Made by a program: the position numbers and the translations under genes
Part shown: in pieces, positions 1 through 64,000 of the stretch
Numbering within the stretch: the stretch's first letter is position 1
Layout: every line of letters begins with the position of its first letter
The notes under the pieces: model-generated
What the model was told of the DNA's origin: nothing
Database searches by the model: none
The model's input: the letters and a program-made list of their open reading frames with translations, nothing else
NCBI GenBank assembly: GCA_021399445.1
Contig: JAJTUQ010000007.1
Location: 868,001 to 932,000 of the forward strand
Length of the DNA stretch: 64,000 nt
DNA from: Xylogone sp. PMI_703
Taxonomy: Eukaryota > Ascomycota > Leotiomycetes
Direction: 5' to 3'

Positions 1-985
1 CTGAAGCATATTCTGAAGAAATGGAGAACGGACTTATGCAGACCAGTGTCCATATTGGTAAGAGTAGGGCGTTCCACTGCTCCACTCAGGAATGACGGGT
101 TTGTCTCTGGGTGGAAACCAAAGGGTTCATAGGAATCTGGACAACTATCATTATATGTTAAGTGCATGTTGACTTTGCATGGCTCTGAGAAGTTTCTAGG
201 TTAGAATTCAATCTTCAGGAATAACTAAACGGAAATTGCAAGTACCTGGAAGATCTGGAAGCTCCTGAACTTCTCGAATTACATCATGAACCATGTGGCG
301 TAGTTCCCTTTTAGCATTGCTAAGAAAAACTATCCCCTCCCCCGGTGTTTGAGTTCCAAATTGCACCGTTGGCACTTCATTTTCATACGAGAACGTCCAA
401 ATATATGCCTCAAGTAGCGCTGGATCCGGAGATCGAGCATCGAAAACTGAAAGCTGAAGCTTTTCCAAATATTTACGCTTCAAGGCATCTGCAGCACCGA
501 TTTCCTGGAAATTATCAGCCTAGGCCAGGAGCTATTTGAAGCTACATACAAGCCAGTCAAGAAGTTTATTAACGCGAGGATTTGTACCTCGGACTAGCAC
601 TTTCCAGTTCACCAGACCTTCACATTGCTTTCTTATGGAGTGTTGCTTTTTAGAGCCCTTCATGAATGTAGTGTAAGTCGCATCTGGATCTGCAGTATCG
701 TAGAATCGGGATTGGAAGCAATCTTCAGGAAATAAGTCACTGTGTAAGGCAGGTTTCAGTTCAAGCCAATTATAACATGTTTCATTTACCTACCGGAGGA
801 ATGCGATGTTGCTAATCTAGTTTAATCCCATTAGCTGCATGAAGAGATATTACATAGTCGAATTTGATACGAACCGTGGCACTGACGACGGTTCTGACCA
901 ACTCAAAACTCTGCTGTTGATCAACCACGATGAGTTCCGATGGTCTTGGTTTTGGCCTTGGTGCCAGTTGCTGACGTGCTCGCAT
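1..985 (-). CDS. hop1: HORMA-domain meiotic axis protein, Hop1-like (5' part; runs off left edge)
   Basis: Partial gene; exons on the minus strand are 985-875, 816-794, 739-550, 504-246 and 184-<1, joined by GT-AG introns of 58, 54, 45 and 61 nt, and every junction keeps frame. The start is an ATG at 985. The product begins with a basic, proline-rich stretch and then gives a HORMA domain from about residue 28: FELVRTVVSAT, SNIAFLRDLFPEDCF, VRGTNPRVNKLLDWL, KYLEKLQLSVFD, FSYENEVPTVQFGTQ, KRELRHMVHDVI and YNDSCPDSYEPFGF. The last piece is reached only by splicing at 185. HORMA proteins of this type (Hop1/HORMAD) load on meiotic chromosome axes and promote interhomologue recombination. The C-terminal half, which would show a zinc finger or closure motif, lies outside the window. 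The second exon is only 23 nt. Assignment to Hop1 rather than another HORMA protein is inference. Confidence 0.75.
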
Positions 986-2338
986 TTCGTACGATCGAAC
1001 AGGTCACAGCTATTATCAGACAAACCGAAGATTCAAAACAGAAAGTAAAAAGATTAGGAACCAGCTATTCCTAATGACAACATGGAATATTTCACTTGAT
1101 ATTAACTTAGAAACACTAGAGAGAAAATTCTAACGACGAAAATAATTTTAACAATGTGGAATGTTGATCGTTAACTAGCACGGTAGGAAGTTGTTAATGG
1201 AAGGTACGACCTATCCTAAAGGTACCTCTACACATAAATGGCAACATTGGTTATTGTCAACTTAAACGCCCCAGAAATAAGCCAGTATAATTTCATTTTA
1301 GATTCTAGCTGACGCTGAGTTATCCAAAAAGACTCACCCCCAAATCATAGAACATATGATAGACTTAGAACGAAAAAAATGGCCTTATTGCCAAAGCAAG
1401 CCAACTTAACCTACCTGTAATGACAGGCCCAAATAGTGATCCAGACACACCTACAGGAAAATAGGCATTCCTACTTACAAGATGGGCACAATTAGGTTGA
1501 AACACGTACTTTGTGGAGCCTGAAAATTAAAGTGCTTGTACCTATGGATGAACACCAAAGTGGTGGTGTTGAAATACTCGAGGACGTGGACGTCTTGGAG
1601 CCTGGAGATCCGTGTCTTAATCCTCCGAGCACAACGTGATCAGTCGAGTCATGGTTATCGCGGCTATATGGAATAATTTATTGTTCCGTTCCAAAGCACA
1701 TAGACGGAATTTCCAGATGATGTGATCCGAATGGTCGATTCCAGAATCGGAGACCTTGCCACAGCTTTGTAAGAAGTCCTCGCCGGTTCATCGTTCTTCC
1801 TTAATCTCTCTAGCAAGGCGGACTCAGCCGGCAGAAAGTCTATTTTGCCCCAAAAAGGAGTGGCAGGCGAATGACAAGGAAACTCGGGTAATAGGAAGGA
1901 TTACCATCACAGACACGCGCTCCTGCCACCTAGATCGCCATTTCTCTGCTTGTGTCCTTCTTTAACGCCTGTTCTCGATCGTATTGAACTTATTACAACT
2001 TACCTCTCTAAACCTTCCCCCGTGTTGAGATTTCGGTGTGGTTCCGAAAGTGGGCAGGCCTCCACCTCGCTTCTTTTGTGTGCAACGGTCCGCTTCATTA
2101 ATCCGCCGTCTGACGACCTCATACATCTCGTAGCCTTTCGAAGCCCTTGAAAAAAGTGTCAAATTTGGTGCTATGGTGTCATTAGAAGATATCTAAGACA
2201 GTGAAGCCCAGTCAAGGCCATCACATACATACGCGTCTGTGAATTCGTGATAGGAACGCGTCCCGTCATCCTCAGAGAGGGGCACGAGTGCAGTCTTCCC
2301 GGTTTCTCGACATTGGACAAACCCCTCCAGTATCCACG
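986..2338. other. divergent intergenic region hop1/cdc4, no gene seen
   Basis: About 1.35 kb between two divergent start codons. Only short, unrelated open frames are present. It should hold the promoters and leaders of both genes. I see no repeat or RNA gene. Confidence 0.6.
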
Positions 2339-5300
2339 ATGGACCCTCCATCTCGACCACAGGTTAGAAGACGAGTTCCTGCCACACAGCCAAATCATGT
2401 TATGGGTTCACTTCTAAAGCATGAACATGAGGCGTCACCAACCCCCTTCACTTCCACCGGCGCTTCGACGAAGAGTGCCGCCGAGATTCGACGGCCAGTA
2501 TCGAGTCACACTGTTTCAATAAACTGGGATGAGAACGATGAGACACTTCCACGGCATACCTCGAGACTCCAGATTGAACTTGCTGAGTGCGTGGAGACGA
2601 AGACAGTCACCACAACTACGACCACGAAAAGATCGTATCCACCTCTCCTTATTCGACACCCGTTATCTCTTGACAAGCTTGACTCAAAAGAATATCCTCT
2701 CGCACTCAAACCGATCCCTCAGGAACTCTGCAATTTTTCGTATGAGGTTGATGGTCAACTTGTTGATTTCAGTGACAATCAGGCTCGGACACCGAATGTG
2801 TGTAACCATATTTCCGACATCTTACCGGGGTCTAATTTTATTAGAAAGATCTTTTGCTAACAATGTACAATGCAGAACATTCTCACTACTACTCCTGAAA
2901 AATCGTTTTCACGCTCTATCAGTTCAGCTAATGACATTAAATTTAAAAATGAAGAGACAGGCACGGACGACATAGATACGGTAGAACTACGTCTCGAGGA
3001 CGGGAAATCACCATTATCCAGCCATAGACGATCGCCCAGGGTACCTCCAATTTCCACCCCGAAATCACCTTCTAGTCGATCAACAAAAACGCGGAGCTTC
3101 CAGCCACTTCGATCTGGTCACAAAGCAAGACCACTAAGTGCGCGAGGAGGACGCTCAATGAATCAGAAAAGTAGCGGACACCTGCAGGACGTGGCTGCTC
3201 CGTTGGCGACTCCAGATACATCTGAAATTGAGGCCACTACTACTCTACAACAATCATTTGTTTCAGCATCTGATCCAAATAATGGTGACTCTTTTGAGAG
3301 TATATCAAGTACATCTGAAGACGCCGAGCAAGATACATTTGCAAGTGCCGTTGCAACTCCTCCAATCGTAGACTCAGACCCAGAAACCTTCGATTCTGCA
3401 AATACAGCATCGATTTCGACCACCGCCCGTCGCTCAAGTCTGAATGCTCAAAATGCCAGTCTTCCAAGTCCAGGCCTCTCCCCAACGTTTGCCGCAGCTG
3501 AATTACACTCCCATCGATTCCCAGGAGAAGACGATGAGCAAGATGTTAATTCTGGTTTCCAGTCAAGTGAGAGCCAAGATACTCTCGATGGTGAACCAAT
3601 GTTTAGGACTATCCCCAAGGCTGCTAGATCTGGCTCGCGGCGGACTGATAGAATATCTTCGGCCAATAACCGAGCAACTTCGTTGTTGAATGCTCAGTCT
3701 ATGATCGAAACGTTCGAATCAATGCCTAACGATATGAAGACATTCATGATGTACCAGTTCTTACGGCGTTGCCCAAGGAAAACACTTCATGTGGTCGCTG
3801 ATTTGGTCAATCCAGCGTTGAAGTGTGACTTCTTAGATCAGCTACCAGCAGAACTTAGCCTACAGATTTTGAGTTTTCTCGATTACAAAGACTTATGCCG
3901 AGCTGCACAGGTTTCAAAGCGATGGAGAAGCGTCATTGATTCAAATGAAACTGGTTGGAAGGAGCTCCTTGATCGCGATGGCTATACACTCCCAATGGGC
4001 GAGTTAGAGCGGGCTATCCAACAAGGCTGGGGATGGCAGGATCCACACGGACCGGATGCGTTTGAGCAAGATCTTAGTGTGCAGCGCAAGATACCAAGCA
4101 CAGACCAAGATTCCACGTTACCAAGTAGTTCAAAGACGGAGAATGAAGTCTCACGTAGAGCTCGCGCTGCAACTAAAAGGAAGCGTGCCCCTGGTAGCTT
4201 GAGTTCGGAGCGAGCCAAGCGAAGAGCGGTAACACATGAATTTACTAGCAAGGCACAGGACATACTAGCAAAGTACCCATATAGCTCACGATTCCACAAA
4301 TCCGAAGGTCCCCTCACGGCTGCCAATGCTGCAGCTCTTGCTGTGCCAGATCCTCAGCTGGGGCTTCCGAGCCTGCGAAAACTCCACCTCTTTAAATCAC
4401 TCTATCGCCGTCATTATATGATTCGACGAGGCTGGACAAGCAAAAGGATTGAGCCTCATCACATGGCATTCCCTGCTCACCCAACACATGTTATCACGTG
4501 TCTTCAGTTTGATGATGACAAGATCCTTACGGGTAGTGATGATACACTCATTCATGTATATGACACAAAAACTGGCGCATTGAGGAAAAAGTTAGAAGGA
4601 CATGAAGGGGGCGTATGGGCATTGCAGTACGAAGGCAATGTTCTGGTATCTGGATCTACCGATCGGTCCGTTCGTGTATGGGATATTGAGAAAGGCTTAT
4701 GTACACAAGTGTTTCATGGCCATACTTCCACTGTCCGCTGCCTTCAGATACTCATGCCGACAGACACTGGCAGAATTGAGAAGGGAAAACCGGTTATGAT
4801 TCCTGAGAAACCTCTAATTATCACTGGTTCTCGTGATTCTCAACTTAGAGTCTGGAGATTACCGGAGCAGGGTTCTAAGCGCTATATCCAAACCGGCCCA
4901 CCAGCAAACGATGCTGATTGCCCTTACTTTGTTCGTGTTTTGACAGGCCATAGTCACTCAGTGCGTGCTATTGCTGCCCATCAGGACACCTTGGTGAGTG
5001 GCAGTTATGATAATACAGTGAGAGTATGGAAGATATCTACTGGAGAAACCGTGCATAGACTGCAGGGTCATACGATGAAAGTATATAGCGTCGTGCTTGA
5101 CCATAAACGTAATCGATGCATTAGTGGCTCGATGGATAACTTTGTCAAGATCTGGTCGCTTGAAACAGGAGCCTGCCTCTTCACTTTGGAAGGACATTCA
5201 TCCTTAGTAGGCCTGCTAGATCTGCGAGACGAACGACTTGTCTCTGCTGCAGCGGATTCTACGCTTAGGATCTGGGACCCGGAAAATGGTCAATGCAAGA

Positions 5301-5681
5301 GCACATTAAGCGCTCATACTGGTGCAATTACTTGCTTCCAGCATGACGGACAAAAAGTGATCTCGGGCTCGGACAGAACCTTGAAGATGTGGGATGTAAA
5401 GACGGGCGAGTGTATTAAAGATTTATTGACCGACCTCAGCGGGGTCTGGCAAGTAAAATTTGATGAACGCAGATGTGTAGCTGCTGTTCAACGCGACAAT
5501 TTTACATTTGTGGAGGTTAGTCAGCTTAGGTTTCTTCATAGCGATGTTGATACTAATCTAACGCTAGGTACTTGATTTTGGAGCTTCACGAGACGGTGTT
5601 CCAGCTTCACAACGCGGGACCCGGATATTACTTAGTGACGAAGAAGTCGATAATAGCAGGGTGGTCGAAGAGGATGACTGA
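2339..5681 (+). CDS. cdc4: F-box/WD40 protein, Cdc4-type SCF substrate receptor
   Basis: Three exons: 2339-2797, 2876-5515 and 5568-5681, 1070 aa. Intron 1 has the branch signal TGCTAAC and acceptor TGCAG; intron 2 (52 nt, GTTAGT donor, CTAAC) must be removed to reach the acidic tail ending EEDD. Start is ATG 2339 in context ACGATGG; the frame is open further upstream but has no ATG. An N-terminal conserved block (ETKTVTTTTTTKRSYPPLL) at about 95-115 is typical of filamentous-fungal Cdc4. It is followed by a long Ser-rich linker, an F-box at about 465-515 (LDQLPAELSLQILSFLDYKD) and WD40 repeats at about 685-1030 with GH...WD signatures. Such proteins bind Skp1 through the F-box and phosphodegrons through the propeller to ubiquitinate cell-cycle regulators. 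A Met30/SconB-type receptor is the main alternative; the N-terminal block argues for Cdc4. Confidence 0.85.
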
Positions 5682-6458
5682 TGAATTGGCTTCTATGCCA
5701 CTTATGATCAATGGCTTTGAGCGGATTCCGCATTCTTATCCTCATTTATCCATTTATTTGGACTCGGCGTCCCGGGACGACATCATATTACATGCATAGC
5801 GAAGGATGGTCATTTGTAGGTTCATTGGTAGAGCAAATAACGCAAAAGTATAGGCAGTCATGGGCATGGTGTTTATGGCGGAATATTTTGTTCGGAGCAT
5901 TTTCTTTCTTATGGCGGGTCGCTGAATTTCTGGGCCTGTTTTAGGGGCTAGGGTGGTTTATATACTTCTGGTACTAGATCATCATACGTATGATCTTGTC
6001 ATTGTAGGATTACTATTATGTTGGATTATTGTTATTACCTTTGCTACAATAATGATTTACTGTGGGTTTGAGTACATCAACTATAAGTATTGAGGCTGTG
6101 AAGCTTAATGAATGGTAATTAGGATCGCAGGTTGAAGTTGCTGTCTGTTTTTAGGCATGCCTTTCATCTCCCTTACATTATGAGCAAGGACTTTAAAAGA
6201 TACAACTCTGAAGTGAGCACCTGTAGGTCTAATAGCTATTCGGTTTGTATGCAAAAACGTAGTGGTATTATCCGTCATAAGAAAGTCGTTGCCTGTATTC
6301 TACAATGATCCAATCTTCTATAAGAATCACAGCTCAATGCAATCCCATCCCAGTACTCCAAATCCGTTTCTCTGGTTTTAAACACAATCCCAACCCCCAA
6401 AACCTATCGTTACAAATTATCCGTACCATGCATTTTTATTTTCTTTTCCCGCAACAGA
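5682..6458. other. convergent intergenic region, no gene seen
   Basis: Lies between the 3' ends of the cdc4 homologue and the minus-strand membrane protein gene. AT-rich, with short spurious open frames only; expected to hold both 3' UTRs. Confidence 0.6.
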
Positions 6459-7341
6459 TCAAACTGCATTATCCACCTTGTTACCAACGGGGTCCACATT
6501 GCGTGCTTGTTCCTCCTTCGTTCTTCTGTTGTGCTCGTCCGAGAAGGGACCGAATTGCTCATCGTGGAAATGAGATGTCCACAGTATATATGCGCTCGCG
6601 AATGACGCAACCACACCTGGCCAGAGTATCACAGTTGACACAATACACTTTGCGTTCTTGCGGTAACGGAACGGTGGAGATGGGATAGCGGCTCGAAGTT
6701 GCTCTGCTTCGGTAGAAGGAACGCCCGTTATATAGGCGGAGTGTGAGGCTACGATAACCTGAATAATAGTAGATTAGCTTCGTGATTTCATGGTGTTGGA
6801 GAATAATGTATCCTAGAGATCTAGGAAATGTGAGAGAACTTACGGTAAGACCGAGCGCAGATGCCAATGCCATGAAGGAGACGACGACTGAGCAGATCTT
6901 CCATGCTAGTCGCACGCTCTTACTTTCATGTCTCTCGGGCCAGAACAGATCGAAGAAGAAGGCTGCTCCAAAAATCGTAGCCACGGCTATGCCCACAAAG
7001 ATGTTATATGAGGCGATCCCGATAAAATCATCATTATGTACTGTAGCACGTCCACCACTGAGTTTGTATACGTCGGTCTGTTGGTCGACATAATCTAGCA
7101 ATCAGTCATATTAGCTTTCAATCCATCTATATTTTTAGTAGACTAGAAAGTCTAAGCGCTTTCTATACGTACTTGTCAACGCTGCGGTCCCGACCGATTC
7201 GGATACAACACAGAGGATCATAGCGATTTGGTAGACTATCATCTTCATCCGTCGCAAGTGATAGACGTTGTTGAACATGTATGACCCCTTGAACTTGCCC
7301 CATTGCATCTCATGGAGGTCTAACCCCCATATCACGGCCAT
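6459..7341 (-). CDS. predicted four-TM fungal membrane protein
   Basis: Exons on the minus strand are 7341-7173, 7094-6844 and 6758-6459, giving 239 aa; introns of 78 and 85 nt have GTACGT and GTAAGT donors and keep frame. Starts MAVIWGLDLHEMQWGKFKG. Hydrophobic segments lie at about residues 32-56 (KMIVYQIAMILCVVSES), 82-110 (FIGIASYNIFVGIAVATIFG), 120-150 (AWKICSVVVSFMALASALGL) and 178-203. The C-terminal tail is hydrophilic and charged (DEHNRRTKEEQ). I do not recognise a named family; the arrangement resembles many small uncharacterised fungal integral membrane proteins. No catalytic motif is visible. The gene is real judging by two clean introns joining hydrophobic blocks in frame. Confidence 0.75.
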
Positions 7342-8861
7342 CGTTTGATTATTAATGAGTATGTATACTTTTCGGATGAGAGATAACTAGCGATTGAGAA
7401 ATGCAGATAAAATGAACGGCAAATCTGAGTATGATTCAGGAGGACTGTGAGGGTATGTAAGTTGTTATGGAAGAGTGTATCATTCACAATGACACACGAG
7501 CCCTAAGGAGGTAGGAGGAATATATTCTCTACTGCGCAGGCGTCGCCCATATAAAGGGCGGATTTACAAGCTTTTGGTAAGAACTACCGTAACGGTCATC
7601 CCTTCCAATATAATAAGCCAGCTCTCGGAACTAACCACCAGCCACATCACCTTGAAGGGTGCTTACACGAGACTCCTTGCATCTTGTATCCGATACTCTT
7701 GTACAGAAAGGGCAGTCAAAGAGAGTCTATTGGAGCCAGCCTCCTCCGGATTTGGCGGATCGACTCCGATATTCACGAAGCCAAGCACGAGGGCTGTATT
7801 ACATCCATGCAGTATAATCACGCCCTCACTTACGATTCGATGACAAAAGTTACGTCTTCTGTCATCCAGGCCATCTAGACTGTGGCGACCCGGAACTCCG
7901 AGCAAGAAAATGGGGGTTTGGTCAAGGCACACGAGAGCGCTGCTGTTCAGTGACGTTGGGTTTGTGATGCTGGAGTCCGGGCTCGCCCATGACGTAGATG
8001 GCGGGGTATTCGCCTCGCATCAACAGTCGCATTTGGTCGATGTTGCGGCTGCTGCACAATTATTATTTAATCCCAGCGGAACATAAAATCCCAGCATTGG
8101 CCACGCTTATCTTTCATATGGCACTCAAGTCTTGACTGTATGAAACGCATGGGAGAAAGACTTAACTGCAATAAAGTTGTGCTAGTCTCGAGCACGAGTG
8201 ACTTGGCAAGAGCTTGTTCTGCACGAAGAACTGAAGCCACACTTCCTGTAGTAAGTATCAGGAATACTGTTTCTTCAACTGGTAAGTCCATAGAACAGAA
8301 ATTGAGACGTTTACCTCTCTGCCCCTTATGAGGGCTCTTGAAAGATGTAGGTACCCTTCTCAAAAAGGGAATATGATTTTGTTGCCTGGATCCTAAGGCC
8401 CGAACAACTTCCGTTTCGGTTGGCTCCTTGGCGGTGAGCACACAATAGGAAATTCGGTTCTAGAGCCTTCTGATATCTTCTTCGAGATTTTACATTAAAG
8501 CCTCCGGGCTGCTTCAACACTAATGATTACATGAATTAACGACCACTCCTTCACGACTCCAATTCTCACACCATTGGTATGTATCTCAAGCTTCCCATTC
8601 ACCAGAAAGACCTGTCCTTTACATGATGATTTCCAATCTTTGCTGTGCACCAGTCATAATAGACCGACTTGTACTCAATTTCTTTGATGAACAATGGGCC
8701 AATGAGCCTGTTTTCTGATATCCCTGGACACCTTGAACTCATGCCTTGAACATACTTTACTTACAAGAGTTCATGCTGACCTCGACTGCGTATAGTTCAT
8801 TTCTCCAGCAACTAATTTTTCATATTTTTTTTCTGCCCTTCTAAACTAATACTTGCCCACC
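7342..8861. other. divergent intergenic region, no supported gene
   Basis: About 1.5 kb between the membrane-protein gene and aha1. It contains several modest open frames on both strands, including a minus frame at 8441-8067 and a 36-codon minus frame at 8032-7922 that reads like protein but matches nothing I know. None has convincing splice partners. Confidence 0.5.
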
Positions 8862-10033
8862 ATGGTTCTCCACAACCCTAACAACTGGCATTGGGTCAAC
8901 AAGGACGCCTCGGGATGGACAAGGCAATGGTTAGAAGAGAACATTCAGAAGATTCAGGCAACTGAGGGTGGTGTCTCGGCCAAATTAGATAAAGTAATTA
9001 GCCTGGATGGGGATGTTGATGTCAACCAGCGAAAGGGAAAGGTGATCACTATATTTGATGTGAAAGCTGTACTGGAATACTCAGGTATGCCAATTGGGTA
9101 TCCTATCCCCTCTCGCCGGATTCTTACTTATGTTTGACTAGGCCAAACTGCTGAGGATAAGGATGTTAGCGGCACCATCACCATTCCGGAAATAGCACAC
9201 GACACAGAAGAAGATGAGTACGTTGTATGTCTCTTCGGCCCACCCAAATTATGGTCCATAATAGGGCCAGAGCTAATAACACCAGTTTGACATAGATATC
9301 TACTCCGATGCAAGTGACAAGCAACCCGTAAAGGATCTTGTCCGCTCGAAGATCGTACCACAGTTGCGAAAGCTCTTCATAACCCTTGCACCAACGCTCA
9401 TCTCAGAGCATGGCAAGGACATCCAACACACCGCAGACTCAAACCCCGTCAGCGGAACTTCAACTCCCAAATTACACAACCCTTCCGCATCCACACTCCC
9501 AAAAGAACCTGTCTCCACAGCATCGAGCAAGACCGGATCTCTGGTCAACACTACCACCGTGACCGACACAGAGGAATTCCGCACCACAGCTGAAGAGATG
9601 TACAAAACATTCACCGATCCTCAACGCATCGCAGCCTTCACACGTGCGGCCCCAAAGACCTTTGAGGGCGCCAAAAAGGGAGGAAAGTTCGAGTTGTTCG
9701 GAGGTAACGTCTCAGGCGAATACTTAGAACTCGAGGAACCCAAGAAGATCGTCCAGAGCTGGAGATTGGATCAGTGGCCTCAGGGACATTATTCCAGACT
9801 GGAAATCGGCTTCGATCAGAATGATGTGGACAACGTCACTGTGATGAGGGTTACTTGGAGCGGTGTTCCAGTTGGTCAGGAGGATGTCACGAAGAGAAAT
9901 TGGGGCGAATACTACGTTCGCAGCATCAAGCAGACATTTGGGTGAGTTATATTTTCGTTTCTCAGTCCTGTTTATCTTCCAATAGAACCCCGACTGATGA
10001 GATATAACCTTCAGTTTCGGCACAATACTGTAG
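8862..10033 (+). CDS. aha1: Aha1, activator of Hsp90 ATPase
   Basis: Four exons: 8862-9084, 9142-9224, 9286-9941 and 10015-10033, 326 aa. Introns are 57, 61 and 73 nt and all phases match; the last 19-nt exon supplies the family's FGTIL ending. Start ATG 8862 has the context CACCATGG. The N-terminal Aha1_N domain opens with NPNNWHWVNKDASGW, the conserved patch that contacts the Hsp90 middle domain and stimulates ATP hydrolysis. A Ser/Thr/Pro linker at about 160-200 is followed by an AHSA1 (START-like) domain from about 205 (TDTEEFRTTAEEMY, FTDPQRIAAFTR, FELFGGNVSGEY). Cytosolic co-chaperone. Length matches the family. I did not find an unambiguous heat-shock element in the short upstream sequence. 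Confidence 0.95.
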
Positions 10034-10634
10034 AATCGGCGTATAATGGCTTTTTCTGGAATGGATCTGACAAACAAATTCATTGGGATCTCCGTCGGCG
10101 AAAGGTTTTAACCCATTAGGTCATTATTGCACTACACAATTTTAGATGTCAGGCTTTTGTCGATAATAGAGGCACATCTTCAAAGCAAATCTTCGTACTG
10201 AAATATGTTATGCCTGTGTGCAATTTGATCATCATTCACTGAGCAAAAGAACAAGTGCAATCTATCCTATCCTATCCAACCCATAAAAGCATTTACGCGT
10301 ACATACAACTGGTCCTTATTGCTTCGTGAAACACATGCCAAAAGGGAGTTCAAAAGAGGGGGAAAAAGTTCCTCCAATCCTAGACCTAGACCCTTTCAAA
10401 AAAGGGACAGTAAGAAAAAACGCCAATGCTTTCTTTAGGGGTATAACGTAACATGACGCAACGTCGAACTCGTAAGGTATCGTCCCAGTAACATGGATAC
10501 AAGTTCCCGAAGAAAAAGAAAAAAGTAAACCCCGTTTTGTTAATCCAAGCCGCAAACTCGACCTGGATAGAGAAACGGTAAAAAATGAACATGAAAAGAA
10601 AAGGAAAAACATTGAATAAATGCCTAGAAACTCC
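10034..10634. other. convergent 3' region, no gene seen
   Basis: Between the 3' ends of aha1 and the P4-ATPase gene. A short CTATC-type run occurs near 10260-10277. Otherwise AT-rich 3' UTR-like sequence. Confidence 0.55.
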
Positions 10635-13600
10635 TCAATTTCGCAGCAGATCTGCTACATCGACTGAATGCCTCGATTTTAGCATCTCCGAACCTCTGGT
10701 CGGAAAGACATCCGAGGATACTCGTCTCCGATGCAAACTCCCGGGGTATCGTTCCAAAGTATTCGCATTTGTGTCCGTCTGTGTATCTGCCGCCGTGGTA
10801 TCATTTAATTTTTTCATTCCTGTCGTTTCCGTCATTGTAGTAGTAATGTTGTTTGTCTTCGTGTTGTTATTCTCCTTTACCGGTGGATAGGCCGTGTCTA
10901 GTCTACTGTCCAGTCTAGGCCTATTATCCAGTAAGTCTTGAATTTCTCCCTCTCTTCTCATATCCTCATCTATATTCTCCTGCCCATGAATCTCGTCATC
11001 GTATGGAGAGCCATTCGCTGCAGCTTCGAAACGCTGCTTGATAACCTTGTCCTTCTGCAACTCTTGGAAGATATCTGTATCAGTAGGCCAGAATGCCTTT
11101 CTGATACTCGATACACCTAGTTCAAACAGGATCAGTGTGGCCAGAGTAATGATGAGTGTAAACCACCAGAGAAAGTTCCGACCAAAGTAACGGAGAAAGC
11201 CGTCTTTCACAGCATATGTAATCCCATTCTTGTATATCGCGGAGAGAATCAAGTTCCATAAGAACCAACCTCCTATCGACAAGAACCAGCCCAGCGCCGA
11301 GATGAATGTCTTGTTGTGCATTTCCAGAACCCTAATTTCGTCAGTATAGATGAAGCATCAAGATCTCTTCAATGCATGACTTACAGCAATTTTGTGCCAA
11401 TAAATATCACAGCAGCGGTAAAGCAAAGATCACCAATAGCAAACAAGCTATCATCCCTGGTAAAGAGTGCCATGCCAAAAAGCCCATACATCATAAAGTA
11501 GATAACAGTGGCTTCAGAGGATGCCATGAACATCCATCCGAAATATTTCTTGAGGTTGAATCCCCTATTTTGTTGTCCTTGGATATACAGTTCAGGGACA
11601 GCCAATAGCGTAGAAGCATCAAGGTCTTGTTCGAAGACTCCCAAGAATATGACTGGTAGAGACGTGAAGAGCGTATTGAAAACCGTCAGTGAGGCAGACT
11701 CAAAGAGCGAGGTTCCAGTATATCCATTCCAGCGCTGATAATAAGCTTGAATAAGATAAAACATGAGCTCCTTCCAGAAGGTCCCAAGAATGTACTTGCC
11801 AGTTCGGACGTAGTTCCAACGACCGTGGACGAACAAAAGTCTCTGGAGGAACCTAAATTGAGCGATTGAGTAGTCTGATATACGAGCTGCCTGTAAACCC
11901 TCTTTCCCGCTAATTCCAATGCCGACATGCGCTTCTTGAATCATAGCGATATCATTAGCACCATCGCCTATGGCAAGAGTGATAGAACTGGCGACTTTTG
12001 TTCTGATCTTCTTCACTAGGGAGGCTTTTTGACTTGGACTTGCTCGGCAGCAGATGACAGCGTCAGCAATAACGACAAGATCGAAGAACAAACGAGATAA
12101 AGTTTCATTGTCATCAATCTCAGCAAGCGTCTGGCCATCCACGACAATGACAGAATGAGCAACTCTTCCTTTGCTGATATCAAGCAACGAGGTTGCCATG
12201 CGTTGCTCTACCTCGCCAGTCTTCTGGTCCAAGATAATAACTTCAGAGTAATCCTTGCAGAGTCTTGCAGAGTGTGCAATATTAATGGCAGTCTCTCGCT
12301 TATCACCTGTGAGCATCCAGATCTTGATATTTGCTCTTCTCAGTTTATCAATAGTATCAGGCACACCTTTTTGGAGCTGATCTTCGATCGCAGTAGCACC
12401 AACAAGTTCGAAGTTTTGTTCAATCATCTCTCCCGCAGCTTCAATCATGTTCTGTCTATCAACAAGACTAGTAGTAGCATCCGTGTATACTTTATTCCAT
12501 ACATCATATTCTTGCTCATCGATGAATCTATATCCGAACAGAAGAGTACGTAGACCTTCGGAGGCAAAGTCATCGATATGCTGGAAGCATCGTTCGAAAA
12601 CAGCGGCGTCATCTAGAACCATAGCTTCATCTATCATATCATCAAAGAAATCCTCCTGGATCGAATATCGCGCCTCTGAAGACGCAAAGGAGAATCTACC
12701 CATCGAAGCTCGCGGTGTCTGTGGCTGATAAGTACCAACATCTTCAGAGCCCATCTCAACATCGGTTTCACGTCGTCTTAGCCAGGAATCGACCTCATCG
12801 TGAATAGGCTGCAGTCTGGTGCTGGTCATAGATTTCCTATTATGCCCTGTGCTTCGTCGTCTTAAGCTTGGCCTAGAGAGTGACATGCTAGGTCTGCTAA
12901 AACTTGCTCTAGGACTGTGTTCACTCATTCGGCGAAGAGCCTCTTCGGCTTCTAGGCTCTTCCTTGTGCTAGCCCTTCTAGTGACTTCAGAAGCTTTATC
13001 AATGGCCAGAGAAGCCAGTCTCAGTCGAGGTAAGACAACGGAGTCTGCACCCTTGCAAATGATACATATCCTTCCATTTGGAAATCTCACCACAATTGAC
13101 ATTCGCTTACGCTTGCTAGAAAACTCAATAACTTGCAGGACTTCGTATGTTTCGGAGATGGTCTCGTTTGGATCAGAGTTTGCAGGGTGAGTCAAAGTGA
13201 TAGATTTAGCAGGACGGTCAATAACCAAATACCCAAGTTCCTGAGCAGCCCGGACGAGAGCCAATTCATCGGGAGATGCAGCTTGATAGTCGATATCCCC
13301 ATTTTCATTGACTTCGGGCATACACGTATGACAGAGAGCGAGAGAAAGGAGGAAGAAAGAAGCTCTCTTTGTAAATATGCTATGCGGCTTGTACTGCATG
13401 TATTTTATAAGGTCCTCAGTACGCAGTTCTCGCTGCGGCTTTGCGGGTCGGGCAGACGACCTCCATAACGAGATAGAGCTATCTCGGCGAACGAAACTAG
13501 GCCGTCCCGAAGTGCCTGTACTCATCTGAGAGTCTCTCCTTGAGGGCATAGGCATACTTCGAACTGTGTTCTGACGGGAAGGCGGAGCTCTGCCTTTACC

Positions 13601-15799
13601 CTTCCATTTTGTAGCTGCTGGGACTTCTGGTGGTGACTGGTCACCAGATGCTGCCTCTTTCTGCAGGTCGAAGTCATGTAGCCAAGCAGTACCTGCAACG
13701 CTGAGCTTTCGGAATCGCATGACGTTATCTGTAAGTGTGCCAGTCTTATCTGAGAAGATATAATCCACCTGTCCCAGATTTTCCAAAATAGTGGAGGTGT
13801 TGGAGGTCATTGGGGTATCGGAGACCGGATCATACATTTCGACATCATGCATGAGTAGCAATTGGCCAACTTTGATAATTTCCAAGCTCACGTAGAGTGA
13901 CAGAGGGATAAGTGTGTTGTAAAGGATAATGAACCCGATGATGATTTCTGCAAACCGTACATGTGCATTATCCAAATACCACGCCTTTTCAGAGTAGTTG
14001 GCATTCCAGATCTGATATGCAATGGTACAAAAGAGCGCCAATAAGATGACAAACACTACCAACATTATCACGATCTTGTTCGCGATGGCTTGCATTGCTG
14101 GCGCCTTGATTCGGGGATTCTTCGTAGCATTCATTCGGATCTTGCATTCTTCGCCGCTGTTGATAACCATGCCGAAAGCGACATTGGTGTTCCGTACGAT
14201 ACTTCCACGAAGGATGATAGAGCTTGTAGTAAGTGGTAAAGTCTCATCACCAACCGTAACTCTGCCATCGAAATTATACAGATCGAGATTTGGATCTTCC
14301 GCCACAACCTCAGCTCGGCATGCAGTTAGTCCTTCTAGAGTGCTGCAAAGTTTGGCCAGGGAAGGTGGAGCTTGCTTGCTCTTGAGGTTTGTCTCTCCAT
14401 CGAGCGCCATCGTCTCCACATATGCAATGCTATTCGCATTATCTGCATGGAGAAGGAGCATATCCGCGGGGACAGCATCGTCTCGTTGCAGTTTGACAAT
14501 ATCTCCGACCTTAACATCTTGCCACTTCACCGTTTTCCACGGACTTGAACCCTCCATTGGAACTATAACACTTGATACATTTTCGTCTATAGTGTCCTCT
14601 ACACGGTTGGATTGTATTTTGGTCAATTTGGACATTGCCTTGGCAGCCAAACCTTTATAAGCGCTCAGCGAATCCTTCTTGGCAAGGAGCCCGTCCTCAA
14701 TCTCCATCTCTTCCAAGGTTAATGGCTGGTAAGCATGTAGAACCAGAGTCTCTGTATTGTTTTCGACCTTATCCAACTTAGAACGACGGAGGTCATCATA
14801 TCCTTCCTTGGCCATACTAATACCCACGAAGATCATCAGAGGAATGATGGTGGTATACGTCCCGGTGGTACTTAGGCCAGGAATCATTTGCAGAATAGCA
14901 ACCAGAAGGAAGTAAAAGTTGGCAAGTTTCGAAAACTGGAAGAAAAGCTGTCGCGGAAAAAAATTCCATGGAGTATATCGAGTCGATCGTATAGTATTGG
15001 ATCTATAGGGCATTCCAGTCCTTTCATCGATAAGTGGGCTACGTCGAGAAGCATCCAATGGAATATGGCGCCCATCTCTGGAAGGAGGAATGGGCTTTTC
15101 CTGAAACAATCTCGTGAAGAAGTTGTTCTTGTACAAAGCCTTCAACTTCCGCCTCAACTCGGTGTCCTCTCTCCGCTTTTTGGCCCAGACATCGTAGTTT
15201 GGTAGACTCACTAGTCCCAGGCGCTTCTTGTCAGCTTTCGACTCGCTTTCTTGGGGTTGCAGCAGGTGCTCCTCCGCTGTAGAAATCTCTGGCGCTGTCT
15301 GCTCAGCAGAACTCTCTGTCACCGCTGGTTCCGTTATGCCTCTTAGCAATGAGACCACACTTCCCTTGCGGCCATGGCCCTTCGGGGGAACAGTTTCTGA
15401 TAACTCGATGCCATTATTTTCCGCCTGAGTGGTGAGTGACTTGGTGAACAGCGTCCGTCGCAGAGAGTATCCTCGGTCTCGCGTGCGAGGTGACTTCAAC
15501 GCAGAAGGACTCGACGCCTGTCTACTTGGAGGATTCACCGGTGATCCCCTCACCTCTCCCACTCGACCCGGTATGTCGGTAGTATCTATCGACAGATTCG
15601 GTGTTGTTGCAGCCCTTCTCACTGTACCAGAGGTCCCAGGCCGGTCAACATCATGCGAGAACCGCACTCTAGCTGGCTCAGCCGCAGGTCGTTGAGCGTC
15701 GCTGGTCGTCGCGGCCGCTGCAATTGATGGGGGATTATCACCATCCTCTCTGGCCCAATCCGAAGATGCAATTCCTTCATCTCGAATATTCCCCGCCAT
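10635..15799 (-). CDS. P4-type ATPase (phospholipid flippase), Dnf3-like
   Basis: Two exons on the minus strand, 15799-11385 and 11331-10635, with a 53-nt intron (GTAAGT...TTAG); 1703 aa. Start ATG 15799. Order: a long Ser/Arg-rich N-terminus, first TM pair after RSTRYTPWNFFPRQLFFQF, actuator-domain motif ALDGETNLK near residue 466, phosphorylation motif DKTGTLTDN near 682, nucleotide-binding region with QAASPDELALVRAA, and the hinge motif GDGANDIAMIQEA near 1277, then the remaining TM segments and a polar tail. P4-ATPases flip phospholipids from the exoplasmic to the cytosolic leaflet in Golgi, endosome or plasma membrane, usually with a Cdc50-family subunit. Two large basic, Ser-rich insertions (after the phosphorylation motif and in the N-domain) and the great length fit Dnf3 better than Drs2 or Dnf1/2, but the subclass is inference. 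Confidence 0.9.
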
Positions 15800-17141
15800 A
15801 TTCCTTTTCTTTTGGTGTTGCGTTATGTTACGCCCGTTGCCAGCATTCCATGAGGCAGCAACCTTGCGATGATCGAAAGTCCAGAGTTACGGTACGTTCC
15901 CCTCAGCGAGGCGCAGTACCTGCGCTTTCCGTCTAGTGTGGCTCCGCTGCCAACCACCCCACTAGATCTGCCAATAGATTAGAATAGGTGACAAACGTTC
16001 GTGTTTCACGCAGGAATAAGGTGTTCTCATGCCCTATGGAGCATTTTTAGATGTAAACGGAAAATATTATCACGCAGAAGGCAAGTTAGTGTATAACTGG
16101 AAAGATGGGATAAACAACTCTTTGGCCAGGTTTCCTGCATGCGCAGATCTCTACGAATCAGGTTGCGGTTCGCAGTCCGCATGACGAAATCCAGGAACGT
16201 GTCCAGCAGGCTGACGCTAAAATTTGATGTTTGCCAGTTTTGTGTGGAGAAAAAAACGTCCACCTTCATAACTAGCACAATTAGCACAGCTAGGCACGTG
16301 ATATATAACATTAACTCTGTAGCAACATCCTGCCAAGAGATCCAAAGACCTATATAACCCCAAATAAGAGACTAACATAACAGAGGAACAGCCAGGGTAC
16401 GTCTCTGGCATAGAGCCTATATAATGATGAAAAGTCCAATCTTGGCGTAATGAACCATCACTCGCATATGTGGAGAAAACGTCCCGTTGCATTAATACTT
16501 GTAGATTAGGTGAAGCTTTTACAACCCTATATATATTTTCACTATCAAGCGCGCACAATGATATCATTTGCTTCCGTAACCAAAACAAGCAAAGCAGGCA
16601 GCTTCAGCTAGGAAACCAAGCTTAATATTGTCAGTCTCAATCACAGTGCTTTCCAATGGGTATTCTCCATTTATTTCCCACCCATCCTCTCTCCACCCGT
16701 TTGTATTCCTTCAAACCCAGAAAAAACTAGTGCCTCCTCAAGAGACATTAAGAACATGATAGGAGAGATATAAATATCTGAATAATCCAGGAGATATTCA
16801 AACGCGACGCCCACAAAAAACAATATCAAAACTCAAACAAACAGGAGACGATCGCTGTGCCAGACAAAGATGATCGAGTCAAAGAATTCGTCATACAAGT
16901 TCGTGGCATAAACAAATGAAAAGACACAAAATATAGAAAAAAGAGAAACCAGGAAAAGCAGCCTTTCTTGCCGGTTACATACAGGAAAGATTAAAGGCAG
17001 ATCGGCGACTGAATATGACTCAAAATAAACACCAAACGACAGCCGTCAAAAAAATGTATTCCGCACACCCTCCCTATTAGCAATTACCAACGCCCCCCCT
17101 AGGATTCGATTTTGTTTTCATTCTTGAGAAAAGAGAGTACC
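15800..17141. other. intergenic region, no gene seen
   Basis: About 1.3 kb holding the P4-ATPase promoter and the homeobox gene's 3' end. A 123-codon minus frame at 16588-16217 has no recognisable features or splice partners. One CACGTG E-box core occurs near 16294. Confidence 0.55.
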
Positions 17142-19096
17142 TTAACTCTCGAATGTGACCATGGGCTCCATCTTTGGTACCGCTTCAGGTGATAGGCTAG
17201 AAGGATCGATGGTATCAAATTGTACCAGCTGGCTCATATCCATATCTGCGGTGGCTTGATCGGAGAACGCGACAGGAGAGTGAGAGTTCATTGGTATGTT
17301 GAGCGTATGTTTCGAGTACATCTCATTCAGCCCCGTGCCATCGTCAGATACATTGGAGTGTAAGTCCGGTTGCATGCTGTAGACGTCCGCAGATGTACCT
17401 CGGTGCAACATTCCTAATGGTGGCGACTGGTCTACGATTGCTGGATCACCGTGGCTCATAAACGACAAGGGAGAAACCGATGGAGCAACCATATTGGATG
17501 GATCCACCATTGGAGAGAGGAAGGGTACGGTATAGGGGGTGTTGTAGTTGGAAGCCGGTATCCCACTGGTGTCGGGTCCTTGGGAGAAGAAGGACGGACT
17601 CGAGTAGTCGGAAGGCGAAGTAGTCGTTGCAGCTGACATCGGGTATTGTCTGAAGTCCATGCCATAGCCAGTTGATGTATCGATACGCAAGTTTGGTCCC
17701 ACGGGTCCGAGGTTGTTTGGTTGTTGAGGAATAGGAGCGTAAATATTAGGTGTGTGAGGATGAGGCTGAGTCTCTCCGGGGTGTTGAATGAGGAATGATG
17801 GCATTGGTGTCTGGTGGAACATGGAGAAATCAACGGCCATTGGAACCGATCGACTTCTTTGTCGCTTGTGCCCAGGTTGGGGACCTGGCGTGGTTGTAAC
17901 CCATTGAGAGTCTGGATACATGCCCATATGAGGCTGAGTGGGATAGTTCGGTTGCGATGCAGGACGGTGACCAGTAGGAGATACGGGTGCGGACATGGAC
18001 ATCTGTTGTGGCTGCTGCTGATCCAAGAAGCTATGTCGGTTCATGAAGCATTCCAAGGAGATGAGTTTGGCCAATTGGCTGCTGAGAACCTTGGGAGGTC
18101 CCCCGAGGTGGTGGACTAGTACCTGAGATGCCTGTCGGTCCTCTGTAAAATCGCCACACTGGAAGAAGCCACCTGATCCGGAAGAGTCCATGAAGAAGTT
18201 CGGTGGTCGGTTGAGTTCAACAACCAAGCCTCCGAGAGTACCCGTCTCGTTATCTCCGTTTTCCAGGTAAATAGTCTTGATACTGGCGAACGGATACTCG
18301 ATCTTGTAGCCGGCTTGGTCATTGTTGATGTAATATGTCATGCATGCTTTATCTGGCGAGTAGAAAATGATGAGGTCCATTGTGTTCTGTCCGATGCGTC
18401 TCCAGGTCCCAACGCTCAAGGACCGACACGAAAGGTGATGAATTACTTTTCAAGAACGTAAGCCAACCATGTGCATATCAGGCATATACAAGTGCAGATA
18501 AACCTACCGACTTTCCCTGCATTGCTCTCAGGCGCCATGAGCATGTTACCACCGCCGTAAGGCATCATTCCCCGGCCTAAGAAGTTTGTACCGATCCCCT
18601 TTCCAGATTCCATGGCCTGCATCGCGAGGTATGTGCGCATTGCTTCTGGAATGCCGTCACAGTCTTCGCCGTTCTCGATGCTTTTCTTGGCCATAAGCTT
18701 TATCTTGGCCCGGCTATAATGATAAGTCAGTCAGCATGCGCCATTCTCAAAGGATCAACCAATGTTGCCCTACCGGTTCTGAAACCAGATCTGGACTGAT
18801 CGCTCAGTCATGTTGATATCTTCGGCGATTCGTTCTCTCACGGTGGCAGTTGGGGTAGGGTTCTTGTTGAATTCCATTTCCAGAGTCACGAGTTGATCCT
18901 GAGTTGCTCGCTGTCTCTTTTGGTTCTTCTGTTGTTGAGTTAATGTGCTTTTCCGCGGTGGTCGCCGGGATGCGGACGCGGATGCTGGTGCAGAGGCATT
19001 GGCACCAGAGTTGGAGGCGGTTGGTGAGGGTGTTGACATGGCATTGACCGAGCCAGGCCCGGCTGCCGCTACATCTTCTGGCGCCAACTCTGCCAT
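17142..19096 (-). CDS. htf1: homeobox transcription factor, Htf1/HOX2 (Phx1) type
   Basis: Exons on the minus strand: 19096-18774, 18713-18508 and 18445-17142, 610 aa; introns of 60 and 62 nt, phases consistent. The first intron splits the homeodomain recognition helix right after IWFQNR and the next exon restores [10 protein letters not shown]. Start is ATG 19096 in context AAAATGG; the frame is open upstream without an ATG. The homeodomain covers about residues 55-115 ([32 protein letters not shown]). It is followed by a conserved block found in this fungal family ([56 protein letters not shown]) and a long Pro/Gln/Ser-rich tail. Known members regulate conidiation or stationary-phase survival. 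The gene has unusually long gene-free upstream DNA, which suggests complex regulation. The symbol is by family, not by proven orthology. Confidence 0.88.
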
Positions 19097-20230
19097 TTTC
19101 TGATCGGTCACGATCGCAGTCTATCAAGTCGCGTTATCGATTCGACGGCGAATGATGACTCTCGTAAGGTCCTCCAGGAGTAATGCGGTGGATGAGGATA
19201 ACGACGAATGATAGTACTAATAATAAGTATTTCTGTTTGTGCTTCAATCTGGGAGTGGTAGATGTTCGATGTTTCGCCGACGAGGATATAACAAGCTAGG
19301 AGTGGGTTGCTGGATATTTCGACGCAAAACGGAGAAGAATGGTTGAGATGGATAATAATAATAAGGTTCAAAAAATGGCACAAAAACTAGTTCTTCGCTG
19401 TAACTGGCAGGAATGAAAAAGAATGGTAGCAGGGTTCAGAAGGTGAACAGTTCTCAAAAAGTGAATGAAGAGAGGGGGGTTGTTTTTCTGAATCCGAAGT
19501 AGCTCAAAGTCGAAAGCCGAGTTTGGCAACGTAGTAGTGAGTGAATGGAAATACTGTTCAGACCGAAGGAGTGTAATGGAGCCCGGAAGGAGTGACGGGC
19601 GATCCGAAATGGCCAAACGATTGTGAAAAGAAAGATAGAGAGAATAGGGATCCCAACGATGGCGGCGACGACGGTCTCGACGGGGAAAGAATCAGTGTAG
19701 GGAGAGGAGGAGTAGGAGGAGAAAGGGAACGACAAGCGGTGGAGGGAACGCTGAGCAGAAGAGTAGTACCGTAGCGCAGGTACCGGGGCCACAGAGAGTC
19801 GCAGTGTGTGGCCGGTGGTAGTGTGGTGGTCGTGTGGGCTGGCGGGCGCGGGCGAGTGAGAAGAGAGCCTAGATCGGCTAGGGGGGGAAAGCTGGGACAA
19901 GGTGGGCGAGTGGCCAGTCCTCTCCGCTGGCTGCGTGCTGCTCTGCCCGTCTTGCTCTTCTTTGCTGGGTGCAGCGGTGCTTGGCTGCTTAGCCCTGCTG
20001 CTGCTACTGGGTACTGCTACCGGTGCTACTGTACCGTACTGAACTGCTTGACCACCACCACACCCCAACCTCGAGCAAAGGCCACGGCTGACGCTTGTTT
20101 GCAACCGCAGCCTGCACCTCGGAGGGAACACCATCCAGCCGTGAGCCACACCAGCGAGACCAGCAAAAAGGGGGAAGGGGGGTCCTGGCCCATCCGGTCT
20201 GTCCTGCTCCTTCCTGCGCTTCGGTCGCCG

Positions 20231-20265
20231 TGCTGGTGCTGGTGCTGATGCTGATGCTGATGCTT
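20231..20265. repeat. TGCTGG/TGCTGA microsatellite
   Basis: About six units of a hexamer alternating between TGCTGG and TGCTGA, in the GC-rich upstream region of the homeobox gene. Confidence 0.85.
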
Positions 20266-20847
20266 ACCTTGTAGCTGGATACTGGGTGGTGCTGTACACT
20301 ACACAGGGCGGAGGGTAACGATACATTCATCCATTCATTCACCCGTTCCTGGAGCCACGGCGTGATTCCTGCTGTTGCACCATGGTTCGACTGGCTCACA
20401 GGAGCTCATACTCTCAACACGCTCAACACCAAACGCAAAACCGCACACGCTCGATGCAGCTCACGACTGGGCACAACCTCTTCTCTTCTGTTTCTTTTTT
20501 TCGCCTCCTTCGCTCCAGCCTACCAGCCCTCCGACAACGCCTGCGCTGGGCTGCGGTGGACAGGCACGACAGGACATCGGGGCCCCTGAAAAGGCGCAGA
20601 TCACGACCTACCGCATCCAGGATGGCGGCTGCCAGCGCCTCTCCCAGCGTCTTCAACCGCCGCAGTCTCCCCCTGGTCTGGGCGAGCTCTGGGGCGAACT
20701 TGGGCCGGCTCTACCTTTCGCTCGCAAAACGCCCGCCCGCTGTCGCCCTCGTGCCACAAGCCAATCGTGCCGCTGGTGTCTGTAGCTGTTTCTATTTTTG
20801 CTCCTTCGTGCCTAGTATCCCAGCTGCTGCCGTGCTGGTGGATAGAT

Positions 20848-20872
20848 TTGGATTGGATTGGATTGGATTGGA
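20848..20872. repeat. (TTGGA)5 microsatellite
   Basis: Five perfect pentamer units, flanked on both sides by degenerate GATTTG-like copies. Confidence 0.95.
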
Positions 20873-23821
20873 TTTGACTGGGTGGTGAGCGCCGTCCCAA
20901 GTCTCTCGCGGCCTCCAGCAGCGCGCGATCTTGCTTCCCAAGATAATGCTGCCGGGACAGTGCAGCCAATCCGGTGCTCGCCGTCGTTCGGGGCTTTCCA
21001 CTTGGGACACAGCACACAGGACACCAGAAGGCACTGGCGATGGGTATGCCCGGTACGACGACTTACTTACCGTACCTAGCTACCACTCTGCTCTACTGTA
21101 AATGCTTCAGTGCTTCCAGCATGTAAGCAAGTGCCTACATACGCTACAGCACAGCACTGTACTGTACTGTATCATACTGCACTCCGCTATGACTCGCTGC
21201 CGGAAGAGCCAATCGCAAAGCAGCTGGAAGAGCCCGTCGTTGTCGCCCCCAAAGCTACATGCAGCTTTGGTGTTGTGCGTGCTGCCCAGCGCTCACTGGT
21301 CATGTGTCGAGGGTTGGGGGGAAGAGAGACAAACAGAGCCCGACGCAGCAACGCGAGCATTTCCGCCGCCAGGCATTGGACGGCGTTCAGGAGCGGTTAC
21401 CGCATCAGCGGCTGGTACCTGCAGCAGCTTTCGAGCACGCCGACCAGCGACTGGACAGGCCACGGACGGACTCAGGGCGGCTGCCATGCGCGTTGCCGCT
21501 TGGGGTCTAGTGCCGCCCCCTTAGTCAGGAACGCGCTGAAGTTGTCAGACCGGCCCACAACACCAAACACTGCAGCAAGCAGCACCTGCGGGCGGATATA
21601 CAGTACTGTACCATCCCAGGTCCTTCAGAAAAGGGGGAGTCAATCCTGCTCCATACAGTCTCTTCCCCACGACGATCTCAGATGCTGAGGACAGAGCGGT
21701 GCACCCATCACCAGCTCAGTGAAGACCGCCCCAAGATTGTACGTACGAAAAGTACTGTACCCGTACAGTGGCGGGTCAGCGTCGCGTGTTCTGCGCGTTT
21801 CGTGTTTGCGTTCGCATCGTTCGGCTCAAAACACCCTGTCCACGGGAGGGAGAGCAAAGAGGGACTGTCCAGCCTGTCCACCAGGACCCAGGAAGGGGCT
21901 GGTCCAGGCTTCCCGATCTTCCAGGGAAGTGCTCCCAGACTTGCCTGTTGCAGGCGCCTGAAACGGCACGGCAAAAGAGACATGTGCAGTGTTGTGGAAT
22001 CGAAACCTGCGCCAAGCCGCCCAGGGGGACCCGCCAGCAGCCTTGCGCCTCTCGTTAGGGGCTTTTGGGCGCACGGATTGCCTTTTGTCCTTCGGGGCCT
22101 TCGATCATCATGCATTCCCAAAACGAGCCTCCGTCCCATGGAACGGGGTGGGCAAAGGAAGCCAAAGGTGGATGGTCCTGGGTCCTCTTCCCTGCCATGC
22201 CGTGCCTCCCATGACCCGGTGATGACTCCATCGTGGACGGGACTATCACCAAATCGCAAAACTCTCCTCACCTCCCGTCTTCGGCACATCGCCCACAACC
22301 CCGCGATCACGTCTTGCTGATACGTGGAAACGTGGGAAGAACCGGCGAAGGGAATGGCCATGCTGGTTTGTTGTAGAGCCTCGGGCGTACCAGGGTTGTT
22401 CGTTGGTCTTCCGTTCCTGCATGCAGAAAACACAATACGGTACAGGATCTTGGATGTGTCATGGGTTGATGTTCGGACAAAAACTTTCTGCTATTATTCT
22501 GCATTTCAGAAAAGCTTTTGTGCAAGAGAAGTACTCCGTACGAGTACTGTACTGTTTAGGGCTTCTGCAGCTCAACATCCCCTGGCCGTGTTCTTACCCG
22601 CCACATGCCACAGTAAGAAATGACCCGCCGAGACATGATTCTGCTCCTTCGCATGCCCCGCTACTCCAAAGGAACCTGAGGAACTTTCTAGCGGCATGTC
22701 TCCTTCTGTCAATACTACAGCACGGTAACACTGTACAGCTCAGGTTACAGTAGCTCGCACACAGTAATTTCTGTACTGTACAAGTTCGACGTTTTATGTC
22801 TCACCAAGCCAGTGGCAATGGCCATCATGGCATCATTGTTCGGGTTCTTGTACCGTCCGTACATCCCTGGATTCAGAAGTCTACTGTGTACATACCACAG
22901 TACACACAAGTACACTGCAAAAGGCATCAAAGCAAGACGACAACCGATCGTCGCCTGCTGACAGAATGTATGGTCACGAGATAATTCTGAGGCCACTGTG
23001 GAGTGTTGGCATGAGGCGCTACCAGTGTTTAAAGCGCTTCAGATCTGCTTTATCGCACAATGCACTGCGTTGGGTCTCGCCTAACATCATGCTCTGTCTC
23101 ATTCTATTCATAACTCGGAAGGTCCAGGCGGCCTGTGCTGCGAGGAGATCATCAAGGGCAAAAAGAGGACTAAAAGCTCACAGCACCGAGAGCACCAAGC
23201 AGAATTTCTGACGCAGCAGGTCTTAGAGCGTTAGACGATCTTGATTCTCATACCCAGAAGCTACGTACGCTGGGTCTACTGTATCAGGTATCGCACGTCC
23301 ACGTTTGGCAAGAAGGAACAAGGCGCATAAAACGAATCAAACGCCCGACCGCTGCATTGGATACGCTGAAACACATGGTTCGATCCACCAGCATGCCAAA
23401 ACAGCTACAGTCTTTTTTTAGGCTTCTTACTCATACAGATCTTATTCTGCTGTAACGATGTGCTAATTCTGCGTACAGATTTCTAGCAGGGACACTATGT
23501 ACAGTACACTATATCTCTCCGGAGGCTTAATCAGACCAGGTTATCGTCTCATGTCTCCGTGCATGCTTTTGAGAGAGCGCTCTCTGAAGGCTGTCTCTTG
23601 GTATTCTTTCCTTCTCCTTATCTGATTTTTCTCAAATAGGACAATCCTAGCCTTCCAGGCATACCCCACCAAAGCCCATTGGCCACCTTGACGTCTTGTC
23701 AACAGTCAGTAGACAATGTATATCAGAGACCCGTAAATCGGGCTCGGCCACTCCGTCTGATATCTAGCAGATATATGCATGGTAATGTTATGCAGTCTCT
23801 CACCGCACATGTCTAAGAAGC

Positions 23822-24724
23822 CTATTTCTCGAACGGACTCAGGGGATCAGGGGCCTGATATCCGCGGTTTTGCAAGAACGTTGCCAGCCTCTGTTCAAGT
23901 CTAGCCAGCTAGATGGGAATGACTTGTTAACTTCTTTCCTGGCTAATATGGTAGCATAAAAGCAAACTTACAATACCGGGTGGTACAACCCCATCCTTAA
24001 CAAAAACTGCATGACTTCCCATCATATTTGCCATCATGACATCGGTTGTCAACCTGTCACCCACGATAGCAATCTGATCGGGCCGTGTAACACCCGTTTC
24101 GGGGTGCTTGCGGAAATAATCCATAATCTCAGGGCCACAGCCTGGCTTCTTCGTTGCATGCAACAGTACAGTGACCCCTGTGGACTTTTCAAGCTCAGCT
24201 GCAAGCTTTCCTGCAGGATCTACAGAGTGCGCTCCTGCGGTGTTGGAGACGATCAGGAGCTTTGCCCCTGGATAGGCATCCCTAAGCCTCTGGAAATGAT
24301 CCTGATAATAGCGTGAGAATGCGATTCGCACCAAAAAAATCATGTTCAATTGGCGCATCATAAAATATATAGAGATGAATAAAAGAAAGATGATAGCTAT
24401 TAAGATTGTATTGAATTATAGCAGATATATTTGCATTATCATCCCAGAGATTCCTTATGCACGAAGCTTGAAATATAACAGTAACAGGAAAGCACTCACT
24501 TTATATGGCTCATACACTACATTAGTCTTCGGATACGCAAAACAATTATCCTTATCTAGGATCACTGCCCTGATATCAACATTCTTATCCTGCCTAGCAA
24601 AAGCCTCATTCAGAGGTATTGGAAGATGATTAAACGTCGAGATAGTGCATTGCGGTAAACAAAGCGTTGGCCGAGCCAGAAGACGGAAAACATTTAAAGT
24701 CCCCGAGATATTCAAATTATTCAT
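23822..24724 (-). CDS. gep4: mitochondrial phosphatidylglycerophosphatase Gep4 (HAD superfamily)
   Basis: Exons on the minus strand: 24724-24500, 24301-23972 and 23908-23822, 213 aa. All junctions are phase 0; the first intron is long (198 nt), the second 62 nt. HAD motif I is LDKDNC (about residue 57), the DKDNC form characteristic of Gep4. Motif II is IVSNTAG, a lysine follows in KKPGCGP, and motif IV is VGDRLTTDV. The C-terminus LARLEQRLATFL...PFEK, recovered only through the second intron, matches the family. Gep4 dephosphorylates phosphatidylglycerophosphate to phosphatidylglycerol on the matrix side of the inner membrane, a step to cardiolipin. The N-terminus is uncharged to basic and could serve in mitochondrial import. 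It is divergent from the SmD3 gene. Confidence 0.9.
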
Positions 24725-25022
24725 ATTAATACCATGGATAAAACAATTGTTGTCAATTTAACCAAATTGTTGGTAGGTAGGAGGGAAGCTCACTTGTACC
24801 GACGTGACGAGGGGACATTGGAAGCTTGGTCGAGGATTTCGAAGCTAAGTGCCCGTTCAAGCGAAAGAGCTTCGAAATCACTAGCGCGGTTTTTGCTTGT
24901 CGACATTCTTGCATCCACTCCAATCCAGGCCGCACGCAACATAACGACAGCTGCCACGGAGGAAACCTTATTTGCGAAACCTACGTATACAGATTTTCCA
25001 CGAGAGAGCGCAATCAGACAAC
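24725..25022. promoter_or_regulatory. short divergent promoter gep4 / SmD3
   Basis: Only 298 bp separate the two start codons, so both promoters and both leaders must share this interval. Open frames across it are not supported. Confidence 0.55.
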
Positions 25023-25647
25023 ATGACGAGCACTATCGGCATACCGATTAAGCTTTTGAACGAGGCGCAGGTGCGTTTCTCACCCCGCTCTTTTCCTCCC
25101 AAGTTGGATACCAGAAGCTCTGTTTTACCAGGATAACTAATGTGGATGGTTTTATTCAGGGACATGTGGTCACTCTCGAGATTACCTCCGGGCAGGTATA
25201 CCGCGGCAAGCTCCTTGAAGGTGTGTAATAGTTTAATAGTTCTTGATATCACACGACCTACCATTCATTCATGCACTCGTTTGTAAATGGATAGGAAGAA
25301 GGAAACGCACATATATGCTAACATACTGGGTGCCATACAGCCGAAGACAATATGAATGTCCAACTCAAGGATATCACTGTGACGGCCCGCGACGGACGTG
25401 TTAGCCATTTGGATCAGGTCTACATCCGTGGTTCTCATGTACGGTTCTTCATCGTGCCAGATATGTTGAGGTTAGTTGACCACTATCAAGATGATTAGTT
25501 GAAGGTCTTTATGACTAACGTTTCTGCTAAAAATATAGAAATGCCCCCATGTTTAGAAGTAGAGGCGTTAAGGGCAGAGGTGTGGGATTGGCGAGAGGAA
25601 GGGCTACGGTTAGCAGAGCGAGAGCAAATATCCGGGGACGAGGCTGA
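25023..25647 (+). CDS. smd3: small nuclear ribonucleoprotein SmD3
   Basis: Four exons: 25023-25070, 25160-25220, 25341-25470 and 25539-25647, 115 aa; introns 89, 120 and 68 nt, phases consistent. Starts [16 protein letters not shown]. The Sm1 motif is in [18 protein letters not shown] and [10 protein letters not shown]; Sm2 is in [16 protein letters not shown]. An Arg-Gly-rich tail follows ([14 protein letters not shown]), a usual target for symmetric dimethylation. SmD3 is one of seven proteins of the Sm ring on U1, U2, U4 and U5 snRNA, so it acts in pre-mRNA splicing. Intron-dense structure in so small a gene is normal for fungal Sm genes. Length matches the family. Confidence 0.96.
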
Positions 25648-26078
25648 GAAATCACCTGTTGAACTGATTGTGCTGAAAATTAAGCTTGGGGTTTTCTTAT
25701 TTGGCGTTTATTGAGGTAAAAATTGACGGGGGAGTTGTAACCCAATACCTTTTGTACAGGACTGAAATCTTAGACCTCTTATTTTTTTTGGCGTCTCAAG
25801 AACAGATACCACAAAACATAACGCTGCGAATTCACCATTTCTTTAACTCAATTCGGATTATTCTGAAAATGATATATATATATATATAACAGGCTGGTTA
25901 TTGCCTCCTGCGTCATATGCTTAGTATTTACACCCTCTTTGCTGAGTGATTGTTATGTAATCACGTGAACATGATGTACCTCCTCCATATCAGCTATCAC
26001 AAAACCCATCGAAACTTATAATCTCCCATCTCCCCCTTCTTCATCATATGAAAGCCCGAAAAGAATAAAAAAGTAAAA
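25648..26078. other. intergenic region with TA microsatellite and one E-box
   Basis: Contains an (AT)n run of about 18 bases near 25871-25888 and a TCACGTGA-like E-box (ATCACGTGAA) near 25961, about 115 bp upstream of the next gene's ATG. Nothing else seen. Confidence 0.55.
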
Positions 26079-27213
26079 ATGGAGCAGAAACTAGAGATTA
26101 GCCACCCCAGACGCATACTCGCCGTCGGGTATCCAGATTCAGGTCTCCTCGACCTAGTCAAAGGTTGAAATATCTAACCCCCTCCCCTCCCCCGCGTTCG
26201 TTGTAAAAATACCCACCCCAATGCTTTTGGTTCTGATACATAGATCAAGGAAAACAGGCCTAACCGGCTCTTCCCCAACCCTCGCATCAGAAAACATAGC
26301 CGGCTCAACGCACAACTGGTCCCTGGAAACAACATACTACAAGACCACCATCCCCATCTGGCTGGACGAGGTCGCGGATCCCAAGGCCTGGGCCGCGGAC
26401 TTCCTGGGCCCCGAGGCCCGCGAGGTGGTGAAGGCGCTGGGAGCGTTCGTGGTGTGTTTCCGGCGGCCGATTGATGAGGCAGGGCTGGAGTCCGTGAGGA
26501 CGCTGCTGGAGAATGTCGGCGAGGTGGTGAAGGAGGGGTGTGGGTATGCGTGGGATGGGGTGTGTCTTGCGCTGGCGATGCCGCAGTCGACGACGCCTTA
26601 TCTGGAGAAGAGCTTTGAGGAGTGGGATGATTTTTGTCAGGATCATGGGGGGTTTGAGTATGTTGATTTTGAGGCTAGGGGGAGGAATGAGTTCTCTGGT
26701 GAGTTTTTGTAATTTTCTTTCTTCTTTGTGTGTGTGATCTTCAAGTTTGGTCCTCAAGTATGGCCTTCTGACATGTTTGATTCAGAGCCAATGGGGCTTG
26801 AGAGGTTGAAGGAGGCCTTGGAGGCGAATGAGTGGGATGGTGGTGAGCTCGACGACTTTGAAGGGATTGATGATTTTGAGGGGCTCGAGGGGGATGATGG
26901 AGGGGAATTTGGCAGGGATTACTTTGCGGCTGAGTCTACGGAGATGGAGATGGAGATCTTTGGGATGAAGAGGGCGATTTATGAGGCTGCTGAAAAGGAA
27001 GATGAAGGAAACCAAGACAAGGAGGGCGATGATGAGGAAGTTGAGCAGTTACAGGCTATGATGCTCAAGCTTCAAGCGGTTAGAGGTGGGTCTGACTTCA
27101 ATCTCTATGTGGAATCACAGCTAACTTCAGTAGATATGGGTGCAGGTATGCCGGAGGAAGAGAGGAAAAAATACGCTGCTAAGGCGGTTAATGATATAAT
27201 GAAGAACTTATAG
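26079..27213 (+). CDS. IRC6 / alpha- and gamma-adaptin-binding protein p34-like
   Basis: Three exons: 26079-26163, 26258-26698 and 26786-27213, 317 aa; introns of 94 and 87 nt. The first acceptor is at AAAACAG 26257, not at the earlier TAG, because only that keeps frame and restores LLDLVKGLTGSSP. The N-terminal half has a degenerate P-loop-like start (ILAVGYPDSG) and resembles the Rab-like GTPase fold of p34/IRC6 (SLETTYYKTTIPIWLDE, FVVCFRRPIDEAGLE). The C-terminal half is acidic and ends in a helical segment EEVEQLQAMMLKLQAVR and EEERKKYAAKAVNDI, like the adaptin-binding tail. p34 proteins chaperone AP-1/AP-2 subunits in vesicle traffic; in yeast the relative is Irc6. The codon third positions are noticeably GC-rich in exon 2. 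Confidence 0.8.
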
Positions 27214-27496
27214 GATGATAATCATCATGGCATCTGATGTGCTGATCTTCAAATGCAACCTTGTGTGGCCCGTACGCGCGATGAATGCTAATTCACTTCA
27301 GCAGTACTAGCTAAATGAAGCTACGATTCATCTTGTTTACATTCATATTCATCATCATTAACAGTCGAGATTCACCTAAGCCAGAGTGATTCACTCTCTT
27401 CAGAAGCTCCAAGCTCATTTGATTTTTAGGAATCACCTGCCTCCTACATACCCAGCGCCACAAGGTGGACCCGACCTTGTTCATAAAATATCCACA

Positions 27497-28008
27497 ATGT
27501 CCGAACCTCCTGAGTTTACAGAGCTAGCCAGAGTCAGCAATATGCCAGTGGTTGACCATGGCATTGCCGTCCTTGACGCCGCAACTTTGTGATGTCGCCA
27601 AATAGGGCAACAGTCGGATATTCATTACGCTGAATCGTTTCGAAGCATCGTGTGTATTAGCTATTTCTCCTAGAAGTGAAGTCAACTAATAGTTTTCACA
27701 GCAATGTCAACACAATAGCCCGTCTAGAAACCATTGAAGTTAAGAATGCGAACAATAGTCTATCAGTTCTTTATGATGTGTAAACAAATGCCCCTATCCC
27801 AAACTTCCCAAGAAGATCAAGGGCAATTAATGCTATGAGTTGTAATGTTTTCTCTACACTTCTTTAACTTAACGCCTGGCTAATAGTAACTAAGAGCAAG
27901 ATGTCGACGCAGTACTTCAAGCACTCGGGGCTGACACTTCTGGTATGCTTCCCGCAAAGCGTCTTCGTCTTAAGAGCCTACATCGGTATGGGGGCCAATC
28001 CTGCGTAA
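27497..28008 (+). pseudogene. decayed small fungal protein gene (hypothetical family)
   Basis: Coding-like blocks appear in order: MSEPPEFTELARVSNMP (from 27497), after a possible intron NTIARLETIEVKNANN and NAPIPNFP, then VDAVLQALGADTSG, RLRLK and YIGMGANPA, ending at a TAA at 28006. The frame is broken by a TGA at 27590-27592, a TAA at 27781-27783 and a frameshift near 27972. The layout (NPPEF-type start, NSxAR, PIPxFP, VxAVLxALG, RRLR ... IG) fits a small hypothetical protein family that I recall from ascomycetes and basidiomycetes, of unknown function. Dead copy, judging by three independent lesions. Sequencing error cannot explain all of them. Confidence 0.5.
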
Positions 28009-29393
28009 AGTCTTCCTAACAACTGCAATAGGATGCTGTGCTTCCGTCAGGAGCATTTGTAGACAACCACCACCTCGCTACATTCAAAGTGACACAATTT
28101 ATTAAGGGACATGCTTCCAGATCGGTTGGCACAGAAAACATTTTCCGGTTTCAGTGCGGATGGTTGTCTAACAGAGCCAGAGGAGCACCGGCTAGGACTA
28201 TTACAAGTAGAAATCATGCAAAAACAGATTATGGAGATAAACAAACAATCAGCAGTTCTAAGGAAAAGAAGGGTGAAGTGGACCTGAGATGGATTCCCGG
28301 AGAGGAGTGGTCCCGGGAAATGAGATGGTCGATGGGCTGGAGAAGTGGACAGCCGAAGGATTGGGACAGCATGCTACCCCTAACTATTTTCCCAAAGAGC
28401 AATTTCAAATTAGTGTGTAGAGTTAGGTTTTCTTGTGGCCTCCTGGCTTCTACTCTTCTTTTCTTCTACAACATCTTAACAATCACTACGCTTCCTTCAA
28501 ACATACTCTCAATCTAACTATCACGATGCGCTTCTCACTTAAGGTGTTTAAAGAGATATATGGGGTCAATAGGAGCAGCTGCATCAACTGCAATGACAGG
28601 CTTAAGTTAGCTTGCTGGCATGTAATTAAGGAGAGGTGCAAGGGGGCATTAGAAGACCGATAGACAGCCACACTCATGCCTTTGGCATTACAAGCATTCT
28701 TCAGTCAACCTTCAAGGTTAGTTTTGATTCATTAATAATACTAGTATGTTACATTAATATAATGATCGAGGACTATAGAAGCTTTTAAGAATGCGCCATT
28801 CAAAGCTAAAAGTAAGTTCTACTTCATGATCAGGGGCAATACTATAAGGAGGGGCATAGCAAGGATCTGGGGAAAGACGTCAAGCTGGATAGTAAGATGC
28901 AGGAATCACTAAGCTCAATCCTCATACAGATAATGGCTGGAAGTACATATTACGTTGGTTCCATCACAAGATTAACAATGTCAAAATGACGGTGTACGAC
29001 TGCCAGACAGCTAATTAAACTGTACCACATATTACCGAGGAGTATTTATTGTACTAGTTATAGAAGTATAATCACTAGATTTCTTTTATGTATCTGTGTT
29101 TTTGAGTTGATTATTCTTATTATAGCAGAGCTTATCTTTTGCTAGAGTTTATGTAGGAGCTCGGGGAGTTATCTATAGAAATAACTGCAGTATAGAGCTC
29201 TCTATGCAACGCATAAATAGATAAAAGGATCATGGAGCAATTAATTGAGAGCTTAGCTAAGAATCATAGTTCTTCATGCTCATATGTATTGGCCATAATG
29301 TGATATATAGTGATTGAATTCACATATGATATCATGTTTGACTTCCTCTCCTCCATCCTCCCCAAATGTTTCTGGTTTTATCAGATGTGAACT
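28009..29393. other. gene-poor decayed region with possible retroelement debris
   Basis: AT-rich sequence with broken frames. An open frame of 159 codons at 28038-28517 is unrecognised. Around 28926-29010 one frame reads TDNGWKYILRWFHHKINN, resembling the TDNG(G/x)EY integrase core of Ty1/copia elements. Near 29230 another reads RIMEQLIESLAK, similar to the conserved stretch further along the same domain. No LTRs or intact domains are visible. Confidence 0.4.
28900..29290 (+). mobile_element. possible Ty1/copia integrase relic
   Basis: Two short blocks in the expected order, TDNGWKY... and RIMEQLIE..., spaced about 300 bp and separated by stops, look like remnants of a copia-type integrase. 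They are too short and degenerate to be sure. No flanking repeats were found. Confidence 0.3.
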
Positions 29394-30173
29394 CTAATCT
29401 TGTCTCTTTTTGCCACGCATTATCTTCCGCCTCTGAGCCATCATATGCGTATAGAGAATATACGATCCTATTATGAGTTAGTATAGACCAGAAGAACGAG
29501 TTAGACAGCACTTACCAGGGACGTAAATTCCTAGAATTGCTTGTAGGAACCAGGCATATTCCTGCCGTAACTTCCTCGCTGGCTCAATGGCCAGATAAAT
29601 CATCCAGCACTCACTGCTGATACCCATGGGATATAACACAAAGAAAGTATTGTACCGCAGCCAAGTGCTTATAGCAGGTGAATAGCCACTCAAAGTCAAC
29701 ACGAAGTATGAGTACCGGATCACTTCAGTGATGCTCCATGCCACGAGCATGCTCGAGTAAATGGGACTTTGGGCTAGAGAAGGGAAGTTGTTGACAACGC
29801 CCCAGACAAGGAGAATTCGGCTTGATACTTGCATCAAGGTGGTGGTAATCGGGGCTCTTACAATACCTAAATTCTCTAGTTATTTCATGCTTTGGGAAAC
29901 GCCGAGGGAAATTGCAGGAACTCATTTCGTACCGACTGCAGAATGTACCACTTCCATTAATGCCAATGTCTGTGTCCATTTTGTGAATTCTCCCACCCCG
30001 CCATATACATTTTCGAAACCAACAAGTGGGATCAGCATTAATACTCGGCCAAGTACAATTAGCCATAGCAGTGAGCACACGAAGTTGTAGAGAATGAGAT
30101 ATTGCGTTTTTGGAGAGCTTGAACGAAGTGGTTTCGGTCCAGGCTTCTTTCCTACAGCATCTTGAGGATCCAT
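29394..30173 (-). CDS. phs1: very-long-chain (3R)-3-hydroxyacyl-CoA dehydratase Phs1
   Basis: Exons on the minus strand: 30173-29933, 29866-29516 and 29467-29394, 221 aa; introns of 66 and 48 nt. Without the splice at 29933/29866 the frame ends early; with it the family sequence VHSAVGIVRAPITTTLMQV is restored. The last exon supplies GSYILYTHMMAQRRK and a basic KKRQD tail, the usual ER-retrieval type ending. PTPLA/HACD-family motifs include MEVVHSAVG, SRILLVWGVV and WSITEVIRYSYF. About six TM segments. Phs1 is an ER enzyme doing the third step of the very-long-chain fatty-acid elongation cycle, dehydration of 3-hydroxyacyl-CoA, and so feeds sphingolipid synthesis. Confidence 0.95.
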
Positions 30174-30565
30174 GGTGATCGCTGGATGTCCACAAGAACG
30201 GAATTTCCGGTAACAATTGACTTTATACAGGTTTACGTATAGCTGACACTCTTGTCAGCGTTTTGTTGAGCTGGAACGGAATTATGTATACCCGAATGAT
30301 ACTGTTCAGCATCGTTTTCAGTAGGAAGGCGGGGGAGTCTGGGCCCTATGACGGAAATTTCCATTCTAGCCGCGGTCTCCTGTTTACTTGTAACTTCATT
30401 TCTCTCAAACTTCCTATTTCATATCATGAGAACTGTACCAGAATCTCCTAATGGATCGCTCAGGTTACGAAAAATTAACTATCAAAAATTGAGATCATGG
30501 GACAAGCATCCTTTAGCTGGATTCAGAACTGGATCAAGGTTGCAACCTGTCTATAATCACCCAAC
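30174..30565. promoter_or_regulatory. divergent intergenic region phs1 / 2EXR gene
   Basis: About 390 bp between divergent ATGs; holds both promoters. Nothing specific recognised. Confidence 0.5.
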
Positions 30566-31324
30566 ATGGCAGATTCCACTCGTGCCACAGTTTTCACATG
30601 TTTCCCTCAGTTACCTTCGGAGTTGCAGAGAATGATCTGGCGCCATGCTCTTCCCAGACCTCGCTTTGTTACGGTTATATCAGTCATGAATGATGGACAC
30701 CATCAAAATAACTATGACGGGCTTGTGTCTTTCACTTACAAAGGCGAATTCGTTCAAACCATGCGCTGTACTACTCAAGGCAACAAATTCTCGAGCAAAA
30801 CAATTTCTCATCTTCTCCAAACATGCCGTGAATCTCGAGCTATTGTGCTGAGCCGCTACCAGCCACTTTTTGGTCCTAAGCATGAGGACATATCCTTTCA
30901 ACTTGACTATTTCGATCCATTGAGAGACAGGATCTTTGTCGAGAGGATCTGGCCTTGGGGTACTTGGTCTCAGAGTGTACCTACCGGGATCCGGAATGCC
31001 AGAGTCTTGGTCATCGACTGCAACGCCTGGTGGGCCATGTGGCAAGATGAAGGACAGCGAGAGTGGATGCAGAGCAGGTCCGGGTTGAGGGTATTTAGGC
31101 AGCTACGCAACTTGGACATTATCTTCGACCTGCTAGATCCCATAGAGAAGATTAATTATGAGGCGGCGAAAAGTGGCCTTGATGATGTTCATCTTGCTGG
31201 TCTGAATCTCAACGTTCAGGAGACTCATATCCAGCACATACTCACAGGGATAAAGAAGGCTGATCCTAGCTGGAAAGTACCGGAGGTACGGTTAATCGCA
31301 TGGGGAAAGAAAGAAGTCGATTGA
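30566..31324 (+). CDS. 2EXR-domain protein
   Basis: Single exon, 252 aa, start ATG 30566 (context AACATGG). It begins with the 2EXR signature FPQLPSELQRMIWRHALPRP at about residues 12-31, followed by the usual HLLQTCRESRAIVLSRYQPLF block near 82-102. A second conserved segment PLRDRIFVE lies near 118. 2EXR proteins are a large, expanded family in Pezizomycotina; the domain is named for the EXR sequence and its function is unknown. No signal peptide or TM segment. Single-exon structure and paralogue-rich family suggest a variable accessory gene. It neighbours the degenerate island. Confidence 0.85.
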   Translation: MADSTRATVFTCFPQLPSELQRMIWRHALPRPRFVTVISVMNDGHHQNNYDGLVSFTYKGEFVQTMRCTTQGNKFSSKTISHLLQTCRESRAIVLSRYQPLFGPKHEDISFQLDYFDPLRDRIFVERIWPWGTWSQSVPTGIRNARVLVIDCNAWWAMWQDEGQREWMQSRSGLRVFRQLRNLDIIFDLLDPIEKINYEAAKSGLDDVHLAGLNLNVQETHIQHILTGIKKADPSWKVPEVRLIAWGKKEVD

Positions 31325-32102
31325 GCAATTTCAGTTATATCATCAAACAGAATGCGGCACGGCTACTCTCGCCATTCTGAAGACACGATCACAGTATCAT
31401 GGTTGCACAATTGCTCATCGGACGATGTTCGCAGCGTGGATACCCAATGGCCTTAAAACGGTTGATTCCACAGCCCTCCGAGCGATTCCGCCTCACGGTC
31501 AGAGCGATATGTTCCGTGGCACGAAGCAATCAAAACCAGCCCAGGGCGTACCTGAGGCTGTGCCACAACCACTGAAACAGCGCACCGCCCCGGCCCTTCG
31601 GTCTTCCAGGGCAGCGCTCTGTTAGCAGCCGAATCCCGTCACAGGGCCGATGAGCTTTCCCCGGGCACTGGAGGAACCTTCGACGTGTCAGAATGCAGCC
31701 GCGTAACCAGCCTGCATATTACCACACGGGTAGTCGTGGGGGAGGATCTGCCTTCTTAATGCTTGGCGTATAAAGTCCCCATTGGCGTCGCTCTTTGGCA
31801 CATGGTCAACTATGCGATTGTCATGCGCTGCATAATCTCTTCTCATTGAACTTTGTATATTCTGTGAGAGCACCTTCTTTTTGTGATAGCTTAGGTCTCT
31901 CATACACAACTCTTTCCTGAATACTGAATCGGTTATGAAATTGAGATTCCAAGGATTAATCAATTGAGCCTCATCACCGACTTTTCCGGCAGGCTTGCTA
32001 AAGGATCACATCTATGCCCACTAGAGTGCCTGTTAATTTCCTTTAAGGCTCTCGTTTTCATTTCACTTCTCCACTTCAATCAAATTATTGTCCAGAACTA
32101 CG
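31325..32102. other. intergenic region, no gene seen
   Basis: Includes a short G+C-rich stretch at about 31420-31680 with no coding features. The remainder is AT-rich and contains the leader of the next gene. Confidence 0.5.
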
Positions 32103-32690
32103 ATGGTGGATGCGGACATTCTCGTTCACGCGGTGGAAATCATCGGGGTCTTCCTCTGTGTTCACCATTTCTGGCCCAAGGGAATTACTTACGGTGAGCG
32201 CGAAGCATGGGAACTGAAGAATGAGAGAAAGCAACATAGATCACCAAATACCAGGACCAGGCGCCATGGTCACAGTAGCAGTCGTAGTTACTACGGTTCG
32301 AGTGACAGTGGAAGTCGCGGTGAAAGATCATCGTCGGTTTCTGGACACCGGAAAAGGAGACAAGGATTCTATGACGAGTATAATGAGTATCCAAGGTCCA
32401 CTAGCGGGTACCGGTATGATGATGAGTATGATTATGGTGTGGGTGGCCGGCATCATTACTACGAGAGGGGTTATCGTGGGGATAGGGGCGAAGTTGGTCA
32501 GGATAGGACGCCATATGAGTACGAGTATTCCGAGGCTGGCTCGGGCTCGGGAGACGGGGCACATTATGATGACGAAAGGAATCCACCGATGAAGTATCTG
32601 GAATATTACGATGATGAGGGAAGCCAGGCCCGCAGTGATAATTCGCGGAAGCCGAGACGACATTCTAGAAGGTCGAGTTCAAGATATTAG
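32103..32690 (+). CDS. conserved small fungal protein with Arg/Ser/Tyr-rich tail
   Basis: Single exon, 195 aa, start ATG 32103 (frame open upstream without ATG). The first 45 residues form a hydrophobic-then-charged module, MVDADILVHAVEIIGVFLCV then HHFWPKGITYGEREAWE, which looks conserved and might be a membrane anchor or amphipathic helix. The rest is low complexity and probably disordered, rich in Arg, Ser, Tyr, Asp and Gly (SSSRSYYGSSDSGSRGERSS, YDDEYDYGVGGRHHYYERGY). I do not know its function. The coding call rests on the length of the frame and the compositional contrast between the two halves. Confidence 0.6.
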   Translation: MVDADILVHAVEIIGVFLCVHHFWPKGITYGEREAWELKNERKQHRSPNTRTRRHGHSSSRSYYGSSDSGSRGERSSSVSGHRKRRQGFYDEYNEYPRSTSGYRYDDEYDYGVGGRHHYYERGYRGDRGEVGQDRTPYEYEYSEAGSGSGDGAHYDDERNPPMKYLEYYDDEGSQARSDNSRKPRRHSRRSSSRY

Positions 32691-33268
32691 AAGAGGATTA
32701 TTAAGGGAGGGGGTTGGACCTGCCGGATACGCAGTTCATTTCCAGGAAATTATTCGGATATTTGGCTTGGGAGGTTGCATGAGTCTTTTGGTATACCCCT
32801 TATTTAACTAGACAAGTTGAACTTGAGATACATATGGACGAAACATAAAAGTTACATCTGTATTCTTCAGATCCTATGAAAAGTATACTGAGGAACGGAG
32901 CAAGCCTCCGTTAAGCACAGCCTAATTGCGTGTATAAGCTGTCTTCCATAATCTTACAATAAGTTCTATGCGCAAGGAAAATGTTGCCTTGAACCCAGTC
33001 TGTCGGATGGACCATTGCTGTGGACCTCCACCATGATCATACTCGTGACATATGAAAACAACCCCCTCTAATACCGACATCCGCGGTGTATCATCCCACG
33101 GCATCCATATTTCCTAGTGCCATTTCTTCAATATTTGCTCTAACATCTAGCTATCTGAGCATTTTGTTTGAAAATTACCTCTCCAAACGCCATTCGTTTA
33201 TTACCATTATTATTCTTCGTATATTTGTCTGTATCACTCTCAATGCTCTGCATTATCCTTCATTAGTA
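32691..33268. other. convergent intergenic region, no gene seen
   Basis: Between two convergent gene ends. Short frames only. Confidence 0.5.
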
Positions 33269-34078
33269 TCACCAAACCAAGAGCATAGCTGCTAACACCA
33301 CAAGCATCATCGAAGTCGTTTTGAAAGATGTCAATAATCTCTCGGCACCGCTGTCGCTAGCAACGAAATCAAATGGATCGCCTTGTCCACCGTTTTGGTT
33401 GGATTGCGTTTGTGACGATGAAGTCTTGGAAGGTTTTGCGCTTGTGCTTGTGCTTGTCGAAGATGTCTCCGCAGAGGTTGCTCCCCCTCCAACATCTACA
33501 GAGTCAGAAGCAGATTGGGTAGATGAAGTAGTTGTAGAAGACGTGATGGGAGTCGTAGAGGTAGTGGATGCCTGTGAGGAAGTGGTTGTTGAAGTCAGGG
33601 GAGTGGATGAAGTAGTTGACGTCACACGTGTTGTTGTGGTAACTACAATGGAAGTTGAGCTTGTGGTCATCATTGTAGTGGACGTTTCACTTGTAACTTG
33701 TTGAGTCGAAGTCGTTGTGGTCTCCATTGCTGACGTCGTGGTAGTCGTGGTTTGTTGAGATGCACTACATAGTGCTTGGAGAATTCCGCCTCTTTGCACT
33801 ATCCCGAGCAAAGTCTTCGAGCTTGCTGAAGTCCCTACACATGCCAGACTGACAAAATTTGCAATACCCAGTAATGCCTCTTCGCAACCTCTCGAACATC
33901 CTCCCTTGAAATCGCTCACTTGACACGTCGGTATTTGAGCATCGTATGCTAGCTGACAGGCCAATGATACACCACTCGATGTTATTTCTTGAAAGTTGGC
34001 TAGTGATAACGCCTTTGCCAAAGGAAGGAGGAGTAGGGCGAGGAAGATAGAGTGCCCTCCCCGCTTTCTGAAGCCCAT
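33269..34078 (-). CDS. secreted Ser/Thr-rich GPI-anchored cell-surface protein
   Basis: Single exon on the minus strand, 269 aa, using ATG 34078; the frame continues upstream without an ATG. It starts MGFRKRGGHSIFLALLLLPL, a signal peptide probably cleaved after AKALS. A Cys-bearing module follows (six Cys between about residues 40 and 105: SLACQLAYDAQIPTCQV, GGCSRGCEEA, VSLACVG, LQALCSA). Then about 110 residues of Thr/Ser repeats (TTTTTTSAMETTTTST and so on), likely O-mannosylated. It ends with a small-residue omega region after DSGAERLL and a hydrophobic tail (MMLVVLAAMLLVW), fitting GPI attachment. This architecture is common among fungal cell-wall proteins of unknown function. Confidence 0.8.
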   Translation of the reverse strand: MGFRKRGGHSIFLALLLLPLAKALSLANFQEITSSGVSLACQLAYDAQIPTCQVSDFKGGCSRGCEEALLGIANFVSLACVGTSASSKTLLGIVQRGGILQALCSASQQTTTTTTSAMETTTTSTQQVTSETSTTMMTTSSTSIVVTTTTRVTSTTSSTPLTSTTTSSQASTTSTTPITSSTTTSSTQSASDSVDVGGGATSAETSSTSTSTSAKPSKTSSSQTQSNQNGGQGDPFDFVASDSGAERLLTSFKTTSMMLVVLAAMLLVW

Positions 34079-35025
34079 GATTCCAGCAGGGCTTGCAGAT
34101 ATTATCCAAAGGAACGATAAAAACCGCAAATCGCCCTAAATCCGTGGGTAGGATCACGATGTAGCGACGCAGATGAAGGCCTGGAAGCCTCTGTAGTGAA
34201 GATATCGGGTATGGCGCTTTCGTCTGAGGTATCGTAATATGTCCGATTGGTCAAACACTGCACGTTTGAGAGTCACAACTCGATCAATCGGCTTTCGTGG
34301 TCGCAACTTCTGAGGGAAGGATATGATATGCTTTGACCATAGACTAACCAGATTCTTGGGGAGTCAAACTGATGGCTTGATGGCAGAGTGTGAGAGACTA
34401 CCCGCGATGCGTTTTCGTCATCTTCCGTAATTATATGATCTCTTTGTCCAGCAAGATCCACGAATGTAAATACACAAAGGATAAATGACCGACTGCACTG
34501 CCTCGAGTCCCTTTGTGATGAATTAAGGTAAAAATGAAAGGAAATGGTAGGATATATAGAACACCATGAAACAAAAAAGAGATGCCTCCAGAAAAACGGA
34601 AACATTCAGCTTTTATCTGGGGTGATTAACCTACTGGTGGGCGATTATTGTAAATTCTGTAAGCCGGCAGAACCGATGGACGCCTCAATATGATCTGTGA
34701 CAGCTAACCTGCAGAAGATCTCCTGGTAGAACGTATCCTGCCCACGAGCGGCGTGATGGACATTGCAGACAGCCATGGAATAGAGCTGATGTTTCTCGCG
34801 GAACCAATAGACGTGGATGTTTCGCGTTAGACTGTTCACATCGAAGCTCCCTTGAAACTCTCAGCTTGTTTCAGGGTCCGGGGCCGCCAACCCCGCGGGA
34901 GACTCGATTGGCGGGTCGGCGCTTGGGCCTTGAGTGGCAGGTACGGGAGTACTTTGGCCTTCGCACACATCATTGCCAGCACGATAGAACATCCTTTTCC
35001 CAATCGGAGGAATATATGGAAACAT
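34079..35025. other. intergenic region, no gene seen
   Basis: About 950 bp between the GPI protein start and the tRNA 3' end. Several short minus-strand frames (34605-34273, 34839-34645) lack features. Nothing supported. Confidence 0.5.
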
Positions 35026-35032
35026 AAAAAAA
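35026..35032 (-). terminator. Pol III T7 terminator of tRNA-Phe
   Basis: Seven T residues on the minus strand, starting 3 nt after the discriminator base. Confidence 0.9.
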
Positions 35033-35070
35033 TATGGGTCGAACCGGGATCGAACCGGTGACCTTCAGAT

Positions 35071-35104
35071 ATCCCGTATGGAATACAAGTAGAATGAAGT
35101 TTTA
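35071..35104 (-). other. canonical 34-nt tRNA intron after position 37
   Basis: Located one nucleotide 3' of the anticodon GAA. The intron contains CTTCA, complementary to TGAAG of the anticodon loop, as expected for the pre-tRNA recognised by the tRNA splicing endonuclease. Confidence 0.92.
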
Positions 35105-35123
35105 CTTCAGTCTGACGCTCTCC

Positions 35124-35175
35124 CTACAACATTGTTAGCAGCTAGAACCTCTAGAACAAGCTAAATTCAACATAC
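35124..35175 (-). other. 52-nt spliceosomal-like intron in the tRNA D-loop (position 18/19)
   Basis: Begins GTATGT (35175-35170), has TGCTAAC at 35140-35134 and ends TAG (35126-35124). These are the donor, branch and acceptor signals of protein-gene introns in this window. Its length (52 nt) also falls in their range. An internal perfect hairpin CTAGA-GGT-TCTAG lies at 35154-35142. Exact removal restores D-loop AGTTGGGA. The boundaries are fixed by GT-AG; sliding them by a base breaks the rule. Confidence 0.85.
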
Positions 35176-35193
35176 CAACTGAGCTATCGACCC

Positions 35194-35746
35194 GTGTATG
35201 CTTAGGGCGGGCTGATAACACGCATTTTATTACCTCGCCAAGAGCGAAAAGAAGCTAGGAAATCAGGTAACTGCCATGTATAGCATTTAAGAGTATTGCG
35301 CTCATAATTTGATGCCTTTGACAGAGGAAAATGTACCGAATTATCTTGACCAGCTAAAAGTCAACGGGAATGGTGGAAATAATGGCTGATCAGCAGGCCT
35401 TGCAGATAGGCTGAGATAGCGCTTAAAATGGCGCCACACTTTGTGCCTTAGGCGCCGTAACAAAGTCGTACAAGCCTACCACCCCTGTGAGGCGCCAACC
35501 GCAGCCTTCCATCGCCAGCCTTGTTGATCTAGAAGATCCTCATCAAATCCAAACAAATAGCAAAAAGTTCAGCAACGAACGCGAAAGTCGCGACTGTCTA
35601 TAGATACACCATCTTTATAACGCCAATATAAATATCGCAACGTCCAGGACCCACTAATCCAAGCTTCGTTGTCGCGCAATTGAGGCAGATCCAATCATAG
35701 AAACTCGATCCCGTTTCTGCCTTTCCAACATCTTTCACAGCCCGCC
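35194..35746. other. intergenic region, no gene seen
   Basis: About 550 bp upstream of both the tRNA gene (minus) and the next gene (plus). A palindromic-looking GGCGCC run occurs around 35430-35495 in two or three copies (GGCGCCACA, GGCGCCGTA, GGCGCCAAC). Nothing else noted. Confidence 0.45.
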
Positions 35747-36354
35747 ATGTCATCAGACCCCACCACCACGGTCCGAGTCCCCAAAGCCGTGTCGACATAC
35801 TCAACTACGACCCAGGACCCAGATCTACGGTCACAGATAAACACTGTGTTGCTAAGGGAAGGACATGTGGCGAAGTACGTATTACCAACCTCGACTCTGC
35901 TCGCGACCAAAAATACGCCAATCTGCTCTCTACCCAAACTTTCTTTCCTAAAGTTCCAGGCAGAAGCGTTGCGATTTATGTGGTCCAAAGAGACTAATTG
36001 ACGGTTCTATTGTCCCGCAGAATTCAAGAAACGCTCCTCCACGCCCTCAATGCCAGCCCTACGAACTGGCCTACCATGATCCAAGATCACGCCCTGGAAC
36101 TATTACGTTCTGGTCAATGTACAACATTTCCTGCTTTAATGGAGAAGGTACTAGAAGACGTGAAGCGGGATACGGAAGCAGCAAGGGTGAAAGAAGCCGC
36201 CGAAAACGGAGATGCCGTCGCGAAGAGCAATAGTAACGGGAATAATAGTGGTGGCGCAGGAGAAGGGAAGCTCGCATTGCCGAAGAATGTTGTCGATGAG
36301 GGTGTGAGGATTACAAGAGAGTGCTTGGAGCAAGTTTGTGAAATTGTTGAATGA
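35747..36354 (+). CDS. conserved hypothetical small helical protein
   Basis: Two exons, 35747-35874 and 36021-36354, with a 146-nt intron (GTACGT...CGCAG); 153 aa. Start ATG 35747, context GCCATGT. The join gives REGHVAKIQETLLHALNASP in frame. The N-terminal half (SQINTVLLREGHVAKIQETL, MIQDHALELLRSGQCTTFPA, LMEKVLEDVKRDTEAARVKE) is predicted helical and might be a protein-interaction module in a larger complex. A low-complexity Asn/Gly linker and a final helix (NVVDEGVRITRECLEQVCEI) follow. I do not recognise the family and give no function. Codon-level structure and the clean intron support a real gene. Confidence 0.7.
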
Positions 36355-36767
36355 AAAGGCTTGAATATTGGCGCAACCACGGGGGGTTTGGACTGGAAAG
36401 AGAAGAATATACAGAATTCCGCTATGTGATTATACCAGATGAAACGATACATACGAACTAGGGCAGACTCGATTGGCTACTGGCATGAACATCCCAACTA
36501 TAGGTAGATCGAGTTAATTCGGGATGCAGGCGTTTAGATTTGGATACGACAGGTCACATTCAAGTAATATACCACTTTAAAAGTTCGTAACGTTATATAA
36601 CAATCTATTGTGGAGCTATGGCAGTCAAAAAAGCCGTCTTGATATCACCACCCATGCCAGATTTCCCATTCCCACGACGCATAGTCGAGGGCAAATCGCC
36701 ATCAAATGAGCAGCCGCCTCCCTAACTCGCAATCCTCATGCGTAAGAAGGAAATTAGATTACAGAGT
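36355..36767. other. convergent intergenic region, no gene seen
   Basis: Holds 3' UTRs of the flanking convergent genes. Confidence 0.5.
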
Positions 36768-39520
<2,753 letters not shown>

Positions 39521-41641
39521 CTTGACGAAATAGAGGTCTAAAGATCTGTAATCACCGATACTACTTTAATCTGTAGATATGTTCGATAGCCCCGCGGCAA
39601 TATCGATGTAGAATGCAAAAATCAGAACCGTGCCAACGATTCAACGGCAAGGAACCAGAACACCGATAATGTCTGATGAAAATGTTGTTTGAAGTTTGAG
39701 GAGGAGGAAGCTCAAGGTGTGGTTCCTGGGCACTATGTAGATGACGAGCGGCAATTGTGGTTTAAGCTACTAGTTCGGTTAGCGTCAATGTTTGCCCCAG
39801 CCGGCTCCAACAGTTTCGACTATGTTCCAGCCGCTTAGGTATCTTGATACCCAGGCAGAAAAGGCCACGCATATCTCTCTTTTCAGTGAGAATCTTACCT
39901 TTGTCCACAGCTAACAGAACGTGCAACGAGAGGCAACATTACGGTCACGTGGGGAAAATATGGTTTACCAATCAAGATCGATGCTTCCTGCAGTTTCCAT
40001 GTGACCTGAAATCCAAATTTAATGTGTTGCCCTCGTTATTGTTACTTAGAGGGCTTTCTAGACTGATCCTTATATAATAGCACCCACGTTATCGGAGATA
40101 AGCATATCCCAAACACAGCTTGTGCGCAAGCAACCTGTCCCTATGCGAGACATCCTCAATACAACGGCCACGTCCTGCACTTTGCTCTCCACCCAACAAG
40201 TTTATCATTCTCAGCAACGGGAATACAGTCCATCATGCCATGAGCATCAGGAACCTGGTTTATATCCAACTCCATGACGTCCCTTGTGAGGATCGCTACT
40301 CCCCTGTAAACGGCGCCTACGAACATGCGTTCATGTCGGTGGCTGTAACTTCTCCAAGTGTCCAAAGGACTTGCGAGGCTCAAGAAAAGAGACCCATTAT
40401 TATAGAGATGAGTATGGCTTGACGTATCGAGACTAGAGATATTAGCATATTCCGATTGAGCTATCGGCGGCGGTAGACAGCATACCTAGATAATGTAGAT
40501 GTGTGGGATCCGTTTCTAGCAAGTCTTGAGATACCAGCTAGCATATTCTAGCTCAGATGCCTTTGCTAATTCGAGTCTCTAATTCACTCAGAAACGTAAC
40601 GTTCAAGTAAAGGATTGATGGTAGCGCTCAGAAGCTTAATCTAGCTGCAAGGTAGAACAAGATCTGTTGGCCCTGACAAAACAGGGTACAGAGCAAATTG
40701 CCTTATCAGCACGGATAAACTAAAACCAAGCTTCTTATGTACGACGATTAAATGAATAAAGCTCGTATTTATGTATTGCTTGAGGCTCTTGTGATGCGCT
40801 GGTGGTATAGTTCGGTCGATGCAAGTGAGGCTTGACAGTGAGGCACAGTTGGGGGGCAGTGCGGTGAACATTGATACAAATTGCCAAAAACCTGGCATGA
40901 GAAAGCGCAAAATGGCGCTCTACGACCAGATTTTTCTTTTCTCTGCTTTTTCCTGGCTGAGAAGTGAAACAAGCTAGGTTTTGCAAATCCGTATTATTAT
41001 CGTATTTTCAATTTCAATCTATCTTGAAGAAGGGAGTATCAGAATCACAATCACGGCCGCTTATCTGTGCTGGTGGAGCATAGGTGAGATCTTTAACAAG
41101 TGAAATCGAGCAAACCACCAATTTCTCACTAATATAGGCTCCTACACCAATTTTTGGCCAAAGCGTAAGTGCGTTAAATGGTTTATAGATAATGACTACA
41201 TAGGTCTACTTCGTATTAGCATGTTCAATGGTCTTCATTTTGAGGCTTGATTCGTGACCGCACCGCATGAGCCACAATGCTCAACTCAGCCTCACAAATG
41301 TAACCTTCCACTTCTCACCTCCCTGAAGCTGGGATCATGACCGCTTAAGGAGATAATCATTTCCTTTCCCGTACTTCCTATTGTTAAGGTAAAGCATAGA
41401 CATACAATATTTCAATAATTGATTGTGCTACGAAATCATCGATGAAGTGCCGTATGTATTTACCGCACTGGATATTACCCGCCAGATATCAGGACCTATC
41501 CCGAGAGTTACCGACACACGATACGCTAGTTATAAAATCTTTTGAATCTCCAAGTTGATCCCTTCTATCCCAATATTCATTAAAGTGACAAAACAGGTAC
41601 TGAAATATCCAACATCTCCAAAACTGATGCCCAAAAACTTA
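39521..41641. other. 2.1-kb intergenic region, no gene seen
   Basis: Upstream of cdc48 and downstream of the NADH dehydrogenase gene. Includes one GGTCACGTGG E-box near 39951. A 100-codon plus frame at 40120-40422 has no recognisable motif, and no splice partners. The rest is AT-rich. Confidence 0.5.
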
Positions 41642-43479
41642 TTATTCTCTCGATACATCGCGACCAAATACTTTGGACTTCAGCCAGTCAAGAACGACAA
41701 GAACTCGGTTACGGGCTTCGAAAGTTAGCATGCTTTTGAAGATTTAGGCATCTGGAACTTACTACTAAAGCACATGCTCAAATAGGCGCTTCGCCAGAAC
41801 AGATATGTTAAACCTCCACCGCTTGCAAAGTTTCCGTTTAACCAACTCACGTCGGCAACCGCTCTGTCACTACCAATGTATGCAAGAGAACCCTGGTGGG
41901 TATAGTGGAACGGTTTGATATCCTTTATTCTTTTTAGTTGTTTTTCATGGCTTTCAATCTCTTTGGCTATCTCAGCGCTGTTTCCAGGTGATAGGTTCAA
42001 AGATGAGCTCAGATCTTGGATCTTCTTCTCAATCTCTTCAGTCTTGGCCATTGTATTGAAGAGGCGAGCTAAGAAAGCACCTTCTTGAGAAGCAACTTGT
42101 GCTGTTGGGGCGTACCCGGCAACTGCACAGTCGCCGACGGCCCAGATGTCCTTGGTTCCCTGAACAACAAGGTATTCATTGACAGCAAGGCCTCGTTTGG
42201 AATCCTTTTGTGCTGGAATCTGGGCCATAAGATCCTTTACTATACCACGGACTGCATTTCCAGTAGCCCAGACAAGTAAACCGTAGGGAAGGGTTTCTGT
42301 TGTTTTCTTTCCATCGGGACCGGTTACTTCTGCTTCGATATACTTATCAGTCACCTTTTTCACTGCTGTTTTAGTCTTAATTGTGATCTTCTCCTCCTTG
42401 AAAGTGGATTCAGTGTAGTCAATGAGTTGTTTGGAGAACATGGGTAGAACATTTGGAAGGGCTTCGACTAGGGTAACGTGAAGCTTGTCACGGATTTCTG
42501 GAATCAATTTCTTGACATCTTGGTCAAAGAAATCCTGTAGTTCGCCCGCAAATTCGACACCAGTTGGCCCACCTCCCACAACGACCATATGGAGCAGGCG
42601 CTCAACCTCTTCCGGAGATTGGTCCTTGAAGGCTGCAGTTTCTACGCAGTCCATGATCTTCTTCCGAATACGTTGGGCATCACCAATCTCCTTCAAGAAG
42701 CAAGAATGTTCTCTAACGCCGGGGATACCGAAAGTGGCATTTTCCGCGCCAACACTCACAACCAACATATCGTATGAAACCTCGGTCTTATTGGTAGCAC
42801 CTTTTATTTCGGAATTGTCATCAATCATGACAATCTTACGTTGTGGGTCAATCTTAGTCGCTTCTGCTTCATAGAACTTGACAGCAGCCTTCTTCTGCCT
42901 CGTAATAGCCCTTATAGGCTCCATGATGGAGCGGTGCTCGACAGTTCCGGTAGTACATGATGGTAAAAGAGGGGTGAAGAGGAAGTAATTTCTGGGAGAT
43001 ATAACGATGACGTTGTAGTTTTCGGTGTCAAGTTTTTTAAGTAGCGAGACGGCACCCCATCCAGTTCCTAAAAGTCACAGTTAGGACTATATCAGGGAGA
43101 AAAAGATATAGAAATACAAACCTAGAATGACAAGGTTCTTCTTGCTTGGATCTGGCTCGAATTGCTCTTCGGGGTGACGAGTCTCATATACTCCATACCC
43201 AAGATACGCCCCACCAGCTATTAATGAGATGTAAGTCAAGCGCCATGCCCATCTAAAAAACCGAAATCGGCGAGGCTTCTTTGCTGGTGCAGCATCAGAA
43301 TACGTCCGACGGAAGAACTGCTCAAATTGACGGTTAGTTGGTACAGTTCGTCGTCCAGCTTGTCGGGCACGTGAAATTTGTAGCGATGACGTTACAAAAT
43401 TTCGACGAGCACTAGCAGCCGATCTTAGGCCAATTGATGAGGTAGAGAGCCTCATCATTGCAGTCGACGACGACGCCAT
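41642..43479 (-). CDS. alternative (rotenone-insensitive) NADH:ubiquinone oxidoreductase, probably external (NDE type)
   Basis: Exons on the minus strand: 43479-43122, 43067-41763 and 41715-41642, 578 aa; introns of 54 and 47 nt. The third exon restores the conserved C-terminus RNRVLVVLDWLKSKVFGRD, an amphipathic membrane-binding helix. The N-terminus is a mitochondrial presequence rich in Ser, Arg and Ala, followed by one TM segment at about 83-99 (LTYISLIAGGAYLGYGV), which fits an outward-facing inner-membrane enzyme. FAD-binding motif LVILGTGWGAVSLL lies near residue 117; the NADH-binding motif VVVGGGPTGVEFAGEL near 281; quinone-side sequences WATGNAVRG and AVGDCA follow. An insertion (about 440-475) is helical, without an EF-hand loop. 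It oxidises cytosolic NADH and reduces ubiquinone without proton pumping. External orientation is inference. Confidence 0.92.
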
Positions 43480-44098
43480 CCTGCTGGCTATGAAAGGTGA
43501 TAACCAGACGATTGGGCTTTCGTTGGGAAGGGTTGAATTGAAATTTGAAGGTGCGTTTCCTGCTTATGACTACACAGCTAGAAAACGGGGCTACGCTAGA
43601 TAAGGTTTTCGACTTGCTAGGTTCAGGTTGACAACTGCAGTGTCTAGATAGGCGAAAAAAATTATTGGCAGGGGTTGGCACATCCAAAATGCCTCAAGTT
43701 ATGACGGACTTTAACGTCCGCTCGCCCCTTCATCCGCATCCACGCTACCGTACCCTTTCTAAAGAGTCTGCTTTCTATCATTGGATTCTCGTAGGCATTC
43801 AGATTTACAGATTTAGACGGCATTGCATGGCCAGTATTGATTCCGTAGTGGAGGATTCTCGGTATCTTCATCCAACCTCCGACGACGGCATGTCAAAGTC
43901 TTGTCGGTCCACATTTGATTAGGTAATGACGCAACGTGCGTCCAGATTGAGAAGAGCCAATAGACTGAGAGAACCGAGCCATTTTCAATACAATTCTATC
44001 ATAGGTAGCTAATTTTGCAACTATTGTCATTTTTGGACTGGTAAATCTCGTCCGGTCCCTTTTCGTGAACCCGTTACTGCTATGTTCAATATTCCTAT
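43480..44098. other. intergenic region, no gene seen
   Basis: NADH dehydrogenase promoter and acetyltransferase 3' end; short frames only. Confidence 0.5.
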
Positions 44099-45175
44099 TC
44101 ATTGCTTGGGATCCCTGACCATGCAGTAGAGTTTGCAGACATCGCCCTCATCTTCACAATCCATCTGCTTTACAAAATGAAAGCCCATTGCCTCGTAGAT
44201 TTTCATATTCGGAACATCTCGGCTTGATTCCAGATAGCACCGTTTTCCTTCCTTGTCAGCTATGCTTGTTACCTCTCCTGCCAGTGCTTTTCCAATGCCC
44301 TTTCCTTGATAACCCGGCTTTACAACCATAATATTCAAGAAATAGTAACCGTTAGGATCTGTCCAGATTTCAGATTGAGCCTCGGCTTGCCTTTGCTTCC
44401 ATATGTAATAACGCTAGTGGTGGTTAGCCATATTAATTTTGTGCGTACAGCACAATGGCGTGCCCAAAGGCCACCAGATATTCAGATATCACATGTCAAT
44501 GATGCGTATGTAGCGCAATGGTGGGTTTTCAAGAAGTTCATCCATTGACCCGCCAAAGTTCTAGACCAAGAGGCCTACGGAAACAAGGATACATATACGT
44601 ACCTTAACATTTAAGCCTCCTCTCCCATACCACAGGTTCATCCCAACCTGCTGGAACCATAGTTTCCATCCTTCAAAGTACTCAGTCCACGTTCCTTTCG
44701 CATCTGCAGGCCGAGGAGGTAGCCACATCGCGATACCAAGGACTTTGTCTTTGTCTTCAGCACTGTCATCTTTAGCAACATAGAAAAGTGCATTCCGAAT
44801 ACCCCATCTACAGCGGATACCAAGTGATACTCTGTTCCGCGTCAAATTAAGCTTTAGTCAGGCATTGAAGTTAGTTATTGAGTAATCTACTTCCGCATAT
44901 AAGTAATTGATATATGGTGAGTTCTCCAGTATCGATTCTTGGCATCAGTGTTCCCTTCATGCGGCGAAACGTGGGGGTCACACTCAGGATAAAGAAAGCA
45001 TGTTGTAGTATTATTGACAGATGAGACGAATAATTGTAATGAAATTTATCGTCCTAACCTTCGAGCGATCGTTGTAAACCCATAAATTGTATGGATCGTT
45101 TGCAAATGCCTCCTGAATCGCTGTAATAGCGCCCGGGATATCAGCTTCGGTGAGTTTCGTAACTGTGATCGCCAT
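44099..45175 (-). CDS. GNAT-family N-acetyltransferase
   Basis: Exons on the minus strand: 45175-45059, 44851-44603 and 44413-44099, 226 aa, all junctions in phase 0. The introns are unusually long for this window (207 and 189 nt). Starts MAITVTKLTEADIPGAITAI, the typical GNAT first strand and helix. The acetyl-CoA pyrophosphate loop is PGYQGKGIGKALAGE near residue 150, and the last strands ESSRDVPNMKIYEAMGFHFV are typical. Central block RVSLGIRCRWGIRNALFYVA and KVLGIAMWLPP resembles a fungal subfamily of unknown substrate. Cytosolic or nuclear. Substrate cannot be inferred. Confidence 0.88.
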
Positions 45176-46292
45176 TCTTCAAACGAGCAGATTGATAAAG
45201 GGGCAATGACACATCAATTGAAATTAATTGACTCTCAGAATACATCTATTAGACTCAATAAGTAAACCGGGAAGTTCTCGAATTTGGTCTTGCGAATTTG
45301 TTGTTGTTGTTGCTTGAGCGTTCTCATTCGTCGTTATCAAGGTTACAACCCGATAAGATCGATGCAAGGTTTCGGCAAAACTTTCCTCTTGGCTCGCATC
45401 AAACAAAGGCGAGCCGGATCCTAGACAACGTTCCTCCTATTGACCAAGCGAATCATCATAATCCTTCAGCTACTCTGGATCTTGATGAAGCAGTTTTACA
45501 TGAATCTCATGAGTTACGCGTTGAGTCCTACGAATCAAAGCGCACTAGGGTCGGAGACGAGGGCGGCTACCCCGGAAGCATGGGTTGAGGCGGATTTACT
45601 CCTGAAAGCATGCTATGAAACTCCTCCCTGACAGTTTATGATTGACCTCGCAGTCCACTTGATGGTCCACAACGCCCCCTTTCTGGTCTTGAAATCAGCC
45701 AGTCTAAGCCCAGTGGTCTTATCCTAGCACAAGATGGGTCGTACTTCAGATTCTCTGACCTTGTGGCAACGGATGGGCTCACGAGACCGCGGGACCGACC
45801 GTGTTACAGGCATACACAGTAGTGTAGAGCTTGCTCCATCCCGCATCTACACAGCACTGCGTTATGCGGCACGTTACTTCTTGGCGTCAATTGGTACAGC
45901 TGTAACGGGAAAAGGTGATCCACTGTCAAACTCTCACTTCTTCTGGCCCATGCTCCCTGTGTCCGTTTTTTAGATGTCATCGCTGCGTGGACTTCACTGT
46001 TCTCCATCTTTACTGATCGATCTCTAAACTTTCAGCGGCTTGGCCGTCGGTTGTTTGCACCCAACTTGAGGATGTAGATCATCTAGTTTAATACATCCGT
46101 TCTTTTTTTTCTTGTTCATTTTGTTACCTTCTTTCTGCACACGGCTGGCTCGTGGATCTATTCAACGAGCAGGTCTCCTTATTATTGGGCCTAATTTGGG
46201 CATTACGATCATTCTATCCTTGTCTGCAGAGCATCTCCGAATGCTCTACTAATCAAAATACAGTTGTTTTGGAATAGATATTGAGAATTATA
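45176..46292. other. intergenic region, no supported gene
   Basis: About 1.1 kb between divergent genes. It has a TTG pentarepeat near 45298-45312 and a 96-codon plus frame (45298-45588) with low-complexity acidic text that I could not extend or recognise. Confidence 0.45.
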
Positions 46293-47900
46293 ATGGCGCC
46301 GGTGGATCAAACAATTCAAAGGAGGGCAGCTAGCTTGGCCCTATGGTACCATTCGAGGGAATACGACAAACCGAGAAGAAATGGTAGAGATGACGAAGAT
46401 GGGAATGAGGAGGACAGACATGATGGGCATCATGGCAGAGGGTCCGGAGAAGATTACGATGGAGATCATGGCGATAGAAATGGTGTGGATGTGGAAGACG
46501 ATAAACACTTCGATGATTACGACGATGAAAATCCCTACATCGCATCATATGCTTCCCGTCGTTTGGCAAGTCAGATGGAAACAGCGACTGCTTTGTCCGG
46601 ACTGGCATCATCCATATCTACTGTAAGTACTATAGGTAAACGTCATCTACTCTGAAGGATTCTGCTAACAACAACACTAGATCGCTAGCCCGACGTTGTC
46701 TTCTGCTACTCCAATGTCTCCTTCGAAGGTTGCATCATCCAGATCAATACCCGCCATTACGTCTGTTCCGCCCCGTCTACTGGAATCGGCTGGGGTCTAT
46801 TCATATACAGGCTCTCCTACTTCGAAGCCGAATTTCCATAAGCATCATGATCATAATTCAGACTCTTCTGCAGTAACTGCAGTGTTAATTACCCTTGGAT
46901 CAATCAGTAAGTTCCCTTCATCACACTGCTCTCCACTTAATTAAGAATTATTCCAGGCGCTTTTATCCTCTTAACAGCTATTGTATACATAGTATTCCGA
47001 GCGAGATCAAGATCCAAGGGACCAATCTTCCCGTGGAAAAGGGATAGGCCGTCTCGCATCAGCCCAGAACCGCCAACCTATGATGATATTTATCCAAAGG
47101 AAGCAAAGAACGTACCGACACAGCCCCAGTTCAGAGGATACTACGCTCCAGAAGCTCTTCCGGAAATGTCCAAGCCAGGAGCAGCTGTGTTGCCACTACG
47201 TTCTAGTGTAGATCGACAAGAGAGAACTCGCGAGGCATCCTTGAATTATCCTGCTCGGTTTAATTTTGACTCTATCGCTACGCCGGTGGTGGAGCAAGCC
47301 ACTGTACAAACATTTTATCATCCATTTGACACACTTCGATCACAAAATTCTCAACAGAGCTCGTCTGCTCCGTACATAACAAGTTTATCAAGCCAAACCT
47401 CGGATGCATACGATCCAGCTCAACGAGAGGTGAATCGTGTGAGTGATTTATCATATATGTCATCTGGCTTCGGCGATGCCCAAATCCTAGTACCTGGGAC
47501 AGGGCGCTCGAAGGTCAAGCCCCCAGCCTTGGACCAGGCTTCCCGTCGACCGTCCCGTGTTGCTTCATCTCAGATATCACGCTTCTCATGGGTTACAAAT
47601 CCGCAAGCACGGGGTGACAGGGACACTGTTTATACATCAACATCTATAGAATCGGCCCCAAGGTTTAGATCAATTAATTCTTGGGTGGCGCAACAGACCA
47701 AACGCATGGACAAACGGCGGGATTCTGGTTGGAAAACCCCCAGAGTACCCAGTATACCGGTTAATGTGTCACATCAGAGGATTCTCAGTGATGATCCGGC
47801 CTTCCAACAACACCCAGGAGACGAGATCCGGATCTCGAAGGGCTCCCGCATTCCCAGCGAGATCTTAGATAAGAGAACTGGTGTTAATCCGCTTCCTTGA
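46293..47900 (+). CDS. single-pass membrane protein with disordered tails (fungal, uncharacterised)
   Basis: Three exons: 46293-46622, 46681-46906 and 46957-47900, 499 aa; introns of 58 and 50 nt, phases consistent. Start ATG 46293. N-terminal half is acidic and His-rich (DGHHGRGSGEDYDGDHGDRN), then Ser/Thr-rich. One TM helix is assembled across the second intron at about residues 168-195: AVTAVLITLGSISAFILLTA then IVYIVFRARSRSKG, with a basic stop-transfer run. The C-terminal half is Ser/Arg/Pro-rich and polar, probably cytosolic, starting PPTYDDIYPKE. There is no N-terminal signal peptide. The layout resembles fungal Mid2/Wsc-like single-pass sensors only loosely; I make no functional claim. 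Confidence 0.75.
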
Positions 47901-48479
47901 TATTGATATTGAAATGGGCCCCGGAGTACAGCTAATCGAGCCTGGCGCTTGATTAATGGATATGATATGTATCAGAAATTTGCATAGCGTTGGAGTCGCA
48001 GGACTAGCTTAGCTCAAATAGCAGTGACAGCTTGAAATAATAAATCAATCGTGGCTGATACCGAGTTCAGCATGGGCAATTCGTTTGATTATCTATCGAT
48101 AAACAACATTGTGACTATGCACCTTCTACGATATCAAACGAATTAAGCTACTAACTGTCGTATCATCACACTTCCATTAATTTCGAGACATTGGTGTTAA
48201 TAGAAGCCGCCACTAGCTGTAATTGTCACGTGAATGAATCACGTGATGTATACTAAAAATAAACATTACGACGCCTCTGCGCAAGCAGGCTGGGAACTCA
48301 GCCTCGCTCTCAGCCCCATGACTATCGTCATCGCACACATAAAGAACAATCAACCGCAAAGGTCTCATTTCTCTAGTCAATACAGGATATTACTAGTTCC
48401 AGACAGAATTGCCTCAAGTGCATTGCGTGGAACATTCAAGCAACTGAGACGCTGAGCGCGTCTCTGCGACTTTGAAATT
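47901..48479. promoter_or_regulatory. intergenic region with paired CACGTG E-boxes
   Basis: Two palindromic TCACGTGA sites at 48226-48233 and 48239-48246 lie 13 bp apart, about 235 bp upstream of the next ATG. Such spacing suggests cooperative bHLH-type binding. Confidence 0.55.
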
Positions 48480-49937
48480 ATGTTAGACTCGAATCTTCCC
48501 ACCTTCTTTATCAAGCCTCCCACGGATACCCCTCTCTCCAATGCGATTTATTTCAGTCAGGATGAATCTGAACCCCAACCACAATATACCTTACGGCGAC
48601 CCGATCCAAAGCTTCCAGCATCAAAAAACTGCTATGCGATAGCATTATATGATTCATATAATCCTGATGTATTGTACGCAGAAGTGTTAGTGCAGCCTGA
48701 ATGGCAGCAGGCTACACTCACAGCAGCCGAAATCAGAGCACTGAATGGGGCGCCGGTGCCTCTGGTGCCCATTGTCCCAAATAATTTTATAATCCAGCTC
48801 TACAATCCGGATCAACAGGTTACCGTACGACAGATCCCAGGTTCGTGGAACAGTTCTGCCTATTGGGAGTTTGATATGCCCCAGACTAGCTTCCGACAGC
48901 CTTCTGCTTCAATGCTTGATAGAAGTCGAGACGACCCTACAGCCTCGGAGCTAACACCAAAAGTCTCATTCAAGTGGAAGAGAGACGGGAAATTGTCAAA
49001 GGATATCACCTGCTTCCTAGTGGGAAAGACGGATTCGAAAAAGAGCAAGGAGCCTGATATCCCCATTGCGATGTTCAAAGGTAGCAAGACTCTTGCACTT
49101 TACCAGCCAAATATGCATCGTGTTGATCTCGAAGATTTCAAGGGCTTAGAGATGGTGGTGCTGCTGAGTGCATCTGTCATTAAGGATATCTACTTCAATC
49201 CTAACCGCGAGATGTTTAATATTGATTCCCCGAGGGCTACTCGGAAAAACAGTGGCACCACGGTAATACCACCCAAGCCAACATCACCGGTTGCAACGAT
49301 GTCGGGGGCAATATTACCTGCTGCTAAAGTCTCTTCTTCCCCTCCACTCGACCCTGAAACAGTACGATTGAGGGCACAAATAGAGGCGGAAGAGAAGGAG
49401 CGTGAGCGGAGGGCGCGCGAAGAAGAAAAAAGATTAAAGAAAATGCTCGAGCAAGAGGAGAGGGAGCGACGGCGACGGGATGCAGAAGTCGAAAAGGAAA
49501 CAGAGCGATTGAAGAAGATATACGGCGTCCCGCCTCCACTGCCTTCTCGCCAACAACCCCAACCACAGTTTGCACCACCACCCCGACAACCAACAATAAA
49601 TCAGCCATATACTAATGCTCAACCTTTCCCTCAATACTATAGTGCTCCCCACTCGCGTCCTCCGCCTGTTCAACGGCCAGTGAGCACTTCCTCAGTGGGA
49701 CTTTCAGGTGGTTTTGATCATCGACCGAATATATCTAATCTATCAGGCTTGATGGGAGGGTCGAATGCTCCGCCTCCTCAAAAGAGGCCGCATCGGAATT
49801 CAGGGCCTTATTTACAAGCCCCTGGTGCTGGAAATGCGTCTTCAAGCGGGTTCTTTAGTTCACTAGGAAGTAACGAGGGTGGGCACTTTGGATTTGGAAG
49901 GAACAAATTGTCAAAAAAGAAGAGTTTTTTCCTTTAA
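48480..49937 (+). CDS. conserved fungal protein with central charged coiled coil and proline-rich C-terminus
   Basis: Single exon, 485 aa, start ATG 48480. The first 250 residues look globular and conserved (KNCYAIALYDSYNPDVLYAE, FIIQLYNPDQQVTVRQIPGS, VSFKWKRDGKLSKDITCFLV, YQPNMHRVDLEDFKGLEMVV). A coiled coil of Glu/Arg follows at about 296-345 (EAEEKERERRAREEEKRLKK). Then comes a Pro/Gln-rich region (PPPLPSRQQPQPQFAPPPRQ) and a basic end KKKSFFL. The family is widespread in Pezizomycotina as far as I recall and is uncharacterised. The proline-rich part could bind SH3 domains, and one is encoded in this window (bud14-like), but that link is speculation. Confidence 0.8.
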   Translation: MLDSNLPTFFIKPPTDTPLSNAIYFSQDESEPQPQYTLRRPDPKLPASKNCYAIALYDSYNPDVLYAEVLVQPEWQQATLTAAEIRALNGAPVPLVPIVPNNFIIQLYNPDQQVTVRQIPGSWNSSAYWEFDMPQTSFRQPSASMLDRSRDDPTASELTPKVSFKWKRDGKLSKDITCFLVGKTDSKKSKEPDIPIAMFKGSKTLALYQPNMHRVDLEDFKGLEMVVLLSASVIKDIYFNPNREMFNIDSPRATRKNSGTTVIPPKPTSPVATMSGAILPAAKVSSSPPLDPETVRLRAQIEAEEKERERRAREEEKRLKKMLEQEERERRRRDAEVEKETERLKKIYGVPPPLPSRQQPQPQFAPPPRQPTINQPYTNAQPFPQYYSAPHSRPPPVQRPVSTSSVGLSGGFDHRPNISNLSGLMGGSNAPPPQKRPHRNSGPYLQAPGAGNASSSGFFSSLGSNEGGHFGFGRNKLSKKKSFFL

Positions 49938-50665
49938 AAAAACATCCTATGTCTATTTAAATCAAAGAACTGGTTATACAGTAAATGGCGTTTGGGTTTG
50001 GGAATCAGGGCTGATAGCTCTCATTTAAGAGTCCTTTTTGAAAGCGGCGATGACTCTAGCTATATAGTATTATGAGATATGAGACATGATATATCTTTTG
50101 GCACTTGCAACTTTGCATCGTGAGTTGCGTCTTCTGGGTGGCCTAATGTATCTATAACGACTAGATGTAACATAATTTTTCCAGCCTGTAATAATCCAAA
50201 TAAAAATTATATTCTCTCAATAAACAGTAGCAGCAGGTATTGTAGCAGGAAGTTGCTGTTTCCATGAGGTGGATAGTTGACAAACCTAACAATAACCACA
50301 ATGATATCAGGGGATATGTAGAGTTTATAAGTCGGGAAAGCCGTGTCTTCATGGGGGCTTAAGATTGCTCTGGCCAAAATTTTGTTGCATGTCTGAGACA
50401 GTTCAATATTCCAAGATGATTGGTTATAAGGTTGCTCTAGTCAAAGTTTTGTTGCATGTCTGGGGGGATATCTGAACATATTCACGAGGTAAATTGCACA
50501 GTAGGCTTTGTTGAGCTTTCTTCGGCCAAAAGCTTTGTTGCATGTCTGTGTTGGCTCAACTTTTTTTAAACCTAGTTACTTATATTTGGAGGCAGGATAA
50601 ATAGGCACTCACATGCATAGATCTCATTTGTAACGGCATAGACAGAATTAGATCGAAAAATCAGA
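49938..50665. other. convergent intergenic region carrying a three-copy repeat
   Basis: Holds the 3' ends of two convergent genes and three imperfect copies of a 31-bp motif (separate entry). No gene seen. Confidence 0.55.
50365..50548. repeat. three imperfect direct repeats sharing TTTGTTGCATGTCTG
   Basis: Copies at 50365-50395, 50432-50462 and 50511-50548. Each has a GCTC/CTTC start, a (GG)CCAAAA-like middle and an identical TTTGTTGCATGTCTG end. Spacing is 67 then about 80 bp. They lie just 3' of the AroM-like gene, probably within its transcript's 3' UTR. Confidence 0.85.
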
Positions 50666-51349
50666 TTAGTGTTCATCATTAAGCGTATCAATAACGACTC
50701 CCTTCGCTAGATATACAACTAGACCAGCCTCTTCCACAGCCTTCCCCTGCGCAACAGTATATCCAAAGCAATCCATAATAGCAGCTGAATATCCTTCACT
50801 TGCCAGCTTCTTTGCTGTCTTTGCAGCTTCATCCAATGACGCATTTGGTGACAATGTGAACGCTTTAACCTCCACAGACTTAGGCAATCTACTAACCCAT
50901 CGTTCGGTCAAGAACGACTGCTGCTCATCAGCAGGGACCAACACAGCCACTTTCTCCCCAGCCTTCCACACTCTCTGTAAGGCTTTCTGATGCAGAACTT
51001 GTCCCGGGAATATGATCTTCGCTGTTGAAGCCACGAGGTTGAACTCACCCGTGCAATCGATAATGATGAGTTGAATGCCCTTGGCTTCACATTCTTGGAT
51101 GCCCCTATTAAGTTCAGGCTCGAGGAGTGATCTGGAGATTAAGACGCGCTCCCCAGATTTAGTAGGTGAGCTGATGGGCATTTCGCCATCTAGGGGTTTG
51201 AGTCTCGTCAGGAGCTCCTCGCGGGTGTAGATATCTAATGGGCAGACATCTATGACATCTTGCTTGGCGAGAGCCCAATCAGGATCTTTTTCAGGTTGGG
51301 ATTGCCCTATTTTTAATAAGGCTACTGGTTTTTCTGATACGTGAGGCAT
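50666..51349 (-). CDS. AroM-family protein
   Basis: Single exon on the minus strand, 227 aa, start ATG 51349, close to the bacterial family's length (about 225). Starts MPHVSEKPVALLKIGQSQPE, matching the AroM opening of a strand followed by IGQSPR. Other family features: VLISRSLLEPELNRGIQECE, GIQLIIIDCTGEF and AIMDCFGYTVAQGKAVEEA; the overall fold is Asp/Glu-racemase-like. In enterobacteria aroM lies with aroL under TyrR control and its reaction is unknown. The Cys pair of racemases is represented by DCTG and DCFG. A single-exon gene from a mostly bacterial family, amid intron-rich neighbours, suggests old horizontal transfer. Confidence 0.75.
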   Translation of the reverse strand: MPHVSEKPVALLKIGQSQPEKDPDWALAKQDVIDVCPLDIYTREELLTRLKPLDGEMPISSPTKSGERVLISRSLLEPELNRGIQECEAKGIQLIIIDCTGEFNLVASTAKIIFPGQVLHQKALQRVWKAGEKVAVLVPADEQQSFLTERWVSRLPKSVEVKAFTLSPNASLDEAAKTAKKLASEGYSAAIMDCFGYTVAQGKAVEEAGLVVYLAKGVVIDTLNDEH

Positions 51350-52008
51350 TTTGGTTTTTATTTATGAATCTTGGACGATGTAAGTAATGGCCTCTGATGA
51401 ATGGCTCTTATCATACGTACTAACGTGCGTAGAACACCTTGACTGAGAAGAGTAGAAAATGAGCAAAGATATTTGGATCTCTGAATATTTCTGAACTCAA
51501 AGAAATGTAACTATGTACTCAGATATATATTATTAGCAATGTTAATCGATGAAAGTATTTACTGAGGTACTAGTTAGAAGCTTGGTCGAATCCGAGAGTG
51601 TTCGGTTTGGCAGTAGAGCCAAGTGTCGGCCGGTGCCGATCAAGGCGAGATTGATTGGATCATCCCCAGACTAATTGAATTGACGGCGTCATCCAGAACA
51701 TAAGTTAACTAGGGATTTTACGTATTACATCATCAAAACTCCTGATTAATTTCTATGTTTGTTAGATAACATCGGGCAGGATGTCGAAAATTCTGTGTTT
51801 ATTAATAAGAGAAAGGGTCTCGACTTATGGATTAGGCAGCCACAGAGTTAATATTTGTAAATACCGAAACTTTGCAGGAGGATCAACACGAGCCACTGCT
51901 CCTCAAAATACACTTCAATGGAGACAGCTCGGTATTCTGAAATGCGGGGGTAAAAGTATAAGATCAAGCAAATTGGACCGTAAAAGGACGGCATACCAGA
52001 TTGCGAAC
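51350..52008. other. intergenic region plus possible 5' extension of the VOC gene
   Basis: The frame of the next gene is open back to an ATG at 51781, which would add 76 mostly basic residues. The rest is AT-rich. Confidence 0.45.
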
Positions 52009-52564
52009 ATGTCTTCATCTGATGGTACTCTTCCTCCGTTATCCCACACACTGGAGACTTGTCTCTATGTGAAGGATCTTGCAAAATCGGTTACCTTCTA
52101 TAAAAATGCTTTGAAGAGCGATCCTTCCTTGGAAACGGTACGTTCAAGATTTGCAGTAGTTCACTACTTTGTTGTCCATTTTTCATTGCTCATTAATGAA
52201 TCAGCCCCGAGTGGCCGTATTTCCCATTGGGATAACAACGCTATTGCTATTCCAGCTGGGCACCACGGCTTCAGATATAAATTCTCCCGCAGGAACAATT
52301 GCGGGTCATGGACCAACGGAATCGATCCTTTCTTTACTCATGACTCAAAGCAGTGACAATAATACCCAGCTTCTCAAACAACATTTCTGTATTGCTGTCA
52401 AAGATCCAGATGACGTGCAACAATGGGATGCGCATCTTGAAAAAAATGATGTCCGGATACTGGGCCGTATGGATTGGAAACTAGGAGGAAAGAGTGTATA
52501 TTTTCAAGATCCGGATGGACATGTAGCTGAAATTGGATCGAGAGGCATCTGGACCCATTACTGA
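52009..52564 (+). CDS. glyoxalase/bleomycin-resistance (VOC) superfamily protein
   Basis: Two exons, 52009-52137 and 52205-52564, with a 67-nt phase-0 intron; 162 aa from ATG 52009 (MSSSDGTLPPLSHTLETCLY). One VOC domain: first beta-alpha-beta unit LETCLYVKDLAKSVTFYKNA, and the second half HFCIAVKDPDDVQQWDAHLE, followed by GGKSVYFQDPDGHVAEI with the metal-ligand-type Glu. Metal ligands would be His near 14, His in KQHFCIAV and Glu in VAEIGS. Substrate is unknown; these proteins include dioxygenases, glyoxalases and resistance proteins. ATG 52009 is chosen because family members begin close to the first beta strand. An in-frame ATG at 51781 would add a basic 76-residue leader (see findings). 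Confidence 0.82.
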
Positions 52565-53282
52565 GATACCATTATGAGAAATCTGTTTTCCCACTTTCTG
52601 TAGCAAAATATAACGAGTCTCTCTTGTAGGTTGAATTGGAGTTGAGCAACAATGGGCCAGTCAGATAATATTGGTGGTCTTGTGAAGTCGCTTACATCAC
52701 GCAAGCATGATTTGATGCTTAATTTACATTCCGATGACAAATTAATGCTGAAGTAAACAGTAATAAAAGAGTTTTACATTATCCTGATTTCAGAATCTGA
52801 AGATCTACTAGCGTTGACATGCACGAGCAGGTTAATAAGTGACTTAGAAGGATGTGAGGATGACTGAGAACTCGACCCCTCCAACACTAGATTCCGATGT
52901 GGCTAGTTTCACCGCCAAGCTCTCTCCACAACTCGGGCTCTAGAACCTTATTGCTCATGCCAGTGATACAACCTCCTACTCTGGTAATCCTCACACGCAG
53001 TTTCTGGTGACGAGAGTGGAGGAACTCCGTCACGCCTTTCATATTGGTCATGCCAATTTGGCTTTATAATACTATAGTCATGGTTTTGGAAATGTGATAT
53101 TTTTGGATTTGTAAAACGTCGATTTATTTACTAAGGGAAGATGGGCAGCTTGAGAAAGGTATATAGAGATAGGTAGGCTGTTCTTGTCTTTACACATCAA
53201 AGCCACGAAATCAAACCAAAAACTCGAATTGCAATACGAGTTTCTTCATAGTTTTATCCCAAATTTTCATCATTTTCTTACA
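52565..53282. other. intergenic region, no gene seen
   Basis: Short frames only. The next gene's frame extends upstream to 53184 without evidence that this part is translated. Confidence 0.5.
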
Positions 53283-54083
53283 ATGGCTCCATCAAGTTTC
53301 AAGAGTTCTCTAACCATCACACACATCACCACCGCATGTGCAATTATAGACATCGGAGGCGTTAAACTGCTCACAGACCCAGTCTTTGCTCCCGCAGGCA
53401 CAGAATGGGATAGAGGCTATATTGTGCTGAAGAACTCCGAGTCCCCAGCTCTGGAACTAAAAGACCTTCCACCCATCGATGGCGTTCTCCTAAGCCACGA
53501 GGATCATCCTGACAATCTAGATGAACTGGGTCGGCAACTCCTGGATGGGCGGCATGTTCTGACCACTATGGACGGAGCAAAGAATCTGGCACCACGACCT
53601 GGAGTAAAGGGCCTTCAGCCTTGGGAGACTACCACCTTTGTCGTCGGCGGCAAGACTTTCCAAGTAACTGCGACTCCATGCGATCATGTGCCTGGAAACG
53701 AATGCATAGGCTTCATCCTCACCGCGGACGATTTCGGGACTGGTGCTAATGGCCTCCCAAATGCTATCTACTTCTCAGGAGATACCGTCTACATGGAGGA
53801 GTTCAAGAAGATCCCTTCCGAGTTCAATGTTCTTGCCGCAATCCTCAACCTCGGTGCCGCTTCTGCCCCGTTCTCTACCGGCCCAGTTCAGATCACTATG
53901 GATGGGAGACAGGCTGCGCAGCTCTTGCGTGAGCTCGACGCTGAAGTACTGATCCCAATGCACTATGAGTGGTGGGGCCACTTCACAGAGGGTGGGGAGG
54001 AATTGAAGAAAATCTTCCAAGAAGAGGGTATCGCGGAGAAAATCTGCTGGCTCACTCCAGGGCAATCGAAGAAGGTATTTTAA
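53283..54083 (+). CDS. metallo-beta-lactamase-fold hydrolase (UlaG-like)
   Basis: Single exon, 266 aa from ATG 53283 (context ACAATGG, MAPSSFKSSLTITHITTACA). A second ATG-less extension upstream was not used. Domain order is that of UlaG-like MBL proteins: GVKLLTDPVFAP, the metal-site motif LLSHEDHPDNLDELGR near residue 80, TPCDHVPGNECIGF near 140, AIYFSGDTVY near 160, and IPMHYEWWGHF near 225. The usual HxHxDH is here SHEDHPDN, so one His is replaced by Glu. Similar variants occur in a fungal branch of the family. Cytosolic, as no signal peptide is seen. Substrate unknown. Confidence 0.85.
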   Translation: MAPSSFKSSLTITHITTACAIIDIGGVKLLTDPVFAPAGTEWDRGYIVLKNSESPALELKDLPPIDGVLLSHEDHPDNLDELGRQLLDGRHVLTTMDGAKNLAPRPGVKGLQPWETTTFVVGGKTFQVTATPCDHVPGNECIGFILTADDFGTGANGLPNAIYFSGDTVYMEEFKKIPSEFNVLAAILNLGAASAPFSTGPVQITMDGRQAAQLLRELDAEVLIPMHYEWWGHFTEGGEELKKIFQEEGIAEKICWLTPGQSKKVF

Positions 54084-54666
54084 TTGACTAAAAAGTTTGG
54101 TGGGTATTAGCAGAGAGCTGGTTTTTGTGATATGTAATTAATTTTAAAAAACATGCTTTTCCGACTATCAAATTACCGCCCAAAATCCTGTGTTGAGATC
54201 TGTGTAGACCAATAATGGTATTAACTTTGCCTACAGACAAAATATCAGAACCCTTCTACAGATCAACCAAAACTCCTTCCAATCAGTTGGGACAAAAAAT
54301 TCAACCAGCCATACATGTAATTTTAAGCTACCTTGTTACACACACAAAGACACTCGCGCTCACATACCCAACCACACCGTAAAACGACCCGCTCGCTGCC
54401 CGGCAAAATGTCAAAAGAAATGTAGACATCTTCCCTATATTTCAAAACCCTTTCCCGTTTCCCGAATTCGTACACAACAGACCCAAGGAATGGATATTAT
54501 GAAGCACAAGGTGGAACAAAAGATTATGTGTCATCCGGAACTCTCGCTATGCAATCGATTATAGGTTTAAGGAAAATGGCGATGGCGAGAATATAGATCG
54601 AAATAAATCCTCCACATTTCACTCAGTAGACCTCACCTCGCGGCGAGACTCTAAATGTGGTACTCT
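54084..54666. other. convergent intergenic region, no gene seen
   Basis: 3' flanks of the MBL gene and ste50; nothing recognised. Confidence 0.5.
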
Positions 54667-56340
54667 TTAGATAATTCCACCCGGTGGGTCGTATATTGCA
54701 CCAGCTTGATGCGGTAGGCGTGCACCATTCCTGCCATCAAGCCCTGCACTTCCGGGAGCATCGGTACCACCGTCCGTGGCTGTATTCTGGATTTTCCGTA
54801 ACATGAACATCGGTTTCTTGCCTTCCTTATCCAGCTGCTTGAATAGGATCAAAGGTTTCTCCTCCATGCCTAGACACCGTTCCTTATCTCCGTAAACGAT
54901 GTATAAGGCGTATTCATCCCAAGGTGCATTAATATTATATTTCTTCAAGGCTGCAGGTAGTACTTTGTAGCATGGATCATCCATGCTGACCCGGAATGAC
55001 TTGAATATTTCCACGGAAGACGATCCAGAAGGGGTATCAAGTGCTGGAGTCTGGGCTCTGCGTGCCGGAGCTGGTTTTGTGCTATCTCGAGCATTGTACG
55101 AATGTGACTGATATTGCCGGTCTGCTTCATTCTGAGGGAATACACTTCGACCGGGTGTGGTTTGTTGTTCGGAGCGATATGAACGAGACGCAAGTGTCGA
55201 GCCGCTGAGCATTGGGGGGGACGTTGGCGATGGTTGATTTGGTGATAACTGGCCAGGAGAATTTGCCGATAGTGTAGCGCCATTCATAGCTGCTAGATGA
55301 GAAGATGATAATACGGCTCTCTCTGCAGCATTGGCGGGATCCAAAGCCTGCTCCATAAGTGACCTCTCTTGACCGGATTGCATGTAAGTTGGAGATGAAC
55401 TCTTTGGTTGATCTAAGTACAGTTGTTTGGTAGAGTACGACCTTGATAAACCACCTGCAGAGGGTAATGAAGAAGGTGTCGGAGCTGGTGGCGAGACTGT
55501 AGGTGGATTGTCGTATGGATAAGTGGTCTGGTTTGCGGTATTCGGGGGGTGGTACTGTTGTGTCCCTGGCTGTCCTGGTAGTGGTTGCGCTTCTTTTGCC
55601 ATGCGAAATACTGGGAGTAGGTCTTCCCGCAAACGGGCGTATTCTTGCGTTATCCGCCGTAACTCCTGCTCAGCGATTGTCATTCGCTCGTCTCTGAGCC
55701 GCAACTGTTCGACTAGATGCTTGATATCCTTCAGTGTTGCTGTTGCGTACTGGGCCTCCGCATCCGCAGCTTAGCAGGTGTTAGCACTATGAGCTTAAAT
55801 AAATCCACAAGCCAATGATAAACTCACAGAGAGGAACATAATCATCGCTTTCTATAGGTATATCTTGTTTGACCTTGATATCGTAGACGCTTTTGAGGAT
55901 CGTGAGTCGATGACCAACGCTAGTAACACCCATCTGCTTCAGGTCCTCATGTTGTAATCCTATTAATGCTGCACCAACAATCTCGTTTTCTTTCTCTACA
56001 TCAGCACCCGGAAAAAATACCTCCATAGAGCAGAGCGCTAAAGCGCCATACCTAAGAATTGGTCGCCATACTGTCCCAAGCCGAGGCTGGCAACGAAATC
56101 CGCACACTCCTCTGCAGTCCACTCAGAGATTATGGTTTCGGGTAGTCGGTCACCACTGCTGTGATTTCCGTATGTCGTAGGTGTATGCTCGTTCGAACTC
56201 GGTTCCTCGGAATCGGTAGGTGAAGCCTCGTCGTCCGTAGCTAGCACGGGTGAACTATCATGGACACTCCGCTCGTACTCATCATCAGCATCGGATTCTG
56301 CGTAGGCTGTGCCTGACTCGAATGCTGAATCGAACGCCAT
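54667..56340 (-). CDS. ste50: Ste50-type MAPK adaptor (SAM + RA domains)
   Basis: Exons on the minus strand: 56340-56052, 55995-55828 and 55769-54667, 519 aa; introns of 56 and 58 nt, phases consistent. An acidic N-terminus precedes a SAM domain at about residues 68-140 (EWTAEECADFVASLGLGQYG, GLQHEDLKQMGVTSVGHRLT), split by the first intron. A short coiled coil (HLVEQLRLRDERMTIAEQEL) and a Pro/Ser/Gln-rich linker lead to a Ras-association domain at about 400-490 (VEIFKSFRVSMDDPCYKVLP, WDEYALYIVYGDKERCLGME). Ste50 links Ste11-type MAPKKK (via SAM) to Cdc42/Ras-type GTPases (via RA) in mating, filamentation, osmotic and, in plant pathogens, infection signalling. Downstream neighbour on the same strand's 5' side is the bud14-like polarity gene. 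Confidence 0.95.
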
Positions 56341-56941
56341 TGTGCCTGTGCCTGTGACTCAACGAGTGCGGGTTTGACGGTTGGAGATGGCAATCCTCAA
56401 GCAGTGAATTCGAACTGACCAAGATATGGAGGTGCTCCTCGATGCGGCTAGCGGCCTACGGTCAAAGCGCTTGGTGTGGGTAATAATAGAGCGCCCAAGC
56501 TGGTGACCACTAAGAACTTTTGACAGGAATACGTAGCGGCTGACGAGTTCTGGCCAATTGGCCACTCTGGTTTAAGGCACCAAACAGTTCAAACAAAATA
56601 TCTACTCCTCTTGACGTTTGGAGTTTCATCATAATGCTAATAATCAATATGTTTCTAGGAGTTTTCACATTGTCAGGGTTTTGAATCTCGGATCCTTGTT
56701 TGCTAGAAACTAGGGGTAAGGAAAGCGAAACATTTCTGGAGAAGAACTATGTAAGGGGTAACAAGTAACACAACTAGGGAGCAAGCTCCCATCCGTCGAA
56801 GAAGCAAAATGTTACAAAAGGTATCTACAAGCAATCATCGTGCCGCTAATAATATACACCTATACGCCAACTCGACAGACAATTGCAAACGACTTCATAA
56901 CTGTCATTATATTTTTCTTTTTTTTGGGTATCCTCTGAGAT
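56341..56941. other. intergenic region, no gene seen
   Basis: ste50 promoter and the 3' flank of the bud14-like gene. Confidence 0.5.
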
Positions 56942-59914
56942 TTACGCGATAGTCTGTGTCCTCATCTTACGGGCCAGCCAGTCGCCGAGCATACTATCCA
57001 GACGCTGTATACGATCAGTATCCTGTTTTTTTAATTTCAGAGACGTTAAACTTACGTTTGTAATATCTGCAAGCTTCGCATTTTCCTCCCTGAACAGATC
57101 TCCCGTGATGGGATGATCTGGGCCTGCAGGGACCACCCCGGATTTGTCATATACAACGACTAACAAATCCTTGATTTCCGAATCATCATCGAAGAAAGTT
57201 CTCAGGTGAGCATCACTCCAAGTAGGTGTGGAAGCCGACGTGGTAGTACTTTCTGCACCTTTCTTCTCCTGTACATCTTCCGCCTCAATGAGTTCTGGCG
57301 ATGGAGATGACACAGGTGACGGGGGTTCGTCTTGGCTCGATGAATCAACTGTAAGACCAGGAGGATAAGACTGTGAAGTTGCGATGGGCGAAACTTGAAC
57401 TGGAGACTCTGATAGACTTTCCTCCATGACATTTTTCTGATCTGCTGGTGCCCCAGAATAACTATTCGGAAAGGCGCCAGGTATTGGCCGTTGGGGTTGT
57501 TTGCTAAAGTCTGTAGCTTGCTGCTCAATCGGTGAAAACCCGGATGACGAATCAAGGCTATCTTGTTTTGCCTGTACCGGCCGTGATGTCGTGGAGACGG
57601 AGACACCAGGCTTTTGACTGCTCGCTGCTCTGAGAACCTCAGATTCTTGCGAGGTCTCAGCCTCATCCCGTTCTTCGGATTGAACTAGACGCATAGAAGG
57701 TGTTTGTGCTGAATCAGCTTGGATCGACCGCTCAGTAGATGTGGATTGTGAGGTTTCCATGTTCTTTGAGTCTGATGCAGTACCTGGACGTCTGGTTGGT
57801 GAACTTTCTCCGCGTGGCTGTTTGTGTAATTTGTTAGGCTTTTGCGCTGGCTCTTCTGTGGAAACCAATTCTTCTGAATCTTTGCTTGGCGCCGGGGAAG
57901 CTCTAGCATTTTCCAATGAACGTTTGCCCATTATCAACTCGTCTATATCCTCATCTTGTGATTTAGACTTTTTGTCCTTGCGTTTGAAAAGGCCACTAAG
58001 CATTCCGGATTTCTTGTCTTTGTCTTTCTTATCTTTCTTATCCTTCTGATTCTTAGCTTTATCTGGAGAATCTTTCTCAAGGCTTGCACGTTGTTTGGAC
58101 TCATTGGAGGTCCGTGTGGATGTGCTGGAGTCATCGCGGAGCAAATTAGGTGTGAGAGTAATTTTCCGGGTCTCCACGGAATCATCTTTGAAGAACGAAT
58201 CTGTATTTCGTACGGTGCCATTGCGTGATCTATTACTTTCATGTCTTCCTTCAAACATCTCTTCACTGTTCCGAGATTCTGAACTTCCCCTAGCCCCAGA
58301 ATCCACGTCGGCAGAATCTGACTTAGCGTCACGAAGTTCAGCGCGCGGCTTGAGAGGTTCAACTGGAGATATCTCGTCGTCTTGCGTCTGGTCATGCTGT
58401 GTCTCTGCTTGTTGCTCCGACTGACCAAAAAGATCACCGCTATCATCCTCCTCCTCGGTAGAATAGTCAACATCAGAAGCTTCAACGTAAGTAGGCGCGG
58501 CAAACGTGACTGTCTTGGAATATTTGCGTCGAATTTTACTCAACGTGCTTTTAGACTTTTCTGCTGCATCTCCAAGCATAGTAGAAGTAAGCTGTATAAA
58601 TTAGATTTCTGTGTTCAGCGGGGCTACTAGTATACATACATCAATATTCCTATGTTTGTTAAGACGTGCTAATCGCTCGGTGGGGGTTTCGATATGTTCC
58701 GCGGGTAGATAACCTGAATGTGTTAAGAAGTTGTCACCCAGGCACCGGCAATGCTCTTCTTACCGATGCTGCTGTCCTTGACGACTCTCACAAGCCACCA
58801 ATAGCTGTTACTATCATCTAAAAGAACCATAGTGTCACCTTTGGTTGCGTTCGCTTGGCCCTCAACGGTGGCTACGAAAGTATGAAGCGCATACACGAAT
58901 TCGAAATCGATATCCTCTGATTCTTGTAAGCATTCTCCACCCCAACCTGAATCAATAAATCTAGGGTGTGGATCAAAGGGTATATCATTATCATCACTAT
59001 CATCTTCTTCATTTTCTGATAAATCACAAGTATTCGGAACTTCCGATACTGTATCTTTCGAAGGGTTAAGGATGATGTCGTAACCATCATCACTGTGATT
59101 TTCTCCTGAATTGTCATATACTAAATCGATTTCAGGCAAGGTATGGTCGCATATTGATCTATTACTGCCATCATCCCCGAGGTCATTATCTGCGCTGGCA
59201 CTCACAGCGAGATGGTCGGCCATATCCGTCTCACCTTCCTGACATTCAATAATATCACCGTCGCCTTGAGCTGGATGCCCACTATGAAGAAGATGATAGT
59301 TGTGGGTACTTTTACTCACTTGAGTTTTGATATAATCGCAAGAACTGCACCGAGCAAGTAAGGGGTAGAAGATGGGTTTCTCTACGTAGGGCGAAGAACT
59401 TCCATCCCACGCTTGTGAAACTGGTGTACCGCTCGGTGAAGAGTGAAGTACTGAATCAGACCTTCTGGGCCAGCGGTGGGGAATCGGAGGAAGAGAATAC
59501 CCACCATCGTCGATGGATGGAGAGCTAGATATCTTATCCATCATGTCATCATCCAACCCATCGTCCCCTTCCGCATCAGCCATTTCCGCATCCTCAGTGG
59601 CGGAAACCGTATGTCCACCATTCTGCGCTACAGCGAGGTTATCTTCCCCATCTTCACCGTCATCGTTGTCCCATTCCTTGGATAGTTCAGTGCCGTCTGA
59701 GTGCTCTCGCAACATTTCTGCCTGGTGTGGTGCTGGAGGGCCTGCGCCTAGAGGAGCGGGATGTTCTGGTTGTTTGCTGTGGTCCTTCGCCGAAGGCGCA
59801 TTATGGTCCTGAAGATCAATCGTATCTATAAGCAATAAACAATTAATATCTCGAGATAAACCCATCGGGTTTAATAGCAGACTAACCTGCCCGTATAATT
59901 TGTGGTCGTGTCAT
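56942..59914 (-). CDS. SH3-domain polarity protein, Bud14/Tea4-like
   Basis: Exons on the minus strand: 59914-59887, 59825-58764, 58713-58640 and 58591-56942; 937 aa. Introns are 61, 50 and 48 nt; phases agree. Starts MTRPQIIRADTIDLQDHNAP. An acidic N-terminal region contains NDDGEDGEDN and many Asp/Glu runs. The SH3 domain spans about residues 312-372 (VYALHTFVATVEGQANATKG, DSNSYWWLVRVVKDSSIGYL), split by intron 2, directly followed by ETPTERLARLNKHRN and VTFAAPTYVEASDVDYS, blocks typical of Bud14/Tea4. A long Ser/Lys-rich disordered part and a C-terminal helix (REENAKLADITN, LDSMLGDWLARKMRTQ) complete it. Bud14/Tea4 recruit protein phosphatase 1 and formin regulators to growth sites. A 33-nt stretch at 57055-57023 may be an extra intron (see findings), which would give 926 aa. 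Confidence 0.88.
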
Positions 59915-60557
59915 AGTGGACGGAGGACATCAAGTCCTTAACTTAAGAGGGGGAAAAAGAAATGTTTGGTGTAAATAGTATCGTTCGGAGCGTCGTAACA
60001 AAAGAACCACGGGAGTCTGACAGCAAATTATGCCATCCAAAGGACGTATCAATGATAAAAACCCAGTTTTCCAGAGTTTCCGACCTCAGTATTCCTTATC
60101 ACACTTCAATCAAAATGAGCGACAACAGCAATGGTGCTGCGACAAACCTATCTAGCAGGGAGTTAGGAGGGAAGGGGGCTGGGAGCGCGGGTGCGGTCGG
60201 CGCCGAGTAGTGAAAGAAGTTCTGGCAGAAAAAGATCGACTATGACCAGCGTAGTCGCTAGATATCTCGAGAGAGTGTAGAAAGAATAGGATGAAGTTAT
60301 CGATTGATCGCTCCTGGTGTGTAATTGAAGAGATCAAGGAAACATGAAACCTCGCAGTCGTGCAAAGCGGACATGGGGCTGTTCCACAATTTTGGGGGGA
60401 ACCTATCCTTTTGTCCCGACCCCTAAACCAGATTAGGACAGGCTGGCGATCCTTTGCAGGTGGCACGCATTAAGAACTTTGATGAGGGCCGTAAGATCTT
60501 ACAGTATCACGTAGTCATACAAGGAGATTCTCATGCTGAGCAGATAATATCATTCAG
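59915..60557. other. intergenic region, no supported gene
   Basis: Contains a 31-codon plus frame with ATG near 60115 (MSDNSNGAATNLSSRELGGK...), in decent context, but too short and unrecognised to call. Confidence 0.45.
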
Positions 60558-61600
60558 CTAGTCAACCAAGACAACTATCTTCGCAGCAGCGGTGTTCTCA
60601 TCCATAGCGCGATGAGCTTCGGCGATCTGGGAGAGAGAAAACGTCTTGATCGGTATCTTCATGCTCCCCTCGGCCACTAATTGTGCTATCTCTTCAAATG
60701 GTGTAGCCATGACATCCTCAACACTACCTCCATAGCAAGTCAAGTAGACTGCAGTCGGAATAGATGCGTGTGGAGAGAAATTATCATACGTCCAGCTTCC
60801 ACCGACGATACCAGCGATGCACACTATTCCATGGAGACTTGCAGATTTCAGAGAGTCATCCATGGTTTGAGTACCAACAAGCTCGAGAATTTTGCTGAAT
60901 CCCTCCGGATGCCTTTTTCTCACTTCCTCTGCGATAGAGCCGTTGTCGATAAACACCTCGTCGGCTCCATTATCTCGAAGCATCTGCTCTCTTTCCGGCT
61001 TACGCGTTGTAGAAGCGACAAAAACGCCATGTCTCTTCGCAATCGCTGCAGCTGCCAAGCCGACTGAGCTTGTTCCACCGCGGACTAATAGCTTGTCTCC
61101 TTTCTCCAGTCTCAATGCCTTGAATAATGAACCCCATGCTGTTTGAACCATTTCCGGCAAAGCACCTAGTTTATCCCACGGAAGCTTTGTGTTGATAACC
61201 TTTACCTGATTTGCAGGTACACAAGTATATTCTGCGTAACCTCCATCAAACATCCTTCCCATTCCACCCATCGCAGTGACCACTACTTCACCTTTCTGGA
61301 ACTCGCCCCCTGGAGCATCTTCGACAAGGCCAGTGGCCTCGATTCCCAAAACTCTTGGGAACGTCACACCAGGGGAATGACCCCTTGTCTTGGTGAATAT
61401 AGGATGATAGTGTTTGATAAGATGGAAACTTACTGTCTGGTAAACATTTCTGATCGATTCAAGCCAAATGCTTTTACTCTGATGAGCACTTGGCCAGGTT
61501 TCGGCATAGGTTTTGGCCATTCTTGTACCTTTAGGACTTCTGGACCACCAATCTCATGCATAACAGCCGCCATCATTTTACCTGCAGACTTTGAAGCCAT
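60558..61600 (-). CDS. zinc-less medium-chain dehydrogenase/reductase, quinone oxidoreductase-like
   Basis: Exons on the minus strand: 61600-61434 and 61383-60558, 330 aa; intron 50 nt. The acceptor is ACAAG at 61384, the only choice giving [21 protein letters not shown] in frame. ATG 61600 starts [23 protein letters not shown] features: GroES-like N-domain with [20 protein letters not shown] (the Asn-Arg-Ser/Asp of quinone reductases in place of the zinc Cys), and a Rossmann NADPH site [18 protein letters not shown] near residue 155. The C-terminal end [20 protein letters not shown] is typical. Structural zinc cysteines are absent. Reduces quinones or enones with NADPH; actual substrate unknown. 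Confidence 0.9.
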
Positions 61601-63306
61601 TTTGAAGATGTTTGTACCAAATAAGATGGCTACACTCGTAAGGCTATCAAGACATCTGTGAGCTGGGGAGCAGGTTGAAATAGGCTTCAGCCTGATGAGG
61701 GGTCCGTATTTCTAAGTAGTAACTCCGACTAAGTCCGCCGAGCCCCTCACTGACATTGGTAGATAGAAGCTACTACTGGGAGTGGCATGACAAACTGTCT
61801 TCTAGATGGCTGAGATGGGTATCACGCTCAAAGATGTTTACCCAGAACAGCACCTATCCGATGGGCAGGGAAACTTAATTGGTAGATACGCCATTCTAGC
61901 AGTGACAACGAGTAACGCGATCTCGAGATATTCTCTTTGCAGCAAGATTGCACAGCATTACTAAGAAGGCAATTATAGAACGATGTCTTTATGACACATA
62001 TCTTCCATTTCTACTTATTGGAGGATAGAATTCCATTGAAACCAATTCTATCAGCTCTAGCACTTCGATATATGTTTCACCGAAGGTAATACGTAACAGA
62101 TACTGCATCATTTTTCATGATGATTGGGAGAAACAAACCATGGAAGTTGATCATAACTTTTTAATTATCTCATATCATAGTCAAAATCATCACGTGGTTT
62201 TGTTGAAAGTTTCCTAGACAGTCTGGAGCGGTCTTTGTGTTTTGTTGGCTTCAAAATGAAGCGATAAACATAAACCAACGACAGAGCCAGGAAAGCATAT
62301 TGATTACATTACATATAACAATGCACCATGACTGGACAATATCGGTGGAGGAGAGCCTCTATTTTCAAGTGACATGTAAAGCCCCAGGGTCAAGCCACAC
62401 GGTGATATCGTGATAAGGTAGGGGTCGGCTACAAAGCTGGGCCTTCCGAGATGCAGGTACAGAGATGTACCGAGCTCGGTATTTATCTGCCACCTCGGTC
62501 ATATCTATGATGGACCCATTCGAGCCAACTAAAATGAGGCAGCGGGATTATTTTACGTATTAAGTAGAGGCTACCACGAATTATGATGCCTCAACTAGAA
62601 TAGTAGTACCTTACGGTAATGCACACGGCATATTCTCATGGTTAGAGTAAAAGCTAGTATGCATTCTAGGTCGGAGCCCATCGATAGTACATAATTGCAG
62701 CAACCTCTGTTAAGGCTGGGCCGCCCATCTACAACAGCAAGATTCAAGCTCCGTGCTGTAAAGGGGTTCAGACCAGAATAAGGGGCCCGAGGGCCAAACA
62801 CAGAGTACAGCATAGTGGGTTCAGAGTTGGACTTAAGATTTCAAGTAAATGCCGAGTTCAATAGCTCCGCTTTCAGAACTTGGGAACTTGGAAAATTCCA
62901 TAGTGAGTCTTGGTATTAGCTTCATGTTAGGAAGATCAATTTGAGCAAGTCGCTCCAGTATGCCCCTTAAAGGTTCAGGGACACGCTAGTCTCCTTGCAC
63001 CGTCTATGCTGACTGGTTGCCCCTCGACCCTATCAGCCAGAGTCTGTGTGGAAAAGGTAACTGGGTTTAGCTACGGGAAAGGAGTTTCAGGGTAGCGGGA
63101 AAGAACAGCCAATCAGACTCGTTGACAGGCCAGCAAAAATGTTTTGCCGACCGCCGTCCTAATTTCAAGGACCCGGCCGGGTCGGATTAGGGCTGGTTGA
63201 CTTGCAATCTAAAAACCTCCTGGCGCAGAATTGGCGGGTTGCTACTTGGTATATATGTAGTGACGCCTGTCCCAACTTACGGGAGATCCACTATTCAGCG
63301 ATCAAA
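61601..63306. other. 1.7-kb divergent intergenic region, no gene seen
   Basis: Upstream of both the oxidoreductase and lag1. One ATCACGTGG E-box near 62190. A TATATATG box lies near 63250, about 55 bp before the lag1 ATG. Otherwise nothing recognised. Confidence 0.5.
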
Positions 63307-64000
63307 ATGGCTGCTGCAACAGAAGCCTTCCCACCGGCGGCGGACAGCGACAAATTGGCCCCCCTCACGAGACCAAATGGCAATGAGAAGTCAACGCGAT
63401 CGAGACGGAGATCGAGCGTTTTAGGGAGTGAGATCAGGGCGGGAGATACTGGAGCACCAGCTGTTGCAACTCTCGATATCAGGCCTCCATCACCACCGAA
63501 TGGCAGGGTATGTATAAAACTTTGCTGATACACCGATACATTGTAAGCATGCTGACATAGGGTAGGCTCGAGGTGACAAACCGTATTCGAAACGGCGGAA
63601 GGCGAGGAGCATGCTGAGAAGATTCAAGAGTCTTGCATTAAAGCATACTTGGGTTATTCCTTTGATCCTCATTTGCATATTCTTGGCCCTCTACGCCATC
63701 AATCCTACCGAATCGAATCCGATCCACCACTTTATCTTCCTATCATACCCGATCCCAAGAGAGCCTGGGGCCGATCCAAACACTCCAATTCAATATGGCA
63801 AAGGGAAATGGGATATTGCGTTTGTATCTTTTTACACCATCGTCCTCTCATTCACACGAGAATTTATCATGCAGAGATACCTGCGGCCATTGTCTCGATA
63901 TGTAGGATTGAAGAGTCGGGCAAAGCAGTCCAGATTCATGGAACAGACATACACTGCTCTCTACTTTGGCATCCTGGGTCCTGCTGGTCTTTACGTCATG
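63307..64000 (+). CDS. lag1: ceramide synthase, Lag1/Lac1 (TLC domain), 3' part outside window
   Basis: Exon 1 63307-63507 and exon 2 63566 to beyond 64000; intron 58 nt. The acceptor is GGGTAG at 63565, not the CATAG a few bases earlier, because only this keeps frame (NGR then ARGDKPYSKRRKARS). The encoded 212 residues have a basic N-terminus, a first TM (VIPLILICIFLALYAINP), a luminal loop with HHFIFLSYPIP, the block YGKGKWDIAFVSFYTIVLSF, and FTREFIMQRYLRPLSRYVGL. This is the usual entry to the TLC domain. The catalytic Lox region with its His pair lies past the window. Ceramide synthases N-acylate sphingoid bases at the ER with acyl-CoA. Confidence 0.9.

Follow-up and report, generated by a model that had tools for sequence, protein, structure and literature searches.

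The ordinary introns of eukaryotic nuclear tRNA genes, handled by TSEN and Trl1, are one counterpart of the inserts described here: both interrupt tRNA genes, and introns of the ordinary kind also occur at 37/38 in the genome studied here, but the inserts differ from them in position and in carrying GT, branch-site, and YAG signals. Archaeal non-canonical tRNA introns are alike in that several can occur in one gene and at unusual positions; theirs, however, are recognised through a bulge-helix-bulge (BHB) motif. Fungal U6 genes, in fission yeast and others, have introns with GT-AG ends and a branch site, and these genes are short, encode a structured RNA, and are of Pol III type. The genome under study has one such intron, and the cases reported here differ from it in their host (tRNA), the number of genes, the 13 classes of site, and the frequent presence of an ordinary intron as well. 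Fungal U3 snoRNA genes likewise contain mRNA-type introns in a structured small RNA, but almost solely in one 5′ stem-loop, whereas tRNAs are interrupted here at many positions; among small structured RNAs, U3 and U6 alone are described as known for frequent introns (PMC5832005).

A 2026 review presents tRNA splicing as a process that does not involve the spliceosome (PMC13149111). The non-canonical intron search of tRNAscan-SE 2.0 is described for the archaeal mode, with BHB models, in the accessible text of PMC8450103, which does not contain the string "spliceosom"; the corresponding text of PMC4090602 contains neither "spliceosom" nor "D-loop". Titles and abstracts on the topic, drawn mostly from outside subscription papers and preprints, yielded no spliceosomal introns in nuclear tRNA genes. 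While the splicing machinery is known, tRNA appears to be new as a class of substrate.

The locus of interest lies in a 64,000-nucleotide stretch of the genome of the leotiomycete fungus Xylogone sp. PMI_703 (the window), which is part of contig C23 in the searched assembly (50.13 Mb, 25 contigs). Its features are as follows; boxes A and B are assigned by their consensus.

35035..35193, minus strand: nuclear gene for tRNA-Phe(GAA), consisting of three exons separated by two introns (direct reading, parsing, ARAGORN)
35176..35193, minus strand: exon 1, 18 nt, mature nucleotides 1 to 18 (parsing)
35175..35186, minus strand: box A, TAGCTCAGTTGG, whose last G is the first base of the insert
35124..35175, minus strand: D-loop insert, 52 nt, GT...AG, between mature nucleotides 18 and 19, spliceosomal in type
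35134..35140, minus strand: TGCTAAC, a branch-site-like motif within the insert, with the presumed branch A at 35135
35105..35123, minus strand: exon 2, 19 nt, extending to nucleotide 37 (parsing)
35071..35104, minus strand: ordinary intron, 34 nt, after nucleotide 37, the TSEN intron position
35035..35070, minus strand: exon 3, 36 nt, with discriminator A (parsing)
35046..35056, minus strand: box B, GGTTCGATCCC, intact
35026..35032, minus strand: run of seven T 3′ of the gene, resembling a Pol III terminator (sequence read)

A sequence-only reading of the window had placed at these coordinates a 52-nt insert with GTATGT, TGCTAAC, and TAG signals in addition to a 34-nt intron, and direct reading and parsing bear this out: the insert at 35175-35124 reads GTATGT...TGCTAACAATGTTGTAG (in outline, GTATGT...TGCTAAC...TTGTAG). 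The claim that excision yields a 73-nt tRNA-Phe likewise stands. The exons sum to 73 nt, the anticodon is GAA, and the spliced gene scores 114.3 in ARAGORN, which matches the score of L010, an uninterrupted copy; given the unspliced gene, the program calls tRNA-Ile in error. Box A does end at the first base of the insert, as had been stated, the G at 35175 being common to both. Alignment with L010, which gave 10 mismatches over a stretch that included the ordinary introns, permits three registers for the insert, one of which is GT-AG.

Searches of the genome by BLAST and patterns found four tRNA-Phe genes. Looking for the insert in all copies, as the sequence-only reading had proposed, gave a divided result: a GT...AG insert of 52, 53, or 54 nt occupies the D-loop site in three of the four, and the gene on C19 (L010) is without it. 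That reading had named intact tRNA-Phe genes lacking the insert as one part of what would mark the locus as a dead copy, and L010 is such a gene. In the two other interrupted genes, the site and the GT/branch/AG anatomy are kept and the insert sequence has diverged. The mature bases of L009 and L011 are identical (73/73) and their ordinary introns nearly so (24/25), whereas only 39 of the 48 aligned positions agree between their D-loop inserts (an alignment of 59 columns, gaps included), and the similarity of their 300-nt flanks does not exceed that of shuffled sequence. In this pair, exons are conserved and splice signals retained while inserts and flanks drift. A BLAST search with the whole window gene (E up to 0.001, common words skipped) found no other match in the genome to the insert itself.

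The window gene is one case among many, and the scale envisaged by the sequence-only reading was too small. Loci were gathered by a scan with the Rfam tRNA model (63 of 1,824 candidates scored) and by patterns combining box B with a T-run, without use of splice signals; L140 to L144 were obtained through BLAST with spliced exons. Many fetched loci parse as tRNA only once an insert of about 50 nt is omitted. In this non-exhaustive census, with anticodons by our own reading, we count 32 mRNA-type inserts in 29 tRNA genes with 13 anticodons: Leu-AAG (4 genes), Phe-GAA, Pro-AGG, Leu-CAA, and Arg-ACG (3 each), Leu-TAA, Ile-AAT, Arg-TCT, Thr-AGT, and Gly-TCC (2 each), and Pro-TGG, Thr-CGT, and Thr-TGT (1 each). 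L089, L068, and L098 have two inserts apiece, many interrupted genes also have the ordinary intron at 37/38, and an Arg-ACG relic (L082) and L131 were left out of the intron count. With the 70 distinct uninterrupted tRNA genes called by ARAGORN among the fetched loci, the interrupted share is 29 of 99 recovered genes in an incomplete census, which yielded no tRNA-Asp, tRNA-Glu, or tRNA-Val(AAC). Of 27 interrupted genes supplied to ARAGORN with the intron option on, 22 were misread or missed, and tRNA gene counts in fungi may therefore be wrong. In a separate observation, Thr tRNA genes are clustered in the region G000:C12:4193681-4220033; the same D-loop intron is present in some of them and absent from others, and their orientation is not uniform. 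One pattern match, L012 (G000:C20:6633209-6636225), fell by chance in a frame that by eye resembles acetolactate synthase of the bacterial or plastid style.

The interrupted genes are spread over seven contigs (C1, C12, C19, C20, C21, C22, and C23). Assembly error was rejected because the inserts, which fall into 13 site classes in 29 genes on these contigs, carry splice signals. The suggestion that the window insert is a recent insertion at a single locus, or a dead copy, is weakened now that three of four tRNA-Phe genes and 12 further anticodons are interrupted. Mobile copies of one intron (an introner) were also considered and rejected: blastn among the 32 inserts detects likeness only within each site's own gene family and, together with the lack of another BLAST match for the window insert, gives no support for one recent mobile family. 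Duplication accounts for the relatedness of inserts inside a gene family, so that the number of independent events is about 13 rather than 32.

In the final list, whose insert ends were set by hand to suit both the tRNA and GT-AG, 30 of 32 inserts run from GT to AG, with lengths of 49 to 64 nt (median, 54.5); the exceptions are two Arg-ACG genes, L060 (GT...TG) and L061 (GT...CG), each with an insert of 53 nt. The 5′ splice sites are near GTAAGT, with G at position 5 in 29 of the 30 GT...AG inserts, and YAG forms the 3′ end in 29 of 30. A branch-like NYTRAH occurs 7 to 18 nt before the end in 27 of 30 (mostly at 9 to 15, one at 18), against a mean of 8 and a maximum of 15 in 1,000 shuffles. 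The three inserts without such a site by the pattern used are those of L091, L106, and L107.

The placement of the ends was also approached without regard to motifs. For 14 of 25 genes, a parser that allows a single excision ranked a GT...AG solution with the best; the other 11 comprise three genes with two inserts, L060 and L061, the uncounted L082 and L131, and four in which a slightly different excision was favoured. Alignment to uninterrupted paralogues permitted GT-AG in all 12 pairings, which represent six isoacceptors (Phe, Ile, Thr-AGT, Pro-TGG, Leu-AAG, and Gly-TCC), with 2 to 6 registers possible in each. Excision restores the tRNA sequence, with single-base precision in genes that have an uninterrupted twin: once its insert is removed, Thr-AGT L111 is identical to the uninterrupted L019 in 72 of 72 mature bases. 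After excision, ARAGORN assigned 23 of the 29 genes their expected anticodon and 26 their expected isotype, with scores equal to those of uninterrupted copies for Phe (114.3) and Thr-AGT (116.4). Three genes (L059, L095, and L109) received the right isotype and a different anticodon, their ordinary intron being placed differently; L069 and L106 received another isotype, and L099 received no call. For seven genes with inserts at 26/27 (Ile), 31/32 (Arg-ACG), or 25/26 (Arg-TCT), the chosen excision outscored all 12 shifted ones. Several registers tie for the D-loop inserts, and a shifted excision scores slightly higher for L057, L140, L059, L069, L081, and L063.

The sequence-only reading had likened the insert to introns of protein genes in the window, which proves apt: five of these, of 50 to 58 nt, carry the same kinds of signals.

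43068..43121, minus strand: NDH2 intron, 54 nt, GT...CCTAAC...AG (alignment with the fungus's own protein P0241)
38906..38963, minus strand: Cdc48 intron, 58 nt, GTATGT...ACTGAC...TAG (both homologous proteins tried)
37364..37413, minus strand: Cdc48 intron, 50 nt, GTAAGT...ACTGAT...TAG (both homologous proteins tried)
39214..39270, minus strand: Cdc48 intron, 57 nt, GTAAGC...ACTGAC...CAG (one of the two homologous proteins tried)
39327..39382, minus strand: Cdc48 intron, 56 nt, GTAAGA...CACTAAC...CAG (one of the two homologous proteins; 5′ end of the gene, less certain)

The GT...AG tRNA inserts, at 49 to 64 nt, resemble the members of this small comparison set in length and in their 5′ splice sites. 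A further 42-nt Cdc48 "intron" (38487-38446) was taken as an alignment artefact and dropped. Elsewhere in the window, positions 8621-8719 of the plus strand match the Rfam snoRNA Afu_190 (36.9 bits; cut-off, 35), and two proteins encoded in the window have their next named relative in Scytalidium lignicola (80% and 94%).

Placed by eye in tRNA numbering, the 13 site classes all fall between mature nucleotide 18 and the variable region: 18/19 (Phe and Leu-AAG), 19/20 (Pro-AGG), 21/22 (Thr and Pro-TGG), 25/26 (Arg-TCT), 26/27 (Ile and Leu-TAA), 30/31 (Leu-CAA), 31/32 (Arg-ACG), 32/33 (the second insert of the Pro-AGG gene L089), and the variable region (Leu-AAG and Gly-TCC). None lies at the TSEN-type position, one nucleotide 3′ of the anticodon. 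Boxes A and B are unbroken by every insert, box A being completed at 18/19 by the intron's own G; such an arrangement would be needed for transcription by Pol III, although the intactness of box B is partly built in, as box B formed part of most searches. A T-run lies 3′ of all six loci found without that criterion (L009, L011, L091, L130, L140, and L141); for other loci found by pattern, it was part of the search. These features bear on the proposal that the inserts are retained, or are spliced from a different, Pol II-made RNA that is not used as tRNA. GT-AG introns are normally those of Pol II transcripts, yet such an RNA would account neither for the tRNA sequence restored on excision nor for the retained boxes and the T-run at six of six loci, and we give this proposal almost no credence.

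Self-splicing introns were rejected as candidates. The catalytic core of a group I or group II intron takes hundreds of nucleotides, and GT...AG inserts of 49 to 64 nt, like the two others of 53 nt, are far too short. Removal by the tRNA splicing endonuclease, or by another BHB-type activity as with archaeal introns at odd sites, has in its favour that ordinary introns occur in many of the interrupted genes and that archaeal tRNA genes can have several non-canonical introns (PMC8450103). In a relaxed BHB test, none of the 32 inserts passed in any permitted register; this is a weak point against the endonuclease, as the positive control failed too, with only 1 of 40 ordinary tRNA introns of the genome passing (shuffled mean, 1.0). 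Because ordinary introns pass no more often than shuffled ones, the counts favour neither side. The case against TSEN rests instead on position and on the GT, branch, and YAG motifs at fixed spacing, which an endonuclease of this kind leaves without explanation. We regard it as highly improbable.

The spliceosome, by contrast, may already have a substrate of the required type in this fungus. U6 RNA is transcribed by Pol III. The U6 gene (L049) contains a 53-nt GT...TGCTAAC...AG intron (G000:C20:2705895-2705947) between TTT and GAAAC, of the same kind as the tRNA inserts, and is the only full-length U6 found, the sole one of six listed matches above the family cut-off (47 of 3,687 candidates scored). 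Unless an uninterrupted copy was missed, its splicing is vital, and the spliceosome of Xylogone sp. PMI_703 therefore very likely acts already on a Pol III-type transcript. No insert was present in the 28 listed 5S rRNA genes, all of which span the whole model (47 of 2,097 candidates scored; insert-bearing copies would score low), and SRP RNA is represented by one gene of full model length (26 of 281 candidates scored). The same arrangement gave no matches in a prokaryote genome collection and viral contigs, as expected for collections without fungi.

Whether the inserts need to be removed can be judged, within this assembly, from isoacceptors for which no uninterrupted gene was found. A 22-mer across the Arg-ACG junction, allowing up to 3 mismatches, had no match in the genome assembly. 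The equivalent Pro-AGG search gave five matches, four of them in tRNA-Ala genes (L135, L136, L138, and L139, which are the genes of L064, L070, L071, and L128) and the fifth (L137) with the loop TTCGGG, by eye a tRNA-Pro(CGG) whose intron is of the ordinary kind. Six spliced tRNAs compared with the genome by BLAST likewise returned no uninterrupted Arg-ACG or Pro-AGG, in a search that missed known genes such as L068 and L098. Neither Leu-AAG without its variable-region insert nor uninterrupted Leu-CAA is among the loci recovered by the general searches. For Arg-TCT, uninterrupted matches exist (L142, C21:5038121; L143, C12:89367), in both of which the acceptor and T arms look damaged; they lack the intron, keep an intact anticodon arm, have a G-rich variable region, and are possibly old relics. 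By wobble rules, Arg-ACG and Pro-AGG should be required to read CGU/CGC and CCU/CCC codons. The NDH2 gene of the window uses 14 CGT/CGC and 11 CCT/CCC codons. Given these codons in use and no uninterrupted gene found for either isoacceptor, removal of the Arg-ACG and Pro-AGG inserts in vivo is likely, unless such a gene lies in a stretch that the assembly lacks.

The same evidence weighs on the idea that interrupted genes are dead or dying, introns or reverse-spliced RNAs having landed in them while uninterrupted copies do the work. Copies without an insert exist for Phe (L010), Ile-AAT (L122), Thr-AGT (L019), Pro-TGG (L144), and Gly-TCC (L105), so that the interrupted genes of these isoacceptors could be dispensable, and damage is present in L060, L061, L069, L082, and L099. 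In two of the three Arg-ACG genes with an insert, the insert closes with TG or CG rather than AG, and L069 and L099 have, by eye, lost one base near positions 8 to 10. Against this idea stand the missing uninterrupted Arg-ACG and Pro-AGG, the identity of L009 and L011 in every mature base despite diverged inserts and flanks, and the retention of splice signals in inserts whose blastn likeness stays within gene families. In Arg-ACG, exon damage accompanies loss of the AG in L061, while the exons of L060 still look intact. We consider it very improbable that the interrupted genes are dead or dying.

Several copies merit description in their own right. The Arg-ACG genes with an altered 3′ splice site lie at C1:6080984 (L060) and C1:6083437 (L061, also with D-loop damage), and the anticodon stem of L060 is paired and differs from that of L083 by one compensated pair. 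The relic L082 (C19:7290813) has lost its 5′ half. Together, L060, L061, and L082 offer a natural experiment on whether a gene dies once the AG is lost. By eye, the D-loop of L089 is longer than in its siblings and L081 has one T-T mismatch in the anticodon stem. In L105, L106, and L107, the three tRNA-Gly(TCC) genes recovered, the acceptor stem has, also by eye, the same pair of T-T mismatches (3-70 and 4-69); their other acceptor pairs vary among the genes yet stay paired, an odd combination.

The sequence-only reading had offered processing by the spliceosome as one explanation of the tRNA-Phe insert, and this gains support from recurrence in 29 genes and 13 anticodons, with two isoacceptors for which no uninterrupted gene was found. 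We hold with high confidence that, in a sizeable minority of nuclear tRNA genes, pre-tRNAs are spliced by the spliceosome following invasion by U2-type introns. Such introns, of 49 to 64 nt, would have entered these genes, among them three of the four recovered for tRNA-Phe. Pol III would transcribe through the insert, a step proposed because boxes A and B and the T-run are present. The nuclear spliceosome would then recognise the 5′ splice site, branch, and YAG and remove the insert, after which the restored cloverleaf would be trimmed at its ends and the ordinary 37/38 intron, if any, cut by TSEN and ligated. We infer transcription, splicing, the order of these steps, and use of the product in translation.

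It is also probable that the spliceosome is an obligatory machine of tRNA maturation in this fungus, such that the reading of Arg (CGU/CGC) and Pro (CCU/CCC) codons, and some of the decoding for Leu, Ile, Thr, Phe, and Gly, relies on tRNAs formed solely by removal of spliceosomal introns from Pol III pre-tRNAs, some with two such introns plus an ordinary one. The interrupted genes provide a direct test of whether the spliceosome acts on Pol III transcripts beyond U6. If the inserts are removed in vivo, they would constitute a genome-scale exception to spliceosome-independent tRNA splicing, decoding would be coupled to mRNA splicing, and each pair of interrupted and uninterrupted genes would serve as a natural experiment in how an RNA gene gains or loses an intron. 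If the spliceosome is indeed obligatory, these introns would form a further class of tRNA intron beside the TSEN/BHB, group I, and group II classes, one that current tRNA finders do not see and that may be widespread among fungi.
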